Positions 1-64,000 of a DNA stretch of 64,000 bases are shown in pieces. A program made the position numbers and the translations under genes. Source of the stretch: Thysanoteuthis rhombus (taxonomy: Eukaryota; Mollusca; Cephalopoda; Oegopsida; Thysanoteuthidae); NCBI GenBank assembly GCA_963457665.1, contig OY735233.1:45091392-45155391 (forward strand), given 5' to 3'. The notes beneath the pieces are model-generated. The model worked only from the letters and a program-made list of their open reading frames with translations, had not been told where the DNA came from and ran no database searches. The number at the start of each line of letters is the position of its first letter. Position 1 is the stretch's first letter.

Positions 1-239
1 AATGTTGGACAGTCCATAAGGTATCAGTTCGGCAAAAACGAAATAATTGAACGAACGAACAGAAATCTGGACAACGATAAATAACACGAAACGTCTAAAA
101 CGAAAAACATGGAATATAAACTTCAGACCTCACCCCCGACATTCTGCTCACCATCACGTTTTTTTAGCATCAATGGCGAGACCATCTTTCTAAACCAGGT
201 ATGGGCAATCTTTTTGATCTAGCGAGATACTCAAGACGA

Positions 240-240
<1 letters not shown>
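1..240. other. No recognised feature
   Basis: AT-rich sequence with no ORF, repeat or RNA gene that I recognise. It ends where the (CAT)n tail of a minus-strand RTE fragment begins. Confidence 0.5.
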
Positions 241-292
<52 letters not shown>

Positions 293-828
293 GTCTTTTA
301 ACGTCCGTCGTTGGACATAGACGTTCCCCAGGATTCGCCACACTTCTCTATCATGGGCGTTGCGGAGCCAGTGTTTCCTAAATTTTTTGTAGCTCGTCTC
401 TCCATCTAATATTCTGCCGGCCTCTGTTCTGCATGTGATCTCAGTGGATCCATGTCGTGAGTTGCAATGTCCATCGGTCGTCCGACATTCTTGCAGCATG
501 GCCAGCCTACTGCCATTGGAGCTTTTTAATGGATTCAATGATGTCCCTGACTCTTGTCTTTTCCAGGATGTACTGTGCTGTCTTGTGGTCTCTTCATGTG
601 AGGCCCAGCATAATTCTTTCATGTGCACGTTGCATGGTTCTCAATTTGCAGATCTGTCTCTTGGTTAGGTTCCATGTTTCAGCTCCATAAGTGACTTTTG
701 GGAGAATGCATTGGTTATGCACCCTTCTTTTTAGGATTAATGGGATCTTCTTATTTTTTAAGGATTTCCATCCTAGTATAATTCTTTGCTTGATTTCTTC
801 TTCTTTTGAGGGTCTCAAGCGAGCCTAA
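241..828 (-). mobile_element. RTE-type LINE, 3' fragment with (CAT)n tail
   Basis: Read on the minus strand, this is the last part of an RTE-like retrotransposon ORF followed by its 3' tail. Two stretches in different frames read NQCILPKVTYGAETWNLTKR and then RTMQRAHERIMLGLT, the typical post-RT region of RTE-family proteins. Further on come HDREVWRILGNVYVQ, a stop, and a (CAT)n/(ATG)n tail at 241-292. It is 5'-truncated and broken by frameshifts, so it is a dead copy. The same family recurs about 16 times in the window. Family-level assignment rests on known RTE protein motifs; the exact family name is unknown. Confidence 0.82.
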
Positions 829-921
829 TTTCTATTTTAGACAAACATATGAATTACAATTATTATAAGTTTATCTTTGCTGTCGAAAAATGACGGCTGT
901 AAATTGTACTTATAAAGTATC

Positions 922-1285
922 GTCCGCCCGGATAATGCAACGTCAGTCTCACACACATAATGTTCAGGGATAGATTCCCGGTGTGAGCAAAGATTGTGGA
1001 GAACTCTTCATTAGGACATCCTTTTCTGTACGCTTAGCAGTTAATTGAGTACACTCTAAGCTGTGTGAGTAAAGTTGAAGAATCCCCTCAGTGGACTTGC
1101 GTCCTGTCAAAGGGGGGGAGGTCATAAGAAAAACAACTTGTAGCTATCAAGTCCTGGTCTCGACCACATTTGAGACTTGCAAGGATCACTAAACTGATGC
1201 TTGCAACAGAAACCGGGACTTCGTCAATAACCGTCATGTTCTGTTCGGGGTTATCGTTTAAGAGACATGACGCTTTACCTTATAA
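922..1285 (+). mobile_element. tRNA-derived SINE (family T2), copy 1
   Basis: The head looks like a decayed tRNA: an A-box-like GATAATGCAACGTCAG region and a B-box-like GGGATAGATTCCCGG. A shared body follows, with GAACTCTTCATTAGGA, GAGTACACTCTAAGCT and TCCTGGTCTCGACCA. Two further copies with the same order lie at 31.5 and 57.2 kb. At about 345-365 bp with a pol III-type head it fits a tRNA-derived SINE, probably from an Arg-like tRNA (inference). Confidence 0.72.
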
Positions 1286-1514
1286 GATATCAGAGATATC
1301 ATGTTGTTCAGCATTTGCTTGTTCATTTTCAATATTTCCTGATTATTGAACTAATCTGAAAGTAAAATTAAGTAAAGATTGAATTTATCAAATTTCGTCA
1401 ATTCCAACGGAAAGTTAACAAGAATAAATGTTGAAATAATTACGAATTTCTATTCTATTACGTCACCAGAACATAAATTATTCAACTTATCAAGTTTAAC
1501 GTGACTGTTCGTCA
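1286..1514. other. AT-rich spacer, nothing recognised
   Basis: No ORF or repeat seen between a SINE and an RTE fragment. Confidence 0.4.
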
Positions 1515-1925
1515 TCATGAAGATGATACCTGTCAGCGTCCGTCGTTGGACATAGGACTTACCCCCAAATCGTCAGACTCTATCATAGGCATCGCAGAAA
1601 CAGTACTTTCTGAATTTACCTAGATCGTCACGCCATCTTTCTTTCTGTCGGCCACAATTTCGCATATGATCTCTGGGGAACTACGTTGTAATACGTGATG
1701 TCCAGCAGTTGTCTGACATTATTGCAACATATCCAGCCCATGGCCATTTTAATATTCTAATGGATTCTATGATGTCTCGGACTCCTGTTTTCTATCTGAT
1801 GCACTGTGCTGTCTTGTGATTCTCTCATGAATGTTGTGGTTTACTTCTCCGAGCTCTGCATTTTCGATTTCAATTGTTGTGTTCATGTGAGGGCCAACTT
1901 CTTTGCTTGCTTCATTCAGTTCGTT
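1515..1925 (-). mobile_element. RTE-type LINE fragment with internal deletion
   Basis: This is an older, more diverged minus-strand copy of the same RTE family. The 3' landmark GTCCGTCGTTGGACATAG lies near 1538. On the protein level, the segment LNEASKEVGPHMN-TTIEIENAELGEV (just downstream of the RT catalytic core in this family) is joined directly to HERITRQHS, which normally lies about 70 residues later. An internal deletion therefore occurred. No full ORF remains. Confidence 0.75.
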
Positions 1926-2089
1926 TAACATTATTTGGAGAAGTGTAAGGCATTGGCACATTGGTTATTATAATATGTGTGGATTTACAATAGTAATTTT
2001 ACAATGCAAATGATAAAATTGACCTTCTGGGAAAACTTATATTCAGTTCAAAATACCTAGATTGGTCGCGGGCCATGGTTGCTTATGTG

Positions 2090-2295
2090 TGGTTTAAAGT
2101 CCGTAGTTGTACAAAGACCTTTCTAAGATACGCTAGACATCTGGATCGCAGGCATCGCAGCACTAATATCTCCTGATCCTGTCTAAATTGTCACACTATC
2201 TCATTTTATGGTGGACAAAGTTTCGCATATGATCTCCGGGGATCCATGTTGTGAGTCAAAATGTCCGGCGGTTATTTGACATTCTTGCAACATGG
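2090..2295 (-). mobile_element. RTE-type LINE, decayed fragment
   Basis: The nucleotide order matches other copies: the TCGCATATGATCTCCGGGG block, a block resembling GATCCATGTTGTGAGTC, then ATTCTTGCAACATGG. Coding capacity is lost. It abuts the 5' truncated end of the RLE LINE that starts near 2330. Confidence 0.65.
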
Positions 2296-2441
2296 CTTCC
2301 CTTCTTAAATATTGGCCGGTGTATAAACGGTTGATTATCAGTTTATTAAGACCTCGAGAAACCAGGATAAATACAGAAATACTGTATAGGCATCAACAGC
2401 AACATTCTAGACCAGGAGATAATAAAAGGCAGGACATGAAG

Positions 2442-4753
2442 CCAGATGCCACATAGGCCAAGAACTATTGGAATAGCATATGGGGGCACCCCAAAAAACA
2501 CAACGTAACACCGCAATGGTTAGGAAACATGAGAAAAGAACTAGAAGATATAGACAAGGGAGAACCAATAGTACTGGATGAAACCACATCGAAACATACT
2601 CTTAGGAAAGTAGCCAAGTGGAAAGCACCGGGTCCCGACGGGATCCATGGGTATTGGTTCCAAAAATTCACCACGTTACACGGCAGACTCACTCACCTAC
2701 TCCAGAATTGTCTAAATGAAGGCAAAGCACCAGAATGGATGAATAAAGGCAGAACCACCCTCATCCAAAAAGACCCAGAAAAGGGGAACATAGCAAGCAA
2801 CTATAGACCAATCACGTGCTTACCACTTATGTGGAAAATCCTGACCGGGCAAATAGCAGAGAGAATATACATGTCAATGGATAGAAGGGGACTACTACCA
2901 GAAGAACAGAAAGGGTGCAGGATAGGAACCAAAGGGGCAAACGATTTACTCTATATAGACCAGATGATCTTAAGAGAAGTGAGGAAAAGGAGAAAGAATA
3001 TCGCAATGGGATGGATAGATTACAAAAAAGCGTACGATATGATTCCACATAGCTGGATACTCGAATGCCTTTGAATGTTCAAAATTAGCGAACCGGTGGT
3101 TAAATTCATTGGTAATTCGATGGAAGACTGGAAAGTAGATATGACAGCCGCAGGGGACAAACTAGCAGAGGTAGGGATAAAAAGGGGAATCTTCCAAGGA
3201 GACTCGTTGTCCCCACTATTATTTGTTCTAACAATGATACCGCTCAACAGAATCCTGAAAAACAGCAAAGGATACCACTACTCTAAAACAAAAGGAAAGG
3301 TTAACCACCTAATGTACATGGACGATATAAAATTGTTCGCAAAAAACAGGGGAGAGCTTGAGACTCTGTTCAACGAAGTAAGGGAATATAGTGATGATAT
3401 AGGAATGGAGTTTGGAATAGAAAAATGTGCTATCATGGTGATGCACAAAGGAAGGCTTTCAATGACTGAAGGAATTGAACTCCCGAACAACAGCAAGATT
3501 AGGGCATTGACCGCACAAGACCGATACAAATACCTAGGTGTCCTTGAATGTGACACGATAAAACGGGAAGAGATGAAGGAGAAAATAAAGAGAGAATACC
3601 TCAGAAGGATAAGGAAAATATTAGAAACCAAATTAAACAGCAGAAATCTAATAAAAGGAATGAACACCTGGGCTGTGTCAGTAGTTAGATATACAGGACC
3701 ATTCCTAGGGTGGACAAAGGAAGAGCTCCAATCAATGGATAGGCAAACAAGGAAACTTATGACGATGCATAAAGCATTACACCCTAGAGATGATACAGAT
3801 AGACTATACGTTAAGAGAAAAGAGGGTGGCAGGGGGCTCATCAGCATAGAAGATTGTGTCCAGAGAGCTAAAGTAGTCCTAGAAATATATGTGCAAACAA
3901 ATAGTGAAAAAATCATAAAGAGTGCGAGAGATAGTGCAGCAAGCAATAAAGTAGAAAACAATGGAACAGTACAACAAACAAGAAAAGAAAGATGGGAAGG
4001 GAAAAAATTGTACGGCGAGTTTAAAAGACAGATACAACATGTAGCAGACGAAAAATCATAGACGTGGTTACGAAAGGGGAACCTTAAGAGAGAAACAGAA
4101 TTGCTCATCATGGCAGCCCAAAACAAAAGCATAAGGACAAACTACATAAAAGCAAAATCGACAGAACACAGACAAACAGCAAATGCCGCATGTGCGGTGA
4201 GAGAGATGAGACAGTAAACCACATAACTAGTGAATGTAGTCAACTCGCCCAGAAGGAGTATAAGCATAGACACGATAGAGTAGCAACGATGATACACTGG
4301 GAACTAAGCAAACAAATGGGATTCAACCATGTGGAAAAGTGGTATCAGCACAAGCCAGAGGCAGTTTTGGAGAATGACAAACACAAACTACTCTGGGACT
4401 TTGACATCCAAACTGACCACCTCATCAAAGCAAGAAGACCAGACTTAGTAATAGTAGACAAAAAAAAGGGAGGCCTGCCAAATAGTAGACGTTGCTGTGC
4501 CTGCAGACAATAGAGTAAAAAAGAAGGAGAGTGAAAAAAAGGAAAAATACCAGGACCTAGCAAGGGAGTTAAGGAAGATGTGGAACATGAAAGCCAGGGT
4601 AGTACCGGTCATAGTGGGTGCACTAGGAACTGTCCCCAAAACGCTGAGGGAGAGACTGGAGGAGATCGGGATTAGGGGAAGGATAGAGACCGTACAAACC
4701 ACAGCACTACCGGGAACTGCACGGATACTGAGGAAGGTACTAGAGATATAAGT
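2442..4753 (+). pseudogene. RLE LINE ORF remnant, copy 1 (RT, zinc knuckle, RLE)
   Basis: This encodes the single polyprotein of the element but is broken. In order: NYWNSIW near 2460; KAPGPDGIHGYW near 2624; SNYRPITCLPLMWKIL near 2800; RT motif A WIDYKKAYD near 3015; GIFQGDSLSPLLF near 3188; catalytic YMDD near 3315; KYLGVLE near 3530; zinc knuckle C-X2-C-X8-H-X4-C at about 4184-4237; and the RLE at about 4440-4510. Breaks, judged against copy 2: TAG near 2451, TGA at 3072-3074 where copy 2 has an Arg codon, TAG at 4059-4061 where copy 2 has Trp, one A lost near 4155, and one base gained in the A-run near 4460. It cannot make a working enzyme. Confidence 0.88.
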
Positions 4754-4796
4754 ACTGCAACGAATCGTAGCCCTGTCATGATATGCAAAAGAGAGA

Positions 4797-4997
4797 GGAG
4801 ACGTTAGCTGAAGACCCGAGGAGACTTATTGTCACTCAGCCCTCAGCGATAACCACTGGGCAACCGGTGTGAAACTGTAAATCGTAGAATTACTGCAACC
4901 TATGAGTACTAGGAGAGGAGGGCTGGAGACTTGAGGAGACTTGCTGTCACTCAAACTCCAGCGGTTACCACCAGGCAACTGGTGTGAGATTGTAAAT
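4797..4997 (+). promoter_or_regulatory. 3' UTR with duplicated ~82-bp module and GCAA-loop hairpins (copy 1)
   Basis: Two related modules lie in tandem, about 4797-4882 and 4917-4997. Each has a GAGGAGACTT-TGTCACTCA core flanked by short inverted repeats (CTGAAG/CTCAG-type in the first, CTGGAG/CTCCAG in the second). Each ends in a small perfect or wobble hairpin: CACTGG-GCAA-CCGGTG at 4854-4869 and CACCAG-GCAA-CTGGTG at 4969-4984. The loop is a GNRA tetraloop and the stem differs by compensatory changes. In RLE LINEs the 3' UTR RNA is what the protein binds for target-primed reverse transcription, so a recognition role is plausible (inference). Confidence 0.6.
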
Positions 4998-5003
4998 AAC
5001 AAC

Positions 5004-5045
<42 letters not shown>
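4998..5045 (+). repeat. (AAT)n tail between LINE copies 1 and 2
   Basis: A nearly pure AAT array. It is at once the 3' tail of copy 1 and the sequence in which copy 2 begins, so the two elements are joined head to tail. Confidence 0.95.
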
Positions 5046-5046
<1 letters not shown>

Positions 5047-6794
5047 TCGCAATGGGATGGATAGATTACAAAAAGGCATACGATATGATTCCACATAGCT
5101 GGATACTCGAATGCCTTAGAATGTTCAAAATTAGCGAACCGGTGGTTAAATTCATTGGTAATTCAATGAAAGACTGGAAAGTAGATTTGACAGCCGCAGG
5201 GGACAAACTAGCCGAGGTAGGGATAAAAAGGGGGATCTTCCAAGGAGACTCGTTGTCCCCACTATTATTTGTTCTAACAATGATACCGCTTAACAGAATC
5301 CTGAAAAACAGCAAAGGATACCACTTCTCTAAAACAAAAGGAAAGGTCAACCACTTAATGTACATGGACGATATTAAATTGTTTGCGAAAAACAGGGGAG
5401 AGCTTGAGACTCTGTTCAACGAAGTAAGGGAATATAGTGAGGACATAGGAATGGAGTTTGGGATAGAAAAATGCGCAATCATGGTGATGCACAAAGGAAG
5501 GCATTCAATGACTGAGGGAATTGAACTTCCGGACAACAACAAGATTAGGGCATTGACTGCACAAGACCGATACAAATACCTAGGTGTCCTTGAATGTGAC
5601 ACGATAAAACGGGAAGAGATGAAAGAGAAGATTAAGAGGGAATACCTTAGAAGGATAAGGAAAATATTAGAAACCAAATTAAATAGCAGAAATCTAATAA
5701 AAGGAATGAACACCTGGGCTGTGTCAGTAGTTAGGTATACAGGACCATTCCTAGGATGGACAAAGGAAGAGCTCCAATCAATGGATAGGCGAACAAGGAA
5801 ACTTATGACGATGCATAAAGCATTACACCCTAGGGATGATACAGATAGACTATACGTTAAGAGAAAAGAAAGTGGTAGGGGGCTCATCAGCATAGAAGAC
5901 AGTGTCCAGAGAGCTAAAGTAGTCCTAGATAGATATGTGCAAACAAATAGTGAAGAAATCATAAAGAGTGCGAGGGATAGTGCAACAAACAAAGTAGAAA
6001 GCAATGGAACGGTACAGCAAACTAGAAAAGAAAAGTGGGAAGGGAAAAAATTGTACGGCGAGTTTAAAAGACAGATAAAAGATATAGCAGACGAGAAATC
6101 ATGGACGTGGTTACGAAAGGGAAACCTTAAGAGAGAAACAGAATCGCTCATCATGGCAGCCCAAAACAAAAGCATAAGGACAAACTACATAAAAGCAAAA
6201 ATCGACAGAACTCAGACAAACAGCAAATGCCGCATGTGCGGTGAAAGAGAGGAGACAGTAAACCACATAACTAGTGAATGTAGTCAACTCGCCCAGAAGG
6301 AGTATAAGCATAGACACGATAGAGTAGCAACGATGATACACTGGGAACTAAGTAAACAAATGGGATTCAACCATGGGGAAAAGTGGTATCAGCACAAGCC
6401 AGAGGCAGTTTTGGAGAATGACAACCACAAACTACTGTGGGACTTTGACATCCAAACTGACCACCTCATCCAGGCAAGAAGGCCGGACTTAGTAATAGTA
6501 GACAAAAAAAGGAAGGCCTGCCAAATAATAGACGTTGCTGTGCCTGCAGACCATAGAGTAAAAAAGAAGGAGGGTGAAAAAAGGGAAAAATACCAGGACC
6601 TAGCAAGGGAGTTGAAGAAAATGTGGAACATGAAAACCAGGGTAGTACCGGTCATAGTGGGAGCACTAGGAACTGTCCCCAGAACGCTGAGGGAGAGACT
6701 GGAGGAGATCGGGATTAGGGGGAGGATAGAGACCGTACAGACCACAGCACTACTTGGAACTGCACGGGTACTGAGGAAGGTGCTAGAGATATAA
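5046..6794 (+). CDS. RLE LINE polyprotein, C-terminal ~582 residues, uninterrupted
   Basis: This is the 3' part of the reverse transcriptase/endonuclease polyprotein that would copy the element's RNA into DNA at a nicked target. It is open from the truncation point to TAA at 6792-6794. Visible parts in order: RT motif A WIDYKKAYD from 5058; GIFQGDSLSPLLF at about 5233; catalytic YMDD at 5361-5372; KYLGVLE; thumb region WAVSVVRYTGPF; zinc knuckle C-X2-C-X8-H-X4-C at 6228-6281; RLE signature PD at 6483-6488 with the next D at 6531-6533 (PD-X14-D), then VAVPAD. The N-terminal DNA-binding region and RT fingers are missing, so it is not autonomous. The reading frame also runs upstream through the AAT array as poly-Asn (to 4941), which I do not count. 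First in-element ATG is 5052. Confidence 0.85.
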
Positions 6795-7035
6795 GTACTG
6801 CAACGAATCGTAGCTCTGTCATGATATGCAAAAGAGAGAGGAGACGTTAGCTGAAGACCTGAGGAGACTTATTGTCACTCAGCCTTCAGCGATAACCACT
6901 GGGCAACCGGTGTGAAACTGTAAATCGCAGAATTACTGCGACCTATGAGTACTAGGAGAGGAGGGCTGGAGACTTGAGGAGACTTGCTGTCACTCAAACT
7001 CCAGCGGTTACCACCAGGCAACTGGTGTGAGATTC

Positions 7036-7037
7036 CA

Positions 7038-7072
<35 letters not shown>

Positions 7073-7081
7073 TAATAATAA
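7036..7081 (+). repeat. (AAT)n tail of LINE copy 2
   Basis: An AAT array with one G interruption. It follows GTGTGAGATTCCAAATAAT, equivalent to the copy 1 junction. Confidence 0.93.
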
Positions 7082-7740
7082 GACATGATATTCTTCCAAA
7101 ATGATGAATAGATGAGTCGGATTTGAAAATCGGTCAGTCAAAATTCGGATAAATTTTCTTCTTGCCTAAAAACTATAATCCAAGAGAAAATCAATATCAA
7201 CGACAGAAAATTGGGAAAAATCAAGAAAAACGAAAAGTTAAAGATGGAAATAAAAAAAAAAAGTTGTTTCGTTAAAATCTTTTTCGACTTCTTATATTTT
7301 CAAATTGTTTGGGCAATACAGTGTCCTCATTAATGGCCGACATAAGATCTGCAAAATTTCAATTCTCAGTCAAATGAATGGTCGGAAGTCCGAAAATCGG
7401 CAAGCACACCTGATCAATAGAATGGGAGACATCCGACTCCAATTAGCGATGTTTAAAGAGTGAGACATTCGACAGTAAAAAAATGGAAAAAGAAACCTTA
7501 CCAGATCAGAAAACAGATAATGCAAATACTGGTGAACGGCATCGCGAGAGTTTGGAGAGCATCGTCTTTTGTCGAGATTGATATAGGCTTCCATTAACTT
7601 CGTATAGGATTTGCAACTCCTGAATGGATAGTTCAACATACAGCATAACCTTGAATAGTGCGATTTCGATTACTAAGGGTTTTGATGCAGTGCGGTTGAG
7701 GTATTGCTGTAATTAATGTGAATAAACATAGGCTTGTATT
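7082..7740. other. No recognised gene; AT-rich
   Basis: Short ORFs occur on both strands without recognisable motifs. Short CCTTGAATAGTGCGATTT-like strings near 7650-7690 resemble the arms of the hairpin that follows. Confidence 0.35.
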
Positions 7741-7746
7741 ATAATA

Positions 7747-7817
7747 AAACCTTGAACAGTGCGGTTTTGAACAACATGGACAATTTGGGAACGAATTAAC
7801 CGCACTAATCAAGGTTT
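7747..7817. repeat. Short inverted repeat (AACCTTGANNAGTGCGGTT arms)
   Basis: The left arm AAACCTTGAACAGTGCGGTT (7747-7766) is nearly the reverse complement of the right arm AACCGCACTAATCAAGGTTT (7798-7817), around a loop of about 30 bases. A related end, AACGGCACTAATCAAGGT, occurs alone near 52130. Such ends resemble terminal repeats of pogo/Tigger-type DNA transposons, so this may be a tiny MITE or a solo remnant (inference). Confidence 0.5.
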
Positions 7818-7924
7818 ACCTGCAATTGGTGAGCCCATCAGATTTGCCATTATTCATCTCCGATGTGTCAGTCTTTTACTCAAGAACAAAACATACGCAT
7901 AATAAAAATGTTGCACGTGTATAT

Positions 7925-8335
7925 TTAAAAGATGACAAGACCGACTGCTGCAGGGTCAAGCACCAATCCAACGTCTATTTCGACTTGAAATGATTATTGC
8001 AACTTTCGTATTGCATAGATAACAAATCAAAAATCATAAAAATATATATTTTCTCGTATAAACGTATTCATTTATTATAATGGAATAAGACTTTCCGTTT
8101 TTATACGGTAAATCTTTGTTATAATCTAAAACTTGTCAATTTAACTCAGTCAGTAAGACATCCTCCTGGCAATCGGTTGGTCGTGAGTTCAAATCACGGT
8201 AGAGGAATGTGGATTTTACATATCGGTTTACAACCCTGATTTTGGAGAGGATCGCTCTTGTTGTTCTTGTTACGGTAAGAAAACAAAGTCAACTCCATGA
8301 TTTGTACTAGAGTTCGACAAAAGATCTATGAAAGA
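7925..8335 (+). mobile_element. Composite tRNA-derived SINE (family V), copy 1
   Basis: It begins with GACTGCTGCAGGGTCAAGC, then an AT-rich stretch, then a tRNA-like block (TTTAACTCAGTCAGTAAGAC as A-box region, GGTCGTGAGTTCAAATC as B-box region near 8189), then a tail with TTGTTCTTGTTACGG and AAAGTCAACTC. The same order is found on the minus strand at 19.7-20.15 kb and 62.8-63.45 kb. Unusually, the tRNA-like block is internal rather than at the 5' end. Confidence 0.7.
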
Positions 8336-8689
8336 ATGATAAAAAATTCAAACATGAGGCTCGTAAACATACACTGATTTGAAAAACAATAACCATAAGT
8401 TTGAACGATGCATCCACCATCCTTACGTCCATATCTGTGATTACCGATTTCAAAAGCTTCTGAACGTAGCGTTACTAGTGGAAGTAGTAGCGGGTGAGGA
8501 TGGTTCAGCCGAAAATCTAGCAATCACAAAAAAAAAAGTAAGTTTAAATTAAAGTAAGTGTGCAGTTTTTATCTATTTTTTGCTCGGGAGTGTTGAGAGA
8601 CATTGGAAATTGGAAATCCAATTTTAGCCATTTTTGCAAACAGGTTTGGCCATTAATAACAAACGATCCTTGCCAACATTATGAAAACC
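8336..8689. other. No recognised feature
   Basis: Only short ORFs without motifs are seen. Confidence 0.35.
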
Positions 8690-8900
8690 GATTCAAACGT
8701 CATCTATTGATGACATCACACCTTTTATGACATCATAGCAGCTGGTAACCGCCTTTCAAATACCCCCTTCCTTCTTTCTGTTATTAACATAACTGGGATC
8801 AACCTATTAACCGACCGACCGACCGACCGACCGACTGACCGACCAACCAACCAACCAACCAAAAATCGTCTTATAGTGATGTGTGGACACATCTAAAAAA
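8690..8900 (-). repeat. Interspersed repeat REP-F, with (GACC)n expansion
   Basis: The reverse complement contains GATGTGTCCACACATC, (GGTC)n, CTGTTATTAACAG-like sequence and AAAGGTGTGATGTCATC. The same order occurs at 33.92-34.3 kb and 46.16-46.43 kb (plus). The (GACC)n tract at about 8808-8862 corresponds to a GGTCGGTCGG core in the 46 kb copy, so the microsatellite grew from element sequence. Confidence 0.6.
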
Positions 8901-9131
8901 TCTCAAAAATGCTATTCTTGTAACTAAATACATTCGATAGCCTCGTTTTGTCGATCGATAATGCTTGCATTAATTACTGACCATTGACAATCCCTTTTCC
9001 TGATAGAAAATTCGAAAAACTTTAGACTATAACGTTTACTTCTATTACAAAATATAAACAAGTACCCACCCGGAAAATTCATTGAGAACTTTTGCGAATA
9101 GACACAGATGGAATCAATAGTGACATTATGT

Positions 9132-9138
<7 letters not shown>

Positions 9139-9201
<63 letters not shown>
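9139..9201. repeat. (AT)n microsatellite
   Basis: A pure TA dinucleotide array after a short TGTGTGTG start. Confidence 0.97.
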
Positions 9202-9202
<1 letters not shown>

Positions 9203-9204
9203 CG

Positions 9205-9520
9205 ATGACGGAGTTGAGGTAATTGTGCATGGATCTGCCCAAAAATTTAGTCACCCTTACTCTCTGTGGCCTATTATACACCCTTCCGCTAAATTCAATA
9301 CAAATTCAATATGAACTCTGGTAAATACCGTGTTGACAGAAATGAAATTTTGGCGAGATTATCTGGTTTGGACGTATAACTACAACATAAGGGGGGATAA
9401 TTGTGCATGAATCCGCCCCTAAATTAAACACCCCTTCCTAACCCCATTGGTCATTTTTCCACCAAATTTGATAGGGATCAATTCGGTACTTCCGGGGAAC
9501 AGAGGGGGGAAAACGGGGAG
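9205..9520 (-). repeat. REP-H family, about two units
   Basis: It has two similar units, each with ATTGTGCATGRATCYGCCC, then a cytosine-rich stretch and an AAATT-rich end. The motif ACGTATAACTACAACATAAG lies between them and recurs at 43.05 and 44.24 kb. It belongs to the widespread tandemly organised REP-H repeat described at 40.65 kb. Confidence 0.6.
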
Positions 9521-10225
9521 ACGCGACCAGATGCATATACCTCCCCAATTTAGTTGAATACGTAAATTGATAATAATGACAATGGTTCAGTTACGAATTT
9601 CAGACAAATTAAGGTAACCTTAATGAATACTTGACAAACCCGTGATCTGTTGGGTCACCCTATGAGAGAAAGTTAATGCAATATCCGTTCCTGGCGTAAA
9701 TGAATTAACGGAGCCTGCGGGTAAAACAGAACTAATTATCTAAAAAATGAACTAAGATTATCTAAAAAATAGATCTTTCATCTAAAATTATCTGAAAAAT
9801 ACCAGCACAAGACTTGGAAATAAAACGTTTTTTAGATAGTGTCTATTGATGAACTCATACAAATTATCAAGGTTGAGGCCCCCAAAATGAGACCAGGAGC
9901 ACCACACACACACACACACACAGAAACGAGCAGAGAGATTATCTGTAGCCCACTTGGCTGTTCGGACAGGCGGGGCATTTGTTGGGCTACAGTGATTCGG
10001 TATGATGTGATCGGAATGAACCACATTCTTTATGCATTAACAAATAAATAAATATATAGATAAATAAATGAATAAATGAATAAATAAGGGTAATTGCTGT
10101 AAAATTATCATTTGATAGTCCTCTGCCTTGAAAAATCGGTCATTATATTATATAGAGAGGTGAGCACGAACGCCGACCCTACATTATTAAATATTTCAAC
10201 TTTTGTAAAAATATTTTTCTTTCAA
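9521..10225. other. No recognised gene; CTAAAAAATTATC-rich and (CA)n, (AAAT)n patches
   Basis: ATCTAAAAAAT is repeated near 9738-9800, a short (CA)n lies at 9903-9921, and AAATAAATGAAT runs lie at 10040-10090. No coding signal seen. Confidence 0.4.
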
Positions 10226-10440
10226 CTAAAAATGATCTTCAAATTTGGACATGGAATGGGACTCAACAAAATAGAATCTAGATATTTTTCTAGATAAATG
10301 GCATGAAATTATAGATAATTCTAGATATATTTTGAGGCATTCCCTGATATAGACTGAAAATAAAAATGATCCCAATTTTCTCTCAATAAATCTTCCAGTG
10401 GGATTAAATTGAGGTTAAATGCCAAATTTCAGCCTCCGTG
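10226..10440 (-). repeat. Interspersed repeat REP-D, copy 1
   Basis: The reverse complement matches the order in copies at 29.94-30.24 kb and 41.9-42.22 kb: GGCTGAAATTNGGCAT, then AAGATTTATNNAGA, then runs of TCTAGAATTATCTAGATT and AAATATCTAGATA. No coding potential. Confidence 0.6.
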
Positions 10441-10469
10441 GCAGCACTGAAGGGTTTTAATTTCGGTGA

Positions 10470-10707
10470 GGGTCATTGTTGTTGTCTTTGTCACTGTTGT
10501 TACCCGGGGGAAAATGAAGTCGACTCTAGCGCAGGAGTTTGACAAAATCTTCCTCAGAACAACGTTTGATATGGCTTGTTTTTTGTGGTGGGGAGGAACT
10601 AAATTAATTAACTTCATTTCTCCTTAATCAAACTGGTCAAATCACACTTGGTGTTCCAACCACGCCTTCATCAAATGTTCATTAAGAGGGAAAACAAATT
10701 GACCCAG
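10470..10707 (+). repeat. SINE family V tail, direct repeat left of an RTE insertion
   Basis: GTTGTTACCCGGGGGAAAATG through ATTAAGAGG and TTGACCC. A second copy in the same orientation lies at 11188-11402, right of the RTE fragment. The two are about 80 per cent identical by eye. Confidence 0.6.
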
Positions 10708-10711
10708 AATT

Positions 10712-10751
10712 AATCATCATCATCATCATCATCACCACCACCATCATCATC

Positions 10752-10800
<49 letters not shown>

Positions 10801-11187
10801 GCAGAAGCAGCGGCAGCATCTTATAGTGTCCGTCATTGGATATAAAACTCCTTAAAGATTCGCCAGACCTCTCTAACATGAGCGTCGCTGAGTCAATACT
10901 TTCAGAACACATCTAGTTCGCCACACCATCTCATATTTTGCCGGCTGCAGTTTCACATATGATCTCTGGGGGATTTATTTGTTCGCCAGTTGTCCGCCAT
11001 TTTTTCAACATGACCGGCCAATTGCCATTTGAGTTTTCTCAATAGATTCTATATCTCTGACTGCTACTTTTTCCCCAATACACTGTGCTGTCTTATGATC
11101 TCTTCGTGTGATGATGTTCATGGTTCTGAGTTTCGGTTAGGTTCCGTGTTCTAGCTCCATAGGTGACTATCGGGAGGATGTATTGGT
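10712..11187 (-). mobile_element. RTE-type LINE fragment with long (CAT)n tail
   Basis: The tail is (CAT)n with CAC variants at 10712-10800. Minus-strand landmarks are a GTCCGTCATTGGATATAAA block, HERIM-region sequence and YGARTRNLTETQ near 11150. The coding frame is broken many times. It lies exactly between the two SINE-V direct repeats. Confidence 0.78.
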
Positions 11188-11402
11188 TGACATTGTTGTT
11201 ACCGGGGGGAAATGAAGTCAACTCTAGAGTAGGGGGTTTGACGAAATCTCTCACAGAACAACGTTTTGATATGGCTATTTTGATAAGAGCTTGGTTGATT
11301 AATTTCATTTCTCCTTAATTAAACTGTTCAAATCACACTTGATTTTACAAAGACCACGCCTTCCATCAGATGTGCATTAAGAGGTAAAATGAATTGACCC
11401 CG
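11188..11402 (+). repeat. SINE family V tail, direct repeat right of an RTE insertion
   Basis: Partner of 10470-10707: GTTGTTACCGGGGGGAAATG, CAGAACAACGTTTTGATATG, CATTAAGAGG and TTGACCC occur in the same order. Confidence 0.6.
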
Positions 11403-11482
11403 AGGGGATACATCAACGTCGATTCGGTGAGGACATTCTCAAGAAATAAGAATTTATAAAATAAGAGACCAGCAGCGAGAAT

Positions 11483-11484
<2 letters not shown>

Positions 11485-11537
<53 letters not shown>
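11485..11537 (+). repeat. (AAT)n array upstream of LINE copy 3
   Basis: A pure AAT array that ends exactly where the truncated LINE copy 3 begins. No LINE 3' UTR precedes it here, so the array was either the target site or the remnant of an older element's tail. Confidence 0.93.
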
Positions 11538-11538
<1 letters not shown>

Positions 11539-12712
11539 TCTGTTCAACGAAGTAAGGGAATATAGTGAGGACATAGGAATGGAGTTTGGAATAGAAAAAT
11601 GCGCAATCATGGTGATGCACAAAGGAAGGCTTTCAATGACTGAGGGAATTGAACTCCCGGACAACAGCAATATTAGGGCATTGACCGCACAAGACCGATA
11701 CAAGTACCTAGGTGTCCTTGAATGTGACACGATAAAACGGGAAGAGATGAAGGAGAAAATAAAGAGAGAATACCTCAGAAGGATAAGGAAAATATTAGAA
11801 ACCAAATTAAACAGCAGAAATCTAATAAAAGGAATGAACACCTGGGCTGTGTCAGTAGTTAGGTATACAGGACCATTCCTAGGATGGACAAAGGAAGAGC
11901 TCCAATCAATGGATAGGCGAACAAGGAAACTTATGACGATGCATAAAGCATTACACCCTAGGGATGATACAGATAGACTATACATTAAGAGAAAAGAAGG
12001 TGGTAGGGGGCTCATCAGCATAGAAGATTGTGTCCAGAGAGCTAAAACAGTCCTAGAAAGGTATGTGCAAACAAATAGTCAAGAAATCATAAAGAGCGCG
12101 AGAGATAGTGCAACAAACAATAAAGTAGAAAACAATAGAACAGTACAGCAAGCAAGAAAAGAAAGATGGGAAGGGAAAAAATTGTACGGCGAGTTTAAAA
12201 GACAGATACAAGATATAGCAGACGAGAAATCATGGACGTGGTTACGAAAGGGGAACCTTAAGAGAGAAACAGAATTGCTCATCATGGCAGCCCAAAACAA
12301 AAGCATAAGGACAAACTACATAAAAACAAAAATCGACAGAACACAGACAAACAGCAAATGCCGCATGTGCGGTGAAAGAGATGAGACAGTAAACCACATA
12401 ACTAGTGAATGTAGTCAACTCGCCCAGAAGGAGTATAAGCATAGACACGATAGAGTAGCAACGATGATACACTGGGAACTAAGCAAACAAATGGGATTCA
12501 ACCATGTGGAAAAGTGGTATCAGCACAAACCAGAGGCAGTTTTGGAGAATGACAACCACAAACTACTGTGGGACTTTGACATCCAAACTGACCACCTCAT
12601 CCAGGCAAGAAGACTGGACTTGGTAATATTAGACAAAAAAAGGAAGGCCTGCCAAATAGTAGACGTTGCTGTACCTGTAGACCATAGAGTAAAACAGACC
12701 ACCATAGACTGA
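11538..12712 (+). pseudogene. RLE LINE ORF, C-terminal part lacking the end of the RLE
   Basis: Open from the truncation point to TGA at 12710-12712. It covers the RT thumb (KYLGVLE, WAVSVVRYTGPF, KLMTMHKALHP), the zinc knuckle C-X2-C-X8-H-X4-C (CRMCGERDETVNHITSEC, about 12359-12412) and most of the RLE including DVAVPVDHRV. Then about 180 bases present in copy 2 (about 6560-6735) are missing. The frame reads QTTID and stops. At the RLE first acidic site it has RLDLVILD where copy 2 has RPDLVIVD, so the proline of the PD motif is also changed. RT catalytic residues are absent because of the truncation. Confidence 0.85.
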
Positions 12713-13119
12713 AAAGACCACAGCACTGCTGGGGACCGCGCCCAATACTGAGGAAAGTGCTCGAAATATGAGATCTACGACCCCAGTTCTTCGCAGTGGC
12801 CCAACAGAGAAAAGAAATGAGGGGAGAGGAGGAAAAAGAAAGAAATAAAAAACAAACAACACACCACAAATGGTGGCTGAGGTACAAACCACAGCGCTGC
12901 TGTGATAGTTCAAGGAGATATGAGAGAAGGGCTGAAGACCAGAGGAGACTTACAGTAACTCAGCCCTCAGCGATAACCACCTGGCAACCGGTGTGAAACT
13001 GTAAACCACAGCGCTGCTGTGGACTGTGAGAGTGTAGAGGAGAGGGCTGGAGACCTGAGGGGACTTGCTATGCTATGACCACCAGGCAACTGATGTGAAA
13101 ATACATAAACAATAATAAC
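11538..13119 (+). mobile_element. RLE-type LINE copy 3, 5'-truncated with internal deletion
   Basis: It begins inside the RT after the YMDD motif (CTCTGTTCAACGAAG), again directly after (AAT)n. Its 3' UTR differs from copies 1 and 2: extra A-rich sequence at 12810-12880, a repeated GTACAAACCACAGCGCTGCTGTG-type segment split over two places, and a decayed AATAATAAC tail. It probably belongs to another subfamily. It joins directly to a copy of RLE LINE family 2. Confidence 0.85.
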
Positions 13120-15100
13120 TGTGGAAGTAATCCATGATGCTCTGTGGTAGACACAGAATGGAAATCGCCTGGAATGGTTGAAATCCCAAATTTCTGGCTA
13201 AACACACTTTCATCTGCCACCGTAAACTTGACAAAATCTCTGTCCAACGTCATCAACGCCCCACATGAAGCACCAGCGTGGTTAAGCAATGGCACCAAAG
13301 CCCCCTAAAACTATAGACCCATCACCTGCTTCACAACCACCTATAAACTAATCTCGGCAATATTATCGAATATGATGCACCCCCCTTTAAAACAATGATA
13401 TTTTCCCCCCGAGAACGAAAAGTTCTTATGGTTGTAAAGATCAACTTCTAATTGATAAGATGATACTCGAGAACCGTCGAACAAAAGGTCGTAATCCAAG
13501 TACAGCCTGGATAGATTACCATTGGGCGTTTGATAGTATACCATATAATTGGATACTAGAAGCCTTAGAAGTATATAAAACCGCACCACTTATGATTGAT
13601 TTCCCCAAACATAGCATGACATCATGGGGCATTAAGCTCCTCTCCAGCCACAATAAAGGTACCCCTGAATCCTGGAATATAGCCATTAAGTGTGGAATAT
13701 CCCAAGGAGATTCTCTTTCACCCCCCCCCCTTTTCAGTTTAGCCCCATCCCCCTTACAAGGGAACTCAACAACATAACCTATGGATATAAAACCTGAATG
13801 AAAAGAATAAACCACTTATTTTCCATGCATCATCTTTAACTCTACGCAAAGGATGACCCTGGGCTACGGCGGCAGCTGCACACTGTGAAGAGATTCAGTG
13901 ATATTGGAATGAAATTTGGCCACAGGCTAAGAAAACTGACATCAGCAAAATATACCCTCCACAACCATTCGAGAACCCAAACAAGAAGATACCTATGAAT
14001 ATTTCGGAATTAATGAAGGCAGTGGAATTCAATTTGCATACGTGAAAGAAAGAATAGAAAATGAGTTCTACAAAAGGGTTAGAGCTATTCTCGACACAGA
14101 ACTTGACTCAAAAAACCGCATCCAAGCCATCTAAACCTTAGCAATACTTATGGTACAGAATAGATTTAACAACATTAACTGGAACATAACTGACATACGC
14201 CGAATGGACGCAGAAACAAGGAAACTTTTCATCAACAACAGAATGCACCGCCCCAAAGCAGGCGTAGTTCGACTCTACCCCCTTTATAAAAGGAGGCAAT
14301 AGAGGCATGATTCAGTTACAACTGTCATACGAAACTGCAACCATTGGCCTACACGCTCACCTTCAGTCAAGTGACGAGTGAGCTAGCAGAAAGACTTCAC
14401 TCAGTTGTGAAGGAATCCAAGGCATTTCGAGATGAACTAAACATAACTGACACAAATCAACAAGCCCCTACACAAGCTGCAACTAAGATTGCAAGAAATG
14501 TAAAAACTACAGCCAAGCGACAAGGACTAACAATGAAGAAAGAAACCCCCTGCAAGGCTAATACCCACTTCGCACCCAAGGTGCTGATGTAGATAATACC
14601 AAAACCCATCAGTGGCTACGAAATTCAGGGTTAAAAGCCAGGAACAGAGGGCTTCATCTTTGCTGTCGAAGAACAGAGCCTTCCTACGAAGAACTACCGA
14701 ACACACGTTATCAGAACTGCAGGTTCTGTGACAGCACAGCTGAGGCTATTGACCACACCATGTTTGGATGTTCTTTTCTAGCCTCTATTGAATATAGACA
14801 GACACGATAGAGTGGAACCGTACATTCACTTGATAGCCTGTAAGCACTATGGTGCACCACACATATTACATTGGTATGGCCACCACCCAGAACCTTTAAC
14901 TGAAACAAGTTGTATGGTATTTCACAGTTTGCACGGATCGAACCATCAAAGCCAGCCGCTGAGACATAATTATTAAAAGCAGAAAGGAAAAGATATCCAT
15001 CAATAGATATGACCCTTCTATCAGACAAAAACATATCTGTAAGAGAGTTTGAAAAACTACGTACGAAAATCTGGAAATTGAGATCACGAAGATGGTGTCA
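13120..15100 (+). pseudogene. RLE LINE family 2 ORF remnant, copy A
   Basis: Pieces in several frames: RT motif A WIDYHWAFDSIPYNWI near 13508; CGISQGDSLSP near 13691-13720, followed by a run of ten C that shifts the frame; thumb-like sequence near 14040-14240; ELAERLHSVV at about 14380; zinc knuckle CRFCDSTAEAIDHTMFGC near 14718-14771; and FEKLRTKIW near 15050. The catalytic DD box region near 13830 is badly damaged. The nearest relative in the window is the copy at 59.3-61.5 kb. Confidence 0.75.
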
Positions 15101-15120
15101 TAAAGAGAGTGTCGATAGAT
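13120..15120 (+). mobile_element. RLE-type LINE family 2, copy A (decayed)
   Basis: A second, distinct family with the same domain plan as copies 1-3. It starts near TGGAAGTAATCCATGATGC, which matches TGGAAGAAGTTCATGATAC at 59.75 kb. It ends after the EFEKL-type RLE tail near 15060-15100. Many stops and shifts are present. The left edge abuts the AATAATAAC remnant of copy 3. Confidence 0.75.
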
Positions 15121-15129
15121 ATCTAGGTA

Positions 15130-16254
15130 GCATCCCAGCCCTCCCATTATTACTCAGCCAACTCATGGGGAAGCAGAACGCCTCGGGGCGGCGCTATCCC
15201 ATTGCACTAAGAGGGACAGGCCGGGATCGTTCTCGTGACCTCAGTTGCGTCAGCTGAAGCTATTTTTAATGGGGAGTTCCTTCCGATGTTAAACTCGACC
15301 TTGTGTAACATGTCGCCCCCGTGGGAGCACGAGTAAACACATACCTAACCAACCCATTTTTTGTGTCCTTTTCGGCATGGATTAAATTGAAGTATCTGTT
15401 CCACGGTAGAGTCCGAGGTGCCAGTACTTACGCTTGCCTGCCGAGGAGATTGTGTTGTGGTGTGTGTCAAAGACCGATTGCACCAGTGCAATGCATCAGT
15501 CAATGAGGTTATACTGAGGCTGCGCACTGCTACGCATATTGGGAGCCTTTTGATTCGTCTTTGGGCTCTCTTATTATTACTCGGCCCAGCTCCAGGAGAT
15601 CCGTTGCCCCGGGCTGCCCCATTGCACTTAGAGGGACAAGTTGGGCTTGTCCTGACGCTTTCGAGACTGCGGTTGCTTTAGCAAACCACGGTTGCTTAGC
15701 AGTCAAAGTCACATCCGCTGGAGGTATTTTTCAAGGGTATCTCCTATTTTCCTCACGTAAAGCCCCGACCTTGTGTCGCATTTTGCTCTGGTGGGAGAGT
15801 AAATAAATATAGCCCGAGGCACTGGTACTAACGATTGCCTGCCAAATGCACCGGAGATAGTGTTGTGGTGAACACAAGACCGAGTGCACAAGTGCAATTC
15901 GACTGCCAATGAGGGGACACTGAGGCTGCGCATTGCTAAGCACATTGGGAGCCTTTGGATTCGTCCATGGGTTCCCTTTCTACTACCCGGACCAGCTGTA
16001 GAAAAGCAGTTCGCCCCGAGGTGGTGCTGTCCCATTGCACTAAGAGGGACAGGTCGGGCTCGTCCTGACGCTTTCCCAACCTTGGTTGTGTCGGCTGAAG
16101 CTATTTTTCATGTTGTGCTCCACTTTCCCACGTTAACTTGACCTTGTATCGCATTTCGCCCCGGTGGTGCCGGTACTGACACCGAATGGGCCGGAGACTG
16201 GAGTGTCTGATGTCTCAAGACCGAGTGCGCGGGTGTCATACGTTAGCCAATGAG

Positions 16255-16255
<1 letters not shown>
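15130..16255. repeat. GC-rich tandem repeat, ~415-bp unit, about 2.7 copies
   Basis: Landmark CCCATTGCACTAAGAGGGAC starts at 15198, 15618 (one change) and 16031, giving periods of 420 and 413. A second landmark, ACTGAGGCTGCGCAYTGCTA, occurs near 15511 and 15918. A third, ACCTTGTRTCGCATTT, occurs near 15770 and 16143. Units are about 85-90 per cent alike by eye. The block is clearly GC-richer than its surroundings and ends in (AT)n. ORFs on both strands are by-products. I recognise no family. Confidence 0.75.

Positions 16256-16256
<1 letters not shown>

Positions 16257-16321
<65 letters not shown>
16257..16321. repeat. (AT)n microsatellite
   Basis: A pure TA array directly at the end of the 415-bp tandem repeat. 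Confidence 0.97.
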
Positions 16322-16322
<1 letters not shown>

Positions 16323-16984
16323 GATAAAATAATACAACTGACGTTTCACGTTTTTCAGTTTTTTCTTCCATGTTATTCATATTTGAAAGCCGTCTTTTGT
16401 CCACGTAACATCATCTCACAACACAAACGGAAAATTAAAAAAATGCATTTTTCACTGTACAACCACACAGCCAATCTTTCTTTTAGTGCCATTCTGAATT
16501 GAAGCCTTGAATATAACTCTTATTGCTACTTATTCCTGGTTTAGATATTTTAACACCAGATGAGGGACGGCCTCTTATTTTAATGACAACATTTTCATGA
16601 GGAGACAACTGTGTAATTCAAGTTGATGAAGTTCGCACACTGTCACAGAATGATTAATGATTTAAACCTTTTTTATATAATAAAGTTTCTGAAAGATTCC
16701 TGATAACTTAATATTTGATGAGAATATATTAACTAAGTCATTCAAAATAAAAAAGAATATCCCAACAAAAATCCATGGAAAAATAAGAAAAATAATGACT
16801 GTTTAAGAAATACTTTAAAATGTTGTATTGAGTTATAGTTCTTTCAGGAATAATAGAATACTGTAAAAAAACAATTGCCAAAAAGATGTATTGAAAGAAA
16901 GATTGGGTATTTCGTAAAGACGGCTTGTATCAAATACACACGTTGTCAGCGGAGTTGATTCGATAACGTCAATAATTGGAACGA
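16322..16984. other. AT-rich, no recognised feature
   Basis: No ORF with motifs, no repeat seen elsewhere in the window. Confidence 0.4.
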
Positions 16985-17432
16985 ACATCATCATCAGTCT
17001 TTCAACGTCCCTCGTTGGACATAGACCTTCTCCAGGATTTGCCACAATTCTCTATTTCCTGAATCTGTCTAGTTCATCTCTCCATCTTGTGTTTTTTCAG
17101 CCTCGGTTTCTCATGTAATCTTTGGGGATTCATGTTGTGAGACGTGATGTCCATCGGTTGTCTTTCATTCTTGCAACATGGTCTTCCCGTTGCCATTTGA
17201 ATTTTTTTAATAGATTCTATGATGTCACGAACACCTGTTTTCTTCCTTATGCACTGAGTTGTCTTGTGATCTTTCCATATAAGGTTGAGCATGATTCTAT
17301 CATGCGCACGTTGCATACTATTCAGTCTGTATGTCTGTCTCTTGGTTAGGTTCCATGTTTCAGCTCCATAAGTGACTATCGGGAGAATGCATTGGTTGTA
17401 TACTCTTCTTTTTAGGATTATTTGGATCATCT
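16985..17432 (-). mobile_element. RTE-type LINE 3' fragment, relatively young
   Basis: The minus strand reads MIQIILKRRVYNQCILPIVT and then YGAETWNLTKRQTYRLNSMQ, followed by HDRIMLNLIWKDHKTTQCIR and MATGRPCCKNERQPMDITSH, from 17430 down to 17074 in one frame. This is the conserved post-RT region of RTE proteins. The 3' landmark GTCCCTCGTTGGACATAGAC lies near 17006 with only a short CATCATCA tail. Confidence 0.85.
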
Positions 17433-18550
17433 GGGAACGAACATATTAGGAACGAACAGATCCAGAGCGAATGGAATCCACAATTCACCCCAAACTTCTG
17501 ATTTTGAGGTTCCATGGTGACTAAAAGTAAGTAGATCCCTGAATTAATTCGGAATAGAACAAAGAATGATGAGGTCATGACCCTATAGTGGCCACTGCAC
17601 GGATATCAGAAGCGCACCACGGACTGGAATTTGTGAATTTGGGGCCAAATTTTGTTTAACCCATTAAACTTTTGTAGATGATACAAAAAAAAAAAATACC
17701 ATGATTATTCACTGGTGAATTAAATGTTGCTTGGTGATTTAATTGGAAGTAAATTATTTCATTACTGTTTCAATAAAAAAATTTTCTGCCGTTTAAAAAA
17801 AAAGGTCAATTGGAGACGTTCCGGCCAAAAACACGCAAAAATGGCCAAAATTATTTATAAAAGCAATTATTTTTCAAACTCATTTTTATTAGATGAAGTA
17901 TTTACATCATTATAAATTTTATTCATTTTTTCTCTATAGCTTCATCTTATTTTTTCAGTTGATTATTTTCATCACAAATCAGGCTATCAAAAGTTCTAAT
18001 TTTCGAATAAAAAAAGCAACTGAAAAATGAGGACGAAGGTGAATAGTCGTAAAAGAAAATTAATAAGACTGATAGTTTATAAAACATTGCAATGCTGGAG
18101 TATATTCTAACGAAAAATAAGGATTTATTGAAAAGTATTACTGCAACAAGATAAAAATGAGGATAGATTTGTCTAACGAATCTAATTTTACCTCCCTTCT
18201 CTCTCTCTCGATGCAGTAAATAAACAGTGTCGACAGGAATGCCCCTGCCCTGATAACAACTCTGCACTGCCGTAAGTCACAGTGCCTTAACTCACTTTTA
18301 GTTTGCCTGTGGTATAGGCTCAGTTGCAGGACAAAGCAACCTTCCGGCATTGGAACTGTGGAGTAGACAATTCCACATGGATTTTTGTTGTTTTTATTCC
18401 TAGGAATAGGAGAGTTATTTAAGGATTATTGATAATAGTATTAAATGTCTTGTACAAGTATAGATGAATAAGTAAATAAACATATATATTGTACATCTAT
18501 ATCGGGTGAAAATAAATACGGATGCTGAAGTTCCACACTGCCTACGGACG
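17433..18550. other. AT-rich, no recognised gene
   Basis: Only short ORFs without motifs on either strand; A- and T-runs; a CTCTCTCTC stretch at 18197. Confidence 0.4.
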
Positions 18551-18554
18551 GACT

Positions 18555-18957
18555 GCCATTGCTGGGACCTATGCCTAAGACATTGAGAATTGAAGGAGAT
18601 GGATAAAGAGGGGGGGGGAGATTGAAACGATGTGGACCACTGCACTACTGTAGTCTGCACGGATACTGAGGAAATATTGGAAATATGAGACAACCTCCAG
18701 CCGTCAGCAACGGTCTAACAGCTAGAATAAAAGGAGACGTGTAAGTAAAGGTCGAAAATGTAGAGACAGTACAGACCACAGCATTGCTGTGATATGTGAG
18801 GACGAGAGGAAAGTTGGAAACCTGAAGATACTTACAGGCAACAGGTGTGAAACTACGAACTACAGCACTGCTGCTGACTGAGAGTCCTGAGAGGAGTGCT
18901 GGAGACTTTGGGAGACTTGTTGTCACTCAGCCTCCAGCATTGGCCACAATGAACGAC

Positions 18958-19012
<55 letters not shown>
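18555..19012 (+). mobile_element. RLE-type LINE (same family as copies 1-3), 3' end with (AAT)n tail
   Basis: It starts with a trace of the C-terminus (GGGACCTATGCCTAAGACAT, equivalent to the GTVPKTLR coding stretch of copy 1). It then has the GTACAGACCACAGC-type UTR blocks, GGAGACTTGTTGTCACTCAG, and an (AAT)n tail at 18957-19012. About 70-75 per cent similar to copies 1 and 2 by eye, so older. One of the two GCAA hairpins is reduced to GGCAACAGGTGTGA. Confidence 0.75.
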
Positions 19013-19016
19013 GTGA

Positions 19017-19018
<2 letters not shown>

Positions 19019-19047
<29 letters not shown>

Positions 19048-19083
19048 AAGAAGAAGAAGAAGAAGAAGAAGAAGAAGAAGAAG
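19019..19083 (+). repeat. (AAG)n array adjoining (AAT)n
   Basis: A pure AAG array of about 21 units separated from the AAT tail by TGGTGAT. Probably a secondary expansion next to the LINE tail. Confidence 0.95.
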
Positions 19084-19744
19084 CCTGGCTGTGTTAGGGT
19101 CAAACTCCCTTGCTTTATTAAAATCTAAAAAATAAACAAAACAGAATTTATGTCTACTTACAGTATCATTCCCAAACTATGTATCCCATTTAATCTCTTT
19201 TATTAGTAGTTCTTGAAATAAAACAAGTCGACCTCATTCGTATCGTCGTTTTGACCACGAACTTGATAATATTTTTCATAATTCAATCCATAAATTCAAT
19301 GTTTACAAAAATACTGAGAACTGAATTGACACGACATCACATCATGACATCATTCTTTCTTTTCCATTTTTTCTTTTTTATTCACGTCTTAAATCTAAAA
19401 GTCTTAAATTCCAACCATTGACAAATTTACGATAATAAAGTCAACTCTAGGAGTTTGACTACGTTTTGAACAGTGTTGCTTTTTCTGTTTCTTTCTTTGT
19501 TTCGCTGTCTGCAACTTTCGCTTAAGCACAACAACTTGATCCTACACAGAGGGATGAGAAGCAACACTTTGATCCAAGTCTGAGCACTTAGATATTCTGA
19601 ATCTAGGCAGAGGTGCCGACCTATACGTGAATACTCCCGTCATTTTTTCACATGTACTATGCTCGTAATAATAATGATTGGCCCTCTCACGAGGAAAGCA
19701 ATATTGGGAAATGATTATTGGTTTGAGAGATATTTTGTCCAATT

Positions 19745-20150
19745 CTACTTCAAGTCAGAGGCTGGAGATGACTTTGCTTTTCTTCTGTTACAACAAGAGC
19801 AACAATCCTCACCTAATTCAGGTGAATCAACTCTTCACTGTTTGTTTGTCCCATCACGTTAAACCGAACTGATATGAAATCAACATTTCACTACCATGAT
19901 CTGAAATCAATACCAAATGATAGGTAGGCAGCTCTCTTACCAACTGAATCAAACTGACAAATCTTACATACCTACAAAGAATAATGTTTCAAATACGCAA
20001 AGGCTTATTTCATTCTAACAAATGAATACACTTATATTATATATATCAATCATAATTTCTATGTGTAAAATACAAAAGTTGCGGTAATCATCTTCAGTTG
20101 GAATAGAAGTAGGAATTGAGTTTGACCTTGCAGCAGTCAGGGTTATCATT
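19745..20150 (-). mobile_element. Composite tRNA-derived SINE (family V), copy 2
   Basis: Minus-strand match to 7925-8335 in the same order. The tRNA-like block is near 19900-19955 (reverse complement TTTGATTCAGTTGGTAAGAG and GGTATTGATTTCAGATC). The distal end is CTGACTGCTGCAAGGTCAAA. Its central ATATATAT is short here, while in the 63 kb copy it is an 84-bp array. Confidence 0.7.
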
Positions 20151-20299
20151 CATTGTTTTTGTAGTAATAGTAGGTTTCTACAGGGCTGAGGTTTTGACTG
20201 AACGCCCAATATTACCCATTTCTCAACCAGGCTAGGGCCAGGATTGAACTACTTCACAGGGCTCTAAATGCCCGACTATTTATCCACAGCTTGGCATTG

Positions 20300-20710
20300 A
20301 AGTAGATTCACACCTTTCCCAAGAGCATTGATATGAGGTGGACTACAGCAGGCTAGAACCCTGTTTGCCAATTCCGTGCAGGCAACCCTTACGCCATTTT
20401 ACACCTCCAAGTGTCGATATAATACTGCAGGGAGGGTATTGAGCGACAATGGCGAGTCTTAGAGGCAAGAAAGGCACGCAATCATATTTCTAATATCTGG
20501 ATTCAGGCCTTTCCCGAGGGCATTAGTATGAAGTGAACAGAGCCAACTTCGGTCAAAACTCTCACCTGGTATGCCAATTCAATATCGATAACCGCTACGC
20601 CACTTCGGACGTTTACGTGTCAAGAAAATACACCGGGAAAGGAATTAAGCGACAATGGCAAGTCCTTGGGGCAAGAAATGTACACATGTTACTTGTTTCT
20701 AGTATCTGAA
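20300..20710. repeat. Direct repeat dimer, ~195-bp unit
   Basis: CCTTTCCCRAGRGCATTRRTATGARGTGRA occurs at 20313 and 20508. CGACAATGGCRAGTCYT occurs near 20441 and 20650. Each unit carries a GCCAATTCNRT-CTACGCCAYTT segment. Not recognised; may be a tandem SINE-like repeat. Confidence 0.6.
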
Positions 20711-22640
20711 ATTTTAATTCTTGGCCATTTCTATAGCTTCTATCCTAAGGTGAAAGAAAGATTCACGCTACATCCCACTCATTCGTTTTCAAGTGTCATC
20801 CTAATTCAGCTCTCGATAAACACCGAATCAAAAGGAACGGTACACGAGATAATTTCCTAAAGGCCTTTATGGATATTTAATACGAATGACTCTGTGTGCT
20901 CGGGTTTATCTCGGGCGCTATGGACGTCTTGACTTTCTTTGATTTCATATCATGATGATGACACTCTTTTCCGGGTTTAGTAAGAGCTTACTGTGTGTAT
21001 CTGACTTCAAATGGAATATCCACTTTCTTTCAATACTTAAAAGTCCCATCCCCCTTCTTCATCTTCTCTAGTAGTGTACTTGGTAGAATACATGGGTCCA
21101 TGTCTTTCATTGCAAGATTATTTTATTAACTCAGTTATATTCTAAATAGGTTTCCATCAAGTTACATTTCAACTGAATAAGTTTTCCACGAGTTCTATTC
21201 CAATCAAGTAAACGTGCTGTTGAACAACTGCATACCCTAAGCGTTGCTCAGCTTGTTCACGAAATATTTTCCGACAGATCAACCCTCTGCAGCTGTTGAT
21301 ACCAACTCCCTCGCTGATGGCATTGAAGTTGGAATTGCATGAAAAGATATTCCACGAGGGATCAAATGATATGCTCATACCAAAACTCAATCATATATGT
21401 TTGAAAGTAAAACTTGAACGGTTAGTTTCAACCTTCACTGCACAAGAAAAAAAAAAGATTTTCGAAGTACCAAAAACTGAGAGATATCTGTTTCGGCCAA
21501 TATCAGTTAATCATCATTCGCTGTAAAAAATAAAAGAAATGGTCAAGCTTCGGATAAGGTTCTCAATATCATTTCTAGCTGTATCCTCTTATCCGAATTT
21601 TATCAAATGAGGAAAAAAAACCTGATACGAAACAATCACTTGAATTATTGTCATGAAACGCAAATATGAATAGATAAAATTTGCTGAAGAATTTGTATTG
21701 GCTGTTTTTAACATTTTATAAATTTTAAGTACCGTCGATAATTTCTATCATCTTTTTGTGCCCACATAACTTTTAACCATTGTCAAAAATGAGTACGGAT
21801 GCACAAAAGAGAACAGTATGATTTCACTTGGCCACTTACAAACACCAGTTCAATTACACGTCTACTTAATTTATTTATTAATCTAATAATATCTATCATT
21901 GTTACAGCAGATGGTCGAAATCCTGTTGGCTAGTTTTTTTCGACCAAGAGAGCTGAAATTCTAATATGTCGTAGCTTTTCAGAATCAGATGATGGTTAAT
22001 GTGCGCGCAAACAATCAAATGAGCAAATGAAATTGATAGTTAGTTTTCGTTTAGCATGTAGTTTATTCATAGCTCTGTGTCAAAGCTACAACTAATTCCA
22101 ATTCTCTATGTCTGTTCACAAATTCATATAATGGAAGTTAGTGCTTAGCGGTTATCTTTGCCACCGCTAAGTTTTAAGCACTTTATCAGTTTAATGTTTT
22201 AGTTAGCTGTGCCCACCGCTGCCGCTAACAGTGATGCTGCTTTCTATTCTGCTGCTTATTCTGGCCCCTGAAATAAGCATCTGATGCTCTCTTAATCAAG
22301 GGGTCAGCTCTGACAAGAAGTGCTCTATTCTCTGCCATGAGCATTGCCTCTCTAATGAGCAGGTGTACTTTGTAACAGTGTAATTGTGCTACCACCCTTT
22401 TCACAACCTGCGGTAAAGCAACTTTCGACCCACCTTGTGTTTAGACAGATCTTGAACACTTGGATTCGAGTGATGGATATCAAGTTGATCAGATAGGCCT
22501 GGGGGTCGACAAGACGTGACCCGCAGGTCAAATCTAGTCTGCGGCCTCATTTTATTATCGGGGCTAGCTACTTCTTTGAATATACGACGTTGCAACAAAA
22601 ATTCTTTGATTTCAGCACGTTTCAATCTGGAGAGGGATTG
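20711..22640. other. Largely unique AT-rich sequence; small hairpin near 22145
   Basis: No gene recognised. The 21296-21526 ORF on the plus strand has no motif and overlaps a minus-strand ORF. CTTAGCGGT (22143-22151) and ACCGCTAAG (22162-22170) form a small perfect hairpin. CGGCAGCGGT-like sequence follows, so a tiny MITE is possible. Confidence 0.4.
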
Positions 22641-22704
22641 AGACGTGTTGGAATTGTTTCCAGTTTTATGTTTTATCTCGGATGGATTGTTTTCTAAAAA
22701 AGAT

Positions 22705-22715
22705 CAAATACACAC

Positions 22716-22773
<58 letters not shown>
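22705..22773. repeat. (CA)n-(TA)n compound microsatellite
   Basis: CACACACA runs directly into TATATATA. Confidence 0.95.
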
Positions 22774-22777
<4 letters not shown>

Positions 22778-22914
22778 CTGTCACCCACAGACTGCTATTT
22801 CGATGTATTACATCTGTTCACTGTGACTATAGACTTTCCATTATCCCATCCAGCACCGTGAGGCAGAATTGAAACATTCACTTCGGACCCGCAGGCCGAT
22901 ATCCTACCTCTGGA

Positions 22915-23090
22915 CTACGGAACTGGACAGTCAGTAAAGCTGAATTTAAGCAATATATTTATTTACTCAGAAATTCCTCATCCTCCAGAGTGCTCTATTC
23001 ATATGGAAGAGCATTGCATAAGCTTACAATGGATGAGTCACCTCGCTTATAGAGTGCTCAACCCTGAATAGAGGAACATTGATTATTGTG

Positions 23091-23163
<73 letters not shown>
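22915..23163. repeat. Interspersed repeat REP-G ending in (AT)n
   Basis: GAACTGGACAGTCAGTAARG, CTCATCCWCCAGARTGCTCT and GGAAGAGCATTGCATAAGCT occur here and at 63156-63275 in the same order. Both copies end in an (AT)n array (23093-23163 here). The repeat and its microsatellite therefore travel together. Confidence 0.7.
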
Positions 23164-23164
<1 letters not shown>

Positions 23165-23800
23165 CAACTTTAGTATCAGCGTCATCGGTTATGAGTCCAC
23201 CGCTGGACAAAGGCCAAACTCACCTCCTTCCTAGACGATCATGATTACACCAGCCTCTGCCATGTCTTACTGGCAAGCCTTTCATTCTCATCCCTCTATC
23301 TCGTTTCTAGTCTTTTCCTACTGTGTTTACTGTCCCATGGCCACTAAACGGTTAGTCTTTTGCTCCATCTGTTGCCTATTCCTCTTGCTAAGTATCCAGA
23401 TCATCTCCATTGTTGTTTGATTATTTGTATAATATTCCTCACTTTAATCTCCTCTTTGATCCATATTGTTTTCTATCTCCAAAAGTTATCCACGGTATTG
23501 CTCTTTCCATAGTTCTCTGAGCGTTTCTAAGTTGGTTCTCATTTCATTTTGTTAATTTCCAACTACTTGCATCCGTAAGTCATAGCTGGTATTATGCATT
23601 CATCGTATACTTTACGCTTTAACCACGTTTGCAAGGTTCTTTTTCAATATGTCTCTATTCATACGAAATGATTTCTAGCCAATCATTAAAGATCGTTTTA
23701 TTTCGCTTTCATTGTCTTTCTTTAACTTTATTACCCGTCTCAAGTGGGAATTATTTCAAGAAAACTCTAGATCTGCACAAATCTTTAAGGCAGGTGCCAT
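23165..23800 (-). mobile_element. Second RTE-type LINE family, decayed 3' part
   Basis: The 3' end on the minus strand is GGCCTTTGTCCAGCGGTGGA near 23195-23214, a classical 3' end of RTE-like elements, followed by a stop-rich frame. Upstream on the minus strand are traces of NKDILKKN, MRTNLETLRELWKE and ENNMDQRGD, fitting the post-RT region. It differs from the (CAT)n-tailed family. No usable ORF. Confidence 0.6.
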
Positions 23801-23864
23801 GGCCCAGTGTTTGACATTCTCTGAGTTTGAGGAGCATTTGTGATGGCTGTCTTTAACATTTTAT

Positions 23865-24230
23865 AAATCTTAAGTGTTGTCAATAGTTTTTATTGAACAA
23901 CCATAGCCATCAAAAGTAACGTGGGGTTCTATCCCATTTTATAAGAGCATGTGTTAGTGTATTTGCGTGTTGGAGCGCGCTCCTGGTCATACTGTCTTGT
24001 CTAAAGACTTGACCATTGGTATTATGGTTTATCAATAACATCTAAATTCTCCAGAATCTAAATGTTTTTAGATGTTTATTTTACTCTATTTTAGATGTTT
24101 TCCAGTGGAAAACGTTAATGATGTCATAATAAGGATTTATTCTGACCATATTTATGGTTCAGTGGAATTTTTTTGACTTCAAATTTTGACGCTACGGTTG
24201 TTCAGTAACTGACTCTGATGGCATGTTTGC
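23865..24230 (+). repeat. Interspersed repeat REP-C, copy 1
   Basis: The order ACAACCATAGCCATCAAAAG, GGGGTTCTATCCCATTTTAT, CTCCTGGTCATAC, ATTTTAGATGTTTTCCAGTG and GGAAAACGTTAATG recurs in other copies: 32.3 kb and 45.96-46.16 kb and 51.36-51.69 kb (plus), and 50.35-50.75 kb (minus). Confidence 0.6.
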
Positions 24231-24483
24231 TTTACATTCATTGTGAATATTCGTGGTCTGGCAAGTTGTCCAAGTTTTACGTTTCACTCGACTCGTATTT
24301 AATATTCATTGTCACTTATCAATGGTACAGCAAGTATCTTAAGAAACCTAATGTAGTTGTAAATTCGTTAAATTATACGTAATTTAGTAAATAGTCTGCG
24401 TTTGTCCAAGTATTCTATTATTCCCTAACTGAAAAGACTTTAAGTGGAACAAGAATTTTAATTCTACCATCATTCGCGGATTC

Positions 24484-24792
24484 ATTGCAAAATCATGAAA
24501 CATTTGAAATAAATTGGAAAAAATTTGAAACGTTGTTGGACACGGTAATATGACACGTGATTTACAGCTCGTGGTCCTTCTTCGTGTCTTGTTTTATCGT
24601 GTCAAACAAAATTTTAAATTTATTCCAACCATTCACCCTCAATGCAATCATAAATTTAAACATTTTCTGTCGAATTTTCTTTTGAGGAGTGTCAGTTTTG
24701 GAAAAGCCTTCAGGATTTATTTCAACGATAAAAACGACGAAAACAGACAAATCTAAAACTTGTTCCTTAAACAATTCATGATTTTGCAATGC
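24484..24792. repeat. Short terminal inverted repeat pair, possible MITE
   Basis: CATTGCAAAATCATGAA at 24484-24500 is the exact reverse complement of TTCATGATTTTGCAATG near 24775-24791. The ~309 bp between them hold overlapping ORFs without motifs. No clear target-site duplication. Confidence 0.4.
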
Positions 24793-25099
24793 ACCCGCTA
24801 GTTATGGCTGGGTCCAACTGCCAGTCAAGACAGAACCCGACCCTTGATGCATTGATATGGTTCCGCTGGGTCAGGTAAGAAAACTCATTAGTAAGAATTT
24901 CCCTATCCTTCCTACATATCTAAGTCAACCCTGAAGTACATGTTATCAGTCAGCATCATTTCTGGTCTTATCACCACGATTCTGTCTGTTATATCAACAA
25001 AAAAAAAAGTCTCTGGTAATTTGATACTGCCATCTGATTCCAAGAACTCTTAGAAATGCGATAACAAGGACGGATAAGATGAAAGAAAAACAGCAACAA

Positions 25100-25735
25100 C
25101 AAAAAACAGGTCTGGTTAGTCACTCTTTAGAAACTGTCACGTGATCAACATCTTTTGGGTGTATGTCGTTTTGTGGTTGATCTATTGAAAAATCGGAAAA
25201 AAGGGTGATCAATGAATAAGTTACTTCTCTCGTCTTATGCTGAGCGGCAATCGCTAAAAAATCCTGATTTTTTAAGAGACGAGCATGAATGCTGCCGGAC
25301 AGAAACTAAGGGACCAATTTAGCATAAACTTTCACTGCAAAATGAACTCCACATCAAAAACCTATTAATGGGACAATTTTCAAAAACAGAAAAAAATGTT
25401 TTTATTTTCTAGATATAAGGAGTTTCATTCCTCTAGATTAATTGGTGCAGTCTGTACACGTCATACATACATAGCCATAAGTAAGGGACTAATTTAGCAC
25501 AAACTTACGTTTTAAATTGAACTTGCCTCTAAACACCTATTGGTAGTTGGGTTAAAAAAAATCTAGAACTGTTGTTCTCGACATAATAAGGAGTAAATGA
25601 TTGAATTTTCAACCCTCTAGCTCTTTTGATACCTGAACACGCAACACATACATGCATAGCCAGTCAGTCAGACCAACTTGAAAACTGAAGAAACCTATGA
25701 AGACAGTTTTGTTGATATTCTGGTTGACAGTTTCA
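25100..25735 (-). repeat. Interspersed repeat REP-A, long copy
   Basis: Minus-strand copy of an unnamed ~600-bp repeat. In element order: GAAACTGTCAACC, AGTCAGTCTGACTGACTGG, a TGTAT-rich stretch, GTTAAATTNACTCCTTAT, CAATAGGTGTTT, TTTGTGCTAAATT, TCCCTTA, ATTGATCACCC, CACGTGACAGTTTC and GTGACTAACCAGACCTG. Other copies lie at 33.31, 35.89, 36.67, 37.39, 39.45, 45.84, 46.86 and 54.72 kb. No coding potential. Confidence 0.65.
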
Positions 25736-26021
25736 AAACATCATTTCGAAAGTTTTTTTTCCATTTTGAAAAATTTCCCGATGAATTTGCAGGAGGGACA
25801 AAACTCCGACGAAAGAATTGTAGAAAATATAAACTGTATCTGAGAAGATAAGAGGTGCCTTTGAAAAATCGAATCTTAATTAATTTCTCCGTCTTATCTT
25901 GCCCAGAAAATCAGCATTCGCCTCCAGTTGTAATTATATGCACCATCCCCAAAACACGAAATAAAAGTATCAATTAGTTCCCGCGAGTATAAACCTCTGC
26001 CAACTAAGTTGAAGAAGCAGA

Positions 26022-26279
26022 TAGAGTTGCCAACTCAAAAGGTTTTTCGTGCTAAATCGATCTCGAAAACTCGTTAAAAAAATCACTTTTAACAATTCTA
26101 TGACTATTTGTGATATCCCAAATTGAGTAGCGTTGCCTAAAATGACTGGGAAATAGCAACAATTGCTGAAACACAGCGTTGAAAATTGGCTAAAAATAGC
26201 GGTAAATGATGAATTTTCCCGCTACCCCAAAAAGAAATGCGCTAAATTTATCGCAAAAAGCGCTAAATTGGCAACACTA
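26022..26279. mobile_element. hAT-like MITE, copy 1
   Basis: About 258 bp between AGAGTTGCCAACTC and GCTAAATTGGCAACACTA, i.e. near-palindromic ends of the CAGTGTTGCCAA type. Inside are repeated GCTAAAT-type motifs. The target-site duplication is not readable here, unlike in the 45.4 kb copy. Confidence 0.65.
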
Positions 26280-26284
26280 GCTGT

Positions 26285-26605
26285 GTACGTCTTCCAGTAT
26301 GTCTGTCTGCCTGTCTCCAAAAGTTCCTCATGAACTTCAATGATGAGTTGTGGAAAGTTGGACCATAGACTAAGAAATCGGTAATTAAACTTTAGGACGG
26401 ATCCAGAAATTTGGTCTCGATTGGGGGTAACTTTCCTATTTTTCCTCTTACATCTCTTCATGTCTGTCCACACAATATCTCCAAAAGTTCTCAATTAATT
26501 TCAGTTAAATTGTGTGAAAGGTCGGACCAAGAGGCAAGGAGGAAGCAATTAAATATTGGGGCGGCTCCAGGATAGTGTATAACGTTGTCAAGCGTTGATA
26601 GAGGT
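26285..26605 (+). repeat. REP-H family, two units
   Basis: TCTCCAAAAGTTCYTCATGAA near 26314 and TCTCCAAAAGTTCTCAATTAA near 26479 lie about 165 bases apart. GTCGGACCAAGAGGCAAGG and a GATAGAGGTATTCAGC end near 26598 follow. Confidence 0.6.
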
Positions 26606-27026
26606 ATTCAGCATCTGGATGTTCTCTCGTTTATTTCATCTCAAATTGGAAAAACGCTCGAAAATTGGGCGTTTCTGTTGTCAATTAGAGGTTGAATCAT
26701 CAAGGTTTTTTTTATATGTTTGCTAATTTTATTCATATGAGCAAAGTTAGCGCTAATGTTTACCGATGAGCGGTCAAGTTAGTGAAGATAAATTGCTTTA
26801 AAACAATAACCTGTCATATTATGTTTTTTAATTAATATCATCTGTTATGATTTTGGTTCATTTGGACTAATTAACTTGTCTTTGTTGTTTTTTTTGAAAT
26901 CAGAACTTTCCGCCAATCTGGATTTTTTAGTAATGCATTTTATATGATTTTATAGAAAGGTATTGAAAAATCAAGAAGAAAGGTTATCAGAGGCTAAGAA
27001 TTAAAGTTAGCACAACTGAAAAAATA

Positions 27027-27073
<47 letters not shown>
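27027..27073. repeat. (AT)n microsatellite
   Basis: A pure TA array. Confidence 0.96.
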
Positions 27074-27074
<1 letters not shown>

Positions 27075-27690
27075 ATTGGTATGAGAAATGAATGACAATA
27101 TTGGAATTTCTTTTAATTATTGAAATTTTTCCTTGACGTTTCGTCTATTTTCTACACTTCCTCAAGAAGCAAATGATGGGTGAAAATAATGTGACAGCTG
27201 TTTATTAGCAGAATTTGAATTGTTGCTTGGCAAAATTGAGTATTATTTTTTCAAAACGTTGTGTGTCTCTTTGACCTGTATCAGGTGTTGATAGGAATGT
27301 ATGTAGAAATGTTGAACATCATGAAAGTGTATATACTTGGTTCTTTCGTATATATTAATTCGAGTTTCAAATTCTTGTGAACCAGGTACATTTCACTTTA
27401 TTCAACATTTCCCTCTCCACACAACCGTTTCGAAAAGCCAAAGTATTTTGATGAGCCTTAACCGGTTTCAAAATATGTCTTCAGATGGCGAGGTAAAATC
27501 CGTTTGTAGAATTTCAGGATATCCAGTGTAGTAGTATCCGGTCATTTAGACAAGTCATTAATCTTGAGAACAGTCTGCGTTTGTAGTCAAATATGGATAT
27601 CATAAAACGGTTGTCGTCTGTGAAGAAGAAGTAGAGGGCTGTCAGAGTGAACGGGGAAGTGCTAGACAGTCGATTAACTGATCGCAAATG
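27074..27690. other. No recognised gene
   Basis: Plus-strand ORF at 27337-27531 has no motif. TGACGTTTCGTCTATTTTCT near 27134 resembles sequences next to (AT)n arrays elsewhere (TGACGTTTCACG at 16340). Confidence 0.35.
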
Positions 27691-27692
27691 TG

Positions 27693-27693
<1 letters not shown>

Positions 27694-27770
<77 letters not shown>

Positions 27771-27784
27771 GTATATATATATAT
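27694..27784. repeat. (AT)n microsatellite with GTAT interruptions
   Basis: A TA array of about 90 bp. It creates artefactual Tyr-Ile repeats in all frames. Confidence 0.97.
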
Positions 27785-28410
27785 TTGATAGTTTAAAGGA
27801 AAAAATTGATGGAAGCAAGATGGTATACCAAGTGGAAAAATTAACTTTAAGGTTAAGGGAAGAAACAGTCAAATTCTTCGGTTGGATATGTTGATAGAGA
27901 ATCAAGAAGTTTTTCTGCGTGATTAGTATTCTTAAATGATGATATCATAAGTTGGTTTGCATGCAGTCTGAAATTAAAATCGACACAACAGATTTGATAT
28001 TCACATTGGTGAACACTCAACAGAAATGACGCGAACAGCAAGTCACGTCTGTTGTTATTCTTACTAATCCTTCATCATCAAATAGGTTTTTTTATGTAAC
28101 CTACGTAAGCTCTGTTTCAAAACATTATAGGGGGTGGAGTTTGATCAACACTGCAGGGGCATCATGTTAATATAACTGTTTTGTTTTTAAAATTCCCAAA
28201 ACGGTTACATGGTAAACAACTGATGACCCAAATAAGAGAAACATTACACACAGTACCATAACAAAAAAATATATGTAAAACGGGGAAAATACATCGAAAA
28301 AAATTACATGAATTACAATAACAGATGTTGGGAAATAAGTGACTGAAATGACACAAAAACATTTTGAAATAGTTTTTTGATGTTTAGTGTTCAAAGCTGT
28401 AAAGTTTTCC

Positions 28411-28415
<5 letters not shown>
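27785..28415. other. No recognised gene
   Basis: Short ORFs on both strands around 27790-28360 lack motifs; one minus-strand frame merely runs into the Tyr-Ile of the neighbouring (AT)n. Confidence 0.35.

Positions 28416-28416
<1 letters not shown>

Positions 28417-28480
<64 letters not shown>
28417..28480. repeat. (AT)n microsatellite
   Basis: A pure TA array. Confidence 0.97.
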
Positions 28481-28482
<2 letters not shown>

Positions 28483-28857
28483 TGCATTACATTGTTTGAA
28501 ACACAATTTGAAATGACCTCATGGAGTTAAACAGCCCTACAGAAAGGCGAAGGCGGTTGAGTAACCCAAATAACTGCTATTGTTATGAAGTAAATACGGA
28601 TCAGAGTGTAGTATCTGCACACTCTAATAAGTGAATCAGAGCGTATCATATCTGCACTCATTGCACACACACATAAGAAATAGATAAGAGTATTTAGCGG
28701 GGATTTTCCTTTCAAACATGTTTTGTTGAACACAGATAAAGTTTGTCGAGTCAACTTTTTACTTATAAACTATAAATCCTTTTCAATGCCATAATTTACC
28801 ACTACTACGATTACTATAATCGTCGTACATTGAAGTGAGCCTGCTCTGAAACATCTT

Positions 28858-29068
28858 TATCATCATCAGTCTTTCGTTGGTCATAGACCTTCCCCCGCCA
28901 CACTTCTCTATCGTGGGCGTCGCGGAGCCATTACTTTCTGAATTTGTCTTGCTCGTTTTTCCATCTAATACTCTGCTGGCCGCGGTTGTGTATATGATCT
29001 CTGGGGATCCATGTCGTGAGTCGTGATGTCCATCAGTTGTCTGACATTCTTGCAACAAAGTTGGCTCA
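28858..29068 (-). mobile_element. RTE-type LINE, 3' fragment
   Basis: Landmarks: TCATCATCAGTCTTTCGTTG near 28858, CTATCGTGGGCGTCGCGGAG near 28908, GATCTCTGGGGATCCATGTC near 28995, ending at CATTCTTGCAAC. About 210 bp of 3' end. It merges into a trinucleotide-rich tract on its 5' side. Confidence 0.8.
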
Positions 29069-29074
29069 ACAAAC

Positions 29075-29184
29075 TGGTGGTGGTGATGATGATGTTGGTC
29101 ATGATCATCATCACCTGCATCATCATCATCATCATCATCATCACCACCATGGTCATCACCACTACCACTACTGCCACCACCGCC

Positions 29185-29218
<34 letters not shown>

Positions 29219-29235
29219 TCATAATCATCATCACC
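29075..29235. repeat. Complex trinucleotide repeat (TGG/TGA then CAT/CAC/ACC)
   Basis: GGTGGTGATGATGATG switches to CATCATCATCACCACC and ACCACCACCATCATCATC. It produces Asp/Gly-rich, Met-rich or His-rich readings in different frames, none of which is a gene. Confidence 0.9.
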
Positions 29236-29279
29236 ATCGAGATGGAATGGGCAAAATTCATGTGTGTGCGAACGTGTAC

Positions 29280-29580
29280 GCATTTGGTGTATATCTATGG
29301 TGTGCGACGTGACTATGGGAGTTGTTGTGTGGCTCTCATGTGACTATGGAGGAGAGGGTGTAGCTATGGGTGCGAAGGGTATAACAATGGGGTGTGGTGT
29401 GACTATGAAAGTATGGTTTGAAGCTACCATGGTGAGGGATGTAACTATAGGGGGTATGTCTGTGGGGGTGTGGGGTGTTACTATGAGGGTGTGGTGTAGG
29501 TAAGGGATCGTTGCATTGCTGAGAAGGAGTTGCTCTGTGGGTGTGGTGTAGCCACGAGGGTGTGGCTATGCGGGTGTCAT
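29280..29580 (+). repeat. Degenerate G/T-rich minisatellite
   Basis: Many imperfect copies of a ~17-24 base unit like GGTGTGGTGTGACTATGRGG, drifting along the tract. The plus strand is strongly G-rich. Amino-acid readings are repetitive and not gene-like. Confidence 0.6.
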
Positions 29581-29939
29581 CTCCATCATCCTTTTAAAAG
29601 ACCTTCTCCAAGATTATGCAGGCGTGGCAATAATCCATTTTCCCAGTGTAGCTTCCTCCCCACCCAACCCGCCTTGTTTGATTGACGTCCGCTCCTCTTG
29701 ACTGACGTTTTATCTCCCTCTTATCTGTGTGCAATATACTCGGGTGGACATCCCTCTGACATCCGAAACAACTGTAACGCAATCCTGCCAACGTCTAAGA
29801 AGTTGGAAAGACATTTTATCGCCATTTTTTCCCCCGAGAAAACCTCATTTTTTTGTCAAACTCTTACTCAGGTATTAACTCTATTTTCCTTTGACGACAA
29901 CAGTGACAATGACAATAACAGCATCGATGACCCTTACCA

Positions 29940-30245
29940 AAATTAGAAATCTTCAAAGCTACTGAGGAGGCTGATATTTGGCATGCAAACTTTTAGTAGA
30001 TTTATTAGGAAGATCGGAGTCACCAGATTCCTGTCGCTATCGGGCCACCTTATTTTTTTCAGTTTACATCTAGAATTATATTAGAAATTGCCTCTAATCA
30101 TATCAAGAATTATCTAGATTTTCATGACTCTTATCAAGGGAAAATATCTAGATACTATTTTAACAAGTCCCTCCCATATCAGTAAAGATTTTTTCACTTC
30201 AAAGAAAACTTCACGAAATTTCTTGAAAACTATTAAATTGCTTTT
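29940..30245 (+). repeat. Interspersed repeat REP-D, copy 2
   Basis: Starts TTAGAAATCTTCAAAGCTAC and TGAGGAGGCTGATATTTGGC, then AGATTTATTAGGAAGATCGG, then AATTATCTAGATTTTCATG and AATATCTAGATAC. Same order at 41.9 kb. Confidence 0.65.
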
Positions 30246-30284
30246 CATCAGATACCAAAATCAGACATCAAAATTCCTGTATGT

Positions 30285-30378
30285 CCCCCCCCCCAAATCA
30301 AACAAAAAACCCCAAAAAACAAGACAAAAACAAACAAAAACAAAAAAAAAACAAAAAAAAACAAAAACAAATAAAAAA
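30285..30378 (+). repeat. A-rich CAAAAA-type low-complexity tract
   Basis: A run of C followed by repeated CAAAAAACAAA. The Lys/Thr/Gln ORF through it is an artefact. Confidence 0.85.
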
Positions 30379-30719
30379 CGGTGACAGTCTGTCACGTCTT
30401 ATGCACTGTTACCGTCGTATCTAAACGGATTTCATTCAGATAAAGAACAAATTAATACCTTTTATCTCTATTCTTGTTATAATACCTGATCAATATATCG
30501 TCCCAGTCCACGGTACCAACCAGACACAACATTCAATAAAAAGGTTTGTCCTACAAACAGCGCTTGTTCGAAAAGATGCTTCGTACAAATGTTGGACGTA
30601 AAAAGGTATCTCGTATTTATTCAAGATTATTGCCAAAATCAAGCAACAAATCGTCCCTCATTCACAAGTATGTTTTATTCTTTTTTTATCTTTTATTTTT
30701 TTGTACAAAAATTTTGGAA

Positions 30720-30955
30720 GTACTTCATGAATGTCAGACAACCGCTGGACATCACGTCTCACAACGTGGATCCCCAGCGATCTGGTTCGAGGCTGTGAAC
30801 GACAGAAAGTAAGATTGCATGACGAGCTAGATAAATTCAGGAAGTAATAGCTCCATGATGCCCATGATAGCGAGGTCTAGCAAATCTTAGGGAAGGTCTA
30901 TGTCAAACAATGGACGCTGAGAGACTGATGACAGTGATGCTGATGAGCACATTGC
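30720..30955 (+). mobile_element. RTE-type LINE, 3' fragment (plus strand)
   Basis: TTCATGAATGTCAGACAACC, GGACATCACGTCTCACAACG, GGATCCCCAGCGATCTGG, then GAGACTGATGACAGTGATGC at the 3' end. A short decayed (GATG) tail remains. Coding frame broken. Confidence 0.75.
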
Positions 30956-31520
30956 ATAGTTATACTCTTTGGAGCATTTATATGACTTTTAGGACCTTTT
31001 TCTGCTGTGTACCATATTTTCCATGAGTAGGACCAAGGACCAAAGATTATCATTATCTCTAATATATGACGCTTGAAGTAACATCAACCTTACATCATTT
31101 CATAATCAACCCTACATTATTTCATTGTAAAATCCTTTTCGTAGACCTCGTGATGAGCATATAACAATATTCATAGGACGGTGAAAGATGCCAAGTAATC
31201 TGAGTTTAAAATCAAAATAGATTAACAAAAATTAAATTTGTCTATGGCGTCTCTATCGCCTAGGGCTTCCCAGAATTAAACGTTATCAGGTGTCGGGACA
31301 ACTAATGGACGATATTGGATTTTTCTTTATAAATTAGGAGGCCTTCGGCAAGTTTTCTCGTCACACAGAGCAAACAATTTACTTCCGAAATATGTTCCGT
31401 TCAAAATACAGAACTATCAAGAAATAATTTTATTATTTAGATGAAATATTCTAAACCATTTATTGTTTGCAAATGATATATTTGAAGTCTATTGAAGAAA
31501 CACTGTCGCTTTTCATTACC
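30956..31520. other. No recognised feature
   Basis: AT-rich, no ORF with motifs, no internal match noticed. Confidence 0.35.
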
Positions 31521-31524
31521 TAGT

Positions 31525-31858
31525 CAGTTCGGATTGTGTAATGGTTAGCACATTTGCGCAGAAGGTCCCTGGGTATGAGCCAAATGGTTAGAAAACTCTT
31601 CATTAGGATAAATTTTCCTAGATACTCAGTAGCTAATTGTGTACACTCTAAGTTATGTGATTAGGATGGAGGCATACCTCCGGTGGACTTGCTTTCTGTC
31701 AACGGGTGGTCTTAAAAAAAACAAACTTTGTAGAATAAAGTCATGGTCTCGACCAGACTCAAAACTTGCAAGGATCACTAAGCTGATACAAACAAAGGAA
31801 TCTGTCGTTTTCATTCCAATGGGAGTTGTCTCTTAAGAAACTTACGTTTTTACCTTTA
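31525..31858 (+). mobile_element. tRNA-derived SINE (family T2), copy 2
   Basis: The head GTGTAATGGTTAGCACATTT (A-box-like) and CCCTGGGTATGAGCC (B-box-like), then GAAAACTCTTCATTAGGA, TGTGTACACTCTAAG, CATGGTCTCGACCAGACT, and the end GTTGTCTCTTAAGAAAC. Collinear with 922-1285 and 57170-57520. Confidence 0.75.
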
Positions 31859-32019
31859 TTGTTAACCATTATTATTAGGTTTTGACAACTATTTACTTTC
31901 ATATTAACTTTTCTAGTTGTATTTGCCACTGATTTTTCTCCAATAAAATAATTACTATACCGTCACTATCGGTGAAAAAAATCCCAAAGGAAAACATGGG
32001 TAAGGGGAGATCAGAGTAG

Positions 32020-32115
32020 AGATTTAAGCTTAGTTGGTATAGCAACTGGTGTGTTAAACAACGCCTACCTTTGGCAAAAGGGAACGTGAGTTCGATCCTT
32101 GGATTTAACTTCAAG
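32020..32115 (+). mobile_element. tRNA-derived SINE head, different family
   Basis: AAGCTTAGTTGGTATAGCAA as A-box region and AACGTGAGTTCGATCCTTGG as B-box region lie about 55 bases apart, as in a tRNA. There is no intact cloverleaf, so this is a SINE or tRNA pseudogene. Confidence 0.55.
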
Positions 32116-32314
32116 TCTCACCTCGAAATTTTTTTTACTTTTACGCTGTTTTTCACAATGCTGTAGATTGTTGAACTGAATCAAGTTGTGATGTAAAAAA
32201 AAAAAAAAAAGAAATGTGAATAGTAATCAAAAGTTAATGATAATATCACAAGAAATGATTTCTTTTTTTAAGCATTGGAGCCTCTCAATTTTTTAAATTG
32301 AAAAGCTGTAGTCA

Positions 32315-32440
32315 TCAAAGGTGGCGAAAGGTTCTATCCCATTTTATATCTGCATATGTCTGTGTGTTCCAGCGACCCTGGCCATACCATTTTATCGACA
32401 GACTCAAAACCATATTCATTCTTTGGAAGAATTTTTTTAC
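32315..32440 (+). repeat. REP-C fragment
   Basis: CATCAAAGGTGGCGAAAGGT, TTCTATCCCATTTTATATC, CCCTGGCCATACCATTTTAT. Matches REP-C at 23.9 kb and 51.4 kb. Confidence 0.6.
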
Positions 32441-32490
32441 ATGACCGACTGGTCAACAGAAAACCGACTGAAAATCCTAATATGGTGGAG

Positions 32491-32731
32491 CCAGTGTTTT
32501 CACCCCTCCGAAATTTCGCGCTAAATTGACCGCGGAAAAACGTCAAGAAACACTAAACGTGCAGCCTTTCATGGCTAAAACGACTAGAAAATATCCAGAA
32601 AAACAGCTACACAGGCAATAATTGCTGGAATATAAAGCTTAAGATTGGCAGTGAATAATGTTAAATTTTCGAGCTGCCAAAACAAGACACGCGCTATATT
32701 TAGCTTGAAAAGCGCTAGATTGGCAACAATT
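32491..32731. mobile_element. hAT-like MITE, copy 2 with near-perfect 8-bp duplication
   Basis: 241 bp from CAGTGTTTTCACC to GATTGGCAACAATT. Flanked by GGTGGAGC (32483-32490) and GATGGAGC (32732-32739), a 7/8 match as expected of a hAT target-site duplication. Interior collinear with the copies at 26.0 and 45.4 kb (GCGCTAAATTGACC, GCTATATTTAGC, AAAAGCGCTAGATTGG). Confidence 0.75.
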
Positions 32732-32806
32732 GATGGAGCGCCTTCTTTGCTTCATGTTTCGAACAATGCAGTCGCAATTGAGTCTAAAAACATTCTTGGG
32801 TCATTT

Positions 32807-33081
32807 TAGTGTTGCCAAGTAAAGATTGCTATTTATAGTAAAAACTGTCTTTAAAATCGCCTAAATCGGCTAACTATCATTTCCAGATAAAAATATGATA
32901 CATACTCATTTAATGTCCACTTATCAAATAAAATAACTGCACAGAACAAATTATTCATAAAAGTTATACATTTACGTTTTATAAAACTTTTTAATTGATT
33001 TTCGGCCAACGTAGATTTTAATCGGTCAATTTGGAAAAAAATCAACCAGATCTAGCCCCCAAATGGCTGTTGGCAACCCGA
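32807..33081. mobile_element. hAT-like MITE, second subfamily
   Basis: About 275 bp from TAGTGTTGCCAAGTAAAG to TGGCTGTTGGCAACCCG. The ends are of the same TTGCCAA type but the interior differs from the first subfamily. Flanks GGTCATTT and TGTGATTT agree at 6 of 8. A second copy at 50.19-51.29 kb is split by other repeats. Confidence 0.65.
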
Positions 33082-33288
33082 TGTGATTTTCAATGGATAG
33101 GAGAGTTGCAAGAAGGAACTGAAATTGAAAGTGAAAGTAGATTGATTGAAAGTGAAACTAAAAGAGTAAAAAAAAATAAGAAAAGTTTATTCAAAGCAAA
33201 AAAAAAAGAACATCTTGACCAGTTTGAAAAGATTTCGTCTGGCTCAGACGTGGATTATTATCCAATGTTAAAATGGCCTGATAAGTAA
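33082..33288 (+). CDS. Possible terminal exon or chance ORF, charged peptide
   Basis: An open frame ends at TAA 33286-33288 and reads WIGELQEGTEIESESRLIES and, further on, FEKISSGSDVDYYPMLKWPD. The peptide is rich in Glu, Lys and Ser, unlike the repeat-derived ORFs around it, and no other copy was noticed. A possible splice acceptor CAATGGATAG lies at about 33090-33100. The long ATG-initiated frame starts inside the neighbouring MITE, so its N-terminus is not credible. No poly(A) signal or upstream exon was found. I do not recognise a family; a chance ORF is quite possible. Confidence 0.2.
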   Translation, partial: CDFQWIGELQEGTEIESESRLIESETKRVKKNKKSLFKAKKKEHLDQFEKISSGSDVDYYPMLKWPDK

Positions 33289-33308
33289 ACTAATTTATCT
33301 TATCTTGA

Positions 33309-33895
33309 TTTTTAGTAATCGTCAACCAAAACTGTCAGCATAATTTCTCCAGTCTTCAGGTTGGTCTGGCTGTCTGGCTACGTATATATCGATTGCGTCC
33401 TGTATCAGAAACCTCCAATCAAAACTGTCACCGAAACTTTGAACATAAGCATCTTCAGTTTTTAAGTCAGTCTGGTTGACTGGCTATTCATGCATCTGTG
33501 GTACAGACTGGCTGCTTACAATGTATTTGTTGTACGTACTGGGCACACCAGAGCTAGGGGGTTGAAAATTTTAAAATTTACTCCTTATTATGTACACGAA
33601 AAACATTCTTTTTTTTGTTTTTTGAAGTTGGCCTCAAATAGGTTTTTAGTGGCAGTTCAATTTACAATGTATATTCCTACTAAATGGGTTACCTATTTTG
33701 TACCTGGTTGTGTTATCGATCGTTTATTGAAAGCTCGAACTGTTTAGTGATCCAACAAAAGGCAAGATAAGTAATTTATTCATTGAACACTCCTTCTTTT
33801 CATATTTCAATTGATCAACCCCAACACAGCATGCCACTAAAAGACATTAGCCACCCGACGCTTTCTATTGAGTGACTAACCAGACCTGTTTCTTT
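33309..33895 (+). repeat. REP-A, near full-length copy
   Basis: GTCAACCAAAACTGTCAGCA at the start, TTTTTAAGTCAGTCTGGTTG near 33460, TTTACTCCTTATTATGTACA near 33580, ATAGGTTTTTAGTGGCAGTT near 33640, AATTGATCAACCCCAACACA near 33810, and GAGTGACTAACCAGACCTGT at the end. The 5' block is present twice (33309 and 33410). Confidence 0.65.
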
Positions 33896-33919
33896 CCTTT
33901 TTCACTTTACTTAATATCT

Positions 33920-34300
33920 TCCCTTTTTAGATGTGTCCACACATTTCTATTAGACGTTATTTGATCAGTCTGCTGGCTCACTTACGTTAAATAACAGAAA
34001 TACGAAGGAAGTAAGAGGTGTGATGTCATTAGAAGGTGTGTTTTTTATCAGCTGCTAAAGATGTCATAATAGAAAAAGTAAAAAAAAAAAATATCGAAAA
34101 AGACTCCCTTGAATGGCCATTTACGATTTTTGTCGGAAATGGTACTTGCAGAATATTTCATATCCCAATATTTTACAAGTATGAGAATCAATTGAACCAG
34201 AGAAATACTAATCGCTGTTCCACCCCACACTTCTTCTGTCACCACTATCATAGTGAACAGATCTTTGAACTTATAGTTCTTGGTTCTTGTTTCATCATTT
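33920..34300 (+). repeat. REP-F, copy 2
   Basis: AGATGTGTCCACACATTTC, CGAAGGAAGTAAGAGGTGTG, ATGTCATTAGAAGG, TATGAGAATCAATTGAACCA. Collinear with 46.16-46.43 kb and, inverted, with 8.7 kb. Confidence 0.6.
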
Positions 34301-34512
34301 TATGATATTTTCTGAATCATCCTTCCTAATTTGATTTCCTCCTTTTTTTTTCTTGTTTTTCATTCTCCTTCCTTCTTCACATCCATTCTTCCCTTTTTCT
34401 TTGCTTACCGCCTTCTTCAATTTCCATCTTTCTTCATCCCTTCTTCTACTCAATCGCACTTTCCGTCCTTCTCGATTTATCGCCTTCCTTTTGTCGGGTT
34501 CATATCATCATC

Positions 34513-34881
34513 CCGAATCTGTTCAAGCCGACGTCGATTTTGCAGCAATTCCATTGGCCGCCCAATCACTTGTAAATTGCCCGAAAGCAAAGGGAGTGAA
34601 TTCGAGGGCATTCTTTAATGCTTCATTGTATTAAAAAAACAACAACAAACAAACAAAACACCGGTTGACTTTCCATTTTCTGTAATTAGTTCGATGGGGT
34701 TATTTTCAACGAGACGCTGTTCTCACAAAATATGGAATTCAAAAAAATTAAAGGATGTCCCCGAATTCACTCCCATTCTTTTCGGGTAATTCAATAGGCA
34801 GTGAAAAATGATGAGTACACAAAGTGATTAGACAACCAATGGAATTGCTGCAAAATCGGTGTCGGTCAATACAGATTCTGG
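34513..34881. repeat. Long imperfect inverted repeat (foldback/MITE-like)
   Basis: The left arm 34513-34619 and the right arm 34747-34881 are reverse complements with about 80 per cent identity by eye. Shared blocks include GATTTTGCAGCAATTCCATT and GGGAGTGAATTCG. The right arm carries an extra ~27 bases. The spacer is about 127 bp and A-rich at its start. Not seen elsewhere in the window. Confidence 0.75.
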
Positions 34882-35239
34882 ATATATAATGCCACTGCCT
34901 TTCGTCCTTCTTTTTTTTACTTCCTTTCCACCTCCCTTTCTTGTTTCTACGTTCGCTCTTCTGTGCCAGATGTGGCAATACATTTAGTCTCGAAGACTTT
35001 TTTCGTCTTTATTCAGACGACCCATTCACTAAAAAATGTCAAATGTACTTACGTATTATACAATATTTGAATCAATTATGAAACATAACAACACAACTAA
35101 TTTTACAATATAAATCATAAAATTGATTTCCTGAGAATAAAAATGAGATTGTGATAAATATCTTGATTGACCGCAGCCCATAAAAAATGTTGCCATGGAC
35201 CAAATCTGGACCATGGGTCAAATTGTTGCCCGTGAGTGC

Positions 35240-35665
35240 TCTATTTTATGATTTTCACCTTCCCCCCTTTTTCTGCTCTCGTTACTTCGTTTCTCCCTTT
35301 CTTAATACCTACCTTCCATTCTTCCTAGATTTTCGACTCCTTTCCTTCCTTGTATCTCGCTATTTCCCCTTTCTTTCTTTCTTTCTTTTCTTCCTCCTTC
35401 CCTTTCTGTCTCCCTCCTTCTTTTCTTCTTCCTTTCCTACTCCCCTTGCTCGATTTTCACCTTCCTTTCTTCTTCTCCTTTTGGTTTCTTTACTTTCACC
35501 CTTCCTCCATTCCCCCTCCTCTTTCCCGACTTCCCCCTTCCTCGATTCTCATCTTCCTTTCTCCCTCTCATTTTGTTTTCCTTACTTTCTCCTTCCCTTC
35601 CTTCCTCTTTACCGCTTCCTTTCCTCGATTTTACTCGTTTTGACCCCATGATCCTCCCCCTAACT
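35240..35665 (+). repeat. Pyrimidine-rich (CTTCC/CTTT) tract
   Basis: Over 400 bases of C and T on the plus strand with repeated TTCCTTYCTTC motifs. A related tract lies at 34325-34500. ORFs here are Phe/Ser/Leu/Pro-rich artefacts. Confidence 0.8.
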
Positions 35666-35889
35666 ATCTCTATTTCTGATTTCCCTTGTAAATAGACATT
35701 CTCATTCCTTTCATTCCAACTTGCCTTCTTTGTATTTGTTGGGAATAAAACAGAATCTTTTATCACAAATTACTGGAAGTTAGGTAATTTGTCACCACCA
35801 AACGTTACGTAATAAATTGAACCCCCACTAGAATTTTTTTCTGAGGTTTGATCTCCCTCAAAGAACAAAAAAAAGGTTTGAACTTCTCT

Positions 35890-36055
35890 TTTGAAAATCC
35901 AGATTTTTGTAGTGATCACCGTCCCACAAAAGGCGAGTGATGTAGCATACACATTGATCAACCCTTTCTCTAATTTTTTAATTGATCACCAAAACACAAC
36001 CAAAAGACGTTGGTCTCATAACAGTTAGTATTGAGTGACTAACCTGACCAGTAGA
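35890..36055 (+). repeat. REP-A, 3' fragment
   Basis: CTTTTGAAAATCCAGATTTT, GTCCCACAAAAGGCGAG, TTGATCACCAAAACACAACC, GAGTGACTAACCTGACC. Confidence 0.6.
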
Positions 36056-36660
36056 AATCATTTATTATTTTACCATTAAACCAAGAGCCTCTTTTAAATT
36101 CTGGTTGGAGTGTTAATATAACCCAAATCTTCCCGATAAGTGTTCTCTTCTTTTGATTTAGTGGGTGATTTCATCAAGCTGTTCATGAATCAATATTTTC
36201 ATAGGGGGGACTCCCTTCCACATACTGAAGATAATTGTCTTTTACTTAAAGTTTAATAATTTTAGTTTTTCTTCCTATTTTTCTCTTATATATGTAGTAG
36301 GTATCGATGTAAAAATATTTGCTTCTACAGTAATATTTTGGGGAGATGGGTATGAGACTATGAGACGGAGTTTGTCTTTTCAATGTATTTGATTTTTCTT
36401 AAATTAATAAATTCTTTTTCTTTTTGGATGCTGATTTTCTCGATTGTCCGTCTTGGCGAGACTGGATGTGTTTTGCATTAACCCCACGATCCCAGCTAAT
36501 TAAATCATCTTGCAATTAACTTTGTCTTGTCTTTTTTTGCTCGCTCCCCGTCATCAGCAGATGGTGCTGGAACAGAAAATTAACATAAATAAATCTCCTG
36601 TTCGTATAAGCGCAAATATGACTAGAGGGTCTACTTAGGTGGGCGTATTAGAATCGTAAA
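36056..36660. other. No recognised feature
   Basis: AT-rich spacer without motif-bearing ORFs. Confidence 0.35.
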
Positions 36661-36664
36661 ACCC

Positions 36665-36780
36665 AACGTAATCAACGTTTCTTCAGTTTTTAATTGATTC
36701 TGCCTGGTTCGCTGCGCGGCTATGTATGTATGTACACACTGCAGAAAATTAAAACATTTACTTGTCAAGAAAACTTTTTT
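36665..36780 (+). repeat. REP-A, 5' fragment
   Basis: CTTCAGTTTTTAATTGATTC, GGCTATGTATGTATGTACAC. It stops before the central part. Confidence 0.5.
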
Positions 36781-36863
36781 TTGTTTTCCGAAAATTCTCC
36801 ATTAAAATAATTTAGGTTTTTACAAGACGGTCTCTCTTGAGTGACTGAAGAGACCTGTCGTTT

Positions 36864-37083
36864 CATCATCATCATTATCAGTCTTTCAACGTCCGTCGTT
36901 GGACATACACCTTCCCCAGGATTCGCCAGCATAATTCTTTCATGTGCATGTTGCATGGTTCTCAATTTGCGGATCTGTCTCTTGGTTAGGTTCCATGTTT
37001 CAGCTCCATAAGTGACTATTGAGAGGATGCATTGGTTATACAACCTTCTTTTTTAGGACTAATGGGATTTTCTTATTTTTGAA
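36864..37083 (-). mobile_element. RTE-type LINE fragment with internal deletion
   Basis: The 3' landmark GTCCGTCGTTGGACATACAC near 36892 is joined at GGATTCGCCA to GCATAATTCTTTCATGTGC, which normally lies some 270 bases further upstream in the element. The minus strand then reads RMYNQCILSIVTYGAETWNL and RKLRTMQHAHERIMLA around the junction. Confidence 0.8.
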
Positions 37084-37384
37084 GGTTGAACTGGCTCTAA
37101 GTATTAAATCCTGACATTGTAGGAAAATATGAACATTAAACGAATGGTTTTTGACTTCTCCAGTTCCATGCCCAAACTCGACGACTAAAAAACACTGATG
37201 CCTATCTGACTACAAGTGAAAGTAATTTAATTATATATCATGTGGCGAAAAGGACCTGTCCGCATATGTGTTCGCGTATGTATAATTAAATCATAGGCCT
37301 TTGGGTATGTCTGGTGTTTTCGCATCAAAATTACCCCCTCCCCCTTTTAATAATAATAAAAAAAAATTGGTATCGAAAAGGTAT

Positions 37385-37860
37385 AGTGATACAGGTCTGG
37401 TTAGTCAATCAATAGAAACAGTCACGTGACCAACGTCTTTTGGCAGCACAGTAATTGGAAAAAAGGGGTAATCAATGAATTAGTTACTTTTTCCACCTTT
37501 TATCGGATGGTGATCTCTAGAAAAGAATTTTTCGGAAAACAAGTGTTAGCACTGCCGGACACGAACTGAGGGGTCGATTTAGCATAAATCTACAATATTA
37601 ACCCCCCCCCACTATAAATCTTTTTGGTTGAAAGAAAGAGCAGTGAAAAAAATATTTTTTTCAAGACAATAAAAAGCAAATGTTTAAATTCTGAGCCCTC
37701 TAGCTCCATTGGTGAAGCCTGTCCGCGCAACATACACGTAGCCAACCAGTCAGTCAGACCAACTTGAAAACTCAAGCCCCCTCGTCCCCCCTAAAAAACA
37801 ACAACAACAACAACAAACTATGTTGACAATTTTAATGGCAGTTTTGGTTGACGGCTTCTA
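37385..37860 (-). repeat. REP-A, minus-strand copy
   Basis: ACAGGTCTGGTTAGTCAATC at the left edge, CGTGACCAACGTCTTTTGG, CCGGACACGAACTGAGGGGT, CAGTCAGTCAGACCAACTTG, and GTTTTGGTTGACGGCTTC at the right edge. Confidence 0.65.
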
Positions 37861-38094
37861 ATATAATCTTAAATTCAGAAACTTACAAAAATCTGTTTTG
37901 AATTAGAGAAAAAAATCAAGTAAGCGAGAAATAATTTCAACCACAAGAACAACTTTTTGAATTTAGTTTTGAAATTCATTTTTTCATGTTAAATACAACA
38001 TGTTATATTGAAACCACTTTGAATTTATAATATCATCTAAAGAAAACAAATTTAAGATTTCAAGTTTTGTAATCAATTGACACCCTTGTTCTGT

Positions 38095-38575
38095 AAAATA
38101 CGATAGAGTAACAACAGTGATACACTGGGAACTGAGTAAACAAATGGGATTTAACCATACCAAAAAGTGATCACTAGCACAAACCGGTGACAACCCTGGA
38201 GAATGAAAATTACTTTTGGACTTTGACATCCAAACGGACCACCTCATCTAAGCGAGAAGACCGGACCTGGTGATGGTAGACAAGAAGAGGAAAACCTACC
38301 AAATAATAGACGTGGCTGTACTTGCAGACCATAGAGTAAAAAGGAAAGGGAGTGAAAATTGGAAAAATACCAAGATCTAGCAAGAGAACTGCAAAAGATA
38401 TAGAACATGAAAGTCAGGATAGTACCAGTAATGATAGGCGCACTTGGAACTGACTAAAGACACTTGATAAAAGGAAGGATTGAGACTGTTCAGACTACAC
38501 CACTGCTAGGACCTGTACGGATACTGAGGAAAGTGCTACGACCCTAAATGTTAGCAGTGACAAATGGAAATATGA
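38095..38575 (+). mobile_element. RLE-type LINE (family of copies 1-3), decayed C-terminal piece
   Basis: ATACACTGGGAACTGAGTAA matches the HWELSKQ codons. Then the DFDIQTDHLI stretch (GACTTTGACATCCAAACGGA), a stop at the next codons, CGGACCTGGTGATGGTAGAC for the RLE PD region, and AAAAATACCAAGATCTAGCA for KYQDLA, then GGTACTGAGGAAAGTGCT-type end. Several indels. Both ends are truncated and there is no (AAT)n tail. Confidence 0.8.
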
Positions 38576-38664
38576 AAACATTGGAACAAAAAAAAAAATT
38601 CGTTTGTGGTCAATAAAAAACTATTCTCAAAGCTCACTGCAATATAAATGTCTATTATCCACGT

Positions 38665-38668
<4 letters not shown>

Positions 38669-38743
<75 letters not shown>
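38669..38743. repeat. (AT)n microsatellite after REP-E fragment
   Basis: TA array preceded by TCACTGCAATATAAATGTCT and ATTATCCACGTCTATAATAT, which match TTACTGCAATGTAAATTTCT and ATTATCAACGTATATAA at 48.18-48.22 kb. Confidence 0.9.
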
Positions 38744-38747
<4 letters not shown>

Positions 38748-39449
38748 AAAATAGGCTGCTTATTTATAAGCATTTACCTAGAACTAAAAGTTTATGTTAT
38801 GCCGAATCATCGAAATTGCTAATAGGCGAAATTTTCTTATATTTTGTAGAAAAAAGGGTTTGATTTAAACTTGATTACACGCACTTCCGATCGTTGAAAA
38901 TAGCTGTTTTTTTTTTAAATCCATGTTTCGATTAAATAAACTTTTGATCGAATACAACATATTCATTTATTTTTTGTAAAAAAGTGTTCAAACTTCGCTA
39001 ATCAGGCGATTTCGTTGATTCGGCGTAACATCTACATAAGGAGTGTGGTCCCAAAATATGACAAGCGCCTTTTGGAAAAAAATGTATGAATTCAATTAAA
39101 TCGAACATTAAATTCTTGAATTCTAGTTTCCATCTAATTAAAACGCATAAATTTTATTTATTCCACTTAAATCCATAATTAGATTTTGAAAACGATTAGA
39201 CACATTTGTTTTTCAAATGAGGCTTATCGTGTTCTGGAACTGAGCTCTTCAATGGTACTCCGATAACAGGATTATTAAAAATATCCAATTTTCGACACAC
39301 TGTACTCAAAAGTCTCATCATTACATCACTGCACTGGATGTTCGGACTAATAATCTTATCTTTTTCGATTTCGCTTCTACGTTTCGGCTGTCTCACTGAA
39401 TATCTTAAGTATCGGTGATGAGTTACAAATATAGTTCAACAAAATGTTA

Positions 39450-39509
39450 GAAACCGTCAACCAAAACTGTCATTACAGGTTTTGTCAGTTTTTAAGTGAT
39501 TCTGGCTGA

Positions 39510-39562
<53 letters not shown>

Positions 39563-40055
39563 CATGTATGATGCAAACGGGCCACATCATGGGAAATTCA
39601 TTAGGAGGAAATATTATTTTGTTTTTTGCCCCCCCCCGGGTTTTGATGGGAGGTCCAATTTATAATGTTAGTTCATGCTAAATCGGTCACTTGGTTTGTG
39701 TCCGACAAGGTTCGCGCTTATTTTTTGTTGTTGTTGATAATTCTGACTTTTTTTTCAGTAATCACTGCCCAACAAAAGGCGAGAAAAGTAACATTTATCA
39801 AACCTTTTTCAGTTTTTAAGTGGGTCTGTCTGTCTGGCTATGTACATATGTGTCAGAGATACAGGCCGCACCAACGGAGCTAGAGGTTGATAGTTCGAAC
39901 ATTTACTCAGTACGTCAAAAAAAAGAAAAAAAGAAAAGAAACAGACTCTTTTGTGATCCAACAGAAGGCACGAGAAGTAATTCATTAATTGATCACCCCC
40001 AACACGACACAAAAGATGTTGGTCACATGATGATTCCTATCGAGTGAATAACCGG
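39450..40055 (+). repeat. REP-A copy with (CTAT)n expansion
   Basis: GTCAACCAAAACTGTCATTA, TTTTTAAGTGATTCTGGCTG, (CTAT)n at about 39513-39562, TTTTGATGGGAGGTCCAATT, TGTCCGACAAGGTTCGCGCT, TAATTGATCACCCCCAACAC, and a degenerated end. A second 5' block starts near 39815, so two copies may overlap. Confidence 0.6.
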
Positions 40056-40649
40056 GTTCGTTCTCATCGTTATTGGTTCAATCGCTACGTCTTTTTTCTC
40101 TTCTGTTGCTTACCTGGCTCTTCCATCTTTGTAGGAAGGAATTAAACTCTTCTTTCAGAACGAGGTAATACGCCAACCGGAACGTCATGATAAAACCATC
40201 AGGGAGAGGATATTAGTCAGAACAACTTTTGGGGTAACGCAATAGTTATTCACAATAATCCTTGGTTTGACGACTACAAATAGCTATAAAACGGCTATAA
40301 AATAGCTGCCCCAATTGGAAATCATAAATTTCTACACAATCGACGTTAAAAAAAAACAAACCCACACAAGTTAATCCATAAATGATACGGAGTAGCATAC
40401 ACACTCAACATACTCGCTCACTCGATGTTAACCAGCCTCCAACCAATTCTAAAACCAGAAGTTGCTATTCTTGTAGCTAGATTTAACTTTTTATTTCATA
40501 GAGAGCCGAAATTTGGACTCATCAAACTAAGGATTATCACTATTCTCCAACCGATTTCTGCGTATTGAGATTAGCGGATAAAGATTCCGTGACGATGAGG
40601 CCTATTTCTTATGCGTCATTCTTTGTAGCTCTGGAAACTTAAAAAAAAG

Positions 40650-41720
40650 ACGTCCATGTTTTTACTCCCCACAATATTTGCAAAAGTTTCAAATGGATTC
40701 CAATGAAATTTCGTGGAAGGATGGGCTATGAGGTGGAGAAGAAGTGTTCCAATGTTGGGGCCGATCCGGGAATATATTTTCGATTGAGAAATATTTTTCT
40801 AATTTTTTTTTCGTACGTTTATGAATTCGCTCATGTTTGTCTACGCGACATCTTCAAAAGTTCTCAATGGATTTCAATGAACTTTTGTGGGAGGTCGGAT
40901 CATAAGCTAATGGAGAAGTGACTAAATTTTAAGGCCGATCCAGAGACTGTTTTGATTGATTTAGTGTACGGCTTAGGTTTTGAGGTATTCGCTCTTTGGG
41001 TGCTTTTTGTTGCTTCAAAAACCTAAAAAGAGGTTCATGTTTCACGTCTGCCAACAAAAGTTAAAGACATACAAATATTCAAACTTGTCCATCTGTTTGT
41101 CTGTCTGTCTGTCCCCCCACAATATCACGGAAGTTCGCACAGAATTTTAATGACTTTTCTATGGAAGGTTGGGCCATGGGCTGAGAAGGAATTAATTGAA
41201 TCTTTTAACAGATCCAGGCATTTTTTTTTACAATTTGTATCGCATCATAGCTATATGTCTACACGATATTTCCAAAAGTTCTCGATGAATTTTAATGATA
41301 TTTCCTGAAATCGTAGGTCACAGGCTAAAAAAAAAAAAAATTCGTCGGATTTAAAAGCAGATCCAAGAATTGTTTTTCGATGAAGAGATGTCAAAATGTA
41401 TTTCTATGTCTCCAATCATGTTTGTCTGTCCACATAATATCTCTGAAAGTCCTCATTTAATTTAGATGATATTTCGTGTAAGGGTGGCCCATTGGCTGAT
41501 GAAGAATTAGTTGAACTTTGAAACAGATCCAGGGATTGTTTTTCGATGGAGAGATATCAAAATGTATTTCTATGTCTCCAATCATGTTTGTATGCGTGTC
41601 CTTACAATGTATCTAAAAGTTCTTATTCAATTGAGATTAATTCAATTAAATGCAAGGGTGGGCCATTGACTAATGAAAAATTTGTTAATTTTTTGGTTAG
41701 ATCAAGGATATTTTTTTGAT
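40650..41720 (+). repeat. REP-H tandem block, about six units
   Basis: The unit core AAAAGTTCTCAATGAATTTC-AATGA is seen near 40685, 40856, 41128, 41273, 41446 and 41611. Each core is followed by GGAAGGNTGGGCCATNGGCT-type sequence and AGATCCAGG. Most spacings are 145-173 bases. The larger gap (about 272) contains TTTTGAGGTATTCGCTCTTT, the same boundary motif found at the ends of other REP-H blocks. No gene. Confidence 0.7.
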
Positions 41721-41904
41721 TGAAAGATATTTTTCCATATATCAAGACATCAATCCTAAAATTGGAAAACCAAAACTTACACAGTTACCTCTCCTGTGCT
41801 GTAGCTATATACGAACTGATTTTCATTCAGTCTTTAGTTAGAATAAGGTGTTCGCTGAGGCATGTTCTCAATGAGTGCTTTCTAGGTTTCAAAATTGAAT
41901 AACA

Positions 41905-42225
41905 AAAATTAGAACCCTTCAAGGCTACTGAAGAGGCTGAAATTAGGCATGCAACCATATTTCACCCCCACTAGAAGATTTATCAAGAAAAATTGGAGTC
42001 ACTTGACCTCTTTCCACCCCAGAGGCTACCTTATCGTTTCCCAGTTTATGTCTGGAATTATCTAAAATCATATCTAGAATTATTTAGATTTTCATGCCAT
42101 TCATCTAGAAAATATCTAAATATATGTTTTATGAAATGCCCTTCATGACCAAATTTGAAGATCTTTTTCAGTTTAATAAAACAATTTTTATGAGAATTAA
42201 AATATTTTCAAAAATTATGAGCCAA
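41905..42225 (+). repeat. REP-D, copy 3
   Basis: AACCCTTCAAGGCTACTGAA, GAGGCTGAAATTAGGCATGC, AGAAGATTTATCAAGAAAAA, and repeated TCTAGAATTATTTAGAT-type motifs. Confidence 0.65.
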
Positions 42226-42237
42226 GTCATTAGAGCT

Positions 42238-42640
42238 TTAGTTAAGAATATACAACCAATGCATCATCCCGATAGTCACCTATGGAGCTAAAACATGAAA
42301 CCTAACCAAGAGACTGACACACAAACTGAGGCATGTAAGGTGCACACGAGTGAATCAGGCTGAACAGGAGTCAGAGACATCATAGAATCCATTAGAAAAC
42401 TAAAATGGCAATGGGCTAGCCATATCGTAGGAATGGTAGACAACCAATGCACATCACAACTCACAACATGGATCCCAAGAGATCAAATGCAGAACTGAAG
42501 CCGGCAGAATAATAGATTGCGAGATGAAATGGAGAGGTTTGGAAAATATTGGCTCTGCGACGCCGACGATAGAGAGGTGTGGCGAATCCTGGTTAATGTC
42601 TACGTTAAACGACTGCCGTTAAAATACTGAAGTTGGTGAT
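42238..42640 (+). mobile_element. RTE-type LINE, 3' part (plus strand), decayed
   Basis: CAACCAATGCATCATCCCGA (NQCIIP), then GTCACCTATGGAGCTAAAAC, AAACTAAAATGGCAATGGGC (KLKWQWA), CTGCGACGCCGACGATAGAG, TGTGGCGAATCCTGGTTAAT and a stop at the normal position. Stops and frame changes remove coding ability. No (GATG)n tail left. Confidence 0.8.
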
Positions 42641-42869
42641 GACAAATTAGAGCAGCAGGTCTTGTCTGTGATGAAAAAAAGTGTTCTTCTTCAGTCACCC
42701 GAAGCTCTTTCTGCAATATTGACTGATGAGATATTCGCTTATCAGTTGAATGATTTACTGAGAAAAAAGTTCGCTAAATAAAGTAATTTTATTTCTATCC
42801 TCTGGTTAGATTAGCTGGAATTTTTCAGCGCATCAACGGAAGCCTACAAAACGCATTTATTGTTTAACA

Positions 42870-43260
42870 ATGAAAACTAGGAAGCACTATGAGTCACCTC
42901 CGTCAACACCATTATCGAGGAGTGTAATTGTTCATAGATCCAACACAAAATTTATTTACTTGTTCTGTAGCGTATCGCCAACCCCTCATTTATTGGGAAC
43001 ATTTGGAGATATCATGTGGACAGAAATGGACTTTTGGTCGTATTCTGTGGCGTGGACATATAACTACAACGTAGGGGAGGTGATTATGCATCGATCTAAT
43101 TACTTCTTTCGTAACCTATTGCCCAAACTTCCACAAACCTTCATTGAAATTCATGGAGACCTTTTGGAGGTATCGTGTGGACTGACAGACAGAGAGATGA
43201 AAAGACGCCTCCGAATACATAACCTCACCAACCTCGTGGGCAAAGGTAGCTAAGAATCAC
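42870..43260 (-). repeat. REP-H, two units with boundary motif
   Basis: TGTAATTGTTCATAGATCCA and GGTGATTATGCATCGATCTA begin the two units. GAAATTCATGGAGACCTTTT lies near 43149. The edges AACTAGGAAGCACTATGAG and GGGCAAAGGTAGCTAAGAAT correspond to the GGCAGAGGTA...AGTGCTTTCTAGTT-type ends of this family. The ORF through it has no motif. Confidence 0.6.
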
Positions 43261-43284
43261 TCGAAGGACGCATAACAACGCCAT

Positions 43285-43285
<1 letters not shown>

Positions 43286-43319
<34 letters not shown>

Positions 43320-43412
43320 TCTTTTAACGTCTGTCGTTGGACCTTCCCCCAGGATTAACCACAATTTTTCTATCATGGGCGTTGCAGAGCCAGTATTTTC
43401 TGAATTTGTCAA
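43286..43412 (-). mobile_element. RTE-type LINE, short 3' end with (CAT)n tail
   Basis: (CAT)n at 43286-43318, CTTTTAACGTCTGTCGTTGG, CTATCATGGGCGTTGCAGAG and GAATTTGTC, then a break. Confidence 0.85.
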
Positions 43413-43430
43413 ATGAAAGTTATACCGGCC

Positions 43431-43650
43431 GTTCCTGCTGGGTCCTCGGTCCCAAAAGGCCCAGCCACATCACTCGCCCTGAGTGGGGGTGATGTGCTCC
43501 AATAGCGACTACCTAAACACTACACCAGGAGAACACCCTGTTCCTGCTGGGTCATCGGTCCCAAAAGGCCCTGTAGCATCTCTTGCCTTAGGGGGGGGAG
43601 TGATGCGCCCCAACTGCAACCATCCAAACAAAACCCCCAAACCCTCAACA
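43431..43650. repeat. GC-rich direct repeat, two ~109-bp units
   Basis: GTTCCTGCTGGGTCCTCGGT at 43431 and GTTCCTGCTGGGTCATCGGT at 43540, both followed by CCCAAAAGGCCC, a CTYGCCYT stretch, GTGATG, GCNCCAA and a CCTAAACA-like end. Not recognised. Confidence 0.65.
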
Positions 43651-43739
43651 AGAGAACAACGTGATACATAAACGCATATAACTAACTAAAAACTCAAAAA
43701 ACAAAACGAAAACTAATCATGTACAAGTCTGTTGAGGGA

Positions 43740-44370
43740 AGGAAATTGGATTAAGTTTCAATTATCCCTATTTCGGACTATTGTCTCAATATACGAAAAA
43801 AAAGAGACCCCTTGATCCGCACCAAAATTCAATAAATTGTTCCTCAGCTTATTGCACCTACTTTCACGAAATTTTATTGAAATGCGTAGAATACTATGGA
43901 GATATATCGGAGAAAGACAGACAGAAACACTGACAGACTGACAGACAGACTGACAGACAGACTAAAAACTGGCGGACGGAATGATGCGATCAAATACATA
44001 TGCCTGTCCAACTTCGTTGGCAGGAGTAACTAGAAAGCACTCAGAGAGTGCGTACCTCTACCAACGCCATTGTCCTTAATAGCAAAATGAAGATCAGCCA
44101 GCAAATAGCTATGATGCAGGGGGGAATAACAAAGAATTCTTAGGTCCGCCCCAAATATTAATCAATTCATCCTAAGCCCATTGCTTATCCTTCGACAAAA
44201 TCTAAATTAATTGAGAACTTTTGGAGATATTGTGTGGTGTGGCTATACAGCTACAATGTAGGGGAAGAAAAGTCAAAGATCCACTCCAGATTTTGAATCA
44301 CTTCACCCGTAGCCCATTGTCAAGTGCCCCATTTCATTGAAATTTTAAAATTTTAAAGTGAAACTGAAAT
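43740..44370 (-). repeat. REP-H, about three units with clear boundary motif
   Basis: GACAGACAGACTGACAGAC near 43930, TTCGTTGGCAGGAGTAACTA near 44013, AAAGCACTCAGAGAGTGCG near 44033, CTCTACCAACGCCATTG near 44056, and units with GAGAACTTTTGGAGATATTG near 44214. Confidence 0.6.
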
Positions 44371-44437
44371 AATTTTGTGCTTTATCAAATTTCATATTCA
44401 TGATGACACATGCCATACAAACCACCAGGGTACAATC

Positions 44438-45355
44438 ATCATCATCATCCTCCTCCTCATCATCATCAGTCTTTTAACGTCCGTTGTTGGACATAGACCT
44501 TCTCCAGGATTCGCCACACTTTTCTATCATGGGTGTCGTGAAGCCAATACTTTCTAAATTCGTTCAGTTCGTCTCTCTATCTAGTATTCTGCCGGCCTCC
44601 GTTCTGCGTGTGATCTCTGGGGATCTATGTTGTGAGTCGTGATGTCCATCGGTTGGAAAATGAGTTTTCTAATTGGCTCTATGATGTCTCGGACCCTTGC
44701 CTTTTCCTTAATATATTGTGCTATCTTGTGGTCTCTCCATGCGAGGGTGAGCATGATTTTTTCTTGCGCATGATGCATATTCATCACTTAGAAGGGTCAG
44801 ACTCTTGATTCGGTCCCATGTTTCAGTTCCATACGGAGGATGCATTGGTCGTATATTTCTTTTTAGGACTAATGGGATTTTCTTGTTCTTGAAGGTTGAG
44901 CTTCCTCTACCAAAGGCTTGCCACCCAAAAATGATTATTCGCTCGGTATCTTCTTTTGAGGATTTCAGGGTTAAGGTTAGAGTTGTCCACGTTAGATGTA
45001 GTTCTGCTTTTCAATTTTGACCGTTGTGGGTTTATTTCTGCAATTGTTGCAAATGACCTTTGTTTCGCGAAAGTTCATGTGAAGGCCGACTTTCTTGCTT
45101 TCTTCATTTAGTTTTTCTAGCATTTGTTGGTGGTCGTGGAGGTTTTCTGCAAAAAAGGGCAATGTCATCTGCAGATCTGAGGCTGCTCAGATATTCTAAT
45201 TTCTTTATTTTCCTAGTCTAGGTTTCGGAAGATCATCTCGTGGGAGGCTGTGAAGAGTTCGAGTGAGCTGGTAACACCCTGTCGTACCCTATTTTGGTGC
45301 TGGAAGTGCTCCAAGTCTTTATGTAACCTGACAAAAGAGCTGCTGCGTCATTTTT
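44438..45355 (-). mobile_element. RTE-type LINE, longest copy, with RT motifs
   Basis: (CAT)-type tail near 44438-44470 and the usual 3' landmarks. Further upstream in the element the minus strand reads HAQEKIMLTLAWRDHKIAQY, then RKLNLQEQENPISPK-type sequence. Next come ESKKVG-HMN-like traces near 45075-45110, the RT catalytic box as LRSADDIA near 45160-45190 (usual form FADD), and upstream RVRQGVTSSLELFTASHEM near 45240-45290 (usual RQGDTLSPKLF). Multiple frameshifts and stops. It runs up to the hAT-like MITE at 45370. Confidence 0.8.
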
Positions 45356-45369
45356 TTGCGTGTGTACTC

Positions 45370-45607
45370 GAGTGTTGCCAACTCAAACATTTGTTTCGCG
45401 CTAAATCGACCTCTAAAAAGCGTCATAATACCAGGGCGCACTAAAAACACCATTAGCCATTTTCAGACCATTTCAAATAGCTGAATTGGCTAAATTTGCT
45501 GGAAAATAGTGCTAAAATGCGCTAAAATAGCGCTGATTGTTGAATATTGCTGTCAAATTAAGAAACGTGCTAAATTTTGCGCGAAAAGCGTTAAATTAGA
45601 TACACTG
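45370..45607. mobile_element. hAT-like MITE, copy 3 with perfect 8-bp duplication
   Basis: 238 bp, beginning GAGTGTTGCCAACTC and ending AAATTAGATACACTG. GTGTACTC stands on both sides (45362-45369 and 45608-45615), a perfect 8-bp target-site duplication typical of hAT elements. The interior carries GCGCTAAATCGACC, GCTAAAATGCGCTAAAATAG and GCGCGAAAAGCG. No transposase, hence non-autonomous. Confidence 0.85.
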
Positions 45608-45636
45608 GTGTACTCATTGCATGTACCAAGCTATCC

Positions 45637-45663
45637 TATATATATATATATATATATATATAT
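45637..45663. repeat. (AT)n microsatellite
   Basis: Short TA array. Confidence 0.9.
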
Positions 45664-45836
45664 CTTCAAACTTTGTTGTCAGCGGTTTATAAAATAGATA
45701 AATAAATATGGTAGAATTGTAAAGAATGAGTTCTCCCCAAAGTTTGTGTCTGTTTTTTGTTACGTACAGCTTCAAGCTCTGCGAACTTTTCAAATTAATT
45801 CATGATCTAGACTGGGATATCATTGGAGAATAATAT

Positions 45837-46170
45837 TGTTAGAAGCCGTCAGCAAAAACTATCAGCATTACACAGTCTGCAATACATCAACATCGGTTTC
45901 TTGAGTTGTCAATTAGGCTGGTTGGCTGGCTGGTTGGCTGGCTATTAAACTAAAGGTGTCAAGGGGTTGTATCCTTTTTATATGTGCGTGTGTTTTTTTT
46001 ACAGCCTTGAAAATTGGCATCAGTACTCCAATAGACTCCCTTCTCGAAATATTTTTTTGAGTTTTGGAAAAAATGCATTTTTAACCTTTTCGGGAATTTA
46101 TTTTGACGGGTTAATCAATCACATCTAAATTCTCCAGAAACTATGATTATACAAGGCTATTGAAACAGTG
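45837..46170 (+). repeat. REP-A 5' fragment followed by REP-C fragment
   Basis: GTCAGCAAAAACTATCAGCA and GGCTGGTTGGCTGGCTGGTT (REP-A), then AAAGGTGTCAAGGGGTTGTA, GAAAATTGGCATCAGTACTC and CATCTAAATTCTCCAGAA (REP-C). Confidence 0.55.
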
Positions 46171-46174
46171 TGTC

Positions 46175-46430
46175 CATAAATCTCTATATCTCTAATAAGA
46201 CACTTTCTGGTCGGTCGGTTAGTCCCTGTTATGCTGAACAATGGAAGGAAGAGGTGTGACGTCATTAAAAGGTATTTTTTTATACCGGAATATTTTATGA
46301 ATATGAGAATCAATTGACCCAATAAAAAGACGACTTGCTTTTTTCCCTCGTTCATCTTTTCTTTCTGCTACAACTACCAACACAAACTGTGGACGCATCA
46401 TTGGACTTACAGTTCTTGTTTAATAACTCT
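46175..46430 (+). repeat. REP-F, copy 3
   Basis: GTCGGTCGGTTAGTCCCTGT, GAAGGAAGAGGTGTGACGTC, TATGAGAATCAATTGACCCA. Confidence 0.6.
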
Positions 46431-46854
46431 AATGTTTTTTTTTTACATTATAGGTACGTAAACCTACATAGATCATGTATTATCAAAAAATGACAACCAT
46501 GAAATTCCTTTTTCAAGAAGGTGTCAAATTGTGATTACAAAGTTATAGTTTCTGTAGTGTCCTTTTGTCACGTCAATGATTCAATGTATTGGGCGGGACA
46601 GATGAAATGAAGTTGGCCTGTAGGCCATAGGTTACCGATCCCCGTATAAAGATAAATTATGACTGTCACTGACAAGAATTCAACTATTCACACCATAATC
46701 ATGTCTATTATTGCTTAAGATTCATTAGGGTCAGCCAATTGATCCTTGCTTAAATATCACGAAAATCTGTCTGATTTCAAAGACGTCTGTGTCCCACAAA
46801 TACCCCGAAAAGAGAGGATGCCTGCTTTGTATTATTTAGTAAAATGCTTTTTTT

Positions 46855-47025
46855 GAAAATTCAGACTTTTTTTTAGTGTTCCCTTCCTAACAAGAGGTGA
46901 GGGAGGTAACTTATTCATTGATCAACCCTTTATTCATTTTTCAACAGATCACCCCTAACATAGCATGCCTCTAAAAGATAGTGGTCGCGTGACAGTTTCT
47001 ATGGAGCAGCTAACCAGACCAGTGT
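46855..47025 (+). repeat. REP-A, 3' fragment
   Basis: TTGAAAATTCAGACTTTTTT, AACAGATCACCCCTAACATA, GGTCGCGTGACAGTTTCTAT, AGCTAACCAGACCAG. Confidence 0.6.
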
Positions 47026-47100
47026 TTTTTTTTTTAATTCAGAAAAGAAAATGAATGTTCTTTCTATTTTGATCCATTATATCATTTGATCTGATTCAAC

Positions 47101-47360
47101 GTCCCGTGTCGTTATTTCAGAATTATTCGTTCATTGGCTTTATTTTGAATATTCGTAACGATGATAATTATTCGAGGAAGAGTAAATTTTCTTCTGACGA
47201 ATACATTGTACTTGAGAGAAAGTACACGGGGAGAACGGAAAACGGACTGGACGATTGGAGTTCAAACTGCTGCTAAGACTGAAACTGGCACTAATATCAT
47301 GCTCTGTTCCACACACCGTCTTCTTAGATCAAAATTCGTTGAGAGAATAATTGAACCTAC
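47101..47360 (+). repeat. REP-E with tRNA-like segment, copy 1
   Basis: GTGTCGTTATTTCAGAATTA, AATACATTGTACTTGAGAGA, GGAGTTCAAACTGCTGC, ACTGGCACTAATATCATGCT. Collinear with 48238-48460. The GAGTTCAAACTGC block is B-box-like, so a SINE origin is possible. Confidence 0.6.
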
Positions 47361-47432
47361 GAGATTTTAGTGATTCATTCCAAATAAAAATATCAGACCC
47401 CCTATAATCTTTATAATAACCTTATAAATAGT

Positions 47433-47910
47433 GTCATCATCATCATCATCATCATTAGTCTTTTAACGTCCGTTGTTGGACAAAGATCTCCCCAAAGGTT
47501 TCGCCACACCCCTCTATTGTGGGCGTTGCGGAGCTAGTACTTTCTGAATTTTTCTTGCTTGTCTCTCCATCTAATATTCTGCCTACCTCAGTTGCGCATG
47601 TGATCTCTGGGGATTCATGTCGTGAGTCGCGATGTCCATCGGTTGTCCGCCATTCGTGCAACATGGCCAGCCCACAGCCATTTGAGTTTTTTAAATGGAT
47701 TCTATGATGTCCCTGACTCTTGTCTTTTCCCGGATGTACTGTGCTGTCCTATGGTCTCTCCATGTGAACTAAATGAAGAGAGCAAGAAAGTTGGCCATCA
47801 CATGAACTTCAGCAAGACGAAGATCGTGCAACAACCACATTGGAGATAAAAAACACTGAGATCAAAATCGAGGACATAGAACTGGAGAAAGTAGATCACT
47901 ACGTAAATAG
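47433..47910 (-). mobile_element. RTE-type LINE with 5' inversion (twin-priming-like)
   Basis: The 3' part is on the minus strand: (CAT)n tail from 47433, GTCCGTTGTTGGACAAAG near 47469, up to about 47767 (CATGGTCTCTCCATGTGA region). From about 47768 the element continues on the plus strand with LNEESKKVGHHMNFSKTKIV and, in another frame, EIKIEDIELEKVDHYVN, a part that lies upstream in the protein. So the 5' segment is inverted relative to the 3' segment. Confidence 0.75.
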
Positions 47911-48154
47911 TGTATGAAGTACTAATTACTTTTAGATACGTATACAAATGACATGTGGATAATGTAATAAATAGAAAATAATCCATACGTATAATGATGA
48001 ACCTGCAGATGTCTTCGGTCACGACAAAGGATGCACTAATATAGTAAAATGGAATTTCATCTGATCTGATGATGTAATTAAAAATACAGAATTTAAACAA
48101 TGATATAAAATTATAGAAAATGATAAAAATAAAAAAAAGCAAAAACAAAAATGA

Positions 48155-48460
48155 TCCGTTCGTGGTTAACACCATTTTCCAAGCTTACTGCAATGTAAAT
48201 TTCTATTATCAACGTATATAAAATCGATGTGTATTATCTCGTGTCGTTATTTCAGAAATAATTATTCGCAGAAGAGTTTATTTTCTTTCATAAATACATC
48301 CTACTTAAGAGAAAGTATAATCACACTCGGAGTCCCGGTAGCGGAACGGTTGGGAAAACGTACTCGGCGAGCCGAGTTCAAGCTGCAGCTTACACTGAGT
48401 CTGGTACTGATATAATGCTCTACCCCATAAAACGTCTCGTTAGACGAAAGTTGTGAAATG
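48155..48460 (+). repeat. REP-E with tRNA-like segment, copy 2
   Basis: CAAGCTTACTGCAATGTAAA, TCGTGTCGTTATTTCAGAAA, CCCGGTAGCGGAACGGTTGG, GCCGAGTTCAAGCTGCAGC, GTCTGGTACTGATATAATGC. The central part could derive from a tRNA but no cloverleaf is intact. Confidence 0.6.
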
Positions 48461-48959
48461 AATTCATATGTGCTGTCATTTTTTACAGCACGGGTCGACC
48501 AGTCTTTTGTTAATTCCACCTAATTTCCGTCCGTCTGCCTCTCTGTTTGAGAGTGTTTTTTGTCTCGCAACCTAAAAATATTTCTCTAAGAGATTTTCTT
48601 TTAGGCAACTGGGGTCTCTCGTTAAGTGAAATTTTGTCCTTCACTACAGAAGGTACCACTATACTAAGTTTAGCTTGATACAACTTACGGTCGAGTCCTC
48701 ATGTGACAGAGGAGATGCAGCTAGGGAAAATGTCTTGGGCAAATCTTTTTAGTGAAGTAGGACTGCTTACCTCGAGAATCTGCATTCAGTCACGTATTTT
48801 CCACCGATGCCAGGGGTAGATAATTATCGACTGCTGATTTTATTTTGCTGAAATTCCGCTCTGAATTATTTTTAGGGATACTTTAATTCTGTACCTCTAG
48901 CTACGATGCATCATTGCGATTACTTAAAGGTCTCATACACATAAACAGAATCAGAACTT

Positions 48960-49085
48960 AGGTGTCCAGTCCCACGTAGGGCAAGGGTAAAATATCTGCA
49001 TCTAGGTCAGAAGCGATGGTTTCGATCCTACCTCGTGGTACTGGATGTTTGTTAGTCTAATGAAGAGTTTTAATACAGCGAAGCG
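48960..49085 (+). mobile_element. tRNA-like SINE fragment
   Basis: CAGTCCCACGTAGGGCAAGG, GGTAAAATATCTGCATCTAG, GCGATGGTTTCGATCCTACC (B-box-like), then TAATGAAGAGTTTTAA. Low copy in this window. Confidence 0.4.
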
Positions 49086-49120
49086 GATAACACAATTATT
49101 TATATATTTATATATATATA

Positions 49121-49249
49121 CACTCCGGAACAGCTTGAAATATGGCTATCACACCTTTGTAAGGTTACTAATGAAAAGAAAAATGTCATGGGGGTCCCAT
49201 TAGTAACCTTATAAAAATGTGATAGCCATATTTCAAGCTGTTCCTGAGT
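49121..49249. mobile_element. 129-bp near-palindrome, MITE or hairpin RNA locus
   Basis: The left arm (to 49173) and right arm (from 49198) are reverse complements over about 51 bases with roughly four differences, three of them transitions. The loop is about 24 bases. Outer ends: CACTCCGGAACAGCTT and AAGCTGTTCCTGAGT. TA stands on both sides (49119-49120 and 49250-49251), as in Tc1/mariner MITEs, although the left side is a TA-rich run. No coding capacity. Confidence 0.8.
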
Positions 49250-49289
49250 TAACACAAAACGACAGTCAGATATTTGCATATTTCGCACC

Positions 49290-49690
49290 ATCTTATTTTC
49301 TGTCATCCACAGCCTCGCACCTGATCTCTTGGGATCCAAGTTGTGAGACGTAATGTCCAGCGGTTGTCTGCCATTCTTGCAACAAGTCCAGCCCATTGCC
49401 ATTTGAGTTTTCTAACAGTTTCTATGATATCCCGCTCCCCTGTTTTTTCTCTGATATATTGTGCTGTCCCATGATCTCTCCGTGTGAGATTGAGCATGAT
49501 TCTCTCATGTGCACATTGCATGGTTCCCAGTTTGAGGGTCAATCTTATGGTTAGGTCACATATTTTAAAATCTGTATGTGACTATCGGAAGGATACATTG
49601 GTTTTATACTCTTCTTCTTAGGACTACTGGGATTTTCTTGTTTTTAAAAGTTGAGCGTGCTCTACCGAAAACCTGCCAACTTTATGTGAT
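49290..49690 (-). mobile_element. RTE-type LINE, 3' part without the terminal tail
   Basis: The minus strand reads TMQCAHERIMLNLTRRDHGT, KLKWQWAGLVARMADNRWTL and WIPRDQVRGCG in one frame, so this section is well preserved. Upstream are traces of TRKSQ and the ISPK region. The final RTE segment and (CAT)n are missing; it breaks at about 49290. Confidence 0.82.
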
Positions 49691-50351
49691 TCTTCGCTTC
49701 AAGTCATCAATAGAAGAAGAAATGAATAGACAGGCATACATCATAGTAAGATTAGTAGTGTACGTAAGATTAGTTATAAAAAATGTACCTATATGATATA
49801 AAAGTAATTTACTTGATAAAGTTCTAAGTACTAATAAATATTCAAATAGCTTATTTATCAAAATGTCTAGGCTGCGATACCCCCTGGTCCTCTTTTTGTC
49901 TGGTATAAATTGTCACTCTTATGCATTGATTCTTTCTGACCAGTCCCCATGTCTTTGTTGTCTGTATCATACCGTTCCAGTTGCTGTACCATCAGGCTTT
50001 CCTCTGGAGTCTGTTGCACTCGGTCACTCTTCCTGAATCATTTATTTGATTTTTCTTTTATTTGATTGTATCGAACGTCGGATACTTCGTTATGAGACGA
50101 CGACAAAGACGAGGAAATGGACCAGGATAAACCATTATGTAAAATGCTTTATTCAATTCCTACAATTACATTTACATATATTTACTTATTTACAGTGTTT
50201 CTGAGTATGGTTTATATTTTACAGTCGAAACTATCTTTAAAATGTCTAAGATTGGCTAAAATTATTTCCATTTCTAGCTAACTGCATTGATGAAAACGTT
50301 ATACATACCTATATACACTCATTTAAAGTCCACATCAAATTAGATAACTGC

Positions 50352-50750
50352 TAGCCATCAAAGTCAATGATTGAACAACCGTAGCGTCAAAACGAGCAGT
50401 CAAGTAAAAGATTCCGTTGAAGAATATATTTGGTCAGAATAAATTCTATTTATAACATTACTGGCGTTTTCCAACTGAAAACATCTAAAATAGAGCAAGA
50501 AAAACAAGAGAAAAACATACATCTAGAAACAACCTATTAATGTTATTAATAAACTAAACCCGTCACAATATGACCCCTAAACAGTCAAAAATAAACTAGA
50601 AGGGGTCTAGTGGAGTCCTGATACCAATTTTCAAATCTGTAGACAAAACGGTATGGCCAGGACTACTGGAATACACAAACACATAAACACATCCACTTAT
50701 AAAGAAAGGATAAAACCCTTTGCCACCTTTGATAGCAACGATTGTTCTGT
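50352..50750 (-). repeat. REP-C, inserted in a MITE
   Basis: AACAACCGTAGCGTCAAAAC, TTTTCCAACTGAAAACATCT, CAAAACGGTATGGCCAGGAC and TTTGCCACCTTTGATAGC; these are the reverse of the REP-C order at 23.9 kb. Confidence 0.6.
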
Positions 50751-51150
50751 GTAACCATAAAGCACTCAGAGTGCTCATACCTCTACGAACACTATTGTCA
50801 CGGGGTAGTAATAATCCCTGGGTCAGCCCTAACATTTAATCACTCAGCTTATTGTCCAGCTTCCCCCAAAAAGTTCATCGATAAATTTTGAAGGTATCGT
50901 GTGGACAGTCATGTGTATATACACAAAACCCCCAGAAAAATGTCTCCCAATCAAAAACAAAAACAACCCCCCCAAAGAACTCCTGCGTGCGCACCACAGT
51001 TTAAGTATTTTTCCTCATTCCGTTGCCCCCCCCCCATTCCACAAAATTCCATTGAAATTCATTGGATACTTCAGGAGATTACGGACTGACAAGACAATCT
51101 CTCTCCAGCGTTCTCCCACTTCGTTGGCAGAGGTAATGAGATTACAGTTC
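50751..51150 (-). repeat. REP-H, inserted in a MITE
   Basis: AAAGCACTCAGAGTGCTCAT and CTTCGTTGGCAGAGGTAATG mark the two boundaries. Units carry CTCAGCTTATTGTCCAGCTT and GGAGATTACGGAC. Confidence 0.6.
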
Positions 51151-51354
51151 AAATTATAATATAAATTGCATATTTACTTTTATTAAACTTACCAGATTTA
51201 ATCGGTTATCGTAGATTTTTATCAGCTATATTGGAAAAAAATCAGCCAGATGTGGCCAAAAAAAAAAAAAATGGCCAATTTGACAACCATACGAAATACC
51301 TCTACCAACAAAAATGGGAGAGGTATACTCTGTTGCCAATAAATAAATACATCC

Positions 51355-51415
51355 CTAACATAGCTATGAAAGGTGGCAAAGGTTTTTTTCTTTTTTTTCC
51401 ATGTATGTGTGTTTA

Positions 51416-51475
<60 letters not shown>

Positions 51476-51690
51476 CCAGTGCTCCTGGCCATACCATTTT
51501 GTCGGGAGATATGAAAATTGGCATCAGTACCCCACTAAACCCTATCTAAAAATTTTCTTTTTTTAGTTTTGTAAAAAAACAACCTGTTTTGACCTTTCGA
51601 AGGCTTTATTCGCGCGGGTTTATCATTGATAACATCTAGATGCTTCTTTTTAAAAAAAAACTTTATTTTAGATGTTTTCCAGTGGAAAAC
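51355..51690 (+). repeat. REP-C containing a (GT)n array
   Basis: ATAGCTATGAAAGGTGGCAA, (GT)n at 51415-51475, TCCAGTGCTCCTGGCCATAC, GAAAATTGGCATCAGTACCC, TTTAGATGTTTTCCAGTGGA. The (GT)n sits where other REP-C copies have a short TGTGT stretch. Confidence 0.7.
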
Positions 51691-52135
51691 ATAATCATCA
51701 TCATCATAATTGTCAGAAGCAGCAGCAGCAGCCTTTTAACGTCCGTTGTATGACATAGATCTTTCCCAATATTCCTTATATCTCTCTATCGAGAGCGTCG
51801 CAGCTCCAATATTTCCTGAGCCTTTCTAAATCGTCACGTCATCTAATTTTCTATCGGCGTTTGAATTCTGGGGATCCATGTTGCGAGTCGGGATGTCCAT
51901 CATTCGTCTGACATAGCCTTTCCATTGCTGTTGAAATTTTTTGACGGATTCCGTAACATCTCTGGCTGTTTTTTCTTTAATATAATATCCCATCTTCCGA
52001 TCTCTCCACGTAATGAGCATGATGCTCTCTTGTGCACGTTCCATGCTTCTCAGTTTAAGATCCATTCTTTCCACGCTTCAGGCCCATAGGCGACAATCGG
52101 GAAGATGCATGGGTTGTTGATCTTCGTTCTAAAAA
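51690..52135 (-). mobile_element. RTE-type LINE, 3' part, diverged
   Basis: AACGTCCGTTGTATGACATA near 51738. The minus strand reads MERMDLKLRSMERAQESIML and KKFQQQWKGYVRRMMDIPTR. The CAT tail has decayed to CAGCAGCAG and CATCATCAT. Immediately beyond is a pogo-like end, AACGGCACTAATCAAGG. Confidence 0.78.
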
Positions 52136-52640
52136 CGGCACTAATCAAGGTATACCTGTACATTACAACCAATCAAAGACTTTCTTCTGTGAATGATCTG
52201 CCAGAAACAGAATGATAAATTAGGAAGCACTTATAGAGAACGCATACCTCTACCTAAGTCATTTACCAACTCAAAACTTAATGGGAAAAAGTTCACATAT
52301 ACTTACGTTGAGAGGAGGCAATAATATTGGTTAGATATGGCGTTGACTAACGCTGATTTTACAAGTATGAAATGAATGTTATTCGATGCCATGGATGAAC
52401 AACGTTCTCGAAATTAACGAGCCCTGTTTATTATGATAACAGGCAATTAAAATCATTTCAATTCTAGCTTCGCAGCTGCGCTTTTATCACAAACAATATT
52501 GTCCTTTTGACGTGAAACTTTTAATGAGCAAGTGGGAGTTCTCTTCATTTTAGCAGCCGTTAATTTCTATTGATGCTTGGATTATAAGTTACAAGGCGTA
52601 GCGAACAAGATGAGCATAATTGTTGCAATTAATTGCAGGT
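52136..52640. other. Mostly unrecognised; REP-H boundary near 52225
   Basis: AGGAAGCACTTATAGAGAAC and GCATACCTCTACCTAAGTCA near 52225-52262 look like a solo REP-H end. Nothing else recognised. Confidence 0.4.
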
Positions 52641-52644
52641 GCAC

Positions 52645-52903
52645 GTCTCCTTCCTTCTATTTCGTTTGGTCTCTTCCTTACTATATTTTCTCGTTTCTTT
52701 CTTCCTTCCTTCCTTTATTTCATTTTTCGTTTCCTTCCTTCCTCTCTTCATCACATTCATTTTTTCTTTTTCGTTTCGTTCCGTTTCTTACTAACTCTTA
52801 TCCTCCTCCCTCCTTCCTTCCTTCCTTCCTTTCTTTCTCTCGTTCATTCTTTCTATTTCGTTTGATTTCTTCCTTCGTTTCTAACTTCCTTCGTTTCTCC
52901 TTT

Positions 52904-52943
<40 letters not shown>

Positions 52944-53155
52944 TCCACCTTTTATTCCACTCTCCTCTCTCTTTCTCGCATATATTTTACAATTCTTTCT
53001 TTTTTGTTTGTTTGTTTGTTTCTTTCTTTATACCACTCCCTATTCCACTTCCCTCTCCCCTTTTCTCACCTATTTTCAAATTCTCTCTCCCTTTCTTTCT
53101 TTATTCATTTCTTTTGTTTCTTTCATTGTTTCTTTCTTTTTTTCTTTCCCCTCCA
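52645..53155 (+). repeat. Pyrimidine-rich CTTT/CTTCC tract
   Basis: About 500 bases of C/T with (CTTT)n at 52905-52945, TTCCTTCC runs and (TTTG)n at 53003-53020. Phe/Ser-rich ORFs through it are artefacts. Confidence 0.9.
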
Positions 53156-53309
53156 AACTTCGAACGTTAAGGCGTGGTTAGCTGACCAAAATAATTTGCC
53201 TTTAGAGAAGCCAAGAGAACAAATAACTTTTGAAAAGTTTTCATCTTGAGACTTTCGATAAACGGGAAATATTCCATGCTGAAACAAACAAACAAATAAA
53301 TAAATACAA

Positions 53310-53610
53310 AGTACCCTGGGGGCGACTACCTTTGTCAATACTATACACAAATTAAAAGCTCAATGAAAATAAGTTCATAATGGCTATGGTACAAGGGAGA
53401 TAACTTTGTGAGTCAAGATTTTCCATATTTCGGTCTATTAGCAATATATGAAAAATATCTCTCAAATAAAAAATCCTGGATCGACCTCCAAATTTGAAAA
53501 ATTCTTTCTTAACCTTTGGCCAATTATCCCGTGATATGTTATTGGAATTCATTGAGACCTTTTGGAGATATCGTTTGGGCAGATAGGCGTTAGTTATGGT
53601 GAAAAAGAAA
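53310..53610 (-). repeat. REP-H, about one and a half units
   Basis: GGGGGCGACTACCTTTGTCA (boundary-like) and TTCATTGAGACCTTTTGGAG plus ATATCGTTTGGGCAGATAGG. Confidence 0.55.
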
Positions 53611-53819
53611 CGGAGAGAAAGAAATAATTTAATTTTGGAATTATATTTATTTACTTTGCTTACAAATTTTAACTCGACAGACTCGAAGTTTTGAAATACT
53701 GCCAAGTGAAATTTGCGTATGAATTATTTGAAAGAAAGCTCAAAATGGCAATCATTAGTTTTTTCCAGAGATTTTTTTTATTGATTTTAGTTTTCTGAAT
53801 TTATTTTTTCTATTCCTGG

Positions 53820-54335
53820 CTTTTTGTTTGTTTGTTTGTTTGTTTGTTTCATTTATTCATTCTGTCTTGTTTCTTTCTGTCTTCTTTTTTTCTTTCTTTC
53901 ATTCATTCATTCATTCATTCTGTCTTCTTTCTCACTGTCTTGTTTCATTCTTTCTTGTTTGATGGCTTCTTCATTTCTTTCCTCTGTTAATAAGTCCTCT
54001 TTTCTTTCTTCTTTCTTTCTTTCTTCTATTGTTATTATCATCATTTCTTTCTTTCTTTCCCTTTAATTGTTTTCGTTTCTTCATTTTGTCTTTCAATCAT
54101 TCATCTTTAACCCTTTTCTTTCTTTTTTCCTTTAAAACCTTTTTTCTTTCTTTTGCCCCTTTTTCCTGTTTGTATAAATCTTTCTTTCTTTTCCTTTTCA
54201 TGTTTTTCCGTACTTTTTTTTTTTACAATTCAATTTTAGCCATTTTCCCCCTATTTTCTTTCTTTCTTTTGCTTTGTTCTTTTTCTTTCTATCCTTCTTT
54301 CTTTTTCCCTCTCATTCATTCTTGCCATTCAGTTT
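53820..54335 (+). repeat. Pyrimidine-rich TTTG/CTTT/CATT tract
   Basis: (TTTG)n at 53823-53848, (ATTC)n at 53899-53920, and many TTTCTTTC runs. Same character and strand as 52645-53155. Confidence 0.88.
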
Positions 54336-54377
54336 CTCTGTTGATGATTAGATTACATGGAAAGAAATAGATCAGAA

Positions 54378-54460
54378 TACACGTCGTGTAGCAGGCTAAA
54401 CTGGTTAACCGTTATTTGTGGGTTCGATCCTAGTCGGATACCCCACTATCGATGACCTTA
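54378..54460 (+). mobile_element. tRNA-derived SINE head
   Basis: GTAGCAGGCTAAACTGGTTA (A-box region), GTGGGTTCGATCCTAG (perfect B-box GGTTCGATCC) about 40 bases apart. The 5' and 3' acceptor halves do not pair, so this is not a working tRNA gene. Confidence 0.6.
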
Positions 54461-54717
54461 TACCAACTCATGCTGTTGATACATGTACTGGGCCGTGTGA
54501 CGTTTTTGTTCTTCTATCCGTAACACTGGGCTGTTCCACTCCGTAGTGGAAATTTTGCTGATAAAATTAACTCTTACTCACTATTCGAAACTATGGACTC
54601 TTCAGCTGAAACTAATCTACTTTTTTTCTTATCTTCTAAAATCATTTGATACAATTTCAAATATATCCGTGAATTTTTTTCTCGAGAATTGACCAGTTCT
54701 CAAATGAATCAAACAAT

Positions 54718-55150
54718 CTGAAACCTCCCACCAAAACTGACAACATATGTTTCGTCAGTTGTTAGGTTGGTCTGTCTGGCTTTGTATATATGTATGCACC
54801 GAATTTACAGGCCGCACAAATGGAGTTAGAGGGCTGAAATTTAAAAATATTAACTCCTTATTATGTTTAGAAAAATGTCCTTCTTGCTTTTTTTTTTTTA
54901 CTCCCCAATAGATTTTTAGTTGGATGTTCAATTTACAATGAATGTACACGCTAAATTGATCCCTTAATTTGTGTCCGGTAGCATTCACACTTGTCTTTCC
55001 TTTTGAAAATTCGGACTATTTTACTGATTACTGTCCAACAAAAAGTGATAGAAGTAACTTATTCATTGATCACCATTTTTTCTATTTTTTTTTTTATTGA
55101 TCACCCCTTGTACGGCATGCTACCCCAAAACGTTGGGTGACTTACCAGAC
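54718..55150 (+). repeat. REP-A copy
   Basis: CCACCAAAACTGACAACATA, GTCAGTTGTTAGGTTGGTCT, TAACTCCTTATTATGTTTAG, ATAGATTTTTAGTTGGATGT, TTTGAAAATTCGGACTATTT, TATTGATCACCCCTTGTACG, GTGACTTACCAGACCT. Confidence 0.65.
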
Positions 55151-55289
55151 CTATTTGAAAAAAAAAATTCTTTTTCACGTTTAATAGAAGAGTTTCTTTT
55201 TACATCTCTCTTCAAATATGCTGAGTATAATTATTTAATCATAATCTGGTTATTCAGATGTAAAATGATTTTTTTAGCTGATATAAACA

Positions 55290-55922
55290 ATTTTCATAAT
55301 GTTCCCTCATATTGAGCTATTCACTCGTATACAATATCTTTTAGGCGAATATTTACAATTTTATAACACTTCCTTCACTATGAAGTTATTCACTCGTATA
55401 ATAAACCTTTATGGCGAATATCAACAATTTTTATAATACTTCCTTTATTAAAGGGTTATTTACACGTTGAGGGAATCTTGTCGGAATTTATGATGCTTAT
55501 GGCTTCATTGGGTTGTTTACACATAAATTATAACTTTTAGGAGGAAACTAATAATTTTTATTATACTTCCTTCATTATGGGGTTATTTACACGTCAAATA
55601 AATATTTTAAGAGTTTATAATGCTTATGTTCTCATGGGGTTGCTTACATATACATTAAAACTTTTAGGAGGGTACTAACAATTTTTATCATGCTTCCTTC
55701 ATTCTGGGGTTCTTTATACTTCAAGTAAATCATTTAGGGATTAATAATGCTTACGCCTTCAGGGGATTGTTTGAAAATACATTAAAACTCATCGGAGGAT
55801 GCTAACAATATTCATTATACTTACTTTATTATGGGGTAACTTACACGTAAAGTAAATCTTTTAGGGAAACAATATTTTATTTTGCTTCTTTCATTGTGGG
55901 GTTGTTTACACGAAAAATAAAC
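55290..55922. repeat. Tandem array with alternating 70/57-bp units
   Basis: The core TTRTTTACACGT (variants TTATTCACTCG) recurs near 55317, 55386, 55456, 55513, 55583, 55640, 55710, 55767, 55837 and 55902. Spacings are about 69, 70, 57, 70, 57, 70, 57, 70 and 65. Long units carry CTTTTAGGAGGNNACTAAYA; short units lack it. The real period is thus a dimer of about 127 bp, with an older monomeric start. Confidence 0.85.
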
Positions 55923-55926
55923 ACAG

Positions 55927-56110
55927 GTAACTTAGACCACTTCAAAATATACCCCTTGGAACTGCACACACTTGTCCAAGCATTTCTTCAACTGACAGGA
56001 ACATTTCTTCTTTCGGGATCGCCCTCAGCTGCCATGTTACCTCCTTAATCTTGTCCACGAATTGAAATCTCTCTGAGACATCAAATATGGCTTTCTCAAT
56101 GAAAACAAAC
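55927..56110 (-). pseudogene. Mariner/Tc1-like transposase C-terminus, fossil
   Basis: The minus strand reads IEKAIFDVSERFQFVDKIKE then TWQLRAIPKEEMF. After a +1 shift it reads SCQLKKCLDKCVQFQGVYFE and a stop. The final K-C-x-x-x-x-G-x-YFE pattern followed by a stop is the usual C-terminus of mariner-like transposases and related proteins. No catalytic D residues are present in the window. Assignment is by motif memory only. Confidence 0.45.
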
Positions 56111-56424
56111 TACTGAAATTTGGTGCAATGAAATTTTGATTTGTTTGCATCAATACCACATATAATTTTCATTCGAAAGAGTGAATGGTTTATTTCCCAA
56201 AATTGACCATGGACCCGACAAATATATGATGCAGAACTCAAGAAGTTACGTGAAGTCCAGTTTGAATAAGCCTTGCCCATTGAATCATTGAAGTAAACTG
56301 AGGCAATGGATTCTCACTTGAAATTCCATTACCTTATGTACAATTAAATTTTCTTAGAAGCGCTCAGAATGATCCCCCCACCCCGAGAAAGCGAGAACAG
56401 ACCAGGAACGAATGCAATTTTAAC

Positions 56425-57045
56425 TTTCAAAGTCTTAAATTCCATTATTTCTCAACTATCAAGGGAGTCAATGAAGGTTAAAATGAAAGTTTAAAGGAAG
56501 AAGGAAAGTAATAGAAGCCACAAGAGAGGCACAATGTAGGGAAGAGGGTCCTGATTGTAAAGTTCAACACCTTAGCTCGCTTGATATTGAAAAGAGCGAA
56601 CAAATAAAAGCAATTTATCAATTTACTCTAATCAAAGCAATAAAAATATAATCTATGTATTTACCTATGCCTCTCTTTCATTAATTTTCTCGTCTCTTTT
56701 TATTCGTGTGCCGTTTTTAATTAACGGTATCCCCCCCCCCCAAAAAAAACAACCCATAGTTTAATTTCTTCAAGCAGAATTCGAAGATTATCTCCCTTAG
56801 ATAGATGAAAATTACCTTAATAACATGCTAAAATAATTTCTTTTCTTTTTTCTATTATATGTGCTTTGTTTTTAAAATGGAGTGAGGAAAGGCATGAACA
56901 TCACTAATTTGCAATCAGGACCACCTTCCCTACATTGTACCAAGTCTTTTTTTCTTCGTTTTTGAACGTTTAACTTTTTATTCCTTCCCTTGATAATTGA
57001 AGAATAAATGGCTTTAAGACGTTAAACTTTAAAATTACCAAATTT
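56425..57045. repeat. Long inverted repeat, foldback-like, ~620 bp
   Basis: The left arm 56425-56560 and right arm 56910-57045 are reverse complements with about 75 per cent identity by eye. Shared blocks include ACAATGTAGGGAAG, GGTCCTGATTG and TATCAAGGGA. The ~350-bp centre has a poly-C run and no ORF. It may be a MITE related to the mariner fossil just upstream (inference). Confidence 0.7.
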
Positions 57046-57169
57046 CGAAATTAATCAGCTTGGCAATAGAACGCGTCTCGAGACTCAGTCGTGTCCAAAA
57101 TTCAGTAATGAGGTATCAACAATCGTTTTGGTTTTGAATCACGACAAAGATGTCCACTACAAGAGGTTC

Positions 57170-57520
57170 GTGGATAATGCAATGTTTAGCACGTCTGCCT
57201 CACACACTGAGGGTCTCAGGTTTGATTCCAGGTTTGAATGAACGGTATGAAAAAAACTCTTCATATTTCCCTGTTCATTCAGTAGCTAACTGAGTACACT
57301 CTAAGCTATGTGATTAGGGTAGAGGTATAGCTTCAATGGAATTGTATCCAATTAAGAGGATGATTATGAAAAAAAAACAAACTTGTAAGAAAAAAGTCCT
57401 GGTCTCGACCAGACTTGAAACTTACGAAGATAACTGGGCAGACACAAGCAATTGATACCAAGATTTCATCACTGATCGTACATACTCAAACATGGGTTAT
57501 CTCTCAATTGACGGATGCTT
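57170..57520 (+). mobile_element. tRNA-derived SINE (family T2), copy 3, best preserved
   Basis: Head at 57170-57231: GGATAATGCAATGTTTAGCA, CGTCTGCCTCACACACTGAG, TCTCAGGTTTGATTCCAGG. Body: AAACTCTTCATATTTCC, TGAGTACACTCTAAGCTATG, CCTGGTCTCGACCAGACTTG. Tail: GGGTTATCTCTCAATTGACG. The (T)n and then an RTE 3' tail follow at once. Confidence 0.8.
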
Positions 57521-57539
57521 TCCTTTTTTTTTTTTTAAC

Positions 57540-57614
<75 letters not shown>

Positions 57615-57702
57615 TCTTTTAACGTCCGTCGTTGGACATAGACATTCCCCATGATTCGCCGCACTTCTCTATCGTGGGCGTCGCAGAGCCAGTATTTTCT
57701 AA
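57540..57702 (-). mobile_element. RTE-type LINE, very short 3' end with long (CAT)n tail
   Basis: (CAT)n of about 75 bp at 57541-57614, CTTTTAACGTCCGTCGTTGG and CTATCGTGGGCGTCGCAGAG, truncated at AGTATTTTCTAATTC. Confidence 0.88.
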
Positions 57703-58935
57703 TTCAACGAGATTACCTGGTAATAAACAGCGGGTGTTCGAAGACGGGAGCAACAATACATCTATGTAATGAACAGTGTCGTATTCTCTACATGTTTCTC
57801 TATCCATAATTGTTGACTCTTCCACTTAAACGAATCAATTTTGCCAATGGAAGTGTCGCCATTTGCAATATTGGACTCTTACACTTCAAATGGTATAGTC
57901 ACTTTTTTTTTTTTTAAATTGATCCTCAGATGACTCTGATTCATTCACATTGTAAACAGCTTTGGAGTAGTGAAATATTTAGCTTTAAAAGTAGAGTACA
58001 CAATGTAAAGAAACCGCTCAAACTGCACAAAAACCCGGCAGATATTTTATCATTTACATCACGGCCTCTGGTACATTAATGAATCTTAAATACCTAAAAA
58101 GTTACAATGCATAGATTGAGATTTTTCGTTTTCTTTCAAATTAAATCAAAACCGAACAAAAGCTCTTATATTTTGTTTATTTCCAAAACAAATATTTTGG
58201 GCACATTGTTATGCATATCAAAATCAAAGGTACTCTTTAAAGTTTCCAAATAAAACTGATATAGGAATTCTGACCGTAAAAACAACGAAAATACCGCGCG
58301 TGGGACTGGATCAAAAAATTTCACCAGTGTTTAACAAAAACAAAATCAGTGATTATGTTCAAATAACATGACATATCTATTGTAATAAGCAATAGTATTC
58401 ATTGTAATAAGCATCAGAATTTTAATTCAGAGTGTTTAAGCTTCCAAGTTAAAAAATAACTGAGCAGTGTAGTTCTAAAAATAACGGAAACATCGCGATT
58501 GTCAAACATTGAATTCTATTTTTTGCAACCTTTCAAGAATGGCTCGTTGGGCGTTTATCATGCGTGCAAGAAAAGATAAACAAAATACTGATGCACATTT
58601 TTTTATCAATTGATTTTCATCTAAGATACCAAAGATTATGCTAATAGGCAATAATGCTCTCGTACCAACTAAAAGTTCTCTCAATCCAATCGTATTATTG
58701 TATGGAACTCTCTCTATATATTTCTTTTCTTGAATTTTGTATCTGTTTGAGTACCATCCATTTTGTCTTTTATGATAATATTCTAATTGTATGTGCGGGT
58801 CTGTTACCAGTGGGTAGAAGGCAAACTAATATATACCGAAAAATTGCACAATAACTTCAAAAGAAAAACCTTCCGTTACTTTGAGTCTTAGGTGAAAAAC
58901 TTGGTAAGTGATTGTATCAAACAGCAAATCAAACA
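57703..58935. other. No recognised gene
   Basis: AT-rich sequence with short ORFs lacking motifs. No internal matches noticed. Confidence 0.4.
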
Positions 58936-58937
<2 letters not shown>

Positions 58938-58978
<41 letters not shown>

Positions 58979-59043
58979 GCAACAACAACAACAATAATAA
59001 TAATAACAGCAACAACGACAATAATAATAATAATGATAATAAA
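58938..59043. repeat. Compound (AAT)n / (AAC)n / (AAT)n repeat
   Basis: AAT array, AACAACAAC, AAT, AGCAACAACGAC, AAT. It resembles a decayed LINE tail but no recognisable LINE 3' UTR precedes it. Confidence 0.9.
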
Positions 59044-59264
59044 ACACCCGATTCTTCATGAGAGACAATCACTTCCTAAAATAAAAAACAAACAAACAAA
59101 AAAAAAAACAAAAAAAAAAAACAAACAAACAAACAATAGGAATCTCCTTACTATAACAATATACAATAGAACGATCAAAATCCTATCAGAGGAAATAAAT
59201 ATCATACATATAACTATTCTAAATAATGTAATATACGTTACTGTGTAAACAGCAACAAATATCG

Positions 59265-61455
59265 TTGAAAGAGACTAAGAACAAATAGGAATATACAACC
59301 AGAATGGAAAGAAAAGACACAGAAGGCAATTGATTTCCTGAAGGGAGAAACATCTATAGTTGATGAGCTCTCTAAAGGAGTGAACATTAAAACCAAAGAT
59401 GCAGAAAGATCAAGAGGAAATATAAACTAACAATAGAAAAAGACTTACCTCCAATTGGAGAAATAATCAAACAGAAGATACAAATTAGAGCCCAAAGGGT
59501 AAGACAGTTTGAAAAAAATAATTAGATTTTACTGTCCAGATCTGGCGTTTAATATAGACGCCCAGGAATTCTACCGAGCGATGGGCAGGCAGCCAGCGGA
59601 GATTAAAGAACCACCTTTAATTGATGATGTAGGAAGATTTTGGGCAAACGTTTGGGGCAACAGTTAAACGTTCAACACAAATTTAGAGTGGCTTAGGAGT
59701 GAAGATGAAAGAATAAAAGGTAAAACCTTACAGAAATGGAGCTATATAACAATGGAAGAAGTTCATGATACTCCGTGGAAGACACACAAATGGACATCGC
59801 CTGGGATGGATAAAATCCCCAATTTATGTTTAAACACACTTTCATCAGCCCACGTGAATTTAACAAAAAAACTCCCCAACATCATAAACTTCTAACATGA
59901 AGCGCCAGCGTGATTAAGCAATGGTACCTCTTACTCAAAAGCTATGGAACAAAGGACCCCGAAAACCACAGGCCCATCACTTGCCTCACAACCACCTAGA
60001 AATTGGTCAATACTATCAAATAGGGTGTACTCTCAACTGGAAAACAACAATATATTTCTGCAAGAAGAAAGAGGCTGCGAAAGAAGTTCTTATGGGTGCG
60101 AAGAACAACTTCTAATTAATAAAATGATACCCGACAACTGTCAAGCTAAACGCTGTAATCTAAGTACAGTCATGATAGATTACCAAAAGGCATTCGACAG
60201 TGTGCTATACACTAACAACCTCAGAAATATATAAGATTGAACCAGCAATTATTGATTTCCTCAAACATAACCTGGCACTAAACTCTCCCTCAATAACAAT
60301 AAAGGTACTTCTGAATCCAGGAATATAGCCATTAACTGTGGAATCTTCCAAGGAATTCTCTATCATCCTTCTTTTTATTTTTAACCCTCATTCATCGTTC
60401 AAGTAAACTCAACTCTACCTATGGACATAAAACCGGTAACAAGAGAATAAACCACATGTTTTTGGACGATCTTAGATTCCAGGGAAGGTATGTCTCAGAG
60501 TTGAGGGGACTGTTGCAAATTGTTAACAGGTTCAGTTTTGATATTGGAATGAAATTTGATCTCAATAAGTGTGCAAAAGCCAGAAAGTGGTAGAGGAATG
60601 TTCCAGTTAGAATTGTTCCACAAAACTGAAACAATTGGCCAATACGCTCACCTGCAGGCAACTGACAAGTGGATGTTATCTCAGGTGAAAAACCACGAAA
60701 CGGCAAAAGGGTTCACATTTGTGAGGGAATCAAATGCATGGTCAATCATGACCTACATAAACCAACTAGTCTCTATAAAAGCTACAACAAAGGTCGCAAA
60801 ATAATGTAAAAACTACAGCCAAGTGACAAGGACTATCAATATTAAAAGAACAGTGGTAACAGAAATCCCTGCTCGGCCAATACCCACTTCACGCCCAAGA
60901 GGCTAATGTAGATAATACCAAAAACCCATTAGTGGCAACGAAGTTCATGATTAAAAGTTGAAACGAAGGACTTCATTCTTGCTGCCCAAGACCAGAGCCT
61001 TTCTATCAGGAACTTCCTAGCAGATATTATCAAAAGCGATGCTCACTCCAACTGTAGGTTCTGTGACAGCGCAACTGAGACTGTCAACCACCTGATATCT
61101 GGATGTTCTGTTCTAGCCCCCAATGAATATAGTTTTAGACGCGATGGAGTGGACCAGTACTTCCACTGGATTGTCTATAAGCTCTATGGCGCACCTCACA
61201 CTGTACATTGGTATGGACACCAATCAGACCCCGTACCTGGAACACAACATGTGACAATATTATGATATTTCCCAGTACACACGGATCGAACCATCAAAGC
61301 CAATCGTCCAGACATAATTATTAAAGGTAGAAAGGAAAAGAAGTACTTATTAATAGATACGACCATTCCACCAGACAAAAATATATTTGTAAAAGAGTTT
61401 GAAGAATTGTCCAAGTACAACAAACTGGAAATAAAGATTATTGATACAACCTGAG
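59265..61455 (+). pseudogene. RLE LINE family 2 ORF remnant, copy B
   Basis: Frame fragments: EEVHDTPWKTHKW and TSPGMDKIPN near 59755-59820; MIDYQKAFDSVLYTN (RT motif A) near 60170; NCGIFQGIL-type damage of the motif B region near 60336; HMFLDDLRF (catalytic box as FLDD) near 60455; thumb remnants; zinc knuckle CRFCDSATETVNHLISGC near 61050-61103; RLE signature RPDIIIKGRKEKKYLLIDTT near 61303-61362, again PD-X14-D. The C-terminal part from the zinc knuckle is well preserved despite a damaged RT. Confidence 0.8.
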
Positions 61456-61770
61456 ACTTAAACAATACCCGTTGTCATAGGAGACCTTGTGGGTGGTAAA
61501 AAGTCATAACATCGTTGGCTACACAAAGTTTGTAGCTGAAACTCGTTGTGTAATAAATACTATTAGACATCAAAAGAAAAACATAATAAAAGCAATAATG
61601 GTGTTCATAATAAACAGATGTGTCGGTCAAAGAGTTTGAAAAGCTATCCAAGTACGAAGACTTAGAAATAGAAATTGGAAAAATGTGGCAGTTGAAGATC
61701 TTGTTGATAGTAGGTGTTCTTAGGCTGATCGAGAGAAGAATTCATAAGCATTTATAAATAAATACTTATA
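59265..61770 (+). mobile_element. RLE-type LINE family 2, copy B
   Basis: Longer relative of the 13.1 kb copy. It includes the region before the RT (LPPIGEIIKQKIQIRAQRVR near 59452), WANVWGNS near 59642, RT remnants, zinc knuckle and RLE end. A second small piece of the RLE end (EFEKLSKYEDLEIEIGKMW, 61625-61685) follows about 200 bp after the first, so the 3' end is duplicated or two copies are nested. Confidence 0.78.
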
Positions 61771-62139
61771 AAATATTGCTTATGGAAACCCCCAAATAGT
61801 TTTAGCTAGTACGGACAGTACCCTAAGAGAAGTATTATCTACATAATTAGTAATAATTTTACGTTTGCAATTAACCTTTTAGTTCAAAATCACTTTGGTA
61901 ATTCCAGCCTAAATTGTATATCTCTGTTCTAGATAAATGATTCAACATATTCATATCATCTCTCACCTCAGGCACTCAGGTTGAGACCCGTCTGGAGATA
62001 TAAACACACAAAAGATCAGAAGCAAATCATAATGATAAAAATGATAATACTCGTCTGTTGCAATCAAAATAGAATGAGATAAAGATTAGGAGAGAGGAAA
62101 ACATTATCACAGAAAGGCAACAAAGAATAATTTAAGACG

Positions 62140-62830
62140 CTGAAAATGTTTTATCAAAGTTATCATAAAGTTGGCCTTCACATGAACTTCAGCAAAGCAA
62201 AGGTCATGGACAACAAACATGTTGAAGACAGACGCACAACGATCGAAATCGAGATGGCAGAGCTGGAGAAAGTAGACCACTACATCTACCGAGGACAACG
62301 AATCTCAATGAAATCCCCGAAAATAGGAAAAAAATCAAGCAAAGAATCACATTGAGTTGGCGACCTTGCGATAGAGCAATGAAAAGAACATGAAAATCCC
62401 ATTAGTCTTGGAAAGAGGGGTCTACAACCAATGCATCCCCGTCCGATAGTCACCTATGGAGCTGAAATAATCTAACCAAAAGATTGGCTCTAAAACTAAG
62501 AAACATGCAACATGCACATGAGAGAATCATGCTCAACCCTACACGGAGAGATCATAAGACAGCACAGTATATTAGAGGAAAAACAGGAGCCTGAGATATT
62601 ATACAATCCATTAGGGAACTCGAATGGTATTGGGCTGGTAACGTTGCAAGAATATCAGACAACTGTTGGACATCACGACTCCCAACATGGATCCTCAGAG
62701 ATCACATGCGAAACCGTGGCCGGCAGAATATAAAATGGCAAGACGAACTAAACAACTTCAGAAACTCATAGTAGAGAAGTGTGGGGAATCCTGGGGATAC
62801 AAAAAGGCTGATGAAAGCTGATGTGGAAAC
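62140..62830 (+). mobile_element. RTE-type LINE, 3' third (plus strand), collinear
   Basis: KVGLHMNFSKAKVM, RTTIEIEMAELEKVDHYIYR and GQRISMKSPKIGKKSS in one frame from 62146 to 62355. Then NPISLGKR, QPMHPRPIVTYGAE, RNMQHAHERIM-type codons with a shift, GTLQEYQTTVGHHDSQHG, and the end at GGCTGATGAAAGCTGATG. This copy shows the element's normal order and is the reference for the deletions and inversion seen elsewhere. Confidence 0.82.
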
Positions 62831-63155
62831 CCCACTTCAAGTCAGAGGCTGGAGATGACTGGGGTTTTCAGTCGTAACAAGAACAAAAACGATGTTCTGA
62901 GTCGCTGAACCAAACTGATATAAAGTAAACATTTCCCTACGATTATTTGAAATCACGACCAAATGATCAGTAGGTGACTTCCTTACCGATTGAGCCAAAC
63001 TGACACATATGACAATTCATGGTACGAATATACAAGGGGTTATTTCATTCTGAGGAATGAAATACATTTATAACAAAAAATATTTATTTGTATTCATTTA
63101 CTAGAATTTACCCGTCAAAAACGATGGGACTATTTGTGTACCTCTACGCTCGGGA

Positions 63156-63284
63156 ACTGGACAGTCAGTAAGGCTGAATTTAAGCGATATACTTATTTTA
63201 GTTTAAATTTCTCATCCACCAGAATGCTCTATTCCTATGGAAGAGCATTGCATAAGCTTATAATGAATGAGTTACCCCACTTAA

Positions 63285-63286
<2 letters not shown>
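63156..63286. repeat. REP-G, copy 2
   Basis: GAACTGGACAGTCAGTAAGG to ATGAATGAGTTACCCCACTT. Collinear with 22915-23060. Confidence 0.7.

Positions 63287-63370
<84 letters not shown>
63287..63370. repeat. (AT)n microsatellite
   Basis: A pure TA array of 84 bp at the position of a short ATATATAT in SINE-V copy 2. Confidence 0.97.
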
Positions 63371-63375
<5 letters not shown>

Positions 63376-63630
63376 CAGAAGTTGCTGTTATCATTTTCAG
63401 TCAGGATAGAAGTAAGGGCAGGGTTTGACCCTGCAGCAGCCAGATAAAAATGGCGACGATAACACCTATGGAAATGATTATCATATAAAAAGAAAAATAA
63501 GATTTATCACCTTTTCGTGAAAGAAAACAAAAATACATTTTTTGTGCCAAGATTTTGTTTTGGGCAGAAATTTTGCCAAAGTGAAAAGGAGAAGAAAAAG
63601 AACAGAAAGAAGAAGAGATTAGAGAGATTG

Positions 63631-63636
<6 letters not shown>

Positions 63637-63691
<55 letters not shown>
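63637..63691 (+). repeat. (GA)n microsatellite
   Basis: A pure GA array within a purine-rich stretch that runs to the end of the window. Confidence 0.97.
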
Positions 63692-63834
63692 TAGATGGAT
63701 AGAGAAAGAGAGGGAAAGTGGGGGAAGTGAGTTGAGAGTTAGAGAAGGTGAGAAAGAGAAAGATGAACAAAATCTAGTGAAAAAGGCTGATTGAATGAGT
63801 GACCAAGGGAAAGAAGAGAATAAAGTTGGTGATT

Positions 63835-63878
<44 letters not shown>
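63835..63878 (+). repeat. (GA)n microsatellite, second array
   Basis: A pure GA array. The flanking 63580-63990 is almost all purine on the plus strand; the Arg/Glu and Ser/Leu ORFs are artefacts. Confidence 0.97.
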
Positions 63879-63881
<3 letters not shown>

Positions 63882-64000
63882 GTGGCAGAGGGATAGGGGA
63901 ACAGGGAGAGATGTCAAAGGCACAAAGAAAATGAAAAATGATGACAGAAAAAGAAAGAAAAATATGGAAATCTGTAAAAATGAAAACAAAGTTTAGCATA

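Follow-up and report, generated by a model that had tools for sequence, protein, structure and literature searches.

We found that the duplicated hairpin modules in the analyzed squid DNA form the 3' UTR of a non-LTR retrotransposon that encodes a restriction-like endonuclease and resides in (TAA)n, R4/Dong-like judging by protein domains and insertion target rather than by a tree of the reverse transcriptase (RT), and that the second of the two tandem units is the terminal unit at the TAA junction. It is likely, in our assessment, that this 3' UTR is a structured RNA tag that is read by the RT of the element itself to start target-primed reverse transcription (TPRT). A structured tag for the element's own protein had been proposed in the preliminary description; the type of element, the constraint on the UTR, the majority pairing, and the position of unit 2 at the TAA repeat agree with that proposal, although the covariation argument turned out to be weak. 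A compact two-hairpin 3' unit, present in thousands of copies and with a clear rule as to which unit meets the target, makes the proposal directly testable, and the doubled layout with lasting differences between the units raises the question of why one element would keep two tags.

Four copies with the two-unit UTR are present in the window, i.e., the whole analyzed stretch of 64,000 nucleotides, all of them on the + strand: A (to 4997), B (5046-7040), C (11538-13118), and D, of which the decayed two-unit 3' UTR (18764-18957) was identified. The RT/endonuclease open reading frame (ORF) of copy A is broken (2529-4752, in pieces 2529-3074, 3075-4061, and beyond), and that of copy B is 5'-truncated and open to the stop codon (5046-6794), with RT, CCHC, and restriction-like endonuclease regions. 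The ORF upstream of the UTR matched RVT_1 (PF00078) with an E-value of 3.6e-23, and zf-RVT remained below its cut-off. In a phmmer comparison to R2 retrotransposon proteins of known structure, the element protein was aligned to 9nl2 (E = 4e-17), mainly in the RT; the CCHC and endonuclease region formed a second aligned domain with C..C..H..C, weak when taken alone (i-Evalue 1.4), and the endonuclease alignment placed RPDLVIVD..IIDVAV over KPDLIFVK..VVDVTV. The R4/Dong-like label is used because an R2-like RT/endonuclease is combined with a TAA target, and Dong elements are reported to insert into (TAA)n in an ostracod and in most insects, molluscs, and cnidarians; an R2-like RT, a CCHC motif, a restriction-like endonuclease, and a TAA microsatellite target are the features shared with the R4/Dong clade (PMC7998251). 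An AlphaFold model of the copy B protein, computed from the single sequence, had a mean pLDDT of 34 and was discarded. In the viral collection, the protein search yielded six stretches that matched a pattern, none of them a relative, and the single match of the pattern search (L001; 11.7 bits, E = 0.027 in 3.9 kb) was judged to be due to chance; the search of bacterial and archaeal contigs yielded 11 stretches with a pattern match, with no relative among them.

The 5'-truncated ORF part of copy C (11538-12697) is 95.6% identical to copy B, and its UTR is only ~76% identical, so copy C is apparently chimeric. The identity switch lies near 12697-12717, beside a local duplication of ~20 bp, and could be the result of template switching during reverse transcription or of a deletion between tandem copies.

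The two units of copy A form a direct repeat (4796-4882 and 4911-4997; 77% identity, spacing 115 bp); thus, the duplicated module of the preliminary description is real, but its length is 87 nt and not ~82 bp. Each unit consists of hairpin H2, a 6-nt linker, and hairpin H3 (a 6-bp stem with a GCAA loop), in this order, and an extra hairpin, H1, stands ahead of unit 2. The architecture of H2 is 7+5+3 bp, with an outer stem of the GCTGAAG..CTTCAGC type, inner CTGAG/CTCAG and GAC/GTC stems, and a 5-nt loop; the commonest linkers are GAUAAC in unit 1 and GGUUAC or UGUGAC in unit 2. In copy A, unit 1 includes H2 at 4807-4847 (with two non-standard pairs) and H3 at 4854-4869 (CACTGG-GCAA-CCGGTG), followed by H1 at 4882-4898 (one pair broken), and by H2 at 4922-4962 and H3 at 4969-4984 (CACCAG-GCAA-CTGGTG) of unit 2. 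The corresponding hairpins of copy B are located at 6850-6890 and 6897-6912 (H2 and H3 of unit 1), 6925-6941 (H1, TCGCAG-AATTA-CTGCGA), and 6965-7005 and 7012-7027 (H2 and H3 of unit 2). In copy C, H2 and H3 of unit 1 (12929-13000) have some broken pairs, H1 (13006-13022) is CCACAG/CTGTGG, and unit 2 (13044-13102) is missing the right arm of H2. The GCAA hairpins of copy A had been described beforehand with exact coordinates and base changes, i.e., pair 5 is G-C in unit 1 versus A-T in unit 2 and pair 4 is T-G versus C-G, and their recurrence in copy B is confirmed. The pattern CCACYRGGCAACYGGTGTGA, derived from the two H3 hairpins of copy A, was matched with up to three mismatches at six positions of the window (4853, 4968, 6896, 7011, 12977, and 13079), compared to a mean of 0.00 in 100 shuffles; a scan of the window at the Rfam gathering threshold returned 0 matches.

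TAA arrays flank the copies at the 3' ends of A, B, and D and at the 5' sides of B and C (4995-5046 between A and B, 7038-7081 after B, 11484-11537 before C, and 18958-19011 after D, all +), and only a short AATAATAA is found at the 3' end of copy C. H3 of unit 2 ends ~10 nt before the TAA array in copies A and B. The host genome (2.73 Gb) contains 28,512 exact matches to the H3 pattern CCACNNGGCAACNGGTGTGA and 0 matches to its reversed control, with 12,110 exact tails of unit 1 and 15,161 of unit 2. Using nhmmer on 110 fetched loci, we detected 301 modules that form 131 pairs, 29 single modules, two triples, and one quadruple. It should be noted that the loci were chosen for their resemblance to whole-UTR queries (40 were scored out of 2047, 5902, 1508, and 4747 candidates), a selection that favors two-unit copies; the genome-wide count of the unit-1 pattern is independent of it. 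Downstream of two-module clusters with 60 nt of following sequence, (TAA)3 was found in 79 of 110 cases, genome-overlapping loci being kept in, versus 147 of 5000 random 60-mers, and in 68 of these 79 TAA-flanked clusters the repeat started no more than 5 nt after the cluster. When the fetched modules were typed by unit (after removal of identical stretches and of modules with <40 nt downstream, and with four modules left untyped), a TAA repeat was present within 40 nt downstream of 84/129 modules of unit 2 and 0/120 modules of unit 1; genome-wide, one exact unit-1 tail out of 12,110 meets (AAT)4 within 8 nt. Since TAA follows unit 2 but not unit 1, unit 2 is the terminal unit at the TAA junction. 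Clusters of three or four modules were observed at loci L045, L060, and L069, for example unit1-unit1-unit2 in L060, and may reflect either unit duplication or back-to-back copies.

Under the preferred interpretation, the UTR RNA would fold in the cell into two tandem units (H2, short linker, and H3, with H1 before unit 2), and the RT/endonuclease would bind the folded UTR as a self-recognition tag. The enzyme would then nick a TAA repeat, and cDNA synthesis would be primed on the AAUAAU end, ~10 nt after H3 of unit 2; the bound part would be unit 2, with or without unit 1. The tag might also be bipartite, the two units being functionally different and both needed: unit 2 would set the priming end at TAA, and unit 1 would provide another docking site, used for instance by a second RT molecule or in second-strand steps. 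Unit 1 is distinct from unit 2 in both subfamilies (described below) and is almost never found at the TAA junction, and we put the bipartite arrangement forward only tentatively, as a possibility that is more doubtful than probable.

Tails of stringent-type L2 LINEs (UnaL2) contain a single stem-loop. The squid element resembles these LINEs in having a stem-loop in the 3' tail, which in the zebrafish L2 LINEs (ZfL2) is reported to be bound by the ORF2 protein of the same element (PMC4176376), but it differs from them in clade and in endonuclease. The R2 protein is reported to start TPRT only on RNA with the R2 3' UTR, the core of which, P1-J1/2-P2 (two stems and a short linker), is bound by NTE-1 and the thumb, a 43-nt tag being sufficient (PMC10499050). 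The likeness to R2 is in a pair of stems connected by a short single-stranded segment near the 3' end and in a 3' RNA tag that is read by the RT in R2, whereas two tandem units and a natural GCAA tetraloop distinguish the squid element. Moreover, the R2 linker has conserved adenosines at positions 2 and 3, and these are absent from GAUAAC, GGUUAC, and UGUGAC; therefore, the squid H2-linker-H3 arrangement is not the R2 core. The tag principle is already known from R2 and L2 LINEs, and the conserved two-unit layout was not found described in the open-licence literature searched; the same literature yielded no description of a doubled structured 3' UTR in R4/Dong elements and no account of how retrotransposons of this type recognize their own RNA.

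Constraint on the UTR is suggested by the comparison of copies A and B, in which 7 of 245 UTR positions differ (2.9%), compared to 55 of 580 third codon positions (9.5%; Fisher p = 0.0007) and 23 of 183 fourfold sites (p = 0.0002 against the UTR), and the UTR is similar in its degree of conservation to first and second codon positions (33/1160). The ORF differences are 52 synonymous and 36 nonsynonymous, the neutral expectation being 25% synonymous. Conversion or template switching between these neighboring copies could also be a source of the low UTR divergence.

For the census of pairing, we used adjacent module pairs 95-130 nt apart with fewer than 20 gaps each, 125 of them distinct by sequence, of which 106 belong to two large subfamilies (50 copies with a mean divergence of 7.6% and 56 copies with 17.2%). 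In these two clusters, the majority state was a standard pair for all 84 H2/H3 pairs (two subfamilies, two units, and 21 pairs in each). The same pair was found in all four sets at 17 of the 21 positions; three pairs were changed on both sides (7/39, 12/35, and 54/61, of which 54/61 takes A-U, G-U, and G-C states), and 53/62 was changed on one side. GCAA was the commonest loop in all four sets (49/50, 48/50, 40/56, and 45/56). The two subfamilies differ in H1 of unit 2, which reads CCACAG/CTGTGG in one and TCG(T/C)AG/CTGCGA in the other, two pairs being changed on both sides; as read from the sequence, unit 1 of the AB subfamily has not retained H1. Within copy B, H2 and H3 of the two units differ at seven positions, with three double changes and no broken pairs (joint p ~0.0009 under randomly placed transitions, an uncorrected value from one of 11 pairwise tests); one pair is broken when H1 is included. 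The other comparisons were less clean: B1 versus C1 had five differences and four broken pairs, B2 versus A1 had three double changes but two broken pairs, B2 versus C1 had three double changes but four broken pairs, and B2 versus D2 had no double changes and one broken pair.

Covariation across many copies, which the preliminary description had itself named as the test of its claim, was not detected by tree-aware methods. The best 150 of the 179 model matches contained 97 distinct rows, and an R-scape-like analysis of these rows, with a null that treats sites as independent on a tree (60 replicates), gave no significant structure pair (best E = 0.21 among 21 pairs); the ten top-scoring column pairs were all non-structural, none of them significant. 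Among 186 distinct modules (from the 242 of 301 with no more than six gaps), 89.7% of cells were paired compared to 79.8 +/- 3.5 under the null (0/300 as high), an excess that is not taken as proof because this null, in which changes are placed by branch length, may overload internal branches; in the same test, double changes (6 versus 8.4 expected) and double plus restoring changes (P = 0.99) were not in excess, and breaks were not fewer. Stem changes that kept or broke a pair numbered 46 and 59 on internal branches and 143 and 243 on terminal branches (p = 0.22), and the per-site change in stems equaled or exceeded that at unpaired sites. A shuffle control, which ignores relatedness and is therefore ranked below the tree-aware tests, gave mixed results in three alignments: the covariation score was matched by 0, 5, and 0 of 500 shuffles, the number of pairs changed on both sides by 59, 30, and 16, and the number of further pair types by 491, 313, and 27.

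The expectation that stems are held in young copies was not supported either: the fraction of paired cells was 0.965 and 0.985 at the mean divergence of 7.6%, and 0.884 and 0.890 at 17.2%. With pair-breaking changes making up 63% of the stem changes on terminal branches, this loss in inserted copies is, by rough arithmetic, about that of neutral decay from an intact source. Most variation among copies is decay after insertion, and compensatory change rests on about five pairs, each probably representing one event; together, the tree-aware nulls and the neutral pair decay imply that constraint can be seen only when the sources of subfamilies and of units are compared, in few events.

These results bear on the view that it is the primary sequence of the UTR that is conserved (e.g., for base-specific RT contacts, polyadenylation, or export) and that the hairpins are incidental. 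The lack of significant covariation and the similar rates of change in stems and unpaired sites are in line with this view, as is an amplified mismatch variant: in the 150-row alignment, the most frequent unit-1 row (13 identical rows versus 9) is the variant CCCGAG, whose H2 contains a C-A mismatch. An H3 pair in the A-C state accounts for 273 of the 28,512 exact genome-wide matches. Conversely, the majority pairing is kept despite differences at 4/21 H2/H3 pairs, three of them on both sides, none of the seven stem differences between the copy B units breaks a pair, and both of these units fold to the same H2+H3, which makes conservation for primary sequence alone an unlikely explanation compared to a structured tag.

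Each unit of copy B is predicted to fold alone to H2+H3. The whole-UTR fold of copy B had a z-score of -4.88 (-4.5 in a second run), and the values were ordinary for copies A (-1.8), C (-0.7), and D (-1.3); of 320 background windows, which include the UTR itself, 11, 40, 114, and 59 were as low as B, A, C, and D, respectively. From an eight-row alignment, RNAalifold recovered nothing beyond H1 and the five outermost pairs of H2. Antisense strands folded about as well as sense strands, which would also be expected if the compensatory appearance arose at the DNA level, by CpG decay on both arms, template switching between inverted-repeat arms, or conversion between copies. Reading of the sequence indicates that some double changes involve CpG sites, the changed sites being CpG in one subfamily, and neighboring copies are present at several of the fetched loci. 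However, the H2 changes 7/39 and 12/35 are, by the same reading, not at CpG, each subfamily retains the difference between the two units, and G-U pairs are kept on the RNA-sense strand (53/62 as U-G in unit 1 of the AB subfamily and 54/61 as G-U in unit 1 of the C type), where the other strand has mismatches; a DNA-level origin is thus quite improbable. That the units serve RNA stability, translation, or packaging, and not recognition by the RT, is the least credible alternative, given that unit 2 lies within a few nucleotides of the TAA junction in the great majority of TAA-flanked clusters (68/79) and that the R2 and L2 precedents place RT recognition there.

Several other repeats were observed in the window. 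A diverged fragment at 38096-38538, near a (TA)n array, is related to copies A-D (~65% protein identity). Another dispersed repeat lies just upstream of copy A (2205-2301) and matches nine places in the window with 73-85% identity, at about 431, 1642, 17106, 28992, 42418, 44611, 47590, 49315, and 62643.

A second, older R4/Dong-like family is represented at ~13115-15084 and 59746-61438 by copies with ~70-71% identity, and it is distantly related to the family of copies A-D (the best long stretch reaches 38% protein identity). The module model found no match in this family. Three of its six fetched genome copies (L112-L117) end in TAA arrays (L113, L114, and L117), and several copies have a single hairpin of the AAGTTTC/GAAACTT type near the 3' end (L116 was left out of this comparison), the window copy being folded otherwise. 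Because this family combines TAA ends with a different, single hairpin and has no module, structured ends next to TAA may be a general feature, with the doubled module being peculiar to the family of copies A-D.
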